A stretch of 54,954 nucleotides of DNA from Candidatus Poribacteria bacterium (lineage in GTDB: Bacteria; Poribacteria; WGA-4E; WGA-3G): positions 265,045 through 319,998 of the forward strand of contig JAPPFM010000002.1 in assembly GCA_028821605.1 (NCBI GenBank), in the 5' to 3' direction. The notes under the pieces are model-generated. The model saw nothing but the letters and a program-made list of their open reading frames with translations, did not search any database and was not told the origin of the DNA. A program made the translations under genes and the position numbers. Position 1 is the stretch's first letter. Every line of letters begins with the position of its first letter. This document shows, one piece after another, positions 1 through 54,954 of this stretch.

Positions 1-189
1 TATTGGTGGGTCCTGATTGAGTATTTCAGCGATGATATCAGGAGGCACTGGCAGATCTTCCACGACTGGTGGCTCATTTCTTTCAGTGGGTTGTTCCATA
101 TCCATTGCGGGATCGGGCGTTATAAGGTTTGAATCGCTTCCACAACCGAGTAGAGCGATCAGAGCCATGAGCGAAACTAAGCATTTCAT
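1..189 (-). CDS. Putative lipoprotein, 3' end outside the window
   Basis: The reverse strand reads from an ATG at 189 to the window edge without a stop, giving 63 codons of a partial protein. The N-terminus is a lipoprotein signal: MKCLVSLMALIALLGCG, with a lipobox LLGC placing the acylated Cys near residue 16. An acidic, proline-rich linker follows (PDPAMDMEQP, then NEPPVVEDLPVPP), which is typical of a flexible tether. A strong ribosome-binding site, AGGAGAG, lies just upstream at 194-200. The functional domain lies beyond the window, so no role can be given beyond a surface-anchored lipoprotein. Confidence 0.75.
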   Translation of the reverse strand, partial: MKCLVSLMALIALLGCGSDSNLITPDPAMDMEQPTERNEPPVVEDLPVPPDIIAEILNQDPPI

Positions 190-253
190 GATACTCTCCT
201 TTTTTGAGTGATTGAGACTTTTCAAATGGAATGCGTAAAGGTTTCTACCTAAG

Positions 254-281
254 AGTATACCACAAATACACGAAAATACAA
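254..281 (-). promoter_or_regulatory. Possible sigma70 promoter for the lipoprotein at 189
   Basis: On the reverse strand a -35-like TTGTAT and a -10-like TATACT are separated by 16 nt, about 65 nt upstream of the lipoprotein start. The match is moderate and rests on sequence alone. Confidence 0.35.
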
Positions 282-368
282 GTAAAAATTTGTTGGTGAT
301 TTGTTATGTGATTTCTCGGTTATTGGATACCGAAAGGTAATATTCAGCGGCTTGCGCACACGCAAAAG

Positions 369-782
369 ATGATAAAAATCGCGTTGGGAAGTATCGCAAG
401 TTTCTCGCTTTTTGTTGGTGGTATCGGTATTATGAATATGTGCCTCGTCTCTGTTGGCGAGAAAACGCGGGAGATCGGTTTACGGAAATCGGTTGGAGCG
501 AGACGGGTTCACATTTTCTGGCAATTCTTGACAGAATCAATTTGTCTCTGTTTCTGTGGTAGTCTATTTGGTATTGCAGGCGGTTGGTTAGCGGCGCACG
601 GAATGGCAAAACTCGCCGTACGCATTGTGCCGATTTTGCCTGAATGGCCCGTTGTTCTCTCTTTACCCTGGATACTGACTTCTGTTATTTTTTCGGTTTT
701 TATGGGCATTGGTTTCGGTGTTTACCCCGCCATGCGGGCAGCACGACTTTCGCCTATTGACGCACTTCGCGCCGAGAATTAA
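369..782 (+). pseudogene. FtsX/MacB-type ABC permease remnant (C-terminal part only)
   Basis: The 137-residue frame is the C-terminal FtsX domain of a MacB-like permease. It shows GSIASFSLFVGGIGIMN, SVGEKTREIGLRKSVGARR and the terminal P-AMRAARLSPIDALRAE. Family members are about 400 residues long and begin with a first helix and a large periplasmic domain, both missing here. Family-like sequence runs upstream of the ATG in the same frame to about 342, and the frame is closed by TGA at 309-311. The start is therefore probably a truncation point and not a true gene start. No ATPase partner lies nearby. It may be inert, or a short membrane protein if expressed. Confidence 0.7.
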
Positions 783-831
783 GATAGTTCCTGTTTTTTC
801 TGCATGTTCAAAGATTATGTTTAGAATTTGT

Positions 832-860
832 TTGACAAACGATTTTTTAGTGTATATAAT
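832..860 (+). promoter_or_regulatory. Consensus sigma70 promoter upstream of the gene at 968
   Basis: TTGACA at 832-837 and TATAAT at 855-860 are exact consensus hexamers with an optimal 17-nt spacer. Transcription would begin near 867 and leave a leader of about 100 nt before the ATG at 968. The exact match and spacing make this one of the best promoters in the window. Confidence 0.8.
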
Positions 861-967
861 TTCCTTATATTAACGTTTGATTTACAAGAGGATCCTGGAG
901 AGGTTAATGACCTATGGGATTCTACTGAACATGCGAAGTTAAAGGTGGATTTGGTAAGGAGAAAGCA

Positions 968-1693
968 ATGAGATTTAAGAAATTCAGAGATTTTCTGTGT
1001 CTCTTCCATGTTGTTCTGTGTGCTATGGTCTTCAATCAACAGAGTTTTGGCGGGACATGGGTAGACGATTTTGAAGATGACAGTACGCAAGAATGGGAAC
1101 TTTTTAATACCTTTGATGGAAGCGCGGTATGGCGGATTGATGCCGGTGAAGCAGTTAGCGAGACATTTGAACCTCGTCACTTTCCTACTATATGGGCAAC
1201 AGGTGAACCTGATTGGAGAAACTATTCGCTTTCATGCAAAGCTAAATTAGTTGAAGCCAAAAAGGAACCAGCTACTTTAGGACTTATACTCCATCAGAGA
1301 TGGGAGGAATCCTCCTTCTATGTATGTCAGATTCTCTATCCATTGGAAGTCATCCATATTACAAAGATTCACTCAGGCAACGTCTCAACAATCGGCGAAT
1401 TCGATTTCGCAGCGAAACTCAATAGATGGTATACCCTTACCGCCTCCATTGATAGTAGTGAAATACTTAAAAGAGCAAAACTTAAATTTCAAATTGACGA
1501 TGAGGTGTTCACTGTTACTGACAGAAACTCGATAAAAAGCGGAAAAGCTGGGCTCGAAGTCTCAGGTGCGCAAGTTCGGTTTGATGATGTTGAAATCACA
1601 GGAAGTAATATTCCGGACGGCGGTCCTGGAACCCTCTCGGTAGAACCGAGCGGCAAGCTTGCTACTACATGGGGAAAACTCAAACGCCAATAA
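968..1693 (+). CDS. Secreted DUF1080/LamG-like protein with C-terminal WGKLK tag
   Basis: A 241-residue exported protein. Residues 1-28 form a signal peptide (basic MRFKKFR, then a hydrophobic core). The body resembles the concanavalin-like jelly-roll of DUF1080/LamG proteins: DDFEDDSTQEW, repeated beta-strand patterns, LGLILHQRW and GLEVSGAQVRFDDVEITG near the end. Such domains bind or cleave glycans, but no catalytic residues can be assigned. The last residues, SVEPSGKLATTWGKLKRQ, match the ends of the proteins at 13861 and 38167. A RBS (AAGGAG) lies 5' of the ATG, and a perfect sigma70 promoter lies about 110 nt upstream. The gene stands alone. Export is well supported; substrate and enzyme activity are unknown. 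Confidence 0.75.
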   Translation: MRFKKFRDFLCLFHVVLCAMVFNQQSFGGTWVDDFEDDSTQEWELFNTFDGSAVWRIDAGEAVSETFEPRHFPTIWATGEPDWRNYSLSCKAKLVEAKKEPATLGLILHQRWEESSFYVCQILYPLEVIHITKIHSGNVSTIGEFDFAAKLNRWYTLTASIDSSEILKRAKLKFQIDDEVFTVTDRNSIKSGKAGLEVSGAQVRFDDVEITGSNIPDGGPGTLSVEPSGKLATTWGKLKRQ

Positions 1694-1736
1694 TAGAAGT
1701 GGACAAGTTACCACCTGTTATAGACATAGCACTCTG

Positions 1737-1860
1737 CTGGAGTGCAGTCGCTTAAATACGACTTTTCTTATAGACATATTACCCCTTTGGGGTGAGGAAA
1801 GTGCGTGAAAAATCTCCTCGAACCTTCAAAACTTGTAAGTAGCAACTTGGGTTATATTAC
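1737..1860 (+). repeat. Dispersed hairpin-bearing repeat, copy 1
   Basis: This stretch aligns with 15168-15297. Both copies carry a GAGTGCA...TAAATACG block, an ACCCC-N3-GGGGT hairpin (loop TTT here, TAC in copy 2), and a terminal block reading TAGCAACTTGGGTTATAT here (TAGCAATTTGGGTTATAT in copy 2). Subterminal hairpins without terminal inverted repeats resemble the ends of IS200/IS605-type elements or their non-autonomous relatives. That assignment is inference. Both copies lie downstream of a WGKLK-tagged gene. Confidence 0.6.
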
Positions 1861-2212
1861 TCTATCAGGGGAGATGACAAGAATATGACTTGACGATTTT
1901 ATCTGGATCCTTCATTTAGAAATTGGTTGAACAGGGTGCGAACCGCTTTGGTAATTGCTATGAGCGTTAAAGCATCGTTATCTCTGTTTACATTCTGGAA
2001 AGTTAATAATTGGTTTTCGCTTCCTCAAAATGTTAACTTAAGGTTAGTCTTATCCCACTGCCCTTTCACTGTTCCCGGTGCTCTACCGGGCAATTTCCAT
2101 AAATTTGCTCCACTTAATATCTACCAACGATACCCCTTAGTACCACGCGTTATGTGGTCACTTCAAAGGGTACATCTGTTTTGTCAGATGTGATTTACAC
2201 GAAAGGAGATGT
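1861..2212. other. Intergenic region with two short hairpins
   Basis: No convincing gene was seen. Two perfect hairpins are present: CCCGGT-N5-ACCGGG at 2074-2090 and ACATCTG-N6-CAGATGT at about 2171-2190. The second lies just upstream of the ribosome-binding site of the GNAT gene and could influence its translation or end upstream transcripts; neither has a clear T-run. Confidence 0.4.
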
Positions 2213-3085
2213 ATGCGCAATACAATCGTTTATAGACATTGGCTCCCTGGCGATGATGACGCTGTCTTGGCATTTCGACCTGTCAACGAAGATTGGTTTC
2301 GACATAAGTTTGATGATGAAAACCTTGAACCTGAGGGGATTCGTTTGGCGTTTCTCGGTGAAAGGGTTGTTGGACATGTAATGGGTGAACGCACTACACT
2401 CTGTATTGAAGGAAAGATCCAGGAATTCGGAGAGGTTATGGATGTCTTTGTCGCCCCGGATATACGTCGGCAAGGCATTGCAACCCGCCTGATGCAAGAA
2501 GTGCACGCGTACTTTGAAAGGAAAGGTTATCGCGGAAGTATCCTTGCCCCAGATATGGAGGCTTCTCGTCGGTTATATCGGAAAGTCGGATATCAGGAGA
2601 TTACCAGAACGTTACAAACACAACTTTTGCCGAGGGCTGGTGTTTCCCAACTCAGATGGACAGACACATGGCTTGAGGATTTAAGCATTTTATATCAATT
2701 GGACTGGAGATGGGCAAGACAAAATTTTCGAGTTTGCTGGGAACCAGGGCACGTGAAGGTAAATCAGTCCAATTTGAATAATTACCGCGTCCTACGTCGC
2801 GATAGCGACATCATTGGTTACGTAGAATGGTCTGAGTCGTCGGAAGGTTATTCAGAAGGATTGATTTATGACCCTATTGTGCTCGATGTAGGTCCAACGG
2901 AGGTTATCAAATCAATTCAGACAGTGATTCCTGCACCACTGGCATGGAAGACTTGTATCGGAAGCAGATATGAAGATCCACTTCGGAACCTTGGATGCTT
3001 ACTTGAGGAAACAGAGGGCAGTGAAATGATTTTATTTTTTGGGCAGCAGATTGATTTGACGAGACAATTCCGAACCTTTTCGTAG
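2213..3085 (+). CDS. GNAT-family N-acetyltransferase
   Basis: A 290-residue protein. The N-terminal half is a GNAT domain that transfers an acetyl group from acetyl-CoA to an amine. The acetyl-CoA-binding motif A reads VFVAPDIRRQGIATRLM, with the Q/R-x-x-G-x-A loop at about residues 83-89, followed by HAYFERKGYRGSIL and the ASRRLYRKVGYQE block. The C-terminal half (about 135-290) resembles the sterol-carrier-like or second-domain extension seen in longer Eis-type GNATs, but this is tentative. The start is supported by AAGGAG 5-6 nt upstream of the ATG. The gene stands alone. The acceptor substrate cannot be predicted. Confidence 0.8.
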   Translation: MRNTIVYRHWLPGDDDAVLAFRPVNEDWFRHKFDDENLEPEGIRLAFLGERVVGHVMGERTTLCIEGKIQEFGEVMDVFVAPDIRRQGIATRLMQEVHAYFERKGYRGSILAPDMEASRRLYRKVGYQEITRTLQTQLLPRAGVSQLRWTDTWLEDLSILYQLDWRWARQNFRVCWEPGHVKVNQSNLNNYRVLRRDSDIIGYVEWSESSEGYSEGLIYDPIVLDVGPTEVIKSIQTVIPAPLAWKTCIGSRYEDPLRNLGCLLEETEGSEMILFFGQQIDLTRQFRTFS

Positions 3086-3219
3086 CAAGCAGAATTTGAT
3101 ATTCAGGGGCACAATGAAACATCTGACCTATCACGAGTGGGCAGTGCTACCCTTTTTCCCTTGATTTACCGCTTCTTTCCTGTTAAACTTAAAAAAATTG
3201 AGGCATCTCGTTCTCTGTT

Positions 3220-5283
3220 TTGCAAACCCGTACCTTGGAAACGAGCGAAGTTCAAACCACACCGGTAAACCAAAAAGCAGAATTGATTAATCTATTGAGA
3301 GAAAAGATAAAAAATAACATCTTTCTTGCAGTCTCGGTGCTGCTGTGCCTCTTTATCTTGATCGAGGTGAACTATCCGCAGCTTGCACCACAATCTGAGT
3401 TGGCGTTCTTCGCGATGCTGGGGTTAATAGTGGTGTTTTTGAAATACCCTGTTCACTCACGTTTTGCGGACACTCCTGTTTTTCAAGCACTTGATTTTGT
3501 GCTGATAGGCAGCGTGATTGTCTGCTTCGGTTATGTTGTCGGTCAAACGGAACCGCTCTTTCGAGCATTTTGGTTAGATGGTAAATCCCTCGGGGACCGG
3601 GCGGGGGCGGAGCGGCTATTGGATTATGTGGTTGGCGGGTTTGGACTTATCTTGATTTTGGAAGGGACGCGCCGTTCTATTGGTGTGACACTCCCGCTGC
3701 TCTCTCTTGCGTTTCTTCTTTACGCTGGTTTTGGTCAGTTTATGCCGGATGGGTTATTCCCGCATCGCGGGTATTCCGTTCAACGGATTGTCAGCCAGAC
3801 GTTTCTGCACAGTCAAGGCACATTTGGTGTCGCGCTGCGAGTGATGTTCACTTATGTTTTTCTTTTTGTGTTGTTTGGGACGTTGTTGGAACGCACGGGG
3901 GCAACGGGTTATGTTTTAGATTTAGCGAGGCGCGTGTTTGGTTCAAGTGCAGGCGCGCCCGCAAAGGTCGCGGTGTTGGGCAGCGGTCTGATGGGATCGT
4001 TGTCGGGTTCTGCTGTTGCGAACACCGCAACGACCGGCACGTTCACGATTCCGTTGATGCGACGTGCTGGATTCCAACCGGCGATGGCCGGAGGTATTGA
4101 AGCTGCTGCGAGTTCTGGTGGCGCGTTGGTCCCACCGATTATGGGGGCGGGCGCGTATATGATGCTCGAAATCGTAGAGCCTGCTGTTACGTATTTTGAG
4201 ATCATTAAAGCTGCATTACTACCAGCAATCCTTTACTATGTGGCGATGTTGTGTATGGTGCATTTTTTGGCGAAACATATCGGGAACGCCGCGTGGGATA
4301 GTGCCTCAGATGTCGATACTACGGACGAAAATCAGGCGCGAGAAAGTGATCAAACGCGTGCGTCTACGGACAAACTTCCTAAGATGCAAGGTGTCGTGTT
4401 TTTCACGGCGTTTATCACACTGATTTTCTTCCTGCGAATGGGTGCTACACCCTTCCGGGCGGTGAGTTGGAGTCTGTTAGTTGTATTGGTTGTGGGTCTC
4501 TTTCATCCTAAAACCCGCGTCGGAATTTCGGGGATTTCAAAGGCAATGGAGAACGCTGCACAGAGCGGTGTGTCGCTGATTGCAGCTGCAGCGTGTGTCG
4601 GTATTATCTTGGGTGTGGTAACGCTAACAGGTATCGGTAGCAAGCTGCCATCAACACTTTTGCCGATTGCGTCTACGAATCTGATGTTAGCGTTATTTTT
4701 CCTGATGATTTCGACGATTATTCTGGGGATGGGCTTACCTTCATCGGTCTGTTATCTATTGATGGCTATTTTGGTGGGTCCCGTGCTCCTGGATTTGGGA
4801 GTTGTTCCGCTCGCAGCGCATTTTTTCATCTTCTATTTCGGAATGATGTCGATGGTAACCCCACCTGTCGCCTTGGCGGCGTATGCTGCAGCTGCCATCG
4901 CGGGTTCGGGGATAATGGCAACGGGATTCGCTGCGTTCAGGTTCGCGCTTGTCGGTTTCGCGCTGCCTTACGTGTTTGTGTTGCGACCGGCGTTACTCTG
5001 GTTGAGTGGGGATGGTAGTACGCCGGGAATGTGGACAGTTTTGGGGAATTTCTCACTAACACTGGTTGGGACGGTTATCTTTGCGGCTGCGATTGCTGGC
5101 TATATCTTTAGTAGGTTGACGCTATGGACGCGCGGTATTCTGTTTATTGCTGCACTCATTCTCTTTTTTTTACCGACTGGCATACAATTCGTGTGGATTC
5201 ATGGGATAGTCGTCCTCGCAAGTATTGCCGTTTTCTACTCTAATTGGCAAAAAAAGGAAGCACATCATGAAAAACCCGGTTAG
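3220..5283 (+). CDS. TRAP transporter fused permease (4TM/12TM, DctQ-DctM type)
   Basis: A 687-residue, highly hydrophobic inner-membrane protein of the fused TRAP permease class. The small-subunit-like four-helix part covers roughly residues 30-190 and the large DctM-like part follows. Diagnostic stretches include LGSGLMGSLSGSAVANTATTG, the glycine-rich EAAASSGGALVPPIMGAGA, and later GMGLPSSVCYLL and YFGMMSMVTPPVALAAYAAA. TRAP systems import organic acids or similar solutes with a periplasmic binding protein and an ion gradient. No DctP or TAXI binding protein is seen nearby. The start used is TTG with a weak RBS, so the true start may lie further in. The gene overlaps the next by 17 nt. Confidence 0.85.
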   Translation: MQTRTLETSEVQTTPVNQKAELINLLREKIKNNIFLAVSVLLCLFILIEVNYPQLAPQSELAFFAMLGLIVVFLKYPVHSRFADTPVFQALDFVLIGSVIVCFGYVVGQTEPLFRAFWLDGKSLGDRAGAERLLDYVVGGFGLILILEGTRRSIGVTLPLLSLAFLLYAGFGQFMPDGLFPHRGYSVQRIVSQTFLHSQGTFGVALRVMFTYVFLFVLFGTLLERTGATGYVLDLARRVFGSSAGAPAKVAVLGSGLMGSLSGSAVANTATTGTFTIPLMRRAGFQPAMAGGIEAAASSGGALVPPIMGAGAYMMLEIVEPAVTYFEIIKAALLPAILYYVAMLCMVHFLAKHIGNAAWDSASDVDTTDENQARESDQTRASTDKLPKMQGVVFFTAFITLIFFLRMGATPFRAVSWSLLVVLVVGLFHPKTRVGISGISKAMENAAQSGVSLIAAAACVGIILGVVTLTGIGSKLPSTLLPIASTNLMLALFFLMISTIILGMGLPSSVCYLLMAILVGPVLLDLGVVPLAAHFFIFYFGMMSMVTPPVALAAYAAAAIAGSGIMATGFAAFRFALVGFALPYVFVLRPALLWLSGDGSTPGMWTVLGNFSLTLVGTVIFAAAIAGYIFSRLTLWTRGILFIAALILFFLPTGIQFVWIHGIVVLASIAVFYSNWQKKEAHHEKPG

Positions 5284-5467
5284 ATGGTTGTTGTCCGGCT
5301 TACTCGTGCTGTTGTTTTTGCTGCACAACGATTTCTGGTTCTGGAAGACACCGCAGCTCGTTTTAGGAGTGCCGGTAGGGCTGCTCTATCATATCGGTTA
5401 CTGCTTTGTGGCGACGTTGCTAATGGCAGCCTTCGTCAAAGCACGCGGGGATTGGGGAGAGAAATGA
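5267..5467 (+). CDS. DUF3311 small membrane protein
   Basis: A 66-residue, two-helix protein beginning MKNPVRWLLSGLLVLLF, with FWFWKTPQLVLGVPVGLLYH between the helices. This is the DUF3311 pattern, a small protein usually encoded directly before a sodium:solute symporter and presumed to be its accessory subunit. The ATG at 5267 follows AAAAAGGAAG at good distance, which decides this start. It overlaps the end of the TRAP permease gene by 17 nt, and its TGA shares four bases (ATGA) with the symporter start, so the three genes are probably translationally coupled. Confidence 0.85.
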   Translation: MKNPVRWLLSGLLVLLFLLHNDFWFWKTPQLVLGVPVGLLYHIGYCFVATLLMAAFVKARGDWGEK

Positions 5468-6921
5468 GTCTCGCTATTATTTTTATCTACCTCGCTATGG
5501 TGCTGTTGCTCGGTGTTCTGAGCCATAAACTCTTCCGAAACACTGGGGAAGACTACTTCGTCGCGAGTCGGACAATCAATTGGTTTATCCTGTTGATGAC
5601 GCTTTTTGGCACGAACATGACGGCGTTCTCGATCCTGGGTGCATCGGGTGAAGCCTATCACAGAGGTATCGGTGTTTTTGCGTTGATGGCTTCTTCTTCT
5701 GCGATAGTTGTGCCGTGTGTGTTCCTTTTCATCGGAACTCGCTTGTGGCGGCTCGGAAAGCGGTTCGGTTATGTGACACAGGCGCAATACTTCCGCGACC
5801 GGTGGGAGTCCGATGGTTTGGGACTGCTTCTTTTCATCGTGTTTGTGTTGCTGCTCATCCCATATCTACTTATCGGGGTGATGGGTGGTGGCGGGACATT
5901 GGCGACACTCACAGATGGAAAAATTCCGCAGTGGGGCGGTGGCTTACTCATCTGTGCTGTTGTCCTCTGTTATGTTACCTACAGTGGCATGCGAGGCACT
6001 GCCTGGGTAAACACGTTCCAAACGCTCGTTTTCATGACACTCGGGGGTATCACGTTTTTTGTTATCACAAGTCGGATGGGTGGGTTTTCAAACGCGATCT
6101 CTAAAGTGGACACGGGTTTGCTGATGCAGGCGGAGCATATAAAACCGTTGGAATTATTGACATATCTCTGTATTCCGCTCTGTGTTGGCATGTTCCCACA
6201 TATCTTTTCGCATTTCCTAACGGCGAAGGATGTCGGAACATTCCGTTATGCAATTATTCTGTATCCATTGTGTATTGCGGTTGTATGGATTCCGAGCGTA
6301 CTACTCGGAATATTGGGGAGTGTGGATGTTCCGGGTTTACAGGGTTCGCAGGCAAACAACGTGCTGATTCAGATGATCAGTATGCACGCCCCTGGTGTTT
6401 TAGCCGGGTTTCTGGGAGCGGGTGTCTTCGCGGCGATCATGTCCTCACTGGATTCACAATCGCTTGCTATCGGGAGCATGTTCACACACGATATCGTTGA
6501 GCATTATCGGCGGGAGGCGTTTTCGGAGAAACAGAAAGTATGGGTGGGTCGCCTATTTGTGAGTGGTGTGCTTTGTATTACCTATCTAATCTCACTCATT
6601 GCGACCCCGAGTATTTTTAGACTTGCTATCTGGTCGTTCACCGGATTTGCGGGTCTCTTTCCGATTGTGGTTGCGGCGTTGTTTTGGCGACGCAGCACAA
6701 AGTTGGGAGTGTTCGCCGCGATTATAAGTGTTATCCTATTATGGCTCTATTTCTTTCTCCAAAATTGGCGGACACCGGGGTATAGTGTGGGCGGAACCGG
6801 TATTATGCCTGCTGCGGTCCTGATTGCTGTTTCGTCTGTCACGCTGATAGTCGTTTCTCTATTCACGAAACCGCCGAATTCACAAACGCTTGAGAAATTT
6901 TTCGATTATAATAAAATCTGA
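5464..6921 (+). CDS. Sodium:solute symporter (SSS family)
   Basis: A 485-residue inner-membrane protein with about 13 predicted helices. SSS-family signatures are visible: EDYFVASRTINWFILLMTLF near the N-terminus, AFSILGASGEAYHRG, GMRGTAWVNTFQ, and the helix 8 region GVFAAIMSSLDSQSLAIGSM that contributes to the Na+ site. Such proteins couple Na+ entry to uptake of organic acids, sugars or amino acids. The ATG at 5464 lies in an ATGA overlap with the DUF3311 stop and gives the usual family length; a longer frame upstream is spurious. The substrate is unknown. Confidence 0.85.
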   Translation: MSLAIIFIYLAMVLLLGVLSHKLFRNTGEDYFVASRTINWFILLMTLFGTNMTAFSILGASGEAYHRGIGVFALMASSSAIVVPCVFLFIGTRLWRLGKRFGYVTQAQYFRDRWESDGLGLLLFIVFVLLLIPYLLIGVMGGGGTLATLTDGKIPQWGGGLLICAVVLCYVTYSGMRGTAWVNTFQTLVFMTLGGITFFVITSRMGGFSNAISKVDTGLLMQAEHIKPLELLTYLCIPLCVGMFPHIFSHFLTAKDVGTFRYAIILYPLCIAVVWIPSVLLGILGSVDVPGLQGSQANNVLIQMISMHAPGVLAGFLGAGVFAAIMSSLDSQSLAIGSMFTHDIVEHYRREAFSEKQKVWVGRLFVSGVLCITYLISLIATPSIFRLAIWSFTGFAGLFPIVVAALFWRRSTKLGVFAAIISVILLWLYFFLQNWRTPGYSVGGTGIMPAAVLIAVSSVTLIVVSLFTKPPNSQTLEKFFDYNKI

Positions 6922-7032
6922 CTTTTCGGTTGTCGGTGTTTGGAATGCCCGGCTCACTTGAATGCCACGAGGTTCTCTGGCTGACCACCGAGTACTGATA
7001 ACTGATAGCCATTAGAGGATGGCAAACAAATC

Positions 7033-7806
7033 ATGACACTGAAAAAAACTACTTTACTTCTTTTACTAATGGCATGCATTTTCGCATGTGGGGAATCGGA
7101 AGAGACAATTGAACCAGAAGAACCGGTGGTGATTCAATACGGAACAGTCTCTGGAAACATCACCGATGCTGGAACGGGAAATCGGATTCCTGGATCAACT
7201 GTAACGCTTCAAGGGCTATCGATGGAAACTGGCGTGGACGGTGGTTACTCTTTTCAAGGTATTCTTTACGGCGATACGCATACCTTAGCTGTTACAGACC
7301 CAGATTACAAACCGTATAGCCAACCCCTCGTCCTCAGTCAAGAGCGGTTGGTTGTGGATGTTATGCTGACTCCACTTCGGGATCCGGTTGAGGAAATACA
7401 GGAATTTTTTGACAATTTTGCTGACCTCCTTGAATCTGTAGATATGGAGAATATTGAAGCGATTGAGGGACTCTTTTCGGAGACGTACGTCGCTGCTGAC
7501 GATCCAGCGACACTTTTCGGTGTAGCATCAGGAATTATTCCTGAAAATTATGCGGATGTTGTTCCGGCAATGACCCAACTCTTTGAGGAGTATGTTTCGC
7601 TTCAATTCCTGTTCCAGGATATGGAGATGGATATTACACATGCCCGGAAAGCAGCAGTAACGCTTCAACTTGATATAGATGCCGAAAAAGGTGAAGATCT
7701 CGATTTAAGGGAGCTCAAAGCCCGTTGCCAATTTGAATTCCGCCGTGAAGGACGGGATTTGAAGATTGTGTATTGGCAACTTTTTGAGTTGGATGTCCGA
7801 TTGTGA
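7033..7806 (+). CDS. Lipoprotein with carboxypeptidase-regulatory-like beta domain
   Basis: A 257-residue lipoprotein. The signal ends in MACIFACGES, with the lipidated Cys near residue 19, followed by an acidic spacer. Residues about 36-112 form a carboxypeptidase-regulatory-like beta-sandwich: VSGNITDAGTGNRIPGSTVT, DGGYSFQGILYG, and a strand ending VVDVML. The rest (about 115-257) resembles an NTF2/SnoaL-like alpha+beta domain with an amphipathic helix and a terminal FEFRREGRDLKIVYWQLFEL; this second call is weak. It probably sits on the outer surface or in the periplasm in a binding or adhesive role. A RBS-like AGAGGA lies upstream, in a region containing the CTGATAACTGATAG repeat. Confidence 0.65.
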   Translation: MTLKKTTLLLLLMACIFACGESEETIEPEEPVVIQYGTVSGNITDAGTGNRIPGSTVTLQGLSMETGVDGGYSFQGILYGDTHTLAVTDPDYKPYSQPLVLSQERLVVDVMLTPLRDPVEEIQEFFDNFADLLESVDMENIEAIEGLFSETYVAADDPATLFGVASGIIPENYADVVPAMTQLFEEYVSLQFLFQDMEMDITHARKAAVTLQLDIDAEKGEDLDLRELKARCQFEFRREGRDLKIVYWQLFELDVRL

Positions 7807-7810
7807 TTCC

Positions 7811-7836
7811 GTAGGGTTGGGTAACCCGACCCCTAC
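7811..7836. repeat. Palindrome GTAGGG...CCCTAC (possible terminator)
   Basis: GTAGGG pairs with CCCTAC, and inner GGGT pairs with ACCC, forming a long hairpin between the convergent genes ending at 7806 and 7860. A similar sequence (gggcaggt...acctgccc) lies inside the element at 11732-11926. It could terminate transcription from both sides, although no T-run follows. Confidence 0.45.
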
Positions 7837-7859
7837 AGACTTTAAAATCAATGTAAACA

Positions 7860-8747
7860 CTAAGACCGAGACAAGAAATTGGTAAGAGCTGCAAACTCCG
7901 TGATGTCTAATGTTTCAGGACGTCTCTGTGGAGCTATCCCGAGTTCCTGAAATGCAGCGGCTAATACCTCTGCTGGTGCGAGTCTGCCTCTGATTAGGGT
8001 ATTTTTTAGCATCTTTCGTCGCGTCCGAAACGCTGTCCGCACTATTTTAAAGAAGAGTTCCTCATCGTCAACTGCAACCTTCGGATTTTCGCGCATTGTC
8101 AGTTTTAAGAGTGCGGAATCTACTTTAGGGGCAGGGTAAAAATTTTCTGGCGATAGGGTGGAGATTAATGCCGTATCGGCGCGATAAGCAACCCCAATTG
8201 TCAACGCTCCGTAATCTTTTCCGCCCGGGCCAGCGACAATCCTTTCAGCAACCTCCTTCTGCATCATCAACACACAGCTATGTATCTCTTTGTGATGTGA
8301 GAGAAGTTTCCACAGGATGGGTGTTGTAATACTATAGGGCAGATTGGCGATGACTTTAAATGTAGTGGATCCGGTCTCTGTGCCGTAGGATAACAGTGAG
8401 TTGAGTTCCAGTTTGAGAATATCGTCATTGAAGAGTTGGACGCGTGCATTTGTTGGTGTTTGCGGAGCGAGTTTTGGTTCGCAAGCTGCACCAAAACGGG
8501 CGGCTAACGCTTTGTATAACAATTCATCCACTTCAACGGCAATTACGCGTTTGGCACGCTCCACTAACACATCCGTGAGGCACCCTAAACCGGCACCGAT
8601 TTCTATGACGGTATCGGTGTCTGTCAGTTCTCCTGCTTCGACGATAATTTTGAGGACTTCTGGGTTAGTGAGGAAGTTTTGTCCTAACTGTTTTTTGGGG
8701 CGGGTCTGATTTAGGGCAAAGAAGTCGCGGACCTGTTGGTGGTTCAT
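7860..8747 (-). CDS. rsmA: 16S rRNA dimethyladenosine transferase RsmA/KsgA
   Basis: A 295-residue SAM-dependent methyltransferase that dimethylates two adjacent adenosines in helix 45 of 16S rRNA late in small-subunit assembly. Diagnostic motifs are RPKKQLGQNFLTNPEV at the N-terminus, the SAM loop VIEIGAGLGCLT (about 47-58), the acidic EVDE, and the catalytic NLPYSITTPILW. The C-terminal helical domain shows FFKIVRTAFRTRRKMLKNTL, and the length fits the family. The gene is in leftward orientation upstream of coaBC's 3' end region, with a palindromic repeat between them. No clear RBS is seen before the ATG. Confidence 0.95.
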   Translation of the reverse strand: MNHQQVRDFFALNQTRPKKQLGQNFLTNPEVLKIIVEAGELTDTDTVIEIGAGLGCLTDVLVERAKRVIAVEVDELLYKALAARFGAACEPKLAPQTPTNARVQLFNDDILKLELNSLLSYGTETGSTTFKVIANLPYSITTPILWKLLSHHKEIHSCVLMMQKEVAERIVAGPGGKDYGALTIGVAYRADTALISTLSPENFYPAPKVDSALLKLTMRENPKVAVDDEELFFKIVRTAFRTRRKMLKNTLIRGRLAPAEVLAAAFQELGIAPQRRPETLDITEFAALTNFLSRS

Positions 8748-8770
8748 TTTTTAGGGGTTGTCGGAGGAGT

Positions 8771-8886
8771 GGTTGTTGGTTATTGGTTATAAGTTGTTGG
8801 TTAAGAGAGGTGAGTCACCCCCAACGTTTTGCTTGCAACCCAAACCCTCTTTAACTTATAACCTCTTAACTTATAACTTATAACTA
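8771..8886. repeat. Palindromic TTGGTTAT-type repeat between coaBC and rsmA
   Basis: Left-arm units (ggttattggttataagttg, then ggttaagag) are mirrored by right-arm units (ctctttaacttataacc, then ttaacttataacttataac). The arms enclose about 45 nt. It belongs to the same style of short-unit palindromic repeats found next to many genes in this window, and its right arm overlaps the coaBC stop codon. Confidence 0.55.
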
Positions 8887-10107
8887 TAGCGAAACAACCT
8901 TTGTTAAAATAACATCCGCTACGTCACGCTTTGAGGCGCGTGGCAGTTGTTCGCAGGTGCCGTGCCGATCCAATAACGTGACAATGTTGGTATCAGATTG
9001 AAATCCCGCACCTTCCGCAAGAATGTCGTTCGCGACAATGAGATCGCAGTTTTTACGGATTAATTTCTTTTGCGCGTTTTCGAGGAGGTCGTTGGTTTCG
9101 GCGGCGAAGCAGACGAGCGTTTGATGGGTTTTCTGTTCACCGAGAGCCTGTGCGATGTCTGGGTTCTTTTCGAGCGGGAGCGTCAATGTATCGTTCGTCT
9201 TTTTGATTTTATGGGGCGTAAATTCGCGTGGGCGATAATCGGCAGGTGCCCCTGCCATGATAACGATATCTGTGTTATCAAACGCTTGCAAGACAGCGTC
9301 GTGCATTTCGAGTGTTGTTTCGACATGTTCAATCTCAATACCGACGGGTGCGGAAACAGTAGCGGTTCCACTAATCAAACGGACTTCTGCGCCGCGCTGT
9401 GCTGCCGCTTCAGCGATAGCATACCCCATCTTTCCGCTGGAGCGGTTGGTAATAAATCTGACGGGATCTATGTATTCGCGCGTTGCACCTGCTGTGACAA
9501 GGACACGTTTCCCTTGCAAATCATCTGCTCTTTTAGTAGGGGGCGTACCCTCCGAATCGCGACCCTTTAGAATATCACTCATACGTTGGAGGATCGTCTC
9601 TACTGTATTCAGTCGTCCTGTACCTTCATAACCGCAGGCTAAATCACCGCTTTCAGGTTCGATGAAATGGATACCTTGTGCTTTCAAAGCGTCGATGTTT
9701 CTTTGGACGAAGGGATTTTGATACATGTGTCCGTTCATTGCGGGTGCGAGGAGGATGGGACAGTGAACGGAAACAGCGACGGTGGAGAGTGCGTCATCGG
9801 CGATGCCGTTTGCGAGTTTACCGATGGTGTTCGCTGTTGCAGGAACAATCGCGAATAGATCGGCGCGGTCGGCGAGATCGATATGTGGAGGCTTCCAATC
9901 TGTCCCCGCGTCGAATAGGTTCAGGAGGACGGGATTCCGTGAGATGACTTGGAATTGCAGAGGCTGTACGAGACGTGTGGCGTTTTCGGTCATCACGACG
10001 TGGACATAAGCACCGCTTTTGACGAGTTGGCTTGCCACGTCAAGCGATTTGTGGATGGCTATGCCGCCTGTAACACCTAAGATGATCGTTCGCTCTCTGA
10101 ATTCCAT
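8884..10107 (-). CDS. coaBC: Bifunctional phosphopantothenoylcysteine decarboxylase/synthetase CoaBC
   Basis: A 407-residue fusion enzyme of coenzyme A biosynthesis. The N-terminal CoaC flavoprotein domain shows GVTGGIAIHKSLDVASQLVK, the active-site region PPHIDLADRAD, PATANTIGKLANGIADDALS and APAMNGHMYQNP. The substrate-clamp segment reads SGDLACGYEGTGRL. The C-terminal CoaB domain starts near residue 200 with KRVLVTAGATREYIDPVRF and NRSSGKMGYAIAEAAAQRGA, and has the KIKK lysine stretch. CoaB joins cysteine to phosphopantothenate using CTP, and CoaC decarboxylates the product. Length and motif order are normal. No RBS is evident. Confidence 0.95.
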   Translation of the reverse strand: MEFRERTIILGVTGGIAIHKSLDVASQLVKSGAYVHVVMTENATRLVQPLQFQVISRNPVLLNLFDAGTDWKPPHIDLADRADLFAIVPATANTIGKLANGIADDALSTVAVSVHCPILLAPAMNGHMYQNPFVQRNIDALKAQGIHFIEPESGDLACGYEGTGRLNTVETILQRMSDILKGRDSEGTPPTKRADDLQGKRVLVTAGATREYIDPVRFITNRSSGKMGYAIAEAAAQRGAEVRLISGTATVSAPVGIEIEHVETTLEMHDAVLQAFDNTDIVIMAGAPADYRPREFTPHKIKKTNDTLTLPLEKNPDIAQALGEQKTHQTLVCFAAETNDLLENAQKKLIRKNCDLIVANDILAEGAGFQSDTNIVTLLDRHGTCEQLPRASKRDVADVILTKVVSL

Positions 10108-10205
10108 ATTTTTCAGGATTACAAGATTTTATTTGGGCAATCTGAAGGATGATATGTAGAACGTAAACGAGTGTTGCAACTGATAATTTTTGTTTCTTAT
10201 GTGCT

Positions 10206-11009
10206 TCATGAAATATCGTTGTCCTGGCGATGAGCGAGTTGCTGACGGAGCCGTTTTAGCTCGGCTTCCATTTCTTGTCGTTCCTGTTCTGCTGCTGCTG
10301 CTCGCGTTTCTGCTGCTACTGCGCGCGTTTCTGCCTCTATCCGAAGGGAATGCTCTTCCATAGAAGTCGTAATTGGCGTGCCATCGGGTAAATACGGACG
10401 TAGTAGCCGCACCTGCGTATCGTGTTGGTCCTCCCATCGAAAATAGAGGTTTAAAGTTTCACTAAACAGACCCTCTTGTGTATCAGGCGTAATTTCAACA
10501 ATATCCGCGGTTAGATCTCGCCGCCACCCGCGAAACTCAGGCGGCTTCTCCATTTCGGGTTGATGGATGAAATACTCTTGCGCACCCATATCCCTGAGAT
10601 AGACCTGAACTTTCTCATCCCGATCCTGATCCGCTGTCGCATCCGAAAGGAACTCAAAGATAACCGCAGGCACAGCACCCTCTGACCACGTATAAAAACT
10701 CCGCCTGAGTGGAAACTTAGCAGCACCTAAGACGACGTGAACATCGGGGGCAACGAACTTCGTCATATCGCCTTCACGGTAATAGACAAACGTGTCAACG
10801 CCTATATGGACGTGTGGATGGATCGCAAAATATCGTGTGAGTTGGTCGGCGAGGTTCCTCACTTGTTCAGCGTGAAATTCTGTTGCCGGCATCGGTTCAT
10901 CATCCTCATAGGGGTATCCTTCTATGTAAATTGTCGGTTTCCCTGTAGCTTTTGGAAAAACAGGCATATATTTCCTTTGCTTGAAGGCAAAGTCGTTGAG
11001 GGTCCCCAT
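10206..11009 (-). CDS. Uma2-family (DUF820) PD-(D/E)XK-like protein
   Basis: A 267-residue protein with the Uma2/DUF820 restriction-endonuclease-like fold at about residues 40-200. The conserved core is visible as FVAPDVHVVLG, then PAVIFEFLSDAT (the E of the D-x(n)-E-x-x pattern) and DEKVQVYLRDMGAQEYFIH. The C-terminus (about 215-262) is a charged coiled coil with repeated AETRA units. Uma2 proteins are abundant in cyanobacteria and Poribacteria; their biological role is unsettled. The start is supported by AAGGAGG about 7 nt upstream. Neighbours are housekeeping genes with no obvious link. Confidence 0.85.
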   Translation of the reverse strand: MGTLNDFAFKQRKYMPVFPKATGKPTIYIEGYPYEDDEPMPATEFHAEQVRNLADQLTRYFAIHPHVHIGVDTFVYYREGDMTKFVAPDVHVVLGAAKFPLRRSFYTWSEGAVPAVIFEFLSDATADQDRDEKVQVYLRDMGAQEYFIHQPEMEKPPEFRGWRRDLTADIVEITPDTQEGLFSETLNLYFRWEDQHDTQVRLLRPYLPDGTPITTSMEEHSLRIEAETRAVAAETRAAAAEQERQEMEAELKRLRQQLAHRQDNDIS

Positions 11010-11048
11010 AAGTTCCTCCTTATCCGTTTACCGTAAATCAAATCCACG

Positions 11049-11711
11049 CTAATCTACACTGTCAATGCCGAGTGAAGGGTTGATTGCCTCTATAAGTTTC
11101 GGATCAATGCGGGAGCGTTCTGCAGCGATGATGGTCTGGATCTGTTGAACTGCCTCTTGGATTGCTTTCTCTGGATTGCTAACCCAGTAATCGTAATTCT
11201 TAATCTCACGGACTTCGGATTTGGCTATGTCCAATCGTTGTTTCTGTTCTGCCTCCGATTCTGTTTTTCTGCGGCGGAGGCGTTTCTCTAAGACAGTCAA
11301 AGATGGGGGTATAATGAAAATGAGAACGCTTCTCGCCGGGGCAAGATTTTGCTTTTGGATTTCCAGAGAACCTTTTACCTCAATCTCTAAAATAGAATCT
11401 TTCCCGGCTTCACGTGCTGCGGTTATTTCAGATTTGAGTGTGCCGTAGAGGTTGCCTCCATATTCTGCCCATTCTAAGAAGCTATCCTGCTGAATATGCT
11501 TTTCAAATTCTGCTTTTGACAAGAAGTGGTAATCAATACCGTCCTTTTCACTTCGACGTCGCTTACGCGTCGTTGCAGAGATGGATAACCGCAGCGTTTC
11601 ATCCAATTTGCAAAGAGTTTTAATGACGGTGCTTTTCCCTGAACCGGAGGGTCCGGAAATGACGATGACAAGGTTTGGTTTGTAAAGATGAGTATTCACC
11701 ATTGGAAACAT
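11049..11711 (-). CDS. gmk: Guanylate kinase
   Basis: A 220-residue enzyme that phosphorylates GMP to GDP with ATP. The P-loop reads ISGPSGSGKST (about 19-28), followed by SISATTRKRRRSEKDGIDYHF (GMP-binding region), EWAEYGGNLYGT, the lid region and RLRRRKTESEAEQKQRL. Family members are about 200 residues long; the C-terminal extension of some 15 residues is unremarkable. An alternative ATG four codons in (11702) is equally possible, since no RBS clearly marks either. The gene is leftward, separated from the next by 39 nt. Confidence 0.93.
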   Translation of the reverse strand: MFPMVNTHLYKPNLVIVISGPSGSGKSTVIKTLCKLDETLRLSISATTRKRRRSEKDGIDYHFLSKAEFEKHIQQDSFLEWAEYGGNLYGTLKSEITAAREAGKDSILEIEVKGSLEIQKQNLAPARSVLIFIIPPSLTVLEKRLRRRKTESEAEQKQRLDIAKSEVREIKNYDYWVSNPEKAIQEAVQQIQTIIAAERSRIDPKLIEAINPSLGIDSVD

Positions 11712-11731
11712 TGCACCGTTACAAAGGTGTT

Positions 11732-11926
11732 AGGACTTACGCAATTTTCTATGAATCCTTACATATTACGTGCGATTGGCGAGGTTACATGAAGATTAAG
11801 AATTTAATTCGGTAATTGCGGGCAGGTACAAGACCTGCCCCTACAACATTTTTTTAGGGATAATATTACCGAAGTATTTATTTAAACTTCATCAAACCTC
11901 GCCAGCGAAGGGGCTGCGTAAGTCTT
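11732..11926. mobile_element. MITE-like element, AGGACTTACGCA terminal inverted repeats, copy 1
   Basis: A 195-bp non-coding element bounded by AGGACTTACGCA and TGCGTAAGTCTT (one mismatch). Inside lies a second inverted pair: TGGCGAGGTTACATGAAG near 11776 against CTTCATCAAACCTCGCCA near 11886. A GGGCAGGT...ACCTGCCC hairpin sits at the centre. It fills the gap between the ferredoxin and gmk genes. Related copies are at 25887-26008 and 26803-26923, and a solo end is at 31060. No transposase is encoded. Confidence 0.7.
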
Positions 11927-11945
11927 GGGTGTGTTGCCTTAAATA

Positions 11946-12404
11946 TTAATCTGCGGCTTCATCTAACTCCACGAGGACTGGTGATTCAATGCGAATAGCG
12001 TCTTTGATACAGACTTCTTCGCACAACTTGCAGCCGACACAATCCTTGGGTTTGACCAATTCGCAGATGCCGAAGAAGCTTTCGGCGTGTTCACCGGTAT
12101 CTGGGTCCTTGAGTTCTAAGCACTCCCAGGGGCAGATGTGAACGCAGAAATCGCATCCGGAGCAGAGTTCTTCGTAGATGACGGCAATGGGTCGGTGTGT
12201 TGGGCGGCGGATGAACTTGCACACCTCACCAAACTGGTCCCGGATCGCTTCAACGGGACAGACCATCCCGCACGCAGTACAATCGATACAAACGTTTGGA
12301 TCGATGATGTGCAACATGTTCCTGTCACCCGTGATTGCGTCAACGGGGCAATTGGTTAAACACGCCATACACCCAATACATTCGTCAGTGATATAGTATG
12401 CCAT
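11946..12404 (-). CDS. Ferredoxin with four [4Fe-4S] cluster motifs
   Basis: A 152-residue iron-sulfur protein containing four Cys sets: CIGCMACLTNCP, CIDCTACGMVCP, CSGCDFCVHICP and CVGCKLCEEVC. This fits two tandem bacterial-type 2[4Fe-4S] ferredoxin units, the second pair separated by a longer insert. It most likely shuttles electrons or serves as an electron-transfer subunit, but no dehydrogenase partner lies beside it. The start MAYYITDECIGC is chosen because AGGA lies upstream at good distance and it matches ferredoxin N-termini; a longer frame adds 12 basic residues. Confidence 0.85.
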   Translation of the reverse strand: MAYYITDECIGCMACLTNCPVDAITGDRNMLHIIDPNVCIDCTACGMVCPVEAIRDQFGEVCKFIRRPTHRPIAVIYEELCSGCDFCVHICPWECLELKDPDTGEHAESFFGICELVKPKDCVGCKLCEEVCIKDAIRIESPVLVELDEAAD

Positions 12405-12527
12405 GAGTTTTTTCCTGCTATTGTGAAATCTTTTTCGCAAAACCTTCTAATACTCTCTGATGTATATATTCTACCATAATCTTTAGTAAATTGTCAAATG
12501 TGTTTTTATTTGAAATGAGGGCATTCA

Positions 12528-12958
12528 GTTTTCGGTTGTCAGCAACGTCTGATCCGCTTTATGAATGTAGTGGTGAAAAAACAGCAAAAATCAACTACCA
12601 CAGAAAACCACAGAATTTTTGGATCTGTCAAAATTGAGAGTAAACCCAAGCTGCGGAAGGGTTTGGAAGCGATTTTGAAAAATTTCATGGCGGTTAAATC
12701 GGTCAAATTTCTGTGGTGAATCTGTGGTGAATTCGACACGTCATTGCGTCCTTTAAGGTGATAAGAGTTGAAGGCGTTAGCAACTTTGAAAGGTAAATAA
12801 GACGAAGTTGTGAATTATAGATATACCATAAGTTAATTTACACAATGCGTGTAGATATGAAAGTTGTTCAATTGGATATGGTATTACGCTTCATCAAATC
12901 CCGATAGCGAGGGGCGGGGAGGTTCTTTATTTTCTGATAACTGACAACCCGTAACTAA
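12528..12958. repeat. Composite palindromic repeat region upstream of the SDR gene
   Basis: The outer arms are CAGTTTTCGGTTGTCAG at about 12526-12542 and CTGATAACTGACAACCCG at about 12937-12954. Between them is a second palindrome (about 12593-12735) whose arms read ACCACAGAAAACCACAGAA and TTCTGTGGTGAATCTGTGG. A further CTTCATCAAAT...GCGAGGGG stretch near 12890 resembles the inner arm of the MITE at 11732. No gene is convincing here. The layout suggests repeats inserted into one another. Confidence 0.5.
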
Positions 12959-12968
12959 AACTATCCCG

Positions 12969-12997
12969 TTGATATTTTCAGGGTTATTCGCTATAAT
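12969..12997 (+). promoter_or_regulatory. Sigma70 promoter for the SDR gene
   Basis: TTGATA at 12969-12974 and TATAAT at 12992-12997 are separated by 17 nt. The expected start of transcription is near 13004, about 60 nt before the ATG at 13063. Confidence 0.65.
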
Positions 12998-13062
12998 GAC
13001 GACATAGATATATTAGGGTGTTATTATACAAGCCCATACTACAAGAAAGGACGAGGATTCTA

Positions 13063-13833
13063 ATGGACTTAGGACTGAAAGATAAAGTGGTCGTTGTAAC
13101 GGGTGCGAGCCGTGGGATCGGTCGCGCGATTGCCCACGGATTCGCTGAAGAGGGTGTCCGGCTGAGTATCTGTGGTAGAACCGAGGATACACTCCAAAGT
13201 GTTACGGAGGAACTCACAGCGAAAGGCGCGGAGGTTTTCGCTAAACGGACAGATGTTACGGATGGGACACAGGTCGAAGCGTTTATCACAGAAACGGTGG
13301 ACACCTACGGTGGGATCGATGTCGTTGTGAACAATGTGGGTGGCAGTCGGTGGACCCCTTTGGAGGAGATTTCGGATACCGAATGGCACGAGATTCTTGA
13401 TTTGAACCTTGTTTCTGCAGCACGGGTTAACCAACTCGCGATCCCTGAGATGAAAAAACGGGGCAGTGGTGTGATTCTGATGATAACGTCTATCTATGGT
13501 CGAGAAGGCGGTGGACATATCACCTATAACGCTTCAAAAGCTGCTGAGATTAGTATGACAAAGTCGTTGGCAAAAGAGCTTGCGCCGGACAATATCCGCG
13601 TCAATAGCGTTGCCCCGGGTTCGATCCTGTTTCCGGGTGGTGGTTGGGCGCGCCGGATGGCGGCGGACCCTGAGGCGATGGAGGCTTTTGTAAAGAGCGA
13701 TATGCCACTCGGCAGGTTCGGGAAGCCGGAAGAAATCGCGAATGTTGTTGTCTTTCTTGCATCGGAGCGTGCAAGCCTTGTGACGGGTGCTTGTGTGAAC
13801 GTTGATGGGTGTCAGTCACACTCAAATATTTGA
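13063..13833 (+). CDS. Short-chain dehydrogenase/reductase (FabG-like)
   Basis: A 256-residue classical SDR. The cofactor motif TGASRGIGRAIA lies at about residues 11-22, NNVGG near 88, the catalytic Ser within MITSIYG, and YNASKAAEISMTKSLAKEL with the Tyr-x3-Lys dyad near 153. NSVAPGSILFPGGGWARR and the C-terminal SLVTGACVNVDGCQS follow. It would oxidise or reduce a hydroxyl/keto group with NAD(P)(H); the substrate is unknown, and FabG proper is only one possibility. The start at 13063 follows AAAGGACGAGG and a good promoter; the in-frame upstream extension is not SDR-like. Confidence 0.85.
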   Translation: MDLGLKDKVVVVTGASRGIGRAIAHGFAEEGVRLSICGRTEDTLQSVTEELTAKGAEVFAKRTDVTDGTQVEAFITETVDTYGGIDVVVNNVGGSRWTPLEEISDTEWHEILDLNLVSAARVNQLAIPEMKKRGSGVILMITSIYGREGGGHITYNASKAAEISMTKSLAKELAPDNIRVNSVAPGSILFPGGGWARRMAADPEAMEAFVKSDMPLGRFGKPEEIANVVVFLASERASLVTGACVNVDGCQSHSNI

Positions 13834-13860
13834 CTTCGGTGAATTTCAGTAGGAGTTATC

Positions 13861-14850
13861 ATGAAACCCTTTTTCAAATTCCTCTGTTTATGTTTGGCTT
13901 TCCTGCTTCCGTTTGCAACAGCACAGGCGAAACTTACTGGCGAAATCATCTTTAGACCCCCAATTAATGCCTTCAACGAACTCTGGGTCACCAACGTGGA
14001 AAAAGCACGCGATGATCGCCCATTGTTTAACCTGGGATATTCGCCGGACGGACTCGCCGTACAAACAAATGGGAGCCTCGTCGTCACGATGGCTTCGCAC
14101 AATCAACTCATGTTTGGTAACGACATCTACCTTTTTGATAAAGAGGCTGATTTTCCAAAAGTTCGAGACCTTACACGTCAGCAATTTAGTCTTATTTGGG
14201 GGCTCGACATTTCACAAAACGGTGATATTGTCTTCACGCACGAGCGGACAGGCCCAGCACCAGCGACTGGGATATATCTCATTCCAAAACATGAATTAAA
14301 GAAATTGCGACCGAAAGTCCACCTGATAAAAGAGGGTGAGGCGTATACTGTGGAATGGTCATCGAGCGGAAAACATATCGTGTATGATACCTCCGACGGC
14401 GTTTATGTTTTCAATATCTTAACCCAAGAAGTTTTACAGATAAGCAGAGATGGTGGTTGCCCCACCTTCTCACCAGATGGGAGACACATCGCTTTTGCGG
14501 ATAGGGCTTTTGCACACGGGCGTTGGGCAACTACGTATACAATTAGCATTGTTTCGCTTATCGGTCCACCAAACTTAAAAACTATAGAAACTCGAGAAGC
14601 CGAGTTAGGCACTTTAGGTCTCAAGTGGTCACCTGATGGACAGTACGTTGTTTACAGAATAGAAGTAGATGGGGTATATCGCAACTTCGCAGTACCTATC
14701 AACGGGGGTCCCCATGAAGAATTCTTAGATAAGTATGGGGAGGGTGTGTGGTTATTTGATTGGACCCAGACTGATGTTGCGTATGCTGTGGAACCTACCA
14801 ACCGATTGACCACGCTTTGGGGAAAACTCAAGCAGCCGGATTTAAAGTAG
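13861..14850 (+). CDS. Secreted TolB-like beta-propeller protein with WGKLK tag
   Basis: A 329-residue exported protein. Residues 1-23 are a signal peptide ending ATAQAK. The body carries PD40/TolB-type propeller repeats: FNLGYSPDGLAV, YTVEWSSSGKHIVYDT, CPTFSPDGRHIAFADRA and LGLKWSPDGQYVVYRI. These Asp-Gly blades usually scaffold protein or glycan binding. The terminus EPTNRLTTLWGKLKQPDLK repeats the tag seen at the ends of the proteins at 968 and 38167. It lies 27 nt after the SDR gene with its own RBS (TAGGAG) and may share its transcript. Function is unknown. Confidence 0.7.
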   Translation: MKPFFKFLCLCLAFLLPFATAQAKLTGEIIFRPPINAFNELWVTNVEKARDDRPLFNLGYSPDGLAVQTNGSLVVTMASHNQLMFGNDIYLFDKEADFPKVRDLTRQQFSLIWGLDISQNGDIVFTHERTGPAPATGIYLIPKHELKKLRPKVHLIKEGEAYTVEWSSSGKHIVYDTSDGVYVFNILTQEVLQISRDGGCPTFSPDGRHIAFADRAFAHGRWATTYTISIVSLIGPPNLKTIETREAELGTLGLKWSPDGQYVVYRIEVDGVYRNFAVPINGGPHEEFLDKYGEGVWLFDWTQTDVAYAVEPTNRLTTLWGKLKQPDLK

Positions 14851-14935
14851 GAAAACCTGTTGAGACAAATCAGTTTCGCCGACAACTCAAACATTTGAGG
14901 CGGTTGGACAGAAGGTGTGTAGGAACCCTGTCAAA

Positions 14936-15166
14936 ATGAAGATTAAGAATTTAATCGGGTAATGTATGTGTTCATTGTCTGAATCACGGAGGACGCGGAG
15001 GACGCGGAAATTGTGGCGTGCGCGGTGTTCATCGTCTGAAGCAGGATAACCCCCCTGTATCCCCCCTTATCAGGGCGCAGGATTCTAAGGATTCACAGGA
15101 TTATGGAGTCTTCTTGATTGCAAACTGTGCTTTATAGAATTACCCAAATATTTTATTAAAGTTCAT
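14936..15166. repeat. Diverged relative of the MITE inner segment
   Basis: ATGAAGATTAAGAATTTAAT at 14936-14955 is identical to 11789-11808 inside the first MITE. The right side (ATTACCCAAATATTTTATTA, then AAGTTCAT, to about 15166) corresponds to the other inner arm there. The sequence between differs and contains CCCCCTGTATCCCCC and tandem GGACGCGGA units. The terminal AGGACTTACGCA repeats are absent. No gene is seen. Confidence 0.45.
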
Positions 15167-15167
15167 A

Positions 15168-15297
15168 CGGAGTGCAAGCGCGTAAATACGCCATTTTCTA
15201 TTCTCACTGCGAAGCAATAACACCCCTACGGGGTACGGAAAGAGACGAAACCTTTTCTGAAATGTGCAAAACCTGTTAGTAGCAATTTGGGTTATAT
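15168..15297 (+). repeat. Dispersed hairpin-bearing repeat, copy 2
   Basis: Counterpart of 1737-1860, with the same order of blocks: GGAGTGCAAGCG, TAAATACGCC, the hairpin ACCCC-TAC-GGGGT, and the end TAGCAATTTGGGTTATAT. The two copies differ at many positions but keep the hairpin stem, with changes limited to the loop. It lies downstream of the second WGKLK-tagged gene. Confidence 0.6.
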
Positions 15298-15349
15298 GAT
15301 AGTTGCCAGTATCCGTTTAATCCAATCTACACACCAAGTTGAAGATTAT

Positions 15350-15377
15350 GGGCGGGAGTCTCCGCCCTTGTTTTTTA
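15350..15377 (+). terminator. Rho-independent terminator
   Basis: GGGCGG at 15350-15355 pairs with CCGCCC at 15362-15367 across a 6-nt loop, followed by TTGTTTTTTAT. It would end rightward transcripts, probably from the SDR/propeller pair some 500 nt upstream. Confidence 0.7.
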
Positions 15378-15414
15378 TACACCTTCCTCTGCTTACATTC
15401 ATCACCATTTTAGT

Positions 15415-15606
15415 TTAACAGCAACCTTTTATTGTTGAAGTCGAGATTTTCTTCTGGTAGGGAGTGAACTTTGGGTTTTGTTGATATTTCATTATTAACT
15501 TAAGCTCCGCGCATTTTTCAAACGCCTCAGAGATGTTGTCCTTTTGATAAGAGGCTTTCAGGGTCTTGGCAATATAGAGACCGATGATTGCATCTCGTCT
15601 TCCCAT
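15415..15606 (-). CDS. Possible small hypothetical protein (63 residues)
   Basis: A short leftward frame beginning MGRRDAIIGLYIAKTLKASY, with an amphipathic helical stretch and a terminal KGCC. No family is recognised, no RBS precedes the ATG, and the surrounding DNA is AT-rich and repeat-bearing. The composition is compatible with a real small helical protein, but the evidence is weak and chance cannot be excluded. Confidence 0.25.
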   Translation of the reverse strand: MGRRDAIIGLYIAKTLKASYQKDNISEAFEKCAELKLIMKYQQNPKFTPYQKKISTSTIKGCC

Positions 15607-15657
15607 AAAATCTTTATATTACAAGCGTTTAGGACACTTTTTTGTTGTAATTCGATC

Positions 15658-15717
15658 AAAATGAAAAAAATAATTTTTTTCATTTTAAAACGCAAATATG
15701 ACATTTTTTTCATTTTA
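15658..15717. promoter_or_regulatory. AT-rich inverted and direct repeats upstream of the regulator
   Basis: AAAATGAAAAAAA (15658-15670) and TTTTTTTCATTTT (15674-15686) form a perfect 13-bp inverted repeat with a 3-nt centre. TTTTTTTCATTTTA recurs at 15674-15687 and 15704-15717, 30 bp apart. The site lies about 200 bp upstream of a possible promoter for the sigma54-type regulator. An operator or nucleoid-protein site is possible; function is inferred only. Confidence 0.35.
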
Positions 15718-15865
15718 TGCACGAAATCGCAAAAAAATTGTCTTTAATGGTTAATGAAACGTGAGTTTGAAAATAAAAATCGGAGTTCCGGTAGGTGTTT
15801 TGCTTGGGGGTTCCCTTAGGTTGAATGGAGACCTCCTAAAAATCGCACATAGCACAGAATTTTCT

Positions 15866-15893
15866 TTGCTTTTCCCGAAAAATATTGTATGAT
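15866..15893 (+). promoter_or_regulatory. Possible sigma70 promoter for the sigma54-type regulator
   Basis: TTGCTT at 15866-15871 and TATGAT at 15888-15893 are separated by 16 nt. The match is moderate, and the leader to the GTG start at 16132 would be over 200 nt. Confidence 0.3.
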
Positions 15894-16131
15894 ATGAGTT
15901 AGATATGGTCTTATAATTTAGTTGAAATAATATGAAAAAATTAACCAAATTATAACTGAAGTTGCGGGTTGCAAGTCTAAGCGAACCCCAACATCTCACT
16001 TTTATCAAACTCGCGTTTAATGAACGGATTATATCCATTTGGCAAGTACCGATCGCGAGGATACTAACGGAAACACGCCAGCAAAAACACTCTCGCCAGC
16101 GACAGTCGGATGGCGAAAGAAGGTCTCTATA

Positions 16132-17364
16132 GTGAAACACATTGTTATTGTAAGTAATGTACCTGATACAGCGAAAGAGGTAAAAAAAGATTTTGAAGGG
16201 ATGGGATACAAGGTCTCTATTGCGACCGATCAAGGTACGCAGACCTCGTCTCTTGCAAGCGATGCAATCTTAAAGATAATCCACGGGGATAATGCCGATG
16301 TGCTGATTCCACAACAGAGTAGGAATGTATCGGCAGTTATAGAAGGGGAAGCATCACAAGTTACGTCCGCGAGGAGTAGTTTGTCTGGAGACTACAGAGA
16401 AATCATTGGGGAGAGTCCACAGATATTTGAGGTCTTGCAGCACATTGAGAATTTTGCGGCTACGCCGCTGAGAATCCTGATTTTCGGCAAGACCGGTACC
16501 GGTAAAGATTTGGTCGCGCGTGCCTTACACAAAAACAGTGGCAGGTCGGGAAAGATGGTTCCTGTCAATTGTGCAGCGGTGCCGGCAGACTTATTGGAAA
16601 GTGAACTCTTCGGACATGAGAGAGGCGCGTTCACGAGTGCACATACACGTCGTATTGGTAGGTTTGAGAGAGCAGACAAGGGGACGCTGTTCCTTGATGA
16701 AATAGGAGAGATGCCACTTGCTATGCAACCGAAGTTGTTGCGTGCAATTGAGGATAGCGAGATTGAACGCGTCGGTGGCGAGAAACCGATTGCGGTGGAT
16801 GTCCGAATCGTGGCAGCTACTAACCGAGATCTTGCACAAGCCGTTAAAGATGGCTTGTTTCGTGAAGACCTCTATTATCGGTTGAATGTTGCTTCTATCT
16901 CTCTACCGACGTTGGCGGAACGACGGGAGGATATTGAAGATTTAGTGACACACTTTCTTAAGAAACATCGCTTGTCCTGTGACTCGGAAATCCCGCAGAT
17001 AGTACCTGGGACATTGGCTCTCCTTGAAAGTTACGCTTGGCCCGGGAATGTCCGGGAGTTGGCAAGTGCTGTTCAAAGGGCGTGTTACGCTGCCAAGGAG
17101 GGGGTTCTTTTACCAGAGCATCTACCCGAGGAGATTCAGATGGGTCAAAAACGACCCGTGAGTTCCCTTAAAAAACTACTTACATCTGAAAATGAACAAG
17201 AAATGAGCTTTCCTTTCGGCTTGACCCTTGAGGCGATGGAAGGATCGTTCATCCGTGCCACATTGGCGGGGCTTAACGGGAGTCGGAAAAAAGCCTCGGA
17301 GATATTGGGGGTAAGCATAAGGACCTTGCAACGGAAGTTGAAAAAGCATCGTGCTGACGATTAA
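16132..17364 (+). CDS. Sigma54-dependent transcriptional activator (NtrC family)
   Basis: About 410 residues. Residues 1 to about 85 resemble a shortened response-regulator receiver (KHIVIVSNVPDTAKEVKKDF) but lack the acidic pair and a clear phospho-acceptor Asp. The AAA+ domain has Walker A FGKTGTGKD, ESELFGHERGAFTSAHTRR (GAFTSA in place of the usual GAFTGA sigma54-contact loop), Walker B GTLFLDEIGEM, AATNRDL, FREDLYYRLNV and the sensor II region YAWPGNVRELASAVQRA. The C-terminus is a Fis-type HTH: NGSRKKASEILGVSIRTLQR. A GTG at 16132 with AGAAGG upstream is preferred; a TTG at 16039 would add 31 unconserved residues. It probably activates the sigma54 promoter at 17716. Confidence 0.88.
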   Translation: MKHIVIVSNVPDTAKEVKKDFEGMGYKVSIATDQGTQTSSLASDAILKIIHGDNADVLIPQQSRNVSAVIEGEASQVTSARSSLSGDYREIIGESPQIFEVLQHIENFAATPLRILIFGKTGTGKDLVARALHKNSGRSGKMVPVNCAAVPADLLESELFGHERGAFTSAHTRRIGRFERADKGTLFLDEIGEMPLAMQPKLLRAIEDSEIERVGGEKPIAVDVRIVAATNRDLAQAVKDGLFREDLYYRLNVASISLPTLAERREDIEDLVTHFLKKHRLSCDSEIPQIVPGTLALLESYAWPGNVRELASAVQRACYAAKEGVLLPEHLPEEIQMGQKRPVSSLKKLLTSENEQEMSFPFGLTLEAMEGSFIRATLAGLNGSRKKASEILGVSIRTLQRKLKKHRADD

Positions 17365-17479
17365 TCCGAAGAGAAGCGCACGGAAAAATGAGAAGTTCTC
17401 TTTGTTAGATGAATGAGGAAAATCTGATGAAATCCTACTCACAGCGAAAAGGATGTCCAGTTTTTATTTGTGGTAAATA

Positions 17480-17535
17480 CGTCAAAAATGACGGGATTAG
17501 CTGCGTCAATAATGACGTATGCGTCAAAAATGACG
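17480..17535 (+). promoter_or_regulatory. Three palindromic upstream activator sites
   Basis: Three 14-bp palindromes lie in a row: CGTCAAAAATGACG at 17480-17493, CGTCAATAATGACG at 17504-17517 and CGTCAAAAATGACG at 17522-17535. Centres are 24 and 18 bp apart. They lie about 180-240 bp upstream of a sigma54 promoter and directly after the regulator gene, where enhancer sites for NtrC-type activators are expected. Binding by this regulator is inferred. Confidence 0.75.
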
Positions 17536-17715
17536 GGGTTCAAAATTGGCCTGAATTTAACTTTTTCCATTCTTCAAGAGGGCAGTTTTTTGAAAGTAAA
17601 CGTCTCTGTTTGGTTTGACAAACCGAGAGTCTACCTATATTTTGGGCGCGTTAGAGTAAATAAGACTTTTGTAATTTCACCGGTTTTGACACACAGATTA
17701 CGTTTTATTAGGGCA

Positions 17716-17732
17716 TTGGCATGAAATTTGCT
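17716..17732 (+). promoter_or_regulatory. Sigma54 (-24/-12) promoter
   Basis: TTGGCATGAAATTTGCT matches the sigma54 pattern TTGGCACG-N4-TTGCT, with GG at 17718-17719 and GC at 17730-17731 separated by exactly 10 nt. One base in the -24 element differs from consensus. Transcription would start near 17744 and read into the gene at 17915. Confidence 0.8.
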
Positions 17733-17743
17733 TAAAAACAAAT

Positions 17744-17914
17744 AGAAACTATGGTACTTGTAGTACCGGTGAGCTCAAAGTTCGCACATCCTGTAACCCG
17801 TGGGATATGAAGTACGTAAGTGCCGAAGGTTCTATGAATAGCTTTACCCGTTGAAACCGCTAAAATTCTGAGAGGGTAGGTTTTAAATCTACCCTTTCAA
17901 AAAGGATTTCTCCG
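17744..17914 (+). other. Structured leader of the sigma54-controlled genes
   Basis: The predicted 170-nt leader contains the hairpin GGTAC-N5-GTACC near its 5' end, a central region where GCAC and GTGC can pair around an ATCC...GGAT stem, and a strong final hairpin GGGTAG-N9-CTACCC at 17874-17894. The last hairpin ends just before the ribosome-binding site AAAAAGG of the gene at 17915, so it could modulate translation. No known riboswitch class was recognised. Confidence 0.45.
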
Positions 17915-18571
17915 ATGATACGCAAATCTATTATCTACATGTTCGTCCTTTCGGTGATTATTGGACTTGTTACCTGTTTTGTTATCCGGACACATAGGCA
18001 ACCGCAGTTTGAAAATAATTCCAATGTGGTATCGCCAAAACTGAGTGCCTCTTCCTCCCGACACCTTCCATCTAAGAAACACGATGGCCCTCAAACCGTT
18101 GAAGCACTCCTTAAATCGTTTGAAGACATGGCGGGTAATCCCGTGGTGGATGAGAAGTACCCTCAAGTTGAGTGGCTTGAAATGCTCCTTGACAAAGGTA
18201 TTGTAATAGAAGATTACAACGATTATTCTGGATATATGGTAGCGCGCAACGCACTGGTTAAACTTGAAAACCAACCCGAAATGTGGACATCCGATGTTTT
18301 CGGAATCCCGCCTACTACCGATTGGGAGACGTTTAAAGCCGCGTATATTGAAAGAAAGATTTGGGAATATGAGCAAGTCCGTGCTGTAAAACAGATCGAT
18401 CCGGATGTGAACGGAGGCCTTTTTACAGGACCCGACATGGAAATCTTTCTCCCTGCTAAGCCTGGACGCGTCTATGTTAAAAGAGTGCAGGAAACGGGTG
18501 CTATGTTCTTTGGCGAGTCCCTTGATAAGGCTCAAGAGTTTGATCTCCTACATAAAGGCATTGAACCCTAA
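17915..18571 (+). CDS. Gene A, 5' part: membrane-anchored protein, interrupted by in-frame TAA
   Basis: 218 residues starting MIRKSIIYMFVLSVIIGLV, an N-terminal membrane anchor with the rest outside the cytoplasm, and a serine-rich linker. The frame stops at TAA 18569-18571 but stays open in the same frame to 19195 (next residues GYEVIYIDENGEHLAEAPPP), so the original gene was probably 426 codons long. One base change, for example CAA to TAA, would explain it. The gene at 35704-36771 has the same layout and a matching C-terminus. It is the first gene after the sigma54 promoter, with RBS AAAAAGG. No known domain is recognised. Confidence 0.65.
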   Translation: MIRKSIIYMFVLSVIIGLVTCFVIRTHRQPQFENNSNVVSPKLSASSSRHLPSKKHDGPQTVEALLKSFEDMAGNPVVDEKYPQVEWLEMLLDKGIVIEDYNDYSGYMVARNALVKLENQPEMWTSDVFGIPPTTDWETFKAAYIERKIWEYEQVRAVKQIDPDVNGGLFTGPDMEIFLPAKPGRVYVKRVQETGAMFFGESLDKAQEFDLLHKGIEP

Positions 18572-18658
18572 GGGTATGAAGTCATCTATATTGATGAAAA
18601 CGGAGAACACCTCGCTGAGGCACCACCGCCTATCTCGCGCGAAGTTTTAATAGAAAGA

Positions 18659-19195
18659 TTGACGCTACCCCCAGATGGATGGGTGCCGCCAGAAGGATGG
18701 ACACCTCCACCTTGGATGGAACCCGCACTCAGGGCAAAAGGGTGGACGGGCACCTTCTTCCCACAAGAAGATACAACTCGGCAGTTCTCCTCTACTGCGG
18801 AGGAATATTCCGTGTCAGTTGGATCCTCACACATCCAAGACGAAACCGCACAAATGACACACACTCACCCCGAAGCGAGTGCGCATTTACAACCGGCATC
18901 GGACAGTAACAAGACGTTAGAACCCGCAGAACTCGAAAAGCTCCTAATTCATATAACAGGTGATGCAGAACTCGAAAAGCAGTTTATACCGGATATGCCT
19001 GAACTGCCAACCGAAGAACGCATGGAAGCAGCACTTCACAAACAGTTTCAACCCCAACGCTTGGCACGTGCTATAGAAACCCTCAATCGCTATGGACCCG
19101 AAGAGGGACTCCGCAGACTCAAAGAATCAGATTCAGAAATTGCCGAACAGATTAGAAAAACGCGTCAACGTAAAGACTCAAGGCAACAAGATTAG
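18659..19195 (+). pseudogene. Gene A, 3' part, after the in-frame stop
   Basis: This continues the frame of 17915-18571 with no shift. A Trp/Pro-rich stretch (LPPDGWVPPEGWTPPPWMEP) is followed by a variable linker. The C-terminal helical segment QPQRLARAIETLNRYGPEEG, then LRRLKESDSEIAEQI, closely matches the end of the protein at 35704-36771 (ERFTTAMQTLTQYGPKEG, then LQRLKESDPEV). The only nearby start is a TTG at 18659 with a weak RBS, so separate translation is doubtful. Stop readthrough, a recent nonsense mutation or a sequencing error are all possible. Confidence 0.6.
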
Positions 19196-19206
19196 AGGAA
19201 ATTCTT

Positions 19207-19992
19207 ATGATCCAAACACCCTACATTTTCAAATGCTTCGCTATACTTCTGTGTCTTAGCACGGTTTTGTTTTTCGGATGCGCGGAAAAGCCCGACAGCC
19301 CTTTTATACTGTCTGAAGAAGTGGAATCCGTTTCTTCAGAGCTTTCCATACCTGTGGCAGACGGAGAGAAAAAAACGTTTGCGCTGCTGCGTGCCAAGTT
19401 TCCCGGCTCACTTTTAGATAAGGATTTCAAAACACTTAGAGAGCTTGCAAACTCAGCACTTTATTTAGCGTATGTGAAACGCACCGAACAACAAGCAAAA
19501 TCCTTCAAAACAAAACCTTTTAAGACTTTTAACGAGTTTCTTGACACAACACCTCCAAGTGCAGATTCACTTCTCCTTCCACTTTTTAAGAAACACTTTA
19601 GACATCGCCCTGATGATCAGACGATAGCTCACTTTTATCAAATCGTTGTACTCTTCCAAAGTTTTGAAATAACTGAACCCTTGCGGGTACAGCATCTTGA
19701 AGAAAAATTTGATCGCTTATATACCAGTCCTATTTTCCACGATGTGATTGATTTGGTTAGGGAGAACCGAAAAGAATTCGACGCATTTGAGGATGCTTAT
19801 CAAAATTTAGCGAAGGAACGTTCCGAAGCCGCGAGAAAGGAAGTCCAAGAACGCTTTCATAAATATGGCCAAGACGATGGGTTCTTATGGCTCGCTATTG
19901 AAGAGCCGAGAACGTTTGGATTCATCTTGAATACTTTTGCTGATCCTTTAACCACGAATCATTTCCTGTTCTGGGTGAACTCCAATAAGTAG
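19207..19992 (+). CDS. Gene B: lipoprotein paralogous to the protein at 34708
   Basis: 261 residues with a lipoprotein signal ending LFFGCAEKP (Cys near 25). The body is helical. EKKTFALLRAKFPGSLLDKD followed by FKTLRELANS aligns with EKETFDTLKKEFSNELLDAE, then LKTLNELAKS, in the protein at 34708-35508. The C-terminus also matches: ERFHKYGQDDGFLWLAIEEP against ALFEKHGKSEGILRVALQNP, ending in an aromatic tail. No known domain is recognised. It starts 11 nt after gene A with RBS AGAGGA, so A and B form one transcription unit. Its role is probably structural or binding at the envelope. Confidence 0.7.
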   Translation: MIQTPYIFKCFAILLCLSTVLFFGCAEKPDSPFILSEEVESVSSELSIPVADGEKKTFALLRAKFPGSLLDKDFKTLRELANSALYLAYVKRTEQQAKSFKTKPFKTFNEFLDTTPPSADSLLLPLFKKHFRHRPDDQTIAHFYQIVVLFQSFEITEPLRVQHLEEKFDRLYTSPIFHDVIDLVRENRKEFDAFEDAYQNLAKERSEAARKEVQERFHKYGQDDGFLWLAIEEPRTFGFILNTFADPLTTNHFLFWVNSNK

Positions 19993-20031
19993 GAGATTGA
20001 ATCGGAAACTCCCACACTGAGAGGTGAACAC

Positions 20032-20688
20032 ATGAATTTTTTCAAAAAGATATGGTTTTTCGCACTCGCAGGACTTATAGTCTTCGGTATCGGCACACAC
20101 ATTTTCTTGCGTGGCAGGACACCGACGGAACCTATTAAGATCTATAAGACGACGCAGCCCACACCCAAACAACGTCCGCTACAGACAGACACAACTACAA
20201 AAGAGACTCCCATAACTCACGATCACAGTCATGACCATCCCCATGATCACGGTTCACACAACCACACAGCACAGACGACCACAAATCGAGAAAAGTATGA
20301 TTGGCGAGACGATAGCACGTTTGAAACACCACCGCCAACGAATGATCCGTGGAAACAAACTAAGCAAGAGACGGAAGTTGCCGACGCTGCTGATACATAT
20401 CCTCCCAAAGATTGGTATAAGACAGAAGACCCTGTCTTGCGCGCTGAATACTATGGTGCTCAGATGCTCAAACAGTTTGGGGATACCCCAGAGGTTCGCA
20501 CTGTTTCAGATTGGGAATTAAAAAAGGAGATGGACATAACACCAACACATGACGAACTCATTACCTATCTTGAGGCACTCTATCATCTCTTTCCCAGAGA
20601 CAAAACGCTGCAAGCACTCAACTACTATCGCGAACTAAGAGCAAAAGGTGTGGAAGTCAAAATGGTATCTGAAGGAGACCCAAAATGA
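20032..20688 (+). CDS. Membrane-anchored protein with His-rich linker and one ~85-residue module
   Basis: 218 residues. Residues 7-27 form an N-terminal membrane helix. A linker then carries a dense histidine cluster, HDHSHDHPHDHGSHNH (63-78), which could bind Zn, Ni or Cu. Residues about 124-206 contain the module shared with the next proteins: PPKDWYKTEDPVLRAEYYGA, QMLKQFGDTPEVRTVSDWEL, and ITYLEALYHLFPRDKTLQAL. The gene follows B by 39 nt with RBS GAGAGG and overlaps the next gene by ATGA. The family is not known to me. Confidence 0.7.
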   Translation: MNFFKKIWFFALAGLIVFGIGTHIFLRGRTPTEPIKIYKTTQPTPKQRPLQTDTTTKETPITHDHSHDHPHDHGSHNHTAQTTTNREKYDWRDDSTFETPPPTNDPWKQTKQETEVADAADTYPPKDWYKTEDPVLRAEYYGAQMLKQFGDTPEVRTVSDWELKKEMDITPTHDELITYLEALYHLFPRDKTLQALNYYRELRAKGVEVKMVSEGDPK

Positions 20689-21572
20689 AAAACCCGCGTA
20701 TTTTACCGCTGTTCTGTTATCTCACCTGTCTTTTCGTTCTCTGCTTTCTCGCTTGTGGAGGCGGAGAAGATGTAGAAACCGAAACGACTAACCCCTTAGA
20801 TCCAACAGATACATCAAGTCTAACTACCGATAGAACAGGAGAGTTGGATGTCCTCATTTTACGTCTTGAATCTATCTATGCAGAACTTAACGCTCGGAAA
20901 AAGCCTGTTCCGCGAGATTGGGAGAAGACAGAAGACCCTGCTCTACGCGCTGCATACGCCCGCTTCTTACTCAGCAAGGGGAAACTCGCAATTCCACGCC
21001 ACTGGATCCATACGGAAGATCGGGTTTTACACGCCGAATACTACCGTGCTCAACTCCTCAAACAGTTTGGAGACATTCCCCAAGTTCACACCGTCGCAAA
21101 TTTGGAATTAAAAGATGCGATGGCATCAACGATGGAAATCCCTTGGTTCACGCTGAAACCTGGGGAACATATTGCTTATCTTGAGGCACTCTATCACCTT
21201 TTCCCCAGTGAAGCCAATCGACAGGCACTTGAAAACGCTCGGAAAGACGCGGCGAAGCCTACTTATGAGGAACTGCGGGAGCAAGACCCAGAATTATGGG
21301 CGCAACTTGAACTTGAACAGCTCATTGAAGAGCATGGCGACACTCCGCAGACGCGTATCATGGCGGAATTTCATCGAAAGGACGCATTGGGTCTCCCTAT
21401 CACTGAAGAAGATTACCTCACCTACCTTGAAGCAATAGTCCATCTCCATCCGGACGATGAAATAGCACCGCGGCTCCTTGAAAGATTCCGAAAAGCGAAA
21501 GCCGATGGCATCCCATTTAAGGATGTAAAGACAGATGATATCGTGCCACCTAAAGAAGAGGAGGACGAGTGA
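20685..21572 (+). CDS. Lipoprotein with two and a half ~85-residue modules
   Basis: 295 residues with lipobox CFLACGGG (Cys near 24). A half module lies at about 75-100 (PVPRDWEKTEDPALRAAYAR). A full module lies at 103-190 (IPRHWIHTEDRVLHAEYYRA, LLKQFGDIPQVHTVANLELK, HIAYLEALYHLFP) and a diverged full module at 193-275 (REQDPELWAQ, IEEHGDTPQTRIMAEFHRKD, YLTYLEAIVHLHPDD). The C-terminus is acidic. The helical pairs and spacing recall TPR-like or SEL1-like solenoids, but no such family is clearly matched. Its start overlaps the previous stop (ATGA), which implies coupling. Confidence 0.72.
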   Translation: MKNPRILPLFCYLTCLFVLCFLACGGGEDVETETTNPLDPTDTSSLTTDRTGELDVLILRLESIYAELNARKKPVPRDWEKTEDPALRAAYARFLLSKGKLAIPRHWIHTEDRVLHAEYYRAQLLKQFGDIPQVHTVANLELKDAMASTMEIPWFTLKPGEHIAYLEALYHLFPSEANRQALENARKDAAKPTYEELREQDPELWAQLELEQLIEEHGDTPQTRIMAEFHRKDALGLPITEEDYLTYLEAIVHLHPDDEIAPRLLERFRKAKADGIPFKDVKTDDIVPPKEEEDE

Positions 21573-21786
21573 GAAATGTCCCACAATAAACTTTCTTATT
21601 CAGGTTTTACATTTGAGAGTACACACTGGCTTCATAACGGATCTAAAGGTGAATCTGTTCACCTAACATCTATCCCAATTTCAGTTAAACGGAAAGCAAA
21701 AAGTTAAAGGGTAAAGGTTTGTTGATGGGATAGGCAGAAGCACCCCTTTATCTATTGCTTTCTCATGTCTATAAGGAGATTTAATC
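21573..21786. other. Intergenic segment with a GGTGAA/TTCACC hairpin
   Basis: Between two genes of the cluster, a 6-bp perfect hairpin GGTGAA-TCTG-TTCACC sits near 21649-21664. No T-run follows. No gene is seen. Confidence 0.35.
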
Positions 21787-22137
21787 ATGCTAAAAAAATG
21801 GTTTGGAAGTTTAACCTCTCTCGCTTTTATTGTTGGTATTATGGCACCTGTTGTGTTGAAACCCGCAGAAGCAGACCATAACGTGAGATGGATCCGTCCG
21901 CTAACGATTCATTACCACTGCGCAGGTGACGGAGGAGTTATCCTCTATACCGAATATACCGACAAACGTTGGACAGCAAGTGTTAATCACCCACCACAAA
22001 CATATCAACCCACACGAGCCTGGGGTGGTGGAATCTCTCTGCAACACACTAACCACGGTATGGAGAATAGGCGCCTTAACAAAGGTGAGACTGAGTTTAG
22101 AATCTTGTGGAAGGAAGACGACTGGAGATGTCGTTAG
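21787..22137 (+). CDS. Small secreted protein of unknown function
   Basis: 116 residues. Residues 1-29 are a signal peptide (MLKKWFGSLTSLAFIVGIM, cleavage near PAEA-DH). The mature part is short, rich in Trp, His and Tyr, and has two Cys (YHCAG and the terminal WRCR) that could form a disulfide. Beta-rich patterns such as GGVILYTEYTDKRWTASV suggest a small beta-sandwich. A clear RBS, AAGGAG, lies upstream. No family is recognised. The position inside the sigma54-controlled run suggests a shared envelope role. Confidence 0.6.
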   Translation: MLKKWFGSLTSLAFIVGIMAPVVLKPAEADHNVRWIRPLTIHYHCAGDGGVILYTEYTDKRWTASVNHPPQTYQPTRAWGGGISLQHTNHGMENRRLNKGETEFRILWKEDDWRCR

Positions 22138-22148
22138 CTTTCTATGGA

Positions 22149-22182
22149 ATGCCGTCCATTTGTCTCCATGACACCGGACGGC
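22149..22182 (+). terminator. GCCGTCC/GGACGGC hairpin after the small secreted protein
   Basis: A 7-bp perfect stem with a loop of about 18 nt lies just downstream of the stop at 22137. It lacks a T-run, so it may be a processing or attenuation hairpin and not a full terminator. Confidence 0.35.
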
Positions 22183-22355
22183 TTCCGTCCCTTAAACGCC
22201 TAACCTTGCGGTGCCGATCTCTTGAGCGTCAAGAACTGCCAGAGATACTCCAAAACGCTATCCAGCAGCTGCCCGCCACGCGCAAACAAGTTTCCATCTC
22301 TATTAAGGTTTGATACCGGAGACACGTCCTTCATTCGATTCGAGGAGAACCAAGA

Positions 22356-23117
22356 ATGAAAATAACTCTTATTTTACTCGGATGCCTTCTCAACCTCGTA
22401 TTTTTGGGCGGTTGTGGAGATACCGAAGAAACGTCCAATCCAGTAACACCATCGTTACAGGACTTACCAGCTGATGACGACATTGAGGGACTGTATAACC
22501 TTGGCATCCCTCGCAGCTGGTACCTGATTAAGGATCCCGTGTTATACACCAAATATTTTCGGGCACAACTTCTCAGACAGTTTGGCAACATCCCGGAAAT
22601 CCACATTATTGCCGATATGACGCTCAAAGAACGTCAATGGATCTATCCAACACGCGATGAATACATCACGTATCTTAGAGCAAGCTATCGGCTTTGGCGC
22701 GATCCAGGGATGCTGGAAAGTCTGCAAAACGAACTCCGCCGGAAAGCCGAGGGAAAACCGTTTGCGCTGATATATGCCGATGCACCCGCAGAAAATATCA
22801 TAAAGAGATTAGAGGAGATTTATCAGCGGAAACTCTCGCGCGAAGAAGCTCTCCTCGAAGTAGCCATCATAAAAGCCGATGCGGGAACCCTTGAAGCATT
22901 CGGCTGGCAGAAGGCAGATATGGACGACGAAGAGTTAGAGGCTTGGAAAGCGAGAGAACCCGAAAGATTCGTGGAACAGGATCCATTCGTGCCGGGCGGC
23001 GGAATTATGAAACAACATAAAGAGATGTGGGAAGAGTGGAACGAAAAGCAGCTTGATGACGATGAAGATCAACCCGATGAAGACGAGGAGGATGAAGATG
23101 ACGAAGATGATGCGTAA
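22356..23117 (+). CDS. Lipoprotein with one ~85-residue module and acidic tail
   Basis: 253 residues with lipobox VFLGGCGD (Cys near 20). The module at about 51-133 reads IPRSWYLIKDPVLYTKYFRA, QLLRQFGNIPEIHIIADMTL and YITYLRASYRLWRDPG, matching the proteins at 20032 and 20685. A helical region follows, and the protein ends in almost pure Asp/Glu over about 25 residues, a possible cation or cationic-polymer binding tail. RBS CGAGGAGA is upstream. It is the last structural gene before the ECF sigma factor. Confidence 0.7.
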   Translation: MKITLILLGCLLNLVFLGGCGDTEETSNPVTPSLQDLPADDDIEGLYNLGIPRSWYLIKDPVLYTKYFRAQLLRQFGNIPEIHIIADMTLKERQWIYPTRDEYITYLRASYRLWRDPGMLESLQNELRRKAEGKPFALIYADAPAENIIKRLEEIYQRKLSREEALLEVAIIKADAGTLEAFGWQKADMDDEELEAWKAREPERFVEQDPFVPGGGIMKQHKEMWEEWNEKQLDDDEDQPDEDEEDEDDEDDA

Positions 23118-23252
23118 GAACTCTAATCCTTCCGGTACAGACACCACCATCACCGACATCCAAGCCAAGCAAGTAACCCTCGAAAAAGCAGGACAACAGA
23201 GAACCCTAAAACGCAATCCCAGACCCTTGTTAAAATGAAAGGAGACACAAGG

Positions 23253-23834
23253 TTGCCTCACGTCGACGAAAGATACTTCATTGAACGCACCCAACACGGC
23301 GACACCGAAGCGTTTACTCCACTTGTCACCACATACCAGTCCCGCCTCTATACCCACATTTTGGGACGCATCAAGGATACTGAGACCGCAAAAGACTTGA
23401 CACAAGAGACTTGGATAAAAGCGTTTCGTGCCATCAACACCTTCCGCACCGACGCTTCATTTTACAGCTGGCTCTACCGCATCGCTGAGAATGTCTGTAT
23501 CGACTACTACCGAAAACAGAAAGTAGCACACATCATCGAACCCATTCATGACATCAATGAACGCCGCATCATAGATACACATCCCTGTCCAAGCCACAAC
23601 ATTGAGCGGCAGGAACTCCGACACCATCTTCAGGAGGCTGTTGCGCGCCTGACACCGACACGTAAACGCGTCTTTCTCCTATACTATGTTCATGAAATGC
23701 CCATCAAAACCATCGGAAAACAAATAGGGCGGAGCGAAGGCACTATCAAGACACATCTTCGCAATGCACGCCTCCACCTCCGAGAACGCCTCACGCCTTA
23801 CATGGAAAACCAACATATTTCTTGGCTCACATGA
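23253..23834 (+). CDS. ECF-type RNA polymerase sigma factor
   Basis: About 193 residues with the two ECF sigma domains. Region 2 shows DTETAKDLTQETWIKAFRA and FYSWLYRIAENVCIDYYRKQ (-10 recognition and core binding). Region 4 shows LTPTRKRVFLLYYVHEMPIK followed by TIGKQIGRSEGTIKTHLRNA (-35 HTH). A His/Ile-rich linker joins them. No anti-sigma gene follows; the preceding genes encode envelope proteins. The TTG at 23253 is preferred because AAAGGAG lies 9 nt upstream; an ATG at 23235 has no RBS and would place the RBS inside the gene. It is probably co-transcribed with the lipoprotein genes. Confidence 0.85.
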   Translation: MPHVDERYFIERTQHGDTEAFTPLVTTYQSRLYTHILGRIKDTETAKDLTQETWIKAFRAINTFRTDASFYSWLYRIAENVCIDYYRKQKVAHIIEPIHDINERRIIDTHPCPSHNIERQELRHHLQEAVARLTPTRKRVFLLYYVHEMPIKTIGKQIGRSEGTIKTHLRNARLHLRERLTPYMENQHISWLT

Positions 23835-24485
23835 ACTTCCTTAGAAAAAGTGCTGGGGTGTGTAAATATTTTTTAAAAGTATGGGACTGGGAGATTGGAA
23901 GGCCGATTCACCCTTAACGCAGACCTCTATCCTCTGAACCCGAATTGACAAGATTCGCGGATGGGTAAAATCCACAAAAACTTGGACATTGCGGGAGGCA
24001 TGGATGTAGGTTGGGTTGAGCGGTAAAACTACAAGTTCATTTTCGCTATACACGGGGTTCCATTCTTCAATGAACCGTTCGGGGAGATAGATGTAGCGAA
24101 ACCCAACGTCCGAAACGGTGTCGGTATCATAGTGCGTTGGGTTTCACTCGGTTTTTGGTGATTTCAGGGTTCTCTGTTCCGTTGAAAACACTGTGCTGTA
24201 TGCGATTTTTAGTAGGTTCCCGTTCAACCCAACCTACAAGACGCTTCAATTTTTATTTTCAAACTCACGTTATAGTAGATTCTGTAATTACTTATACACT
24301 CGTGTGGTAGCGAACTGCGAAGTTGTGTCTTATACTGCCACAGGCTAACAGCCTATGCTACGATGCTATAGGAAACCAACGGTCTCATATCCTACCTACC
24401 TTCCACCCTTCCGTTAAATTTTGTCCTTGTTTAAAAGACGTGAACATGTTAAAATGGTAGGAATGAAGAATTAAGGAGGGTGGAC
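23835..24485. other. 650-bp intergenic region
   Basis: No gene is convincing. It holds a 234-bp palindromic element (24005-24238), a 23-nt block at 24249-24271 that is the exact reverse complement of 15758-15780, and the strong RBS AAGGAGG at 24473-24479 for the next gene. Confidence 0.5.
24005..24238. mobile_element. Palindromic element with TGTAGGTTGGGTTGA ends
   Basis: A 234-bp non-coding element. TGTAGGTTGGGTTGAGCGG at the left is mirrored by CCGTTCAACCCAACCTACA at the right. Inside, GCGAAACCCAACG and CGTTGGGTTTCACT form a second inverted pair. The nested symmetry fits a MITE or REP-like repeat. No transposase is present. Confidence 0.6.
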
Positions 24486-25790
24486 ATGGACGCGAAATTG
24501 TGGGTGCCGGAGTACGATACCCCGGAATTGTGGCATAAAGAAATCTCACGGCGTGGGTTTTTCAAAAGTAGTGTCGGCAGTTTTTTGGGACTCGTCGCGA
24601 TGCAGCATTTTAGTTCGATGGGACTTGCGCAGCTTGAGGATGTTGTGCCGCGCGCCAAAAATTGTATTGTGCTGTTCATGAGTGGTGGCGCGAGTCAATT
24701 AGACACTTTCGATCCGAAGCCCGGCACCAAAAATGGCGGTCCCTTTGCAGCGATTCCGACGAGTGCTAAAGGCATAGAAATTTCTGAACACCTCCCACAT
24801 GTCGCGGAGCAGGCGCATCATCTCTCCATCCTCCGATCGATGGTTTCACGTGAAGGAAACCATGAACGCGCCCGCTATCTACTGCATACGGGTTATGCCC
24901 CCGGCGGTGCGGTCAGACATCCCACCCTCGGTTCACTCACCTCTTACTACCTTGAAGATGACACTTCCGATCTTCCGAGTTGCGTTAATATCAATGCGCC
25001 GACGTATTCCGGTGGTTTCCTCGGTGCGACGCACGATCCGTTTATCGTCAAGGATCCGATGAGTCCTGTGGACGACCTCTCCTATCCTGCGCAGATGGAT
25101 ACACACCGTTTTCGCGAACGTCTCAAAATGCTGAAAGCGATTGAGGCGGATTTCATCGCGAAACGGACTGGACGCAGCACGGAAGCACATGAAGCGATTT
25201 ACAAGAAAGCCGACCAGCTCATCAACTCCCCAAAAATAGATGCGTTTCATCTCAATGAGGAACCCGTTGCTATCCGCGAGGCTTATGGTATGAATAAGTT
25301 CGGTCAAGGCTGTTTGATGGCACGCCGACTTGTGGAAGCCGGTGTTAAATTTGTGGAGGTTTCAATAGATGGCTGGGATACGCATGAAAATAACTTTGAA
25401 CGGACGAAAGAACTCCTTGATATGGTGGATCCGGCATTCGCGATGCTCCTGAAGGATTTGGCTGAACGTGATCTTCTTGAGGAGACGCTTGTGCTATGGC
25501 TCGGCGAATTCGGGCGCACACCGAAAATTAACGACAATGATGGACGTGACCATCATACCGAGGGGTGGTCGGCGGTCGTTGCAGGCGGTGGTACACGTGG
25601 TGGACAGGTCATCGGAAGTACGAATGAAGATGGGACTGAGGTTGTCAGTGGTGCTGTCCGCGTGCCCGATCTGTTTGCATCGCTCTGCTTTGCCCTTGGG
25701 ATCGACGGTGCCGAAGAGAACTATTCCCGATCTGGTCGTCCAATTCGGGTTGTTGACGATGGCACGGTGATAGAGGAGTTGTTCACATAG
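24486..25790 (+). CDS. DUF1501 family protein
   Basis: 434 residues. A twin-arginine-type signal is visible: SRRGFFKSSVGSFLG at about 19-33. The mature part is a DUF1501 sulfatase-like domain: CIVLFMSGGASQLDTFDPKP, the SKA-type ISEHLPHVAE, LSILRSMVSREGNHERARYL, GWDTHENNFERTKELLDMVD and LWLGEFGRTPKINDNDGRDH, then GGGTRGGQVIGSTNEDG. These proteins are common in Planctomycetes and Poribacteria, usually beside a DUF1549/DUF1800 partner, which is absent here. The ATG at 24486 lies 6 nt after AAGGAGG and is preferred to a GTG two codons earlier that overlaps the RBS. Confidence 0.88.
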   Translation: MDAKLWVPEYDTPELWHKEISRRGFFKSSVGSFLGLVAMQHFSSMGLAQLEDVVPRAKNCIVLFMSGGASQLDTFDPKPGTKNGGPFAAIPTSAKGIEISEHLPHVAEQAHHLSILRSMVSREGNHERARYLLHTGYAPGGAVRHPTLGSLTSYYLEDDTSDLPSCVNINAPTYSGGFLGATHDPFIVKDPMSPVDDLSYPAQMDTHRFRERLKMLKAIEADFIAKRTGRSTEAHEAIYKKADQLINSPKIDAFHLNEEPVAIREAYGMNKFGQGCLMARRLVEAGVKFVEVSIDGWDTHENNFERTKELLDMVDPAFAMLLKDLAERDLLEETLVLWLGEFGRTPKINDNDGRDHHTEGWSAVVAGGGTRGGQVIGSTNEDGTEVVSGAVRVPDLFASLCFALGIDGAEENYSRSGRPIRVVDDGTVIEELFT

Positions 25791-25794
25791 TAGT

Positions 25795-26199
25795 TATCGG
25801 TTTTCAGTTGTCAGTTATCGGTTAAAGAGGGGTCTGGTAACGATCTACAGCAGTTGTGAATATTCCAGGGCATAGGTGAATTATTCAGGACTTACGCAAT
25901 TGTAGCCGTAGCACGTCTTATGAGATGGGAATTTTCCCAAAAATACACACGTTGTTCTGACACAAACTGGAAAGTTTGTGCTACAAATGAGCAGACTGCG
26001 TAAGTCCTATTATTATACCAAATCTAAAAAATAAAGTCGCATTTCAGTGGCTTTGAAACGCGTTAGAAGTTTCTGGATGTCCGAGCGCAATGAATTGCGC
26101 GGCTACGAACCGACCTTTCGTTATGAGAAGTATTTATTCAGAAATAGTATTACCGAAACACCTCTTAACTGAAGACTGATAACTGAAAGCTGGTAACTA
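25795..26199. repeat. CAGTTATC-type palindrome split by other repeats
   Basis: The left arm (TTATCGGTTTTCAGTTGTCA, then GTTATCGGTTAAAGAGG) at about 25797-25833 is mirrored by CCTCTTAACTGAAGACTGAT followed by AACTGAAAGCTGGTAACT at about 26161-26198. The arms enclose a complete AGGACTTACGCA element and about 150 bp more. The right arm ends one base before the rsmD start codon. Confidence 0.55.
25887..26008. mobile_element. MITE-like element, AGGACTTACGCA ends, copy 2
   Basis: A 122-bp element bounded by perfect 12-bp inverted repeats, AGGACTTACGCA and TGCGTAAGTCCT. An internal ACAAACT-GGAA-AGTTTGT hairpin lies near the right end. TTATT-like sequence on both sides suggests a short AT-rich target duplication. 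It lies inside a larger palindromic repeat. Confidence 0.7.
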
Positions 26200-26787
26200 A
26201 TGCGCGTTATTGCTGGCACATTCAAGGGTAGACGCTTGGCTGCCCCTAAAGGAGATCGTCTCGTTCGTCCGACTGCTGATCGGGTTAAAGAGTCAGTTTT
26301 TAGTATTCTGCGGGAGCAGGTGGTTGATGCGAACTTCTTAGACCTTTGTGCTGGTACAGGGAGTATAGGGATAGAAGCATTAAGCCGTGGGGCGAAGCAT
26401 GTCACGTTTTTAGAGCGTGACCCGCGGTGCATCGGGATTATAGAGCGAAACCTCCGTATGTGTGGGCTACTTGCTGAATCCGAGGCGAGGCATTGTCTGC
26501 TCCGTCGTGATGCTGTGAAAGGGATTTCGTACCTCTGCAAGCAGTCGGCTGTGTTTGAGGTTATCTATTTCGATCCGCCATACAGTGTTGGTTTGATAAA
26601 TGGCTCGCAATTGTATACGGACTGTCTGGAATTGCTTGCTGAGAGTTCGCTACTCCGCGTTGGTGGTGTCCTGCTTGTTGAACATGCAAAGCAGTACGTG
26701 GTGCCCGACGCGGTTGGGAGTTTAAAACAAAGTCGGCAAGCGCGTTATGGGGATACGGTTGTATCTTTTTATGAAAAGCGTCTATAG
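26200..26787 (+). CDS. rsmD: 16S rRNA (guanine966-N2)-methyltransferase RsmD
   Basis: 195 residues of a SAM-dependent methyltransferase modifying G966 of 16S rRNA. The N-terminus MRVIAGTFKGRRLAAP and RPTADRVKESVFSILRE are family signatures. LDLCAGTGSIGIEALSRGA is the SAM-binding loop, and YFDPPY is the catalytic (D/N)PPY motif. The length is typical. The ATG comes directly after a palindromic repeat arm with no RBS visible, so translation may be weak or leaderless. Confidence 0.92.
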   Translation: MRVIAGTFKGRRLAAPKGDRLVRPTADRVKESVFSILREQVVDANFLDLCAGTGSIGIEALSRGAKHVTFLERDPRCIGIIERNLRMCGLLAESEARHCLLRRDAVKGISYLCKQSAVFEVIYFDPPYSVGLINGSQLYTDCLELLAESSLLRVGGVLLVEHAKQYVVPDAVGSLKQSRQARYGDTVVSFYEKRL

Positions 26788-26802
26788 GTATTTGAATTAT
26801 TC

Positions 26803-26923
26803 AGGACTTACGCAAATTGACCAGAGAAAAGGTATATTTTACTGAAAAGTCGTTATTTCATTAGTATTTAACCCCCTAAATCCCCCGTATCAGGGGGACT
26901 TTAAGAGGAAATACGTAAGTCCT
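26803..26923. mobile_element. MITE-like element, AGGACTTACGCA ends, copy 3
   Basis: A 121-bp element bounded by AGGACTTACGCA and TACGTAAGTCCT (one mismatch). It contains a CCCCC-GTAT-CAGGGGG type hairpin. The cargo differs from copies 1 and 2, so only the ends are conserved. It separates rsmD from the bicupin gene. Confidence 0.68.
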
Positions 26924-26964
26924 ATCATTAAGTCGTATTGTGCTTTAGGGACTGAAGAGAAAAA

Positions 26965-27699
26965 ATGAAAATCTTGAATCTGCAATCCGGAACGCCCTTT
27001 CAAATGGGAAAAGGTAAAAATTGGCGTGTCGTGCATCCCGATATGGGTTCCAAACAGTTGACGCTGAACCATGGACTTCACGCCCCCGGTCAAGAATTTA
27101 CACAGCATTACCACGATGCGTCTGAAGACGCGATTGTTGTCTTGGAGGGTGGTGGTGCTATTCGACAGGGGGCGGTTTATACGCCGATTGCTGCGGGCGA
27201 TGTTATTTTTGTTCCTGCAGGGGAGGTCCACGGAACGGTGAACACAACGCCGAATATGGCGCGTCTGATTAGTTTCCAGGCTCCGCCGGATATGGCACTC
27301 TACCGGGGTGAACGGGATACTCCGGATGAAGCCCCCACGCCCCAAGATGGACATCGGAGTAACGTTCAGGTGATCAATATGGCGCGTAGTGGTCCCGTTT
27401 TTGGGAAATCCACCGACTGGCGAAGCGTGGTTTCACCGAAAAAAGGCTCTGTTCATCTCTCCTTGGATTACATTTCCCTCAACAAAGGTGAAAGCTTTAC
27501 ACATGAACCGATTGATAGTGAAGCGATTTATGTGCTAAAGGATGGAAATGCCGGCGTGACAACTGGTACAGGAGAGACATGCGAATTGGAACAACATGAT
27601 GTCCTCTTCCTTTCTCCGGGAGACACCTTCTCACTTTCCCAAGCAGGGGATGAACCGACAGTGGTCATATCTTGTTGGGCGGTTGCTACTTCCCACTAA
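26965..27699 (+). CDS. Bicupin domain protein
   Basis: 244 residues with two cupin barrels. The first has both canonical motifs: GQEFTQHYHDASEDAIVVLE (G-x5-H-x-H-x3-E) and GDVIFVPAGEVHGTVN (G-x5-P-x-G-x2-H-x3-N), giving a full metal site at about residues 42-98. The second barrel (about 130-240) keeps the fold pattern GESFTHEP...EAIYVLKDG but lacks most metal ligands. Bicupins include dioxygenases, isomerases and sugar-binding proteins; the substrate cannot be told. It lies 147 nt before a GH36-like gene and could act on the same carbohydrate pathway. A RBS-like GAAGAGA precedes the ATG. Confidence 0.8.
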   Translation: MKILNLQSGTPFQMGKGKNWRVVHPDMGSKQLTLNHGLHAPGQEFTQHYHDASEDAIVVLEGGGAIRQGAVYTPIAAGDVIFVPAGEVHGTVNTTPNMARLISFQAPPDMALYRGERDTPDEAPTPQDGHRSNVQVINMARSGPVFGKSTDWRSVVSPKKGSVHLSLDYISLNKGESFTHEPIDSEAIYVLKDGNAGVTTGTGETCELEQHDVLFLSPGDTFSLSQAGDEPTVVISCWAVATSH

Positions 27700-27846
27700 C
27701 GAACCTTGCACTTCTATATTATTAAGGCGGTGGTGGTTTCGCTTGCCGTCTTGATCGCTCTTTTTAAAGGGATGGCTGGCAAGATTTTGGCTTCCGGATA
27801 GACACGGCAGATTCTTTATGCAAAGATCAAAAAGGAAATTAAATGG

Positions 27847-30384
27847 ATGAGAGCAGATGATATAGCAGTCTCACGGCAGGGAAATCTCGCCGTGATAAAC
27901 CACAGTAAATATGAGATTAAGTTTAACCTTTCAAAAGGGACCTGGGATTACATAGATGAGAGCGGTGCCACAATTATCCGGGACGGGTGTGCCCAGATAA
28001 CTCTTAGCGATGGGAGCGTTGTCAAAACGGAAGACGCTGGCACCCGCGAATTTATCACCGAGCTCCCGGAGACAGATGTTTTCGGTGACTATCAACAGAT
28101 CCGCTTCTCGCACGAGGCGACAGGTAAGGGGGTTCGGATAAACACCTATCTCAATTGCTATGCCGCTCACTCTGCCGTCCACCTCAAAGTTGGTGTTGAG
28201 AACCTAAAACCGGAACCCTTGCAACTGGACAGTATGACGGTGCTTGGCGTTTCAGGGAACCGTGGAGCTGTGCTGCTCGGAGATCTCTCGTCGGATTATT
28301 ACCTCTTTATCAACATGCCCCCTGTTTCTCCCGGTGTCAGTAAAAGACTCTATGAAGGGTTTCTACTGAGCGAGACCGATGCTATGTATCCCAGCCACGA
28401 TGGTATCCTTCACGATACAAAGAGTGGTAAGGCACTCGTCTTTGGTTTCCTGACGACTGAAAAGTGGTGGCCCCGAGTTCAGGTTGGATGTCAAAACAAC
28501 AATAGAAGACGCGGCTCGCAAGCACAGCGTAAAAAATCATCGGCATCCGGTGTTAATCCGTGGGCACTTTATCATCAGTGTGAGCAACAGTGTGCTTCTG
28601 GTGAAGAAATCGTTTCCGAAACTGCCTATATCAACTTTACAGAAGGGGCTACGGCAGCCTATAACCATTATACCGAGTTGGTGGCGCGGAATGTTGAACA
28701 AGCGTCTCAATCCGTACCTGCGTGTCGTAAACCGATTACTGCGTGGACACTTTCCGATACACAAGAGCCCTTTGACACGGATACCCTTTTAACCCAAACG
28801 AATGCCCTCGCCGAGAACCCACTGTTCCAGCCAAGTTACGCTGGTGGTATCGATTATATTCAATTAGACGAGGTGTCGGAATCAGAGTTGGGGAGTGTTG
28901 CAGAGAGTTCAGAGGCTTCGGCACTACAAGATGGTGACGGGATCCAAGCGGTTGCCAATCAAATCCGGGCAAAGGGTTTTAAAGCGGGTATCCGCTTTAA
29001 TCCATTCTGTGTGGCACTTGATTCGGAACTTCTGAAGAGCCATCCGGACTATTGCATCCAGGAACAGACCACGTCTCGTCGTGGAAAAGGAAATTCTCGT
29101 AGTCGTTCAGGGCGTAATAGTTACAAACCTGCCACGGTCCATCTGCCAGAGGGTGGCAAAGAGGTTGCCCTCTTGGACGTTTCGCATCCGGAGGTGCAAT
29201 CGCGCATCCGTGGACAGATTAAACAGATCGTCAACGAGTGTGGGTATTCACTCATCAACGCAGATTTCACGCCTTATACAGCGGGACTCACGAACGCTTC
29301 ACACAACTTGCGTTGGCAGGACAGCAGCTTAACCTCAGTCCAACTTTATCGCCTCGCTGCGAAATTAATCAGCGATGCAATCGATGAAGCACGCTCGGAA
29401 AGTTCGCTCTTTTTCAAAGAGGACATTTTGCTTGCAGGATACAATGCTGTTCCGGGTCCGTGTATCGGTAGTATTGGTGTTAATGCTCCACTCCTGAGTT
29501 CTTCGGTTTCCACTGACGTTGCGGTTTCCAGTCGCACAAGCGACCCTTGGCATCATCAGCGTGGCACGAAGCATCGCCTGAGTCGGTATGCCTCACATAT
29601 AAGGGAGCATAACGTTCTCTGGGGGCATGTTTTTGGTGAGATTGCTGTTGATGAACCACGACCTATCAACGAGGTCATCGTGGAGGTAACAGCAGCTGCG
29701 TTGAGCGGTGGGGCAGTCTTGTGTGCGGACCAACTCACAGCACTCACCTCGTCACGTGCGGCGTATTTAGCAAAAATCTTCCCGCTCGTAGGTGAAGCTG
29801 CTACACCGGTAGACCTTTACGATGAGCCTTTTCCTAAAATATGGAGTCTACCGATTTCAACGCCTCGTGAAACCTGGTATCTCGCCGCTGTCTTCAATTG
29901 GGATGATCACGAGGGTGATGCCTATTTTGAATTGGACGCGCTTGGGTTGCCTGCGTCCAAAGACTTCCTCGTTCACGACTTCTGGATGCGCCAATATCTT
30001 GGAAAGGTTTCAAACGGCGTGACCTTATTAAACATCCCGCCTCGTTCTGCCAAGCTGCTCTGCTTCCGTGAAGAACAGGATGTGCCGCAATTGCTCGCTA
30101 CGGATATGCATTATACACAAGGTAGTGTTGAAATTCTGTCTGCGGGTTGGGATAGTCATAGTGAAAGTTATCTGCTTGTTTGCAAACCGCTTAGAGAGGC
30201 TGATGGTACCTGCTTTATTCATGTGCCAGAGGGTTACTTACCGACAAGCGTGGCGACTTACGGCAGCGATTATCAATATGAGTGGGACAAACCGATCTGT
30301 AAGTTGACGTTTACCGGAATTCAACCGGATAGGTTGGTGCAAGTCAGCATTCATTTTGCGAAAACTTCGGGTGGAACCTTGTAG
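27847..30384 (+). CDS. GH36-like alpha-galactosidase family protein
   Basis: 845 residues. An N-terminal beta-rich supersandwich (about 1-300) precedes a TIM barrel like those of GH36/GH27. YIQLDEV starts the barrel. SLINADFTPYTAG carries the probable nucleophile Asp, GYNAVPGPCIGSIGVNAPLL the substrate Cys/Gly loop, and SVSTDVAV a possible acid/base Asp. A C-terminal beta domain (about 700-845) follows. Two unusual Arg/Ser-rich inserts occur, QNNNRRRGSQAQRKKSSASG (about 217) and SRRGKGNSRSRSGRNS (about 419). No signal peptide is visible, so it is probably intracellular. RBS AAAAAGGAA is upstream. Confidence 0.7.
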   Translation: MRADDIAVSRQGNLAVINHSKYEIKFNLSKGTWDYIDESGATIIRDGCAQITLSDGSVVKTEDAGTREFITELPETDVFGDYQQIRFSHEATGKGVRINTYLNCYAAHSAVHLKVGVENLKPEPLQLDSMTVLGVSGNRGAVLLGDLSSDYYLFINMPPVSPGVSKRLYEGFLLSETDAMYPSHDGILHDTKSGKALVFGFLTTEKWWPRVQVGCQNNNRRRGSQAQRKKSSASGVNPWALYHQCEQQCASGEEIVSETAYINFTEGATAAYNHYTELVARNVEQASQSVPACRKPITAWTLSDTQEPFDTDTLLTQTNALAENPLFQPSYAGGIDYIQLDEVSESELGSVAESSEASALQDGDGIQAVANQIRAKGFKAGIRFNPFCVALDSELLKSHPDYCIQEQTTSRRGKGNSRSRSGRNSYKPATVHLPEGGKEVALLDVSHPEVQSRIRGQIKQIVNECGYSLINADFTPYTAGLTNASHNLRWQDSSLTSVQLYRLAAKLISDAIDEARSESSLFFKEDILLAGYNAVPGPCIGSIGVNAPLLSSSVSTDVAVSSRTSDPWHHQRGTKHRLSRYASHIREHNVLWGHVFGEIAVDEPRPINEVIVEVTAAALSGGAVLCADQLTALTSSRAAYLAKIFPLVGEAATPVDLYDEPFPKIWSLPISTPRETWYLAAVFNWDDHEGDAYFELDALGLPASKDFLVHDFWMRQYLGKVSNGVTLLNIPPRSAKLLCFREEQDVPQLLATDMHYTQGSVEILSAGWDSHSESYLLVCKPLREADGTCFIHVPEGYLPTSVATYGSDYQYEWDKPICKLTFTGIQPDRLVQVSIHFAKTSGGTL

Positions 30385-30425
30385 TTTCGAGAGATAGTTT
30401 GTTCTCAGGAAATGGGTGTCAGAAG

Positions 30426-31061
30426 ATGAGTCGTGTACATACACAGATGCAAGCACTTAAAGTGCACGCCAGCACTTGTACAGCTTGTGATTTGGCGAAG
30501 ACTCGTGCAAATGTTGTTTTCGGTAGTGGGGATGCTACAGCGAAATTAGCGATTGTTGCGGAGGGGCCGTCTGCTGCCGATAATCACACGACGTTTCCAT
30601 TTTCAGGCCCTGCTGGCGATTTGCTTGACGAGGTTTTAGCGGCAAACGAGTTAACGCGTGCAGACATCTGGCTCACGAACATCATTAAGTGTCGTGCGGC
30701 AAGTCTGAAAGGCGGTGTGTTGAAAAACCGTCCGCCGAAGGCATCAGAGATTAAGGCGTGTGCTAAATGGCTTGATGGAGAACTTACGTTGATGCTGCCC
30801 TCGGTGATTCTCTGTATGGGTGCCCCCGCGGCAAAGGCTCTTATTAATCGCAGTTTCCGCATTACGGAAGAACGCGGTGTCTGGTTTACAGATACCCACT
30901 ATGCTCCATTTACCATGGCGACGTTTAACCCTGCTTATGTGCTACGACAAGAGGGCGAGAATTTTACGGCACTTCGACAGATCGTCATTGACGATATCGC
31001 CAAGGCGTTGCGGAAACTGCAGGAACCGATCGAAATTCCCAAACTGACTCTTTTTCAATAG
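30426..31061 (+). CDS. Uracil-DNA glycosylase, family 4/5 type (Fe-S)
   Basis: 211 residues. It would remove uracil from DNA for base-excision repair. N-terminal CTACDLAKTRANVVFGSG supplies the first two cluster Cys residues. VAEGPSAADNHTTFPFSGPA is a variant of the GEGPG catalytic loop, TNIIKCRAASLKGGVLKNRP with EIKACAKWL provides the other two Cys, and FNPAYVLRQ corresponds to the HPS/L motif. The substitution in the first motif suggests a divergent family 4/5 member. The ATG at 30426 is chosen because upstream residues are unconserved. Its TAG stop overlaps a solo AGGACTTACGCA repeat end. Confidence 0.85.
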   Translation: MSRVHTQMQALKVHASTCTACDLAKTRANVVFGSGDATAKLAIVAEGPSAADNHTTFPFSGPAGDLLDEVLAANELTRADIWLTNIIKCRAASLKGGVLKNRPPKASEIKACAKWLDGELTLMLPSVILCMGAPAAKALINRSFRITEERGVWFTDTHYAPFTMATFNPAYVLRQEGENFTALRQIVIDDIAKALRKLQEPIEIPKLTLFQ

Positions 31062-31071
31062 GACTTACGCA
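31060..31071 (+). repeat. Solo AGGACTTACGCA repeat end
   Basis: One 12-bp MITE terminus overlaps the stop codon of the glycosylase gene. No matching TGCGTAAGTCCT is found before the next gene, so this is a remnant. The rest of 31072-31198 holds no gene; AAAATCGGAGTTCCG at 31135-31149 also occurs at 15776-15790. Confidence 0.5.
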
Positions 31072-31198
31072 GACAGGTGATAAATCGCACTACTACAAGC
31101 TATTCGGTGGTTTCTGGTGTGGTCAGCAGTTGGTAAAATCGGAGTTCCGCCAAAAAGAGAACGAAAGGAATGAGGATTGGAGGGAACGACGGTAAATT

Positions 31199-34186
31199 TC
31201 AGAACGAATTGGCTACATCCATTTGCTCTTCAATTGAGATGTGGAACATGCCGCGATCGTAGGTTCCGGCGTAAAGCCGATTGTTACTGACAACGAGAAA
31301 TGCAATATGATTATTGGGGATATCTGGGGAAAGTAGTTCCCACTTGTGGTGAGAATCTAAGCGGTATGCGCCGCTATCACCGACACCGTAGATTGTAGTG
31401 CCATCTGTGGCGAATTTGTCTATGACGGTGTGCATCCGGTTTTTATCAGTGATGACTTGCCAGTGTTGTCCAGTATGTGAGATTAGGACGCCTTTGTCGG
31501 TTGCGATACAAACCATTGAACCTACGAAGGTTATCTCCTTGAAATACGTAAAGCGGATCGGCAGTGTTGATGTGATGTCTTTCCAAGAGTCGCCGCTGTC
31601 AAGGGATTGAAACAATTTTCCATTTGCTTTACCGAAGTAGGCGGTTTTACCTGAAACAGCCAATGCAGATACGATATTGATACCGACTAATCCTGTGTCG
31701 GTCCATTGGCGATTGCCAAGTTTCCATTTGAAAAGTTTCCGCTTGTATTGTGCGTAAAATGTCCGATCGCCGACAGCAAAGGCTCCAATGTGGGTGTATT
31801 TTTTGTTCATTAGTAGGTGTAATATATATGGTGAGGAACTGCCATTGTCTGGAATTTCCTCGGCTTCAAAATCGGGAACATTGTGAATGGGGATGAATTC
31901 ATCTCCAGCGGTGGATGTGCGGAAAATGCTCGGTTTGTTTTCCCGAATCGTAATGGCATAGAGGACATTATTGGCGATTGTTAGTCTTATATTTTTATAA
32001 AAATTGGTATCTAATTTGGATGTGTGCTCCCGGGTATTGAAGCGAAGACTGTGCCATGTCTCACCGCCATCAGTTGACTGGACGAGGTCTCTTCCGATCT
32101 GCATATAGAGTCTATGATTTAGTGCGGCCAAGTCATGCATTGAGGGACCTGTCATGCCGTTTACAAATGGGTGCCAGGACTCACCGGCATCAATTGTTCG
32201 GTTAATCCCGTATATGTCGGCTTTGTAAAATGTCCTTTCATCGATAGCCACCGCTGGAAGTCTCGGTGTATAAAGTGAATGGATGTTGGATCTAAGGGAG
32301 GTCCACGTTTTCCCGCCATCGCTGGATCGAAATTCGGTTACTCCGAGAACTAAGAGCGTCTTACCTACAGCCAAAATCTGTATAGCAGATTCCAAATTCA
32401 TAACTTGAGATTCATCCGTAGGTGTTATTTCAGTCCATGAGTCTCCAATATCTGCCGAGTGGAAGATTCTCTTTCGTGCGTATTCACCTATAGGTATTGA
32501 TGGATTTGGTTCATCGGTTTCTGGGAGAACAATATCAGGTACCGGCAAGGCGTAGTGGAAGATTCTTTTTGGTGCGTATTCACCTATAGGTATTGATGGA
32601 TTTGGTTCATCGGTTTCTGGGAGAATAATATCAGGTGCCATTCCGACATAGAGGTTGTTTTCGTCGACAGTCAAGGCGTAAACTGCACCAGATACGTTGG
32701 TGAGTAGTTGTTGCCAGTTGCTTGAACAGAGGCGATAGAGCCCCCGGTTTGTACCAGCAAATAAGGTTTTTCCGATTGCAGCGACTGTATAAACCCGTTT
32801 CCCTACCAATCCGTTGTTTAGAGGTTTCCAGTGCTGACCGGCATCGTTAGATTGGAAGACTCCTCTCTCTTGAAGCGCGAGATACAGTGTTATGCCTATT
32901 TGTGGATCGTGCTTTTGGATTGCCGCTGTGACGATGAGTCCGCTTGCGGTTCCCTTCGGACGCGGTCCAAGGGCGTTCCACGTTTCACCGGCATCTTCTG
33001 AAGCGAACACCTCATCAGTAGAGACAGTATAGAGGGTGCCTTGGTGTTCTGTGATAGGTATTCGGTACTGTCGGTTGGGAATATCGGCGTTAATAAGTAC
33101 CCATGTCGCGTCGGGTGTCAATCTATAGAGACCTGTTTTTGCAGCAGCGTAGATCGTTCCGTCAGCAGCTTCAAAGAGGTCATAGACAACGCTGCCTTTG
33201 GGACCGATTGACTGTATCCATTGTGGAGTGGAGAACTTGGCGATATCGTCCGATGCGTTTGTGGTGAGGGCGGTTTTCGAGGTTTGCATGCCTGCCCCGC
33301 TATTTTTACCGGGGATAATTGTTCTACCGATCTGATTCCGCACGGCGGGTTTTGCGACGATCTCAAGGTAGATAGGTTCATCAACGAGTTCAATGGTAGG
33401 TTCGGATTGTGCGTCAAAACTGTATGGCTTCTGAAACCGGAGGAGATATTGACCGCCGATGCCGAAGAGTATTACTAAGATGGTTGTGGCACCGAGAACT
33501 GCCCAAGGGAATAAGGGTTTCTTAGCGGGCGGCGTTGGTTTCAGGTCGGCAATGTGTCGCATGACGTTCTGAGTGAGATTGTCAGACAATTGCACACCGT
33601 TAAGCGTTTCCTGCAGGAGTGCTTCTTCCTGTTGTAGACGCTTGCGGGCGCGGCGAAGTCGACTCTTGATTGTATTCACTGATACGCCTAAGAATTTACC
33701 GATCTCTTTCGCCGTCATTTCGCCGAGATAGTAAAGCGTTACGACAGTGCGTTCACTTTCTGGGAGTTTGTGTAGGAGCGTTTTGGCGAGATTCTGTCGG
33801 TGATTTTTAATTTCAGTTTCACGTTGATACGACATATGATGATCGTAGGAAGCCTCTTCAATTTCTTCTTGGTGTGTGTCCTCTAACGATTGCATATTCA
33901 ACTTGTCCGTTTTGGCTTTATTTCGCTGTATCCAATTAATGCAGAGTCGATTCGCTATGACATACAGCCATCCATGAAATCGTTTTGGGTCTTCTAATGT
34001 CCCAAGCTTTTTGTAGACTTGGATAAAAGTGTCTTGGGTAATTTCCTCAGCGATATGAAAATCCCCAATTTTCCGCCATATAAGGGCATGAACACCCTTT
34101 TGGTGTTTCTGCATTAATATACTGAAAGCTTCATCGTCGCCTGACAAAATTCGGCGAATCAGTTGAACATTATCATCTACCATCAT
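31199..34186 (-). CDS. ECF sigma factor fused to a membrane helix and Asp-box beta-propeller
   Basis: 995 residues. Region 2 (about 10-95) shows FHIAEEITQDTFIQVYKKLG and FHGWLYVIANRLCINWIQRN. Region 4 (about 135-190) shows LPESERTVVTLYYLGEMTAK followed by EIGKFLGVSVNTIKSRLRRA. A membrane helix (FPWAVLGATTILVILFGIGG) lies at 226-249. The remaining ~740 residues form an extracytoplasmic propeller with at least seven Asp-box repeats, among them SEDAGETW, SNDAGQHW, SADIGDSW, SSDGGKTW, STDGGETW and SLDSGDSW. Residues about 512-575 are a recent 32-residue tandem duplication. The layout suggests a one-protein transmembrane sensor and sigma factor. RBS AGGGGA precedes the ATG. Confidence 0.85.
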   Translation of the reverse strand: MMVDDNVQLIRRILSGDDEAFSILMQKHQKGVHALIWRKIGDFHIAEEITQDTFIQVYKKLGTLEDPKRFHGWLYVIANRLCINWIQRNKAKTDKLNMQSLEDTHQEEIEEASYDHHMSYQRETEIKNHRQNLAKTLLHKLPESERTVVTLYYLGEMTAKEIGKFLGVSVNTIKSRLRRARKRLQQEEALLQETLNGVQLSDNLTQNVMRHIADLKPTPPAKKPLFPWAVLGATTILVILFGIGGQYLLRFQKPYSFDAQSEPTIELVDEPIYLEIVAKPAVRNQIGRTIIPGKNSGAGMQTSKTALTTNASDDIAKFSTPQWIQSIGPKGSVVYDLFEAADGTIYAAAKTGLYRLTPDATWVLINADIPNRQYRIPITEHQGTLYTVSTDEVFASEDAGETWNALGPRPKGTASGLIVTAAIQKHDPQIGITLYLALQERGVFQSNDAGQHWKPLNNGLVGKRVYTVAAIGKTLFAGTNRGLYRLCSSNWQQLLTNVSGAVYALTVDENNLYVGMAPDIILPETDEPNPSIPIGEYAPKRIFHYALPVPDIVLPETDEPNPSIPIGEYARKRIFHSADIGDSWTEITPTDESQVMNLESAIQILAVGKTLLVLGVTEFRSSDGGKTWTSLRSNIHSLYTPRLPAVAIDERTFYKADIYGINRTIDAGESWHPFVNGMTGPSMHDLAALNHRLYMQIGRDLVQSTDGGETWHSLRFNTREHTSKLDTNFYKNIRLTIANNVLYAITIRENKPSIFRTSTAGDEFIPIHNVPDFEAEEIPDNGSSSPYILHLLMNKKYTHIGAFAVGDRTFYAQYKRKLFKWKLGNRQWTDTGLVGINIVSALAVSGKTAYFGKANGKLFQSLDSGDSWKDITSTLPIRFTYFKEITFVGSMVCIATDKGVLISHTGQHWQVITDKNRMHTVIDKFATDGTTIYGVGDSGAYRLDSHHKWELLSPDIPNNHIAFLVVSNNRLYAGTYDRGMFHISIEEQMDVANSF

Positions 34187-34279
34187 AATTCCCCTAAACC
34201 TATTGAAGTCTGCCCGACATGTGATGGTATCGGTGTGCGTATATTAAACTTAAGAGCGTTACGCGCCTCTTTTTAATTA

Positions 34280-34311
34280 TAAAGACACACTTTATTGCAA
34301 AAAGGGTGCAT
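34280..34311 (-). promoter_or_regulatory. Two-box ECF-type promoter candidate upstream of the sigma-propeller gene
   Basis: On the reverse strand ATGCACCCTTTT-N10-TGTGTCTTTA lies 94 nt upstream of the start at 34186. The same two boxes with identical 10-nt spacing occur at 37071-37102 upstream of A'. If TGCACCC is the -35 and TGTCTT the -10, the spacer is 16 nt, right for ECF sigma factors. Autoregulation is inferred. Confidence 0.6.
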
Positions 34312-34646
34312 TAAGATTAAAAAAACACAATTTTTCTCAAAACCGTTCTTTTTCTCCGAATTCTTTGGAGAACAAATTCTTAATGACAGTTGGTATCCGT
34401 TCATGATAACAATATCTTGATAGCACACCAATTGTGCAAACTTTAGTAGTAATTGTAGCATAAAACGCATTTGTTCTCTGAAATTTTTAAATTAGCATTT
34501 TGTTAAACATTTTCTTCTTTTGCCCTTTCCTGACCTAAATGGTGTCTTTAATTTTAAACAGTGTTGTATACCGACGTTTAAAATAGACATTATAATGATT
34601 TAATCGCAGGTGTTGGATACTCCCAAGGTCTGAAGTTTAAACGAAA

Positions 34647-34663
34647 GTTGTGCAACCCACAAC
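34647..34663 (-). terminator. Possible terminator hairpin after B'
   Basis: GTTGTG-N5-CACAAC forms a perfect hairpin about 45 nt after the B' stop. On the reverse strand it is followed by a T-rich stretch (TTTCGTTT). It could end the A'-B' transcript before the sigma-propeller gene. Confidence 0.4.
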
Positions 34664-34707
34664 AAGTTTCCATGACGAAATGGAATGTTTGGTGTGCCTT
34701 GGGGTTT

Positions 34708-35508
34708 CTATTCATTGGGTTCATAAATAAATTTTAGGAACGTTTTGTCCGTAGTAAACGCGTAGAGGATTCTATTAAAGATCCTTGGATTTTGGAGGGC
34801 GACCCGGAGGATACCTTCAGATTTCCCGTGTTTTTCAAACAAGGCTTGTATCCATCGCACATCAGCATCCATCAACTCAGATGTCAATCCCGTAAGCGGA
34901 AAATTGAAGACTTGCATTATCTGGGGGATGGTCGACATGTCAGGTTTCTCCTTTATTTCAATGCCGAAACGATACTTCATCATGGCTTGGAATGCTGGCG
35001 ACCTACCGAGTGGTCCGCCGCGTCGGGGACCTTTGGTGCGTAGATATTCCGGTGTATCACCACCTCGTTTTACTGCCTTGAAGATCCATTTTCCTGTTTC
35101 TTCATAATGAACGATGAAATGCTCAAGAGTCGTTACTTCATCGAGTGTTTGGACCCCAAATTGCTCGGTATAGTATGTGAGATATCGTTCCTTGGGCGGT
35201 AGTATTTCGTAGAGCGTACTGTCCACGATCTGTCCATCTTCGGTCACAATCTCTGCGAATTCCGGCGGCAGAGATGCATCTGGATAAGCTTTAATGAGGA
35301 AGTTTTTATATGTGTTACTTTTGGCGAGTTCGTTCAGCGTTTTCAACTCTGCATCGAGAAGTTCATTGGAAAACTCTTTTTTAAGGGTATCAAAAGTTTC
35401 CTTTTCAAGGGGCGTGAACTCGCGGAGTTCGTGTTCATAAGTCTCTGTGTATCCTTGCAAAGTGTGAATGCAGGAAAATAGGAGGCAAAGCAATAAGAAG
35501 CGTTTCAT
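34708..35508 (-). CDS. Gene B': secreted protein paralogous to the lipoprotein at 19207
   Basis: 266 residues. The N-terminus MKRFLLLCLLFSCIHTLQGY is a signal peptide; a Cys is present but the lipobox is poor. Residues about 34-75 (EKETFDTLKKEFSNELLDAE, then LKTLNELAKS) align with gene B. The middle (GGDTPEYLRTKGPRRGGPLG) is a basic loop absent from B. The C-terminal ALFEKHGKSEGILRVALQNP followed by RIFNRILYAF again matches B and ends with an aromatic segment. No known domain is recognised. It lies 195 nt after A' in the same direction, mirroring the A-B order at 17915-19992. Confidence 0.7.
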   Translation of the reverse strand: MKRFLLLCLLFSCIHTLQGYTETYEHELREFTPLEKETFDTLKKEFSNELLDAELKTLNELAKSNTYKNFLIKAYPDASLPPEFAEIVTEDGQIVDSTLYEILPPKERYLTYYTEQFGVQTLDEVTTLEHFIVHYEETGKWIFKAVKRGGDTPEYLRTKGPRRGGPLGRSPAFQAMMKYRFGIEIKEKPDMSTIPQIMQVFNFPLTGLTSELMDADVRWIQALFEKHGKSEGILRVALQNPRIFNRILYAFTTDKTFLKFIYEPNE

Positions 35509-35703
35509 AGTTGTAAGATTCCTTATTTTAGGGAGGTATTCTCCGTGGTTTGGGTAGTCGTTACTAATCTGTGTCGTGTCTATAGTGGACGATGGAATGG
35601 TTGTAACATTCTGCTTGTAGAGGTAAGTGTGTCGGTTGCGTATCTGATACCAACGGTACAGATAACAAGGGCAGCGAAGCAGCAGACAATGTAGAAAATG
35701 TGC

Positions 35704-36771
35704 TTATTTTTCATTTGCGTCTGTTTCCTTGCTCGGTTGGAGGAAGCGTTCGATGTGTATTGCTACCTCCGGGTCAGATTCTTTGAGCCTCTGGAGTCCT
35801 TCTTTGGGTCCGTATTGTGTCAAGGTTTGCATGGCAGTGGTGAACCGCTCCGGTGAAAAACGTTCACGGAGTGTTTTTTCAAAATCTGCGTTTGTGGATA
35901 AGTTGGGGACATCTGCGGAGATGCTCTTCGTGAGTTCTGCCTCAAGTGTCTCAGAGGATTGGGATATTGGTTCTATATCGGTCAGGGTTCTGGTATCCGC
36001 GCGTGGTGCAGAGGCGGTGTCAGTGCTTTCTTCGACGACATCGGTGGTACCGAATTCTGACGTGAAGATAGATGTCGTTGGAAGTGGTGCGATGTCTACC
36101 TCTGCCTCTGTGAATGTGAATTCTGAAAGGATACTGGCGGCGTTCTGACGGATATTTTCAACCCAGTCAAAGTCCCCGACATGACCATTGAATTGTTGAC
36201 GAGACCAGATATAATTCGATCTGTCCTCGTCCTGCCGCCAAAACGCTTGGAGAAGTCCCACGGTATCAAGTTCAGGATTCGCAAGTGCAAGTTCAGCAAT
36301 CTTTTTACGCATTTCGGGTTCATAATGGGCAGCATCCCCCACTGGAAACCTCTTGCGGAATTCTTTTTCCTGGAGGCTTCTACCAGAACTGAGCCCCTGT
36401 GATTCCAAGAAGTCCCACCAAGCTGTGAGATTCACACCAAATGTTCCCTCCTGACTTTTGAGATATTCAAGGTATTCGGGAGAGTTCAGAGCTTTTTGAA
36501 GTTTTTGGGTATAAGGATCACTATCATCTTGGAGGATACTGAGTAATACCTTGCTCTGTTCCGCCTTTTCGCCTATGGTAAGGGCACTCTCCTCTTGCGG
36601 CGGTGGGGATTCTTGCGCTGTTTCGGTAGTGCGTGGTTCAGGTGTGACGGCTTTGTATTTGTATATCACTGTCGGTGGCTTGTCTTTCAGTTGGGGGATA
36701 CCCCAGAGGAAAACACCAAGTGTGATGAGGATAGAAAGAGAACCGATGGCATAAATATGTCTTATCTTCAT
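35704..36771 (-). CDS. Gene A': membrane-anchored protein paralogous to interrupted gene A
   Basis: 355 residues. Residues 1-25 are a membrane anchor (MKIRHIYAIGSLSILITLGV) followed by a proline-rich linker. A helical region (about 60-200) includes LNSPEYLEYLKSQEGTFG and LTAWWDFLESQGLSSGRSL. An acidic, Ser/Thr-rich variable linker follows. The C-terminus LRERFSPERFTTAMQTLTQY, then GPKEGLQRLKESDPEV, matches the end of gene A. No stop interrupts this copy, which suggests that the full-length form is the functional one. The ATG at 36771 is chosen for its AGGAG 8 nt upstream; a longer frame adds 15 unconserved residues. Confidence 0.7.
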   Translation of the reverse strand: MKIRHIYAIGSLSILITLGVFLWGIPQLKDKPPTVIYKYKAVTPEPRTTETAQESPPPQEESALTIGEKAEQSKVLLSILQDDSDPYTQKLQKALNSPEYLEYLKSQEGTFGVNLTAWWDFLESQGLSSGRSLQEKEFRKRFPVGDAAHYEPEMRKKIAELALANPELDTVGLLQAFWRQDEDRSNYIWSRQQFNGHVGDFDWVENIRQNAASILSEFTFTEAEVDIAPLPTTSIFTSEFGTTDVVEESTDTASAPRADTRTLTDIEPISQSSETLEAELTKSISADVPNLSTNADFEKTLRERFSPERFTTAMQTLTQYGPKEGLQRLKESDPEVAIHIERFLQPSKETDANEK

Positions 36772-37070
36772 CTCATGAACTCCTGTTAAATTTCGGCGGT
36801 GTACCCGTATAGGCACACCAGTAGAATTATAGTGAATGAAAAACCTTTGGCACTAATTAAGTTCTGCGTTCCAGTGTGCACTCCAACAAGCGAAAGCGTT
36901 ATTCTGTGCATTTCTACCTTCGTTGGAGTTGCTGCCAGAGATATTACACGCCGTTTATGCAAAATAGACATAAGTGGGCCCGGAACCCAGTACCATAAAA
37001 TACTATCAATTTGGGGCACATATAGTGATGTTTTTTCGGCACCACTGTCCGATGTGCTCCCTTTATAACT

Positions 37071-37102
37071 TAAAGACACAGGTTTGATGGAAAAGGGTGC
37101 AT
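37071..37102 (-). promoter_or_regulatory. Two-box ECF-type promoter candidate upstream of A'
   Basis: The reverse strand reads ATGCACCCTTTT-N10-TGTGTCTTTA, identical in all 22 box positions to 34280-34311. It is oriented toward A' (start 36771), about 300 nt upstream. A shared regulator, most simply the sigma-propeller protein, is inferred. Confidence 0.6.
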
Positions 37103-37315
37103 ACGTGCCGAAAAATTTCATATCTGCGATGAAGGTACAGGTATGGGGTAGTGGTAGATATTTATTCGGGGAAGTCACAGTGGGGTTCGCGCGCGATCCT
37201 TCCAACAAGGAAAGAGAACCGACGAGGTAAGGCTATTTAGTTTTCGGCTTTTTAACCATTTTGCTTGGGCTGTTGAGATCGGAGGTTGAATTATTAAAAT
37301 ATCGGCGGGCGGTGT

Positions 37316-37372
37316 CTCCGGGCGCGCTTAACTGATTTAAATAATTAAACTTCATGAAAGCGCGCACCGGAG
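37316..37372 (-). terminator. Strong stem-loop after the LamG gene
   Basis: CTCCGGGCGCGCTT pairs with AAGCGCGC-A-CCGGAG, a 14-bp stem with one bulged A and a 28-nt AT-rich loop. It lies 10 nt after the LamG stop codon. No T-run follows, so it may stabilise the 3' end or terminate factor-dependently. The loop shares TTTAAATAATTAAACTTCAT with other repeats in the window. Confidence 0.5.
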
Positions 37373-37381
37373 AGTGCCTAC

Positions 37382-38167
37382 CTATTTGTCCGTAAATTCT
37401 GACTTAATTTTACCCCAAATTGTTGCAGCTTTGTCCGCTGCCTCAACTGCGAGGGTGTCTTCTAAGCCGTTCTCCATGAGCATTTGAATGTCGTCTTCCT
37501 CTAACGCGACATCGAAGAGTAGCATTTCATCGAACATGCCTTCCCATTCTCTGCCGCCACCACTCCATGAACCGATCCGTCCAGGTCCAAATTCCCCGGG
37601 CAAGGGACCCCATTTGCCCTCCGCATCCAGTTCGCCATCGAAGTAGACGCGGACGAATTCATCTGTGCTGCTGTAAGCAACTGCGAGATGAAACCATTTA
37701 TTTAGAATATCCTTGTCTGCTGTGAAATCCGAATTGGGCCACCCCGGATGTCGCACTGGGTTGTTGGAGTGGATCGCCATTTCCATTTTGTTGTCTGGAC
37801 GGAATTGATAGTGGACAAACCCAGCAGCCCAACCGTCACGGTTAAAGAAGCATCTCCACAGTCCAACCCTACCTGTCGAATTGAACCACTTTAGGAGTGT
37901 AAAGTCCTCAAGCGGTCCAATCTCTGGAACAGTGACCCAAGCATCCTTACCGTTGAGTTCAATGGCGTTGCCGAATTTACCCTTCACCCATTTAGCACCG
38001 CCGACAAGGGCGCCATCGTTGCCATTGTCGGATGAATCTGCAGCGACTTTTCCACTTTTTTCGTTGAACAGCCACGCACCAACAATAGATGCCGGATCAA
38101 TTTCAGCGGTGCTGAGTTGTGTAAACATGAGACATACAGTGATTAAACTGATTATCAAGCGTATCAT
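37382..38167 (-). CDS. Secreted LamG-domain protein with C-terminal WGKIK tag
   Basis: 261 residues. Residues 1-21 are a signal peptide (MIRLIISLITVCLMFTQLST). A LamG/concanavalin-like jelly-roll follows: VGAWLFNEKSGKVAADSSDN, GNDGALVGGAKWVKGKFGNA, LNKWFHLAVAYSSTDEFVRV, YFDGELDAEG and GMFDEMLLFDVALEEDDI. Such domains bind glycans or proteins. The end VEAADKAATIWGKIKSEF carries the tag shared with the proteins at 968 and 13861. RBS GGAGGAACC lies upstream of the ATG. The gene stands between the A'-B' module and the respiratory cluster with no clear operon. Confidence 0.8.
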   Translation of the reverse strand: MIRLIISLITVCLMFTQLSTAEIDPASIVGAWLFNEKSGKVAADSSDNGNDGALVGGAKWVKGKFGNAIELNGKDAWVTVPEIGPLEDFTLLKWFNSTGRVGLWRCFFNRDGWAAGFVHYQFRPDNKMEMAIHSNNPVRHPGWPNSDFTADKDILNKWFHLAVAYSSTDEFVRVYFDGELDAEGKWGPLPGEFGPGRIGSWSGGGREWEGMFDEMLLFDVALEEDDIQMLMENGLEDTLAVEAADKAATIWGKIKSEFTDK

Positions 38168-38419
38168 CTTGGTTCCTCCTTCTTTCGGTTGTCGGTTCCT
38201 GAAAACTGGGAAATCGTCGGGTAGATTATATCATAAATCGTTGAAGAATTGAACAAAATTTTGCTCGTTTCGTTACAAATTGGATGGTTCACCTCAGCAG
38301 GTTCGTATCGGCTCTGTCCGTTTTATTCGGCTTTGCAGTCCTTTAAAATGTTGATCGAAAAGAGAGGAAGCGTTCGCCTGTAATTTTTAAAAAAATTCTG
38401 TGAAAAATTTAAAAAATGG

Positions 38420-38448
38420 TTGACAAACTTTTGAAGACATGTTATAAT
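38420..38448 (+). promoter_or_regulatory. Consensus sigma70 promoter P1 of the respiratory cluster
   Basis: TTGACA at 38420-38425 and TATAAT at 38443-38448 are exact consensus with a 17-nt spacer. The expected start is near 38455, leaving a leader of about 220 nt before the Rieske gene. Confidence 0.8.
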
Positions 38449-38571
38449 AATTAACGCTCGTAGCGTGAAATTGCTTTGGGCAAACTTTGTGCTCTTTTAA
38501 TCGAACTACTCTGAAATTGATGCGTGTGTCCTGTTTGTGTAAAACAGACTTTCAAATGGGGCAAGATTTTG

Positions 38572-38600
38572 GTGACATTTATTTAAAACTGGTTTATAAT
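38572..38600 (+). promoter_or_regulatory. Sigma70 promoter P2 of the respiratory cluster
   Basis: GTGACA at 38572-38577 and TATAAT at 38595-38600 with a 17-nt spacer form a second promoter inside the leader of P1. Tandem promoters suggest high or dual expression of the bc complex genes. Confidence 0.6.
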
Positions 38601-38677
38601 ATAATATATATATACGATTTACCTTATAATTCGTGGGTGTTGCGCGTAAGCATTGCCTGCAAGATTCGGGGGTAGAA

Positions 38678-39166
38678 GTGGAATCTCGACGTAAATTTTT
38701 CAAATCTCTCGGTTGGGGGACTTTCGTTGCGGCATCGGGTTTGGCCTTCGGACCGGGATTGGTTCGGTATCTGTATCCACGCGTGCTGTTTGAACCCTCC
38801 TCCGTTTTTAAAGCAGGATTTCCGGCTGAATATCCACCGGGCAGCGTTAGTGAAAAGTTCAAAAAAGAGCCGTTTGGTGTCTGGATTGTCCGAAAACAGG
38901 ACGGTGAATTCTATGCACTTTTAACTATCTGCACACACCTCGGATGCACACCTCGCTGGCTCGGGTCTGAAAACAAATTCAAGTGTCCGTGTCACGGTAG
39001 TGGTTTTGACCGAGAGGGCGTTAACTATGAAGGTCCGGCACCACGACCGCTTGAACGTGTTAAGATTACGTTAGCAGAAGATGGCCAGATCGAAATCGAC
39101 AAGTCTGTGAAGTTTTTAGGTGAGAAGGGGCAGTGGACTGACCAAGGCTCCTTTTTGAAGGTCTGA
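38678..39166 (+). CDS. Rieske [2Fe-2S] protein of a cytochrome bc/b6f-type complex
   Basis: 162 residues. A twin-arginine-like anchor begins the protein: ESRRKFFKSLGWGTFVAASG, typical for Rieske export. The cluster ligands are CTHLGC and CPCHGSGFD, two Cys and two His, and the Pro-rich loop APRPLERV follows. It accepts electrons from quinol and passes them to cytochrome c or a cupredoxin. The GTG at 38678 is chosen because GGGGG lies just upstream and it matches Rieske N-termini; an in-frame GTG at 38633 would add 15 odd residues. Cytochrome b genes follow. Confidence 0.9.
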   Translation: MESRRKFFKSLGWGTFVAASGLAFGPGLVRYLYPRVLFEPSSVFKAGFPAEYPPGSVSEKFKKEPFGVWIVRKQDGEFYALLTICTHLGCTPRWLGSENKFKCPCHGSGFDREGVNYEGPAPRPLERVKITLAEDGQIEIDKSVKFLGEKGQWTDQGSFLKV

Positions 39167-39272
39167 AGAAAGGAGAGCATTTGTGCCTGGCTTCGGTTAG
39201 GCAGAAAAGGCGTTTCGGCGTTGTGGGGACAACGTACTGCTAAAGTCCACGTCGAAGCTTGCTAGAGAAAAT

Positions 39273-40043
39273 ATGAACGAAGAACGTAAAGGGCTCAAAG
39301 AAAAGATTACGAATTCCGACATTTGGCGCTCTATATTCCGCCACGGATATGAACAGACGGGGCGTCGTTACACCTTACAGGTTCTCCAAAACGTCTGGTT
39401 GCATCTCCATCCTCCCCGGATTTCTCGGCACGCACTGAACTTCCGCTTTACATGGTGCATGGGCGGCATCACTTTTCTCATGTTTCTCGTGACAGCCGTC
39501 ACCGGCGTACTCCTAATGTTCTATTATCGGCCAACAGCTGAATATGCTTTCCACGATGTCCAGTACCTCGAATTTGATATTCCATTCGGGATGCTTTTGC
39601 GGAACATGCACCGCTGGGCAGCACACGGAATGGTTATTTCGGTGATGTTACACATGTTCAGGGTTTTCTTGACCGGTTCCTATAAAAAACCACGAGAATT
39701 CAACTGGGCAGTCGGTGTCATCTTGTTACTCGTGACATTTTTCCTGAGTTTTACGGGTTACTTGTTACCCTGGGATCAGTTGGCATTTTGGGCTGTGACT
39801 GTAGGAACGAACATGGCACGTGCGACACCGGTTTTAGGACACGAAGGTCCATTTGCTCCGCAAGACATCACACAATCGAACGATGTCCGATTTGCACTGC
39901 TGGCGGGTACAATAGTAGGTCCCTCAACGCTGTTGAGGTTCTATATTTTACACTGCGTTGCGGTTCCGTTGTTAGCAAGCGTCCTGATGGCTTTGCATTT
40001 CTGGCGTGTGCGTAAAGATGGCGGCATCTCTGGACCTCTATAA
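39273..40043 (+). CDS. petB: Cytochrome b6-type subunit (N-terminal half of cytochrome b)
   Basis: 256 residues with four membrane helices after a cytoplasmic start. The heme-ligand motifs are visible: RNMHRWAAHGMVISVMLHMF in helix II and FYILHCVAVPLLASVLMALH in helix IV. GYLLPWDQLAFWAVTV forms the quinol-site region. It is the b6 half of a split cytochrome b that carries two b hemes across the membrane. The next gene encodes the subunit IV half, as in b6f-type complexes. RBS AGAGAA precedes the ATG; about 105 nt separate it from the Rieske gene. Confidence 0.93.
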   Translation: MNEERKGLKEKITNSDIWRSIFRHGYEQTGRRYTLQVLQNVWLHLHPPRISRHALNFRFTWCMGGITFLMFLVTAVTGVLLMFYYRPTAEYAFHDVQYLEFDIPFGMLLRNMHRWAAHGMVISVMLHMFRVFLTGSYKKPREFNWAVGVILLLVTFFLSFTGYLLPWDQLAFWAVTVGTNMARATPVLGHEGPFAPQDITQSNDVRFALLAGTIVGPSTLLRFYILHCVAVPLLASVLMALHFWRVRKDGGISGPL

Positions 40044-40138
40044 AGGAAAGGAAATGTAGCAGCGGATCTTTTGTGTGGTGAATGGGACGCGGTCCCTATT
40101 AGCATGGGCAAGGAATCCAATCTTCAAAGGAGCAGAAT

Positions 40139-41005
40139 ATGGAGAATTTTATAGCACTGGTGACGAAGCCGGATAATGTCCCCATTGTTGCTATTCTCTT
40201 TTTGATACCTTATTTTATTTGGCTTTCATATCGACAGGCACGCCAGACGGACAAAACCGGTGTCCCTTCGGATGCCGCTCTGAACGATAAAGTCTACGTG
40301 TGGCCCTACTTGTGCCGAAATGAGTTTATCTGTGCGATTATCGTGATGTTGGTCCTGGGTGTCTGGTCGATTATGATTGATGCCCCGCTTGAAGAACCGA
40401 GCGATCCAACAAAGACCCCAAACCCGTCTAAAGCCCCGTGGTATTTTCTTGCGCTCCAAGAAATGCTTGTTTACTTCGACCCATGGATTGCGGGCGTGGT
40501 GCTACCGGGTTTGATTATTGCGGGCTTGATAGCTATTCCCTACATTGACACAAATCCAAAAGGTAAGGGTTATTATACAATCAAGGAGCGTCCGTTCGCG
40601 CTCAGCGTCTTCTGCTTCGGATTTATCATCTTATGGATCGTCTTGATGGTTGTCGGTACATTCCTCAGAGGCCCCGGATGGAATTTCTTTATGCCTTGGG
40701 AGAAGTGGGACCCCCACCTTGTTGTTCCATTGACGAACGTGAATTTGTCGTATCTTTTCGGCATTCGAGATCCAAATACTGCGAACTTTTTCGGGTTTGT
40801 TGTCGTTGCGGGCTATTTCGCGATCGGTCCTATTTTCTACTTATGGAAGCGTAAAGGTAGCCATTTCCTGCAGGAGCTTGGTCTTGTTCGATATATCATC
40901 GTCTCATTTCTGTTCTTAACTATGCTCGCGCTGCCGATAAAAATGATCCTGCGCTTGACTTTGGATATAAAATATATCTGGGTATCCCCGTGGTTCAACA
41001 TCTAA
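40139..41005 (+). CDS. petD: Cytochrome b subunit IV-like protein (C-terminal half)
   Basis: 288 residues, longer than plant-type subunit IV (about 160). After an N-terminal helix and a soluble stretch comes the family core: PNPSKAPWYFLALQEMLVYF, the PEWY-equivalent region with PWYF of the quinol-oxidation site, then DPWIAGVVLPGLIIAGLIAI. Further helices follow, ending KYIWVSPWFNI. The extra C-terminal helices resemble longer non-photosynthetic bc complexes. A clear RBS, AAAGGAG, is upstream. It forms one unit with the Rieske and b6 genes. Confidence 0.88.
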   Translation: MENFIALVTKPDNVPIVAILFLIPYFIWLSYRQARQTDKTGVPSDAALNDKVYVWPYLCRNEFICAIIVMLVLGVWSIMIDAPLEEPSDPTKTPNPSKAPWYFLALQEMLVYFDPWIAGVVLPGLIIAGLIAIPYIDTNPKGKGYYTIKERPFALSVFCFGFIILWIVLMVVGTFLRGPGWNFFMPWEKWDPHLVVPLTNVNLSYLFGIRDPNTANFFGFVVVAGYFAIGPIFYLWKRKGSHFLQELGLVRYIIVSFLFLTMLALPIKMILRLTLDIKYIWVSPWFNI

Positions 41006-41084
41006 CAAGGGCAGACGCATCCTTTACGTCTATCGTAGGCAATGACATCGTAATGTATCAATTGACATGGAGGGAGAAGATTTC

Positions 41085-44000
41085 GTGAGGAACAAAAAGG
41101 AAATTCCTGCTGAGAGTAAGTCGTATTCTGCTTTGTTCTTTATTCTGTCTGGGTTGTTAGGACTGGTAACCTTATGGGGGTTCTGGAGTGAGATGATTAC
41201 CCGCCGCCCATGGAAGCAGATCCAGCAGCAATTTTATCAATATGAATATGAAAAGACACATGCGGAATTGGAGAACGCGAAGTTAGTTCTGCCTGAACTC
41301 CCGACACCTCAAGAACCTAACCCCAAGGAACTCGGAAGGTTAACGAAAGAAGTCAGGAACGCCCAAGTTGCTTTGGACGAAGCACTGCAGGAACGTAAGT
41401 TTCGGCAGAGCGAATCGGATGCGATTAATTATAAATATCAGCATAGCCTCCACGAAGCGAAGGGTAGACACAACGCGACTGTTGACAAATGGCAGAAAAA
41501 ATTAGCGGATTTTGAATCCCAGATTGAGAGTGAACTGACCGAAGCCGTTTTGAAAGCGGAAGTTGTCTTTGCAGAGGCGAACAAAGCTTTGGCGCAATTT
41601 TATCAAACCAATGGAGACGCACAAAGTGCGCTCAGCACCTACCTTATCGCGGAAAAATATAACGCGACAGATACAGAGATCACTGATGGCATTACCGCTG
41701 CCCAAGCGTCGCTTCAATCTCTGCAAGCCGACAAAGCAAAGTATGACGAAGTTGCACGCCTTGAGGAAAAACTTCATTCGGTCGGTGGTATCAAGCGAAC
41801 CTTCCTCGGTAGCCTATTAGAAAACCCCTTCCGTGAAACGCGAACCATCACGCAATACTATCTTGAAGACTTTAGCCATACTGCAGACAGGTGTGCGACG
41901 TGTCACTTCTCTGTTGATAGGAGCGGCTATGAGCAATCCGCCCAAGAGATATTTGAGATAGAAGGTGATGGTCAAAATCCAGTCGTCCATCGTCTCAAGC
42001 ACGCAAGTGTTAAAGTAGGGAGTGAGAATATTATAATTGATGGATTTGAGGCAGAAGCAGACGAATATACATTAGAAGAGAACGGCACCCTTACTTTCAG
42101 TGATGTTGATGTCTTCGGCGAAGTAGAGATCTCTTATGAGACCGGCTACCATTCAGTCCTCCAGACGCATCCGCATCGAGATGTTCTCCTTGAGAAACAC
42201 CCAGTTGATAGATTTGGGTGCACGCCTTGCCATGGTGGACAAGGGCAGGCTCTCACAGCCAAATCTGCCCACGCCTTGACGCATGCTGAGTATTGGCTTA
42301 CCCCTGTACTTGGTTTGGATGAGCATACCGGCAGAACCTCTGAAGAAACAAAGGGATATATGGAGTCTAACTGCCGTCGCTGCCACGATGGCGTGATGAT
42401 GTTAGATTACGGTGTGAATCCTGAAACAGATGAACCTCAGGACTATGCCCCTAATCTCACAAAAGGATTGGCACTCTTTGAAGACCTCGGTTGTCACGGC
42501 TGCCATGCTGTAGAAGGCTATAGTGCTATTGACGACATTGCCAAAGTCGGTCCGTCGCTCGCGAAAGTTGGTAGCAAGATAAAAGATACGACTTGGCTCG
42601 AAAGTTGGATTAAGAAACCTGAGGCGTATCTGCCGAATGCTACGATGCCAAACTTCTTCCCTGCCGATGGCATGACGCAGGTCGTTTACCTCAAGAATGG
42701 CGGGCAACGTACGGGTGTTGTCACCAAAACAGCGAATGGTATTATCGTCAAAACGGATGACGGCACAGAATATCCCTATCCCGACAGCTACGTTATTCGC
42801 ATTGTTGATGAGGTGAAATCTATCGCGGCTTACCTCGCACAAATGAGTGATGCGAATCTCGATGAGGTCAGTGCAACTTATTCCGAATCTCAACGCGCTA
42901 TTGAAGCAGGTGAAGAGACTGTTAAAACTGTTGGCTGTCTCACGTGTCATGCTGTTGGTGGTTTGGGCAGCGATTTTGCTCCGGCACTGGACAGCGTTGG
43001 CGAAAAGGTTACGCCGAATTACCTCCGCCAGTGGATTCGCGATCCGAAGGCATACGATCCAGATACGAGTATGCCGAGTTTGCGATTGAACGATAGCGAA
43101 GTTGACGATGTCGTCGCGTACTTGATGAGTTTACAGCAGGCAACCCCCAACGCATCTGCTGAATCTATCGGTGAAGTGGACGTAGCAGAGGGTGAGACAC
43201 TCGTCAGGACCTACGGATGTTTCGGTTGCCATGAAATCCCTGGATTTGAAAATGAATCAAAAGTTGGTGCTGATCTCGGAGAATTCGGTGCGAAATTCGC
43301 TGATGAACTTGACTTTGGCGATACAGTAGACATTGAACACAGTTGGACCGGATGGACACTTGGTAAAGTGACCGACCCGCGGCGTTACCAAACCCGACGT
43401 ATTATCTCTCGTATGCCTGTCTTCCAGATTAACGACGAGGACGCGAAAGCACTCGCTGTGCTTTTGAAAAGTTTCCAACCGGAGAAGTATCCGCTCAGTT
43501 ATATCCATAACCGATCCGAGAAGTTGAATCGGATTGATGCCGGTAGGCGATTGGTTAAGAAATATAACTGCTCCGGATGCCACGAGATTGAAGGTGGCGG
43601 TGGCGATTATCAGGATGTTATCATCGCACATGAAGGGTTGGGTGAGATGGTTGCCAAGCAGTTTGCACCGCCGACGTTGAAAGCTGAAGGTGCGAGAGTT
43701 TATCCGGACTGGTTATTTGAATTCCTGAAAGAGCCGTCAGAAATCCGCTACGGACTCAAAGTCCGAATGCCAACATTTGGTCTATCGGATGACGAAGCGA
43801 CAACGCTTGTTGAGTACTTCTCTGCGCTTGACGATGAACCGTTCCCTTATGAGACGCTTGAAATGCCGACACCGACGCGTGCTGAATTGCGAGTCGGTAA
43901 GCAGATTTTTGACGCGCTTCAGTGTATCTCCTGCCACCCTTCGCAGGGTGAAGTTATTCCTGAAGGAAGCGACAAGGCGGGACGACCTGATCTTGCCTTG

Positions 44001-44195
44001 GCGAAAGAACGTCTCAAGGCTGATTGGCTTATTGATTGGATGAAGGATCCGCAGTCGTTCCAACCTGGAACAGCGATGCCTCAGGCGTGGCCCCTCATTG
44101 GTGGACAACATATACCACTTGAAGGCTATGCTGACGATGATGCTGAGAAACAGATTCGACTTGTTCGAGATTACCTCATTAATATTAGTCGGTAG
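41085..44195 (+). CDS. Membrane-anchored octaheme c-type cytochrome of the bc complex
   Basis: About 1036 residues. An N-terminal membrane helix (LFFILSGLLGLVTLWGFWSE) is followed by a long charged coiled coil (about 45-225). Eight CxxCH heme c motifs follow: CATCH, CTPCH, CRRCH, CHGCH, CLTCH, CFGCH, CSGCH and CISCH. Repeated domains end in MPSLRL-, MPVFQI- or MPTFGL-type Met loops, consistent with His/Met class I folds. A beta insert (GQRTGVVTKTANGIIVKTDD) sits in one of them. It probably carries electrons from the Rieske/b subunits. The GTG at 41085 follows GGAGGGAG; an ATG at 41067 has no RBS. Confidence 0.85.
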   Translation: MRNKKEIPAESKSYSALFFILSGLLGLVTLWGFWSEMITRRPWKQIQQQFYQYEYEKTHAELENAKLVLPELPTPQEPNPKELGRLTKEVRNAQVALDEALQERKFRQSESDAINYKYQHSLHEAKGRHNATVDKWQKKLADFESQIESELTEAVLKAEVVFAEANKALAQFYQTNGDAQSALSTYLIAEKYNATDTEITDGITAAQASLQSLQADKAKYDEVARLEEKLHSVGGIKRTFLGSLLENPFRETRTITQYYLEDFSHTADRCATCHFSVDRSGYEQSAQEIFEIEGDGQNPVVHRLKHASVKVGSENIIIDGFEAEADEYTLEENGTLTFSDVDVFGEVEISYETGYHSVLQTHPHRDVLLEKHPVDRFGCTPCHGGQGQALTAKSAHALTHAEYWLTPVLGLDEHTGRTSEETKGYMESNCRRCHDGVMMLDYGVNPETDEPQDYAPNLTKGLALFEDLGCHGCHAVEGYSAIDDIAKVGPSLAKVGSKIKDTTWLESWIKKPEAYLPNATMPNFFPADGMTQVVYLKNGGQRTGVVTKTANGIIVKTDDGTEYPYPDSYVIRIVDEVKSIAAYLAQMSDANLDEVSATYSESQRAIEAGEETVKTVGCLTCHAVGGLGSDFAPALDSVGEKVTPNYLRQWIRDPKAYDPDTSMPSLRLNDSEVDDVVAYLMSLQQATPNASAESIGEVDVAEGETLVRTYGCFGCHEIPGFENESKVGADLGEFGAKFADELDFGDTVDIEHSWTGWTLGKVTDPRRYQTRRIISRMPVFQINDEDAKALAVLLKSFQPEKYPLSYIHNRSEKLNRIDAGRRLVKKYNCSGCHEIEGGGGDYQDVIIAHEGLGEMVAKQFAPPTLKAEGARVYPDWLFEFLKEPSEIRYGLKVRMPTFGLSDDEATTLVEYFSALDDEPFPYETLEMPTPTRAELRVGKQIFDALQCISCHPSQGEVIPEGSDKAGRPDLALAKERLKADWLIDWMKDPQSFQPGTAMPQAWPLIGGQHIPLEGYADDDAEKQIRLVRDYLINISR

Positions 44196-44335
44196 TCAGT
44201 TGTAGGTTATCAGTTAAGAGGTTTCCTTGTAAATTCACTACTTCTTGGCGTACGCCAAGTTTGGGTGGGTTATTACAAGCACACCTCTTAACTCTCACTG
44301 CGAGGCAGACTGATAACTGAGAACCGATAACCATA
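44196..44335. repeat. CAGTTATC-type palindrome before the monoheme cytochrome gene
   Basis: The left arm AGTCAGTTGTAGGTTATCAG followed by TTAAGAGG is mirrored by CCTCTTAA and CTGATAACTGAGAACCGATA. Between them is a perfect 16-bp palindrome, CTTGGCGTACGCCAAG (44244-44259). The right arm ends 4-10 nt before the ATG of the next gene. Confidence 0.55.
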
Positions 44336-44339
44336 AAAT

Positions 44340-44696
44340 ATGAGACACCTTATCGTCGTTGTTGTTATGATTCTTGTGTGGCTCAATGGGTTAATTTGGT
44401 TGGCAAGACAGGTTGACCCGAGTACGAAATATCAGTCGCAGGTTGAGTACAAGTATGCTCGATACTGCGCGGGGTGCCACGGAAACAATGGGGAAGGCAA
44501 CGGACGCATTGGACGTTTCAAAAAATTGGATCCGGCAGACCTAACGGCCAACAGCCTGTGGGAGATGCACAGCGATGAGCAATTGCTGGAGAGTATCAAC
44601 GCTGGGAAAAACGATATGCCAGCGTTCTATTACTATCTCAGTGATGAGGAACAGCGGGAGATTCTTGACTATATTAAGGAGACATTTCGTCGGTAA
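44340..44696 (+). CDS. Membrane-anchored monoheme cytochrome c
   Basis: 118 residues. Residues 3-22 form a signal anchor (HLIVVVVMILVWLNGLIWLA). One heme motif, CAGCHGNNGEGNGRIG, lies at about 43-58, and NDMPAFYYYLSDEEQREIL supplies the distal Met. This is a small class I cytochrome c, a likely electron carrier between the bc complex and an oxidase. The gene follows the octaheme gene after a palindromic repeat, with no good RBS. Confidence 0.85.
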   Translation: MRHLIVVVVMILVWLNGLIWLARQVDPSTKYQSQVEYKYARYCAGCHGNNGEGNGRIGRFKKLDPADLTANSLWEMHSDEQLLESINAGKNDMPAFYYYLSDEEQREILDYIKETFRR

Positions 44697-44745
44697 CCCG
44701 AAAATAAGTTTTTAGAAAACTTGGTTAAAATTTTAGGTTTTTTAT

Positions 44746-44775
44746 TTGCATTTTGGAATCCTGTGGTGTTAATAT
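44746..44775 (+). promoter_or_regulatory. Possible sigma70 promoter for the first cupredoxin-like gene
   Basis: TTGCAT at 44746-44751 and TAATAT at 44770-44775 are separated by 18 nt, about 40 nt before the ATG at 44813. The match is moderate. Confidence 0.4.
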
Positions 44776-44812
44776 ATTGCAGGTTAAATTTAAACTATAG
44801 AGGAGAAAAATC

Positions 44813-45562
44813 ATGAAAATCGTAGTTGCTTTGCTTGTCTTTGGGATGTTGACGAGTGTTGCGTTTGCAGGCACTATCACCGGGACTGTAATGTATGATG
44901 GTGATGCGCCAGCACGTCCTGCCCTGACTGCGACCAAAGATCAGCATTGCGTTGACGCTGTAACAGGTACAAAGTCCGAAGCACTCGTTGTCTCAAAGGG
45001 CAAAGGCATCAAGAACGTTGTAATTTACGCCCGCGTCCGTGGGGCAAAACCTACTGTTCCAGAGAAAAACCCAGTTATGGACCAAAAGGCATGCGCTTAC
45101 TACCCGCACGTTCTCGCTGTTGTTGTTGGTTCTACCGTTGATATTACCTCCAGCGATCCGATTGCACACAACGTCCATTCTCATGCGAAAAAGAATGCCG
45201 CGATAAACTATCAGATTCCGCAGCCCGGCAAAATTCTCCCGCACAAAATCGAAAAGGTTGAAGAGATTAAATTCACATGCGATATTCATGATTGGATGAC
45301 CGGTTACATCGTCGCTGTTCCGAACGACTTTTTCACGGTCACCGGTTACAAAGACGCTGATGGTGCCTGGATCAGTTCAGATGACTATGAAAAATCCGCA
45401 GATGCCGGTAGTTATTCAATCGCTGATGTGCCAGCGGGTAGGGCACGCGTCGTCGCATGGCATGAGGAGCTCGGTTCAGCAAACAAAACGGTTGAAGTGC
45501 CAGCAAGTGGTGATATTGCCGTAAACTTCACGAGTGCTGACTTTAAAAAACGCGCGAAGTAA
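44813..45562 (+). CDS. Periplasmic cupredoxin-like copper protein, copy 1
   Basis: 249 residues. A signal peptide ends VAFA-GT near residue 19. A cupredoxin-type beta-sandwich contains probable Cu ligands HNVHSH (about 122-127) and CDIHDWM (about 160-166), with Cys, His and Met in the usual order. A C-terminal strand-rich part, YSIADVPAGRARVVAWHE, resembles a carboxypeptidase-regulatory beta domain. It could be a soluble or surface electron carrier, or a copper-handling protein. A paralogue at 52156 has the same order of motifs. RBS AGAGGAG is upstream. Confidence 0.75.
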   Translation: MKIVVALLVFGMLTSVAFAGTITGTVMYDGDAPARPALTATKDQHCVDAVTGTKSEALVVSKGKGIKNVVIYARVRGAKPTVPEKNPVMDQKACAYYPHVLAVVVGSTVDITSSDPIAHNVHSHAKKNAAINYQIPQPGKILPHKIEKVEEIKFTCDIHDWMTGYIVAVPNDFFTVTGYKDADGAWISSDDYEKSADAGSYSIADVPAGRARVVAWHEELGSANKTVEVPASGDIAVNFTSADFKKRAK

Positions 45563-45566
45563 ATAG

Positions 45567-45652
45567 CGGTCAGCAGTCAGTTTTCGGCAGTCAGTAAGAA
45601 ACTCTCTTTGCTGACGGAAACCGAAAGCCGACGGCTGACAGCCGAAAGCCAT
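45567..45652. repeat. GTCAGTTTTCGG-type palindrome before the bd-like oxidase gene
   Basis: The units GGTCAGCAGTCAGTTTTCGG and CAGTCAGT on the left are mirrored by GCTGACGGAAACCGAAAGCC and GGCTGACAGCCGAAAGCC on the right. The right arm stops about 6 nt before the start codon, and no RBS is left. Confidence 0.5.
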
Positions 45653-45657
45653 AAAAA

Positions 45658-47553
45658 ATGTCTAAAAAGAGACTCTATCTCATACTCGGTTTTGTGCTGA
45701 TTGCTTATGCCTTTTTAGCAGTTGCCCCGGTGTTTGCCCAAGATGTGACCGAGGCGGAATATCGTCCGTTCCCGAAGATCGGCAGTCGAAATGCAGCATG
45801 GATCGCTGCGCAGCTGCACCTGTTATTCGGATCCTTTATTCTTGGTGTCCCGATGTTCGCCGTTATCATCGAATTTATCGGCTGGAGGACCAAGGACATG
45901 CGATATGACCGGATGGCGCAGGAGTTCATTAAACTCTGTATGGGTGCGTTTTCGACGACAGCCTTACTTGGTGGTGTGCTCGTCTTCATCCTCATCTGGT
46001 GCTATCCGAAGGTCATGACGAAGTTGAGCGGGATATTCGGACCGACGATGATTTTTTACGTTGTTCTGTTCTTCGGTGAGACCTTTACGCTTTACCTCTA
46101 CTCCTACGGATGGGATAAGATGCAGGGCCGCCATAAAGGATGGCATCTCTTCCTCGGTGTTTTATTAAACGTGTGGGGGACGGCAATTATGTTCGTCTCT
46201 AATTCATGGTTGAGTTACCAAACGAGTCCGGCAACGCAATATGGCGTGCTATCTGAAGGAAGACGCAAGTCTTGGATTGAAGAGAGATTGGCTGCTGATC
46301 CAGAACTCACACCTGAAGCTGCTATGGAGGGTGTTACAAGCCATACAATGGTGCCGCTCCACAACGAGACAACAGGCGAGTTCATGGGCACCCTTTGGGA
46401 TGCTGTTAACAATTTTACGTGGATGCCTGTTAATATCCACCGTCTCGTCGGAAACATCGCCTTCGGCGGTTCGATTGTGGCGGCTTATGCCGCGTTCCGA
46501 TTCCTCGTCGCGAAGACGAAAGAGGACAAAGCACACTACGATTGGATGGGTTATACCGGAAACTTCATCGCGCTCTGCGGACTGATACCGCTGCCTTTCC
46601 TCGGTTATTGGCTTGGTAGAGAAATCTACATGTTCAATAACACAATGGGCATCAACATGATGGGTAGCCTCTTTTCCTGGCTGTTCATTATTCAGGCGGT
46701 AATGATTGGTGTCCTATTTATTGGCGCGAACTACTACCTCTGGTCGGGCATGGGACGCATTGAAGGTGCGGAGGTCTATGCGCGATACCGTCCGTATATG
46801 ATTACGGTTATTATTATCTGTGTGGCAATCTGGATGACTCCGCGGACGCTCTCTAAAATCTCAAGTGCCAGCGAACTGAGTGCGATGGGCGGTGCCAACC
46901 ACCCGCACCTCGGCCTATTTGGCTTAATGACTGCCAAAAATACGGCTGTTAACATCATTATTCTCACCACTTTTTTGAGTTTCCTGTTTTATCGGCGTTC
47001 GGGCAAGATACCGACGGCAAGTTGGAAAAAGGTTGGCAACGTTGCCATCTCTGCGATCTTTTTCCTCGCGACGGTCTCAATCGTAGTTATCGGCATCGTC
47101 GGATTTACTGTTCCGACAGATTTGCGTGTCAATATCCTTACCCCATATCAGGTTTTGGTTGCACTTGCGGTGATGGCAGTTGTCACTATCGTTGATATTT
47201 TCATGTACCGCAAGGCGACAACGTCTGGTACCATTAAATGGGGAGAGATGACGGATCGCTCACAGTACGTGTTAATTCTGGTGGCAATTACGTTTACGTC
47301 CCTGATGGGGCTGATGGGATATGCGCGCTCAGGACTTCGAGAGGCGTGGCATATCTTCGGTGTCATGCAAGATACATCGCCGGATGCCTTTACGCCGCTT
47401 CTCAGTGAAGCAGTGAACATGGTAGCGATTATCATGGTAGCCTTCTTCGCACTCGTTGGGTTTATTTTCTGGCTCGGTTTGTGGGGTGAAAAGAAGAAGC
47501 AAGCGGCAACTGCGCCTGTAGAGGGAGAGGTTGCTGTGGAGAGTGATGATTAA
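45658..47553 (+). CDS. Cytochrome bd-like oxidase subunit I
   Basis: 631 residues with about 14 membrane helices, longer than CydA (about 520). CydA-like features are AAQLHLLFGSFILGVP (heme ligand His), VVLFFGETFTLYLYSYGWDK, then FVSNSWLSYQTSPA (compare CydA NSWMQHPVGA) and VNIHRLVGNIAFGG, a second His. The canonical GRQPW of the quinol loop is not seen, and no subunit II gene lies nearby. Such bd-like proteins occur in Nitrospira-type chains, where the electron donor is unsettled. Surrounding c-type cytochrome genes suggest a cytochrome c-linked role. No RBS: a repeat abuts the start. Confidence 0.82.
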   Translation: MSKKRLYLILGFVLIAYAFLAVAPVFAQDVTEAEYRPFPKIGSRNAAWIAAQLHLLFGSFILGVPMFAVIIEFIGWRTKDMRYDRMAQEFIKLCMGAFSTTALLGGVLVFILIWCYPKVMTKLSGIFGPTMIFYVVLFFGETFTLYLYSYGWDKMQGRHKGWHLFLGVLLNVWGTAIMFVSNSWLSYQTSPATQYGVLSEGRRKSWIEERLAADPELTPEAAMEGVTSHTMVPLHNETTGEFMGTLWDAVNNFTWMPVNIHRLVGNIAFGGSIVAAYAAFRFLVAKTKEDKAHYDWMGYTGNFIALCGLIPLPFLGYWLGREIYMFNNTMGINMMGSLFSWLFIIQAVMIGVLFIGANYYLWSGMGRIEGAEVYARYRPYMITVIIICVAIWMTPRTLSKISSASELSAMGGANHPHLGLFGLMTAKNTAVNIIILTTFLSFLFYRRSGKIPTASWKKVGNVAISAIFFLATVSIVVIGIVGFTVPTDLRVNILTPYQVLVALAVMAVVTIVDIFMYRKATTSGTIKWGEMTDRSQYVLILVAITFTSLMGLMGYARSGLREAWHIFGVMQDTSPDAFTPLLSEAVNMVAIIMVAFFALVGFIFWLGLWGEKKKQAATAPVEGEVAVESDD

Positions 47554-47581
47554 TAGGCGGCTAAAACCGTAACTTTAACCC

Positions 47582-47769
47582 GCTCGTAATGAAATGGAGA
47601 GCGGATTTAAGAGTGGTACGTTAAAAAGTCCAAACCCACGTCATTTAACCGTAAGGAATAGTTAGAAAGCGGTAGAACAAAGGGCATAGCTCGTAATGAA
47701 ATGGAGAGCGGATTTAAGAATGACACGTTAAAGTCCAAACCTATGTCATTTAACCGCAAGGAATAATTA
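47582..47769 (+). repeat. Two tandem ~82-bp repeats ending at the next start codon
   Basis: Unit 1 (47582-47664) and unit 2 (47689-47769) are about 90% identical. Both open with the small hairpin GCTC-GTAATGAAATGGA-GAGC and end AAGGAATARTTA. Unit 2 ends 4 nt before the ATG at 47774, so its AAGGAA may act as that gene's RBS. Related hairpins are at 49428 and 53972. Confidence 0.75.
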
Positions 47770-47773
47770 AAAA

Positions 47774-49282
47774 ATGTCAAGGAATATGCTCATAAAAATT
47801 GCGAGTCTAATCTTAATGGTGGTGAGTTTTATCGCCTATATTGCTGGGGCATCTGCGTTTCCGATTGCCTCGGAAAACTTGCTGCCGTGGTCGGTCTGGT
47901 TTCTCATCTCGGTCGTCATAAACATCGTTTTGTGGTCGAACGTCATGAAGTTATTGACGTTTTCACTTGCGGTGATATGGTTTTACGCCTTCGTTGCGAG
48001 CCTTGTCCCGGAAAGTTCCACAGCAGTGAGTCTAACTGAGCTTGATTGGAGTGATCCAGAGGCAGTCGCCGAACAAGGTGCTTTGGTGTTTAACGGCAAG
48101 GGGCAATGTAGTGCATGTCATACTGTGGATACCTCTGCTCCGCCAGGAAGGTGTCCTGACTTGACAGACATCGGTGTTAACGCTGCGAATCGCATCCCGG
48201 GTATGGATGCGAGAACGTATTTAATTGAATCTCTGTATTTCCCGGCGAACCACCTCGTCCCTGGCTACGGTAAGATTATGCCAGAAATATGGAAAGCCCC
48301 TATTGCGCTTTCTCACGTGGAGATTCAAGCGATTATCGCTTACCTCGAGAGTCAAGGCGGCGAAATTGATCCGACACCGTTTGAGGAACCTATAGATCGG
48401 AAAGACGCAGGGGCAGTCGCTGAAGCACTTCCTCCGTTGCTCACTGGCGATCCTGAACTCGGTAAGAAGGTTTTTGTAAGTGCTGCGTGTAACGCTTGCC
48501 ATGTCGTACAGGGTGTAGAGAGTCCGGCAGCTGGGGAAACGAGTGCAGACTTTGAAGTGGTCACCGCACCAGACCTCTCTGAAATTGCTGCCTTTAATGA
48601 CATGCGGTATCTTGAAGAGTCAATCCTGATGCCGAGTGCGCAAATTGTGAGTGGTTACGGCGCCGTGACCGTCCGCGCCAACGGAATAACTTACCAAGGG
48701 ACACTCGTCTCGCAAGATGAAGAAAAAATAGTCGTCCGAACCAAAACAGCGGATGGTGTGGAAGAGGAACACACTATTTTACTGAGCGATCTTGATGAGG
48801 AACCGATTGAGGAACTCACCGATCTACAAGCAAAGGGTTACTTTACCTTGACGCTAACACCCGCCGATGCAGATGCTCCGGTCAGTGGGACAATCGTTTC
48901 AGAAACCGAGGAGACGGTAACGCTTAAAATTAACGGCGAAGATAAGGCGTTCTCTAAAACGGATGTTAAGAGCATGATGACCGTTGTCACTTTTGATGGT
49001 GACGAAATTGTTGGCGAGTATGTTTCAGGCACGATAGACGACGAGGAAATCGTCTTAATCGTTGATGGAAGTGAAGAGATATTTGATACGTTTGATCTTG
49101 AGGAAGTTACCTTTACCCGTGCCTCCGGCAAGAAGTTGCTGGTTACATCGCCAATGCCTGAAAACTTCCCACTGCTGTTATCGGTATTGGATATGAGCAA
49201 TTTGCTCTCTTTCTTAAGCACGCTCACTGGCGCGACAGCGGAAGCGGCACCAGCAGAGACAGGTGAGGCTCCCGCGGAATAA
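47774..49282 (+). CDS. Membrane-anchored diheme cytochrome c with beta inserts
   Basis: 502 residues. Two or three helices (about 5-80) are followed by two heme c domains. The first carries CSACHTVD near residue 115 and the second CNACHVVQ near 239. In place of a compact second domain, three beta segments of about 45 residues follow: TYQGTLVSQDEEKIVVRTKT, PVSGTIVSETEETVTLKING and VSGTIDDEEIVLIVDGSEE. A Met loop (MPSAQIVSGYG) and a terminal hydrophobic stretch with PAETGEAPAE tail complete it. The beta segments resemble inserts of planctomycete-type cytochromes. It probably passes electrons to the bd-like oxidase. Confidence 0.78.
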   Translation: MSRNMLIKIASLILMVVSFIAYIAGASAFPIASENLLPWSVWFLISVVINIVLWSNVMKLLTFSLAVIWFYAFVASLVPESSTAVSLTELDWSDPEAVAEQGALVFNGKGQCSACHTVDTSAPPGRCPDLTDIGVNAANRIPGMDARTYLIESLYFPANHLVPGYGKIMPEIWKAPIALSHVEIQAIIAYLESQGGEIDPTPFEEPIDRKDAGAVAEALPPLLTGDPELGKKVFVSAACNACHVVQGVESPAAGETSADFEVVTAPDLSEIAAFNDMRYLEESILMPSAQIVSGYGAVTVRANGITYQGTLVSQDEEKIVVRTKTADGVEEEHTILLSDLDEEPIEELTDLQAKGYFTLTLTPADADAPVSGTIVSETEETVTLKINGEDKAFSKTDVKSMMTVVTFDGDEIVGEYVSGTIDDEEIVLIVDGSEEIFDTFDLEEVTFTRASGKKLLVTSPMPENFPLLLSVLDMSNLLSFLSTLTGATAEAAPAETGEAPAE

Positions 49283-49427
49283 CACACAACACAGGGTGCT
49301 ATGGTGAACATAGCCCCATACCGTCGTTGGCGAAGATTGCATCCTCGCGCGGTAATATCCAAGTAAAGGATTTTCTTTCTAATTGCTTGAAAAGTCTCAA
49401 ATCCAGTCTTGAATTAACCAAAAGCCT

Positions 49428-49448
49428 GCCTGAAACGAAGTGGAAGGC
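49428..49448 (+). repeat. GCCT/AGGC hairpin with conserved 13-nt loop
   Basis: GCCT-GAAACGAAGTGGA-AGGC has the same 13-nt loop type as 47582, 47689 and 53972 but a different stem, with pairing kept. It lies 26 nt before the next start codon. Confidence 0.6.
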
Positions 49449-49474
49449 AGAGCAGAAACTTAATAATTAAAAAT

Positions 49475-50251
49475 ATGAAAAGATTGTCGCTCTTCACAAT
49501 ATGTCTCATAATTCTGGTCGGTTCTTGGGTTTTCCTACGATTTGTTATTGGGAGTGTCATCTCAGTGCCGATACCGGCGAGCGTGATTGCGATGTATATG
49601 GGGTTGATTTTAATTGCCGTCTTGGTGCATATCTCCGTTGAGGACTCACTGTTTCGCGAGTTTCTGCGCCCCATCCGTGAAACGCTCGTTGATAATAATC
49701 GCCGTGTCCGCCGCCGCGTTATCGCGATATTGATTCCGCTCTTTTTGCTCGGTTATACCTATTCGATTATTGCCCAGCGGGCAAACCCACCTGGAAGCCC
49801 GCGTGACGCGCATCCATCGCCGCCGCTTGAATTGACCTACAAAGATGAGGTCATCGGCACGATGCAAGATGTCGTGAACCCCTTCCGGCATTATGAAAAA
49901 GATGATCCAGAGGCATTCAAAGCGCATGTTGAAAACGGTAGACGTGTCTATCATCAAAATTGCTTTCCGTGCCATGGCGATCACTTAGATGGACAGGGGC
50001 ATTTCGCGCCATACCTCCAGCCGCTACCTGCTAATTTCCAAGACCCAGGGATTATCCCGAACTTCCAGGAATCTTTCTTCTTTTGGCGAATAGCAAAAGG
50101 CGGACCGGGATTACCTGCGGCGGGAACGCCTTGGGATTCGGCAATGCCTATCTGGGAAGACTCCTTGACGAGAGACGAAATTTGGGATGTCATCCTCTTT
50201 CTGTCTGACTACACCGGTTATCAATTCCGTACCTTTGGGGAGGCACACTAA
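49475..50251 (+). CDS. Membrane-anchored monoheme cytochrome c
   Basis: 258 residues. Two or three helices occupy about residues 5-110 (ILVGSWVFLRFVIGSVI; VIAILIPLFLLGYTYSI), with a basic loop RRVRRRV between. The periplasmic part holds one heme c site, CFPCHGDHLDGQGHFAP (near 166), and a Met region WDSAMPIWEDSLTRDEIW. No RBS is evident, since AATAATTAAAAATATG follows the hairpin repeat. It ends one base before the next gene's start, so translation of the pair is coupled. It is probably an electron-transfer subunit of the same respiratory module. Confidence 0.82.
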   Translation: MKRLSLFTICLIILVGSWVFLRFVIGSVISVPIPASVIAMYMGLILIAVLVHISVEDSLFREFLRPIRETLVDNNRRVRRRVIAILIPLFLLGYTYSIIAQRANPPGSPRDAHPSPPLELTYKDEVIGTMQDVVNPFRHYEKDDPEAFKAHVENGRRVYHQNCFPCHGDHLDGQGHFAPYLQPLPANFQDPGIIPNFQESFFFWRIAKGGPGLPAAGTPWDSAMPIWEDSLTRDEIWDVILFLSDYTGYQFRTFGEAH

Positions 50252-50252
50252 G

Positions 50253-51971
50253 ATGAGAAAAAAGAATGTAGTCCTCCTGATGCTGGTTTTAGGAATGCTG
50301 TGTATGCTTACGTTGGCACACGCGCAGAACGCTCCCGAAGCCTCCGAGAAAGGAAAAGAGGTTTATGAGAACAGCTGCGCACACTGCCACGGTACTGAAG
50401 GTAGAGGCGACGGTTCCGCGGCTGAGAACCTTCTTCCGAAACCGAGGGATTTCACACGCGGTTTGTATAAAATCCGGTCTACGGAAGCTGGAGAACTCCC
50501 AACAGATCAAGACCTATTTGACATTATCACCGAAGGGATGCCCGGTTCATCTATGCCGGGATGGGAAACTGCCTTAAGTGCGAATGATCGTTGGGAAGTC
50601 GTCGCCTACATCAAAACTTTCTACGATGGCTTTAAGGAAGCTGAAGCACTGCCAAAGCAGATTAACCTGTCTGGGAAAATTTCTTACTCTGAACAGAGTG
50701 TGGAAACAGGAAAGGAACTTTATGTTGAACTCGGTTGTGTTGAATGCCATGGGAACGTCGGAAGAGGGGATGGCACCTCTGCACCGGACCTGACCGATGA
50801 GTGGGGATTCCAGACGTGGCCCGCGAACTTGGCACAGGGTTGGAATTTCCGTGGTGGTGCTGACACTGAAGATATCTTCAAACGATTCATCGGTGGTATT
50901 GCCGGTTCACCTATGCCAGCTTTTGAAGGCGATACCTTTCCAGGCTTCGGACTGACATCTGAAGAATCCAGTCGCATGATCGAATTAGATAACAAAGATG
51001 AAATGACGGAGGCTGAGGAAGAGGAATCCGCGCAGCTTTACGAGAAATACGATGCTGCTGTTGACCTTGCTCTCAATCTTGCAGAAGGTACAGAACTTAC
51101 AGCTGCAGAAAAACAGATGTATGATGATGCGATGAAAGTCGTGTATGAAAAGAGTTGGCATTTAGCGAACTACGTGAAATCTCTTTCGCCTGAGAAACGT
51201 CCTGAATCGGCAATTGGAAATAACGTGCTCCGAGCACAATACATTCAAGGTGCGTTACCACCAATGGATGATGCTGCATGGGAAACGCTTCAATCTCGGT
51301 ATTTCCCGCTTGTCGGGCAGGTGGTCATTGAACCTCGCCAGTTTAACCCGACAATTGATTCCATAAACGTCAAATCGTTTTACAATGACATGGAGGTTGC
51401 GTTCCTCTTCACATGGGATGACCGGACACACACGGTTGGCGACGAAACGGATGAAGAAACTGGGAAAACCCTTGAGGACGCATTGGCGATTCAATTTCCG
51501 GTGAAGGTGCCGCAAGGACCGACCGCACCGAAACCCTATTTCTTATGGGGTGGTAGACTTCCGGTTTATCTGTGGCATTGGAAAGCCTCTGCATCTGAAC
51601 AGGTGACGGAGTTGACCGCTAAGGGTATCAACAACGCCGAAATTCAGGAAACGCAAGGCGAATTACAAACACAAAGTGTCTACACAGATGGGCAATACAA
51701 ATTGTGGGTCAAACGCGCCTTAAAGACCGATGACAAAAAGGACTTACAACTTGAACCCGGTGTCTTTGTGCCTATCGCTTTCTCCGCATGGGATGGCGCG
51801 AACGGGGATGTTGACACAAAACGGGTGATGACAAGCTGGTATACTTTTGTCCTTGAACCTGTTCCATCTTCAAGACGGTTCGTTTATCCGCCTTTGATTG
51901 CAATTCTCTCTCTCGGCTTGCTTTTCGGTTTAAGGGCGGTCGTACAGCGGAGAAATTCGGAAGAAGTATAA
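50253..51971 (+). CDS. Diheme cytochrome c fused to an ethylbenzene-dehydrogenase-type heme domain
   Basis: 572 residues. The signal peptide MRKKNVVLLMLVLGMLCMLT ends near AHA-QN. Two heme c domains follow: CAHCHGTEGRGDG (near 47) and CVECHGNVGRGDG (near 169), each with a Met loop (GMPGSSMPGWE; SPMPAFEGD). From about 330 the sequence resembles the heme b domain of ethylbenzene dehydrogenase/DMSO-reductase gamma subunits: YFPLVGQVVIEPRQFNP, VAFLFTWDDRTHT, LWHWKAS. A C-terminal membrane helix anchors it (PPLIAILSLGLLFGLRAVV). It could link periplasmic carriers to a molybdoenzyme-type partner not seen here. RBS GGGGAGG. Confidence 0.8.
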   Translation: MRKKNVVLLMLVLGMLCMLTLAHAQNAPEASEKGKEVYENSCAHCHGTEGRGDGSAAENLLPKPRDFTRGLYKIRSTEAGELPTDQDLFDIITEGMPGSSMPGWETALSANDRWEVVAYIKTFYDGFKEAEALPKQINLSGKISYSEQSVETGKELYVELGCVECHGNVGRGDGTSAPDLTDEWGFQTWPANLAQGWNFRGGADTEDIFKRFIGGIAGSPMPAFEGDTFPGFGLTSEESSRMIELDNKDEMTEAEEEESAQLYEKYDAAVDLALNLAEGTELTAAEKQMYDDAMKVVYEKSWHLANYVKSLSPEKRPESAIGNNVLRAQYIQGALPPMDDAAWETLQSRYFPLVGQVVIEPRQFNPTIDSINVKSFYNDMEVAFLFTWDDRTHTVGDETDEETGKTLEDALAIQFPVKVPQGPTAPKPYFLWGGRLPVYLWHWKASASEQVTELTAKGINNAEIQETQGELQTQSVYTDGQYKLWVKRALKTDDKKDLQLEPGVFVPIAFSAWDGANGDVDTKRVMTSWYTFVLEPVPSSRRFVYPPLIAILSLGLLFGLRAVVQRRNSEEV

Positions 51972-52057
51972 AAATATAGAAACACCTGCTGGTAGGCGCG
52001 CTTTGGAAGCGCGCCGATTGATGGTGTATCATTGATTATAAAGATCTGTTATCTTCA

Positions 52058-52140
52058 GTTATCAGCACTCAGTTCAAAAGATACCTAAGCTAAATCGAAA
52101 GGCTCTTTAACTGAAAACTGACAACCGATAACTGATAACT
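52058..52140. repeat. CAGTTATC-type palindrome before the second cupredoxin gene
   Basis: The left arm CAGTTATCAGCACTCAGTT is mirrored by AACTGAAAACTGACAACCGA and TAACTGATAACT. The right arm ends just before ATTAAAGGAG, which supplies the RBS of the gene at 52156. Confidence 0.55.
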
Positions 52141-52155
52141 ATTAAAGGAGAAAAA

Positions 52156-52932
52156 ATGAAAACTTACTTGTTGGCAAGTCTCACAGTATTTCTCGCGTGT
52201 TGCTATGTCGGTAACGTCTTCGCAGCTGATTCCGATTCAGGAGACATGGAAATGTTGGTGTTTCCTAAAGCGTATAAAGCTAAAGCTGTTAACAATGGTG
52301 GCACAATTAGCGGCGTAGTCAAGTTTGAAGGGGACATGCCTGAAAAGAAAGCATTGGAAATCACCAAAGACGAGAAGGTTTGTGGTGCTGACGAAAAATT
52401 TGATGAATCACTGGTCATCGGTGAAGGCAACGTTCTAAAAAATACGATTGTCTATCTAATTGACATTTCGGAAGGTAAAGATTTTGACAAAGATGCCAAA
52501 GTGGAGATTGACCAGAAAGGTTGCAAATTCACGCCACATGTCCAGATCGTTCCGGTTGGTGAACGCCTAACAATGCTGAATTCCGATAAAATTATGCACA
52601 ATGTGCATATCTTCAGCAAAAATCCGGTTAACAAACCGCAGGCGAAAACCCGTCGGAAGATGCCCCTCAAAGCTGTCAAGCAGGCGGAAGGTCCCGTCTC
52701 AGTTAAATGTGATATTCATGGATGGATGTCCGCTTGGATCGCTTACGTACCGCATCCGTATTTTGCCGTGACGAACGAAAAAGGTGAGTTCACGCTTGAA
52801 GATGTCCCAGCAGGCGACTACAAACTCGGCTATTGGCATGAAGCGTGTGGTACTAACAACGAGGCACCTGTCGCTGTTACTGTAGCAGCTGGCGGCACTG
52901 TCACGCAAGATTTCACATTGAAACTTCAATAG
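52156..52932 (+). CDS. Periplasmic cupredoxin-like copper protein, copy 2
   Basis: 258 residues with signal peptide MKTYLLASLTVFLACCYVGN, ending VFA-AD. A Cys pair (AC-C) in the hydrophobic core could allow lipidation, but the lipobox is poor. Cu ligands correspond to copy 1: IMHNVHIFS (about 150) and KCDIHGWM (about 188-195). The C-terminal region GEFTLEDVPAGDYKLGYWHE is the same regulatory-like beta domain. It probably carries single electrons or handles copper in the respiratory chain. RBS AAAGGAG at good distance. The terminal repeat overlaps its stop codon. Confidence 0.75.
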   Translation: MKTYLLASLTVFLACCYVGNVFAADSDSGDMEMLVFPKAYKAKAVNNGGTISGVVKFEGDMPEKKALEITKDEKVCGADEKFDESLVIGEGNVLKNTIVYLIDISEGKDFDKDAKVEIDQKGCKFTPHVQIVPVGERLTMLNSDKIMHNVHIFSKNPVNKPQAKTRRKMPLKAVKQAEGPVSVKCDIHGWMSAWIAYVPHPYFAVTNEKGEFTLEDVPAGDYKLGYWHEACGTNNEAPVAVTVAAGGTVTQDFTLKLQ

Positions 52933-53012
52933 TTATCAGTTGTCAGTTTTCAGTTTTCAGTTTTCTATTGACAATGGGATACTGAAAACTGACAACCGGT
53001 GCCTGATAACTC
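52931..53012. repeat. CAGTTATC-type palindrome between the cupredoxin and ABC genes
   Basis: The left arm AGTTATCAGTTGTCAGTTTT followed by tandem CAGTTTT units is mirrored by ACTGAAAACTGACAACCGGT and GCCTGATAACT. It begins over the stop codon of the cupredoxin gene and ends 2 nt before the ATG of the ABC gene, so it fills the whole gap. Confidence 0.6.
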
Positions 53013-53014
53013 GT

Positions 53015-53953
53015 ATGGAAAACAGAATTGAGGTAGAAAGTCTTTCGCACACATATCGAACACGGCGCGCACTCGACAATGTCAGTTTTGATGTCTCATG
53101 CGGTGAGATTTTTGGAATTCTGGGACCAAACGGCAGTGGGAAAACGACCCTTTTTCGGATTCTGTCTACACTGATGCCGGTAACATCTGGCAGCGTTCGT
53201 ATCCTCGGATATGACTTAGCGACTGAGGTAAAAGCGATTCGGCACCTCTTAGGGGTCGTTTTTCAACAGCCAGGCTTGGATGTGAAACTCACCGTCGTTG
53301 AGAATTTACGACACCACGGGCATCTTTATGGCCTCGCTGGTAAAACGCTGCGCTACCGAATTTCGGAGCTCCTTGAGCATTTTGGGCTCGCGGACAGGGC
53401 AACCGAACGTGTGGAAATTCTATCTGGCGGTTTGCAAAGACGCGTTGAAATTGCGAAAGCCGTGCTGCATTCGCCTCGCGTTCTGCTCCTTGATGAGCCG
53501 ACGAGCGGATTGGACGTAGTCGTGCGTCGGCAACTCAACGACACACTTGAGGTACTGGCACGGACGGGAAATATTCTTGTTCTACTCACAACGCACTTGT
53601 TGGATGATGCCGAAGCATGCGACAGGGTAGGTATTCTGGATACAGGCAAGTTAGTCGCACTTGGAGCACCTGATGAACTCAAGGCAGAAGTGGGTGGTGA
53701 TGTTGTCCTCATAGAGAGCACAAACAGCGAGACACTTGATGCCGCTATTGCCGATCGGTTCGGCGTTTCGACAGTCTTAATGGATAATTGGTTACGCATT
53801 GAATGTAAACGTGGACATCAGTTCGCTCGAGATGTAGTTGCTGCGTTTCCAGATGAAATTCAATCGGTACGGTTTGGAAAACCGACGCTGGAGGACGTAT
53901 TCGTAAAGTTGACAGGAAACCCATTCGCAGAGAGAAAAGATAGGGAAAATTAA
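53015..53953 (+). CDS. ABC transporter ATP-binding protein (DrrA/CcmA-like)
   Basis: 312 residues of an ABC ATPase. Walker A is GPNGSGKTTL (about 40), the signature LSGGLQRRVEIAKA (about 139), and Walker B VLLLDEPTSGLD, followed by the switch TTHLLDDAEACDR. The C-terminal extension (about 225-312) is typical of DrrA-type exporter subunits. It would power the permease encoded just downstream. The ATG at 53015 follows a repeat arm with no RBS; upstream in-frame codons are repeat sequence. The location before coxB suggests export of a factor needed for oxidase assembly, an inference only. Confidence 0.88.
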   Translation: MENRIEVESLSHTYRTRRALDNVSFDVSCGEIFGILGPNGSGKTTLFRILSTLMPVTSGSVRILGYDLATEVKAIRHLLGVVFQQPGLDVKLTVVENLRHHGHLYGLAGKTLRYRISELLEHFGLADRATERVEILSGGLQRRVEIAKAVLHSPRVLLLDEPTSGLDVVVRRQLNDTLEVLARTGNILVLLTTHLLDDAEACDRVGILDTGKLVALGAPDELKAEVGGDVVLIESTNSETLDAAIADRFGVSTVLMDNWLRIECKRGHQFARDVVAAFPDEIQSVRFGKPTLEDVFVKLTGNPFAERKDREN

Positions 53954-53971
53954 AAGGATCCAAAGCTGCCA

Positions 53972-53992
53972 GCCCGTAACGTAGTGGAGGGC
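53972..53992 (+). repeat. GCCC/GGGC hairpin with conserved 13-nt loop
   Basis: GCCC-GTAACGTAGTGGA-GGGC matches the loop of the hairpins at 47582, 47689 and 49428 with a third stem sequence. It lies 22 nt before the permease start, in the gap of the ABC operon. Confidence 0.6.
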
Positions 53993-54014
53993 GGATCTAC
54001 GGGGAGGCGGGTGT

Positions 54015-54827
54015 ATGCTTAATCCCCCTCAACGAACCGCAAGGAAAATTAAAAATCTGTTACCGATTACAACGATCTGGTGGCGCGAAATCATCAGGTT
54101 TTATCGTCAGCGGAGTCGGCTCTTCAGTGCGATTGCACAACCTTTGGTATTTTGGCTTCTCATCGGAAGTGGTTTGAGCGGATCTTTTCAACCTTCTGGT
54201 AAAATAGATGGACTTAGTTATATTGGATATTTTTATCCCGGTATCGTCGTTTTAGTCTTGCTTTTTACGTCCATTTTCGCTACAATTTCTGTTGTGAACG
54301 ACCGGCGTGAAGGTTTCTTGCAAGGCGTACTCGTCGCCCCTTTACCAAGGTGGCGGCTTGTGCTCGCGCAAGCATTAGGTGGGACGACGTTGTCACTCCT
54401 ACAAGGCGTGCTGCTGTTACTCCTTGCACCGGTGACCGGCATTCAATTCGGTGCAGCATCGCTCTTTCTCACGCTCGGTGTGATGGCACTTTTGGCGTTT
54501 GGCTTGACAAATCTCGGACTACTCATCGCGTGGCGGATGGATTCAACGCAAGGGTTTCATGCGATTATGAATCTCCTGCTGATACCGATTTGGCTTCTCT
54601 CTGGTGCGTTTTTTCCGAGTACAGGCGTACCCGGTTGGTTAGCATGGACAATGAAACTTAATCCGTTAACGTATGGACTCGCCGCCTTTCGGCAGAGTCT
54701 CTACCTTAACACAGCCGCAGCAGTTGGGGAGGGACCTCCGTGGACACTCTCAATGCTGATTACCGGTCTATTTTGTGTATTGACGTACGTGGGGGCAACT
54801 TTCACAGCGTCTGCACAAGCGAATTAG
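54015..54827 (+). CDS. ABC-2 type transporter permease
   Basis: 270 residues with six predicted helices. After a short cytoplasmic N-terminus come TTIWWREIIRFYRQRSRLFS and QPLVFWLLIGSGLSGSF, then YPGIVVLVLLFTSIFATISV, and the characteristic REGFLQGVLVAPLPRWRLVL loop of ABC-2 permeases. A near-terminal GAFFPSTGVPGWLAWTMKLN precedes the last helix. It forms an exporter with the ATPase just upstream. RBS GGGGAGG lies upstream of the ATG. The substrate is unknown. Confidence 0.87.
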   Translation: MLNPPQRTARKIKNLLPITTIWWREIIRFYRQRSRLFSAIAQPLVFWLLIGSGLSGSFQPSGKIDGLSYIGYFYPGIVVLVLLFTSIFATISVVNDRREGFLQGVLVAPLPRWRLVLAQALGGTTLSLLQGVLLLLLAPVTGIQFGAASLFLTLGVMALLAFGLTNLGLLIAWRMDSTQGFHAIMNLLLIPIWLLSGAFFPSTGVPGWLAWTMKLNPLTYGLAAFRQSLYLNTAAAVGEGPPWTLSMLITGLFCVLTYVGATFTASAQAN

Positions 54828-54899
54828 ACTTGTTAGAAACAAAAATCTTACGCGCGTCCACTTTATCAGTAAGTGAGACGCACTGTTAAGGAGGATTTG

Positions 54900-54954
54900 A
54901 TGCTTCAATGGCTCCCAGAGAACGTATCAACGTTCGGGCAAGGCGTTGATAACC
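54900..54954 (+). CDS. coxB: Probable cytochrome c oxidase subunit II, 5' end only
   Basis: Only 18 codons lie in the window: MLQWLPENVSTFGQGVDN. The LPENVSTFG...D pattern before the first helix is typical of cytochrome c oxidase subunit II, which holds the CuA centre and accepts electrons from cytochrome c. A strong RBS, AAGGAGG, lies 5 nt upstream. The identification rests on a short stretch plus the respiratory context, so it is tentative. Confidence 0.55.
   Translation, partial: MLQWLPENVSTFGQGVDN

Follow-up and report, generated by a model that had tools for sequence, protein, structure and literature searches.

Autoregulation is standard among ECF sigma factors (PMC3817407), and the described systems closest to the locus reported here are ECFs that carry further domains. 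In SCO4117 (ECF52) and IutY (ECF243), a sigma domain, a transmembrane (TM) segment and an extracytoplasmic domain are combined in one protein; proteolytic release is known for IutY and has been proposed for ECF52 (PMC8999054). ECF57 and the WD40-fused ECFs of Planctomycetes contain a propeller-type extension carboxy-terminal of the ECF domain, and form expanded paralogue families (PMC8999054; PMC8567305). In ECF41, a promoter motif (TGTCACA-N16-CGTC) is shared by the sigma gene and a local target (PMC3426412). The locus described here recalls these systems in its layout: an ECF domain, a predicted TM segment and a propeller, presumed to be extracytoplasmic, are joined in one protein that belongs to an expanded paralogue family.

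Poribacteria are uncultured and are dominant symbionts of sponges. Little is known of regulation in these bacteria, and sigma factors are not mentioned in the Poribacteria literature that we searched. In the literature searched, we likewise found no ECF-propeller fusion described for Poribacteria.

Organization of the locus

The window, by which we mean the whole stretch of DNA analysed, comprises 54,954 nt of Candidatus Poribacteria bacterium (assembly GCA_028821605.1, contig JAPPFM010000002.1, positions 265,045-319,998 of the forward strand); coordinates below are those of the window. The relevant elements lie on the minus strand in the order: a LamG-type gene (38167-37382), motif 2, A', a remnant of B, A, motif 1 and the sigma-propeller gene.

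The sigma-propeller gene (31199-34186) encodes 995 residues with Pfam matches to Sigma70_r2, r4_2 and Sortilin-Vps10/BNR. Both Pfam and the structure model indicate sigma regions 2 (residues 24-90; 33917-34117) and 4 (residues 136-184; 33635-33781) only, together with a C-terminal domain. In the AlphaFold model (mean pLDDT 77.8), a helical sigma domain (residues 3-197) and an all-beta tandem propeller (residues 334-984; 31235-33187) are separated by a poorly predicted linker, in which the predicted TM segment (residues 225-243; 33458-33514; hydropathy 2.19) appears as a low-confidence helix. The best PDB matches of the propeller in a Foldseek search are GH74 xyloglucanases, which are themselves tandem propellers. 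The protein is therefore predicted, from the model, to consist of a cytoplasmic ECF sigma domain, a TM helix and a GH74-like tandem propeller that presumably acts as an extracytoplasmic sensor. A Pfam scan of the protein detected no zinc-finger anti-sigma domain, and the translated sigma domain contains a single cysteine, C82. The named relatives of the protein are from Poribacteria MAGs.

The presumed target operon starts with A' (35704-36771), the first main gene behind motif 2, which encodes 355 residues with an N-terminal TM helix and no Pfam domain; its structure model is poor (pLDDT 62), and a fold search with the model gave no match. B (35580-35714) is a 44-residue remnant of the gene for a membrane protein of ~105-116 residues that lies between A' and A in relatives. 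The third gene, A (34708-35508), encodes a secreted protein of 266 residues. The names A and A', carried over from the preliminary description, imply a kinship that we reject: the two proteins show no similarity and are not paralogues. The leader of ~300 nt between motif 2 and A' contains an open reading frame of 41 residues, MHRITLSLVGVHTGTQNLISAKGFSFTIILLVCLYGYTAEI, at 36786-36911 (minus strand), and an Rfam search of the leader gave no match.

Two identical sites face the sigma-propeller gene and A'

The sequence ATGCACCCTTTT-N10-TGTGTCTTTA occurs on the minus (coding) strand at 34280-34311 (motif 1) and 37071-37102 (motif 2) with 0 mismatches. In motif 1, the -35 box ATGCACCCTTTT spans 34311-34300 and the -10 box TGTGTCTTTA spans 34289-34280; the corresponding boxes of motif 2 are at 37102-37091 and 37080-37071. 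The features on which the preliminary description had based its promoter proposal hold: the sites are identical at 22 of 22 box positions with equal N10 spacing, both face their minus-strand genes, TGCACCC and TGTCTT are separated by 16 nt on the coding strand, and the two spacers are unrelated. In pattern and spacing the sites have the hallmark of ECF promoters, namely a TG(A/C)AAC-like -35 box and a GTC-containing -10 box ~16 nt apart. The -10 box is 93 nt from the ATG of the sigma-propeller gene (34186) and ~300 nt from that of A' (36771).

Allowing up to 3 mismatches, the window contains no match beyond the two sites, and 100 shuffles gave none. The genome-wide search suggested by the preliminary description returned 6 matches at up to 3 mismatches, against 0 for a reversed control. 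Among relatives, the motif was found in 34 of 60 genomes, all of the same genus, with >120 matches listed against ~6 for the control. Two further signals were seen near these sites, neither of a kind that occurs above chance: a weak sigma-70-like match (36853-36826; 10/12) that is nearer to the start of A', and a weak terminator-like hairpin (34647-34663, minus strand) after gene A. The hairpin would fit a sigma gene that is transcribed separately.

A probable promoter type shared by most fused sigma genes

The Sigma70_r2 profile of Pfam has 82 matches in the genome. The 81 genes that were read out can be classified into 56 fused genes (at least 400 residues with an N-terminal sigma domain, called as simple open reading frames), 23 short classical ECFs and 2 of intermediate length. 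By hydropathy, a TM-like segment directly follows the sigma domain in 44 of the 56 fused proteins and in none of the 23 short ECFs. The propellers of the fused members include 22 of the VPS10 type and 9 of the WD40 type.

A de novo two-block EM search of the 300 nt preceding each of the 56 fused genes yielded the consensus TTATGCAACCTT-N12/13-cGCGTCAcTA, with a TGCAACC / GCGTC core and a log-likelihood of 426, compared with 103 for block-shuffled sequences. When sites were scored with a leave-one-out PWM (at least 12 bits, within 450 nt upstream), 41/56 fused genes were preceded by a site on the coding strand, whereas the opposite strand (0/56) and the gene interiors (0/56) gave none; the in-sample counts are 43, 0 and 0, respectively. 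Only 4 of the 23 short ECF genes have a scoring site, so that the match between fusion and promoter is imperfect. Within the window, motif 1 scores 27.2 bits and motif 2, which was outside the PWM training set, scores 24.0 bits; nothing else exceeds 13 bits, and the reversed window gave no match. The promoter reading of the preliminary description is supported, with the correction that the motif is not unique to this pair but is a variant of a promoter shared across the family.

In addition, 11 fused genes sit at the end of an operon with a site before its first gene, which brings the assigned total to 53/56 and leaves 3/56 without a promoter; these operon-head assignments, which rely on the order and strand of the genes, carry less weight than the proximal sites. 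The genes ahead of the fused sigma gene in such operons encode PD40 propeller proteins, ABC-2 permeases, an ABC transporter, an M16-type peptidase and a thioredoxin-fold protein, along with several products that match no Pfam family. For 33 fused sigma genes of the same genus that were retrieved by protein, the coding strand carries a proximal site at 22 and the opposite strand at 2.

Repeated promoter copies were also observed elsewhere in the genome. At G000:C16:41000-47800 (L239), three successive PD40-type genes, each with its own near-identical ECF promoter, lie upstream of a sigma-fusion gene. At G000:C24:27000-33290 (L241), two promoter copies 650 nt apart have identical boxes and different spacers, a second case like the window pair.

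Promoter bases covary with sigma residues at contact positions

The 53 sigma-promoter pairs were compared by Mantel tests on distances. Region 2 correlates with the -10 box (r = 0.374, P = 0.001) and not with the -35 box (r = -0.036), and region 4 correlates with the -35 box (r = 0.329, P = 0.001). With the other domain held constant, both correlations persist in partial tests (region 2 with -10, r = 0.301, P = 0.0005; region 4 with -35, r = 0.412, P = 0.0005), in comparison with 0.051 (P = 0.21) for region 4 with -10 and -0.264 for region 2 with -35.

At the level of single residues, the top covarying positions of the whole domain are S175 for base -34, R178 for -32 and K174 for -31, all in the recognition helix of region 4. 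In region 2, covariation with the -10 box involves N84 and Q87, the latter being the top residue for position 2 of the box. The same top residues were obtained after redundancy weighting and pooling of other genomes. The recognition helix aligns without gaps to that of Bacillus subtilis SigW, with K174, S175 and R178 corresponding to SigW K170, T171 and H174, which touch G'-31, A-34 and T'-32/T'-33 in the crystal structure of SigW bound to its -35 element (PMC6713349). All three covarying -35 pairs are, therefore, known contacts.

Several of these rules carry over to other genomes. In this genome, all 33 genes with K174 have C at -31, as do 27/27 in other genomes; T174 is paired with G at -31 in 4/5 and 6/6, respectively. 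Residue 178 predicts base -32 in 32 of 35 genes from other genomes, compared with 7/35 for the commonest base, in a replication set that is of the same genus, includes orthologues and was fetched via the motif itself for 13 of the 35; among the 22 genes fetched by protein alone the rule holds in 21, against a baseline of 2. The residue 87 rule held partly (15/22 versus 4/22). A rule linking residue 84 to -10 position 0 failed in other genomes (13/22 against a baseline of 14/22) and was discarded. Shared ancestry inflates such correlations, yet ancestry alone should not single out the contact residues from among 215. Comparison of sequences thus supports the view that these sigma factors use the boxes as promoters. 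The specific proposal that the window pair is an ECF -35/-10 element read by the sigma domain encoded next to it is supported by strand-specific occurrence, by covariation matched to the two sigma regions and by covariation at contact positions.

Which factor reads the two sites

The window sigma factor carries N84, Q87, K174, S175 and R178, a combination associated with ATGCACC and a -10 box of the TGTGTC type; both sites match this. The main competing explanation is that both sites are real ECF promoters and that A', or both genes, are read mainly by another fused sigma factor in a shared regulon. This applies in particular to the paralogue C48:60530, whose recognition residues and -35 and -10 letters are identical to those of the window sigma; moreover, the promoter of a PD40 operon at C2:251661, which lacks a sigma gene in cis, is of the C48 type. 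However, in PWM numbering, the spacing is 13, one base longer, in the promoter of C48:60530 and those of its relatives, and it is 12 at both window sites and in the orthologues of the window sigma. The window's own sigma factor is the likeliest reader on account of this shared spacing, and its gene lies directly beside both sites; we therefore consider it rather unlikely that another factor is the main reader, although C48:60530 may read the same boxes to some extent. The C2:251661 promoter (L110:998-1032) heads a run of five PD40-like genes, with no nearby gene in the Sigma70_r2 list, and this run may be a target in trans.

Two explanations dispense with a promoter altogether. Two-box motifs at fixed spacing can, in general, be bound by dimeric regulators, and the boxes might accordingly be operators of an ordinary transcription factor; they are not palindromic, however, and they are strictly oriented to genes (41/56 versus 0/56), have an ECF-like core (GTC) and covary separately with sigma regions 2 and 4, which makes this very improbable. 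A reading of the pair as a functionless duplicated repeat or mobile element deserves even less credence. Promoter copies at C50:205, C41:129 and C16 do have near-identical spacers and the look of tandem duplicates, but in the window neither the spacers nor the flanks match, so that the longer duplicated repeat named in the preliminary description as grounds for refutation is absent, and the arrangement recurs in orthologues beside other neighbour genes. Both sites are, then, very probably ECF promoters, judged by their sequence, read by the window's own sigma-propeller protein for autoregulation and for control of one adjacent target operon, A'-B-A.

The arrangement recurs with different presumed target genes

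The promoter is kept before the sigma gene in the orthologues of G005 (with a degenerate -10 box), G009, G012, G016, G020, G026 and G030. The first five are 82-83% identical over the first 395 residues; those of G026 and G030 were reached through the motif, and their N-terminus looks nearly identical to that of the G012 protein. A further promoter copy precedes a neighbouring gene in 7/7 of these loci, and the gene differs: it is of the glycosyltransferase type in G005, G016 and G020, a PD40 propeller protein in G012, G026 and G030, and a protein of 616 residues with the appearance of an ABC transporter in G009 (the glycosyltransferase and PD40 types were assigned by Pfam for the G005 and G026 genes and by sequence likeness for those of G012, G016, G020 and G030). 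Two more orthologues lie at contig edges, one with only 137 nt upstream (G014) and one without the motif in 245 nt (G018).

In relatives, the A' homologues belong to A'-B-A operons that frequently have an STT3-like gene after them and that lack the motif. Conservation of the promoter together with A' is therefore rejected, and the assignment of a putative promoter to A' draws only on sequence and position in the window. Since the second-copy genes differ and the A'-B-A operons of relatives lack the motif, the cargo of the second promoter is lineage-specific, though the arrangement itself recurs. In some relatives (L199:1112-1426, L206:2671-3015, L208:2287-2595), a peptide of ~100 residues with a cysteine-containing C-terminus precedes A', and A is followed by the STT3-like membrane protein; this set of genes may constitute a secretion or glycosylation operon.

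Proposed mechanism and implications

We infer a scheme in which the propeller senses a ligand outside the membrane, probably a glycan or surface polymer, and this releases or unmasks the sigma domain, probably through regulated proteolytic cleavage at the TM segment. The sigma domain would then direct transcription of its own gene, as a positive feedback loop, and of a single adjacent target operon (A'-B-A in the window). The TM topology and the activation step are deduced in this scheme, and release by proteolysis is likely by analogy to ECF52 and ECF243. Taken together, it is highly likely that the two elements are promoters of the ECF type, recognized by RNA polymerase when it carries the sigma domain of the sigma-propeller encoded next to them; sensing, release and feedback would proceed as outlined.

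The balance tilts somewhat towards a broader view, in which each genome of this genus would contain dozens of one-protein switches that join sensor, membrane segment and sigma factor. Each would have a promoter variant co-evolved with its recognition helix and would control itself and a small neighbouring cargo operon that is exchangeable between strains, forming a large set of one-component sigma circuits that are partly insulated and whose residue-to-base code can be read. If the promoter reading is right, promoter sequence alone ties ~53 sensor-sigma proteins of this genome to the genes they control, and ligands and targets can be guessed. The paralogues and their promoters also make up an unusually rich table of residue-to-base preferences for ECFs, which could serve ECF promoter prediction and the construction of insulated sigma-promoter pairs.

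Comparison with known systems

The window family differs from each of its closest counterparts. Relative to ECF57, a TM segment precedes an extension of the VPS10/BNR/GH74 type, in place of the WD40 type that only 9 of the 56 paralogues match, and with C82 as its only cysteine the sigma domain lacks the reported cysteine pair linking sigma2 and sigma4. Unlike ECF52 and ECF243, the protein has no detected zinc-finger anti-sigma domain, a trait of ECF48, ECF52 and ECF53; its extension is a tandem propeller, and the genome encodes ~56 fused paralogues. ECF41 is similar in being a C-terminally extended ECF with its promoter before the sigma gene and/or an adjacent target and apparently few others (PMC3426412), but its extensions are small soluble SnoaL-type domains and the -35 box here, TGCACCC/TGCAACC, is different. 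The Bacteroides hybrid two-component glycan sensors BT4663 and BT4673 have periplasmic propeller domains that are among the Foldseek matches of the window propeller, at low TM-scores (0.2-0.3, rmsd ~20 A), and the output of the window protein is a sigma domain and not a kinase with an AraC-type regulator. Three features stand out as unusual against these systems: the propeller is VPS10/GH74-like and membrane-anchored, the paralogues are numerous, and almost all of them have a promoter that fits their own recognition residues.
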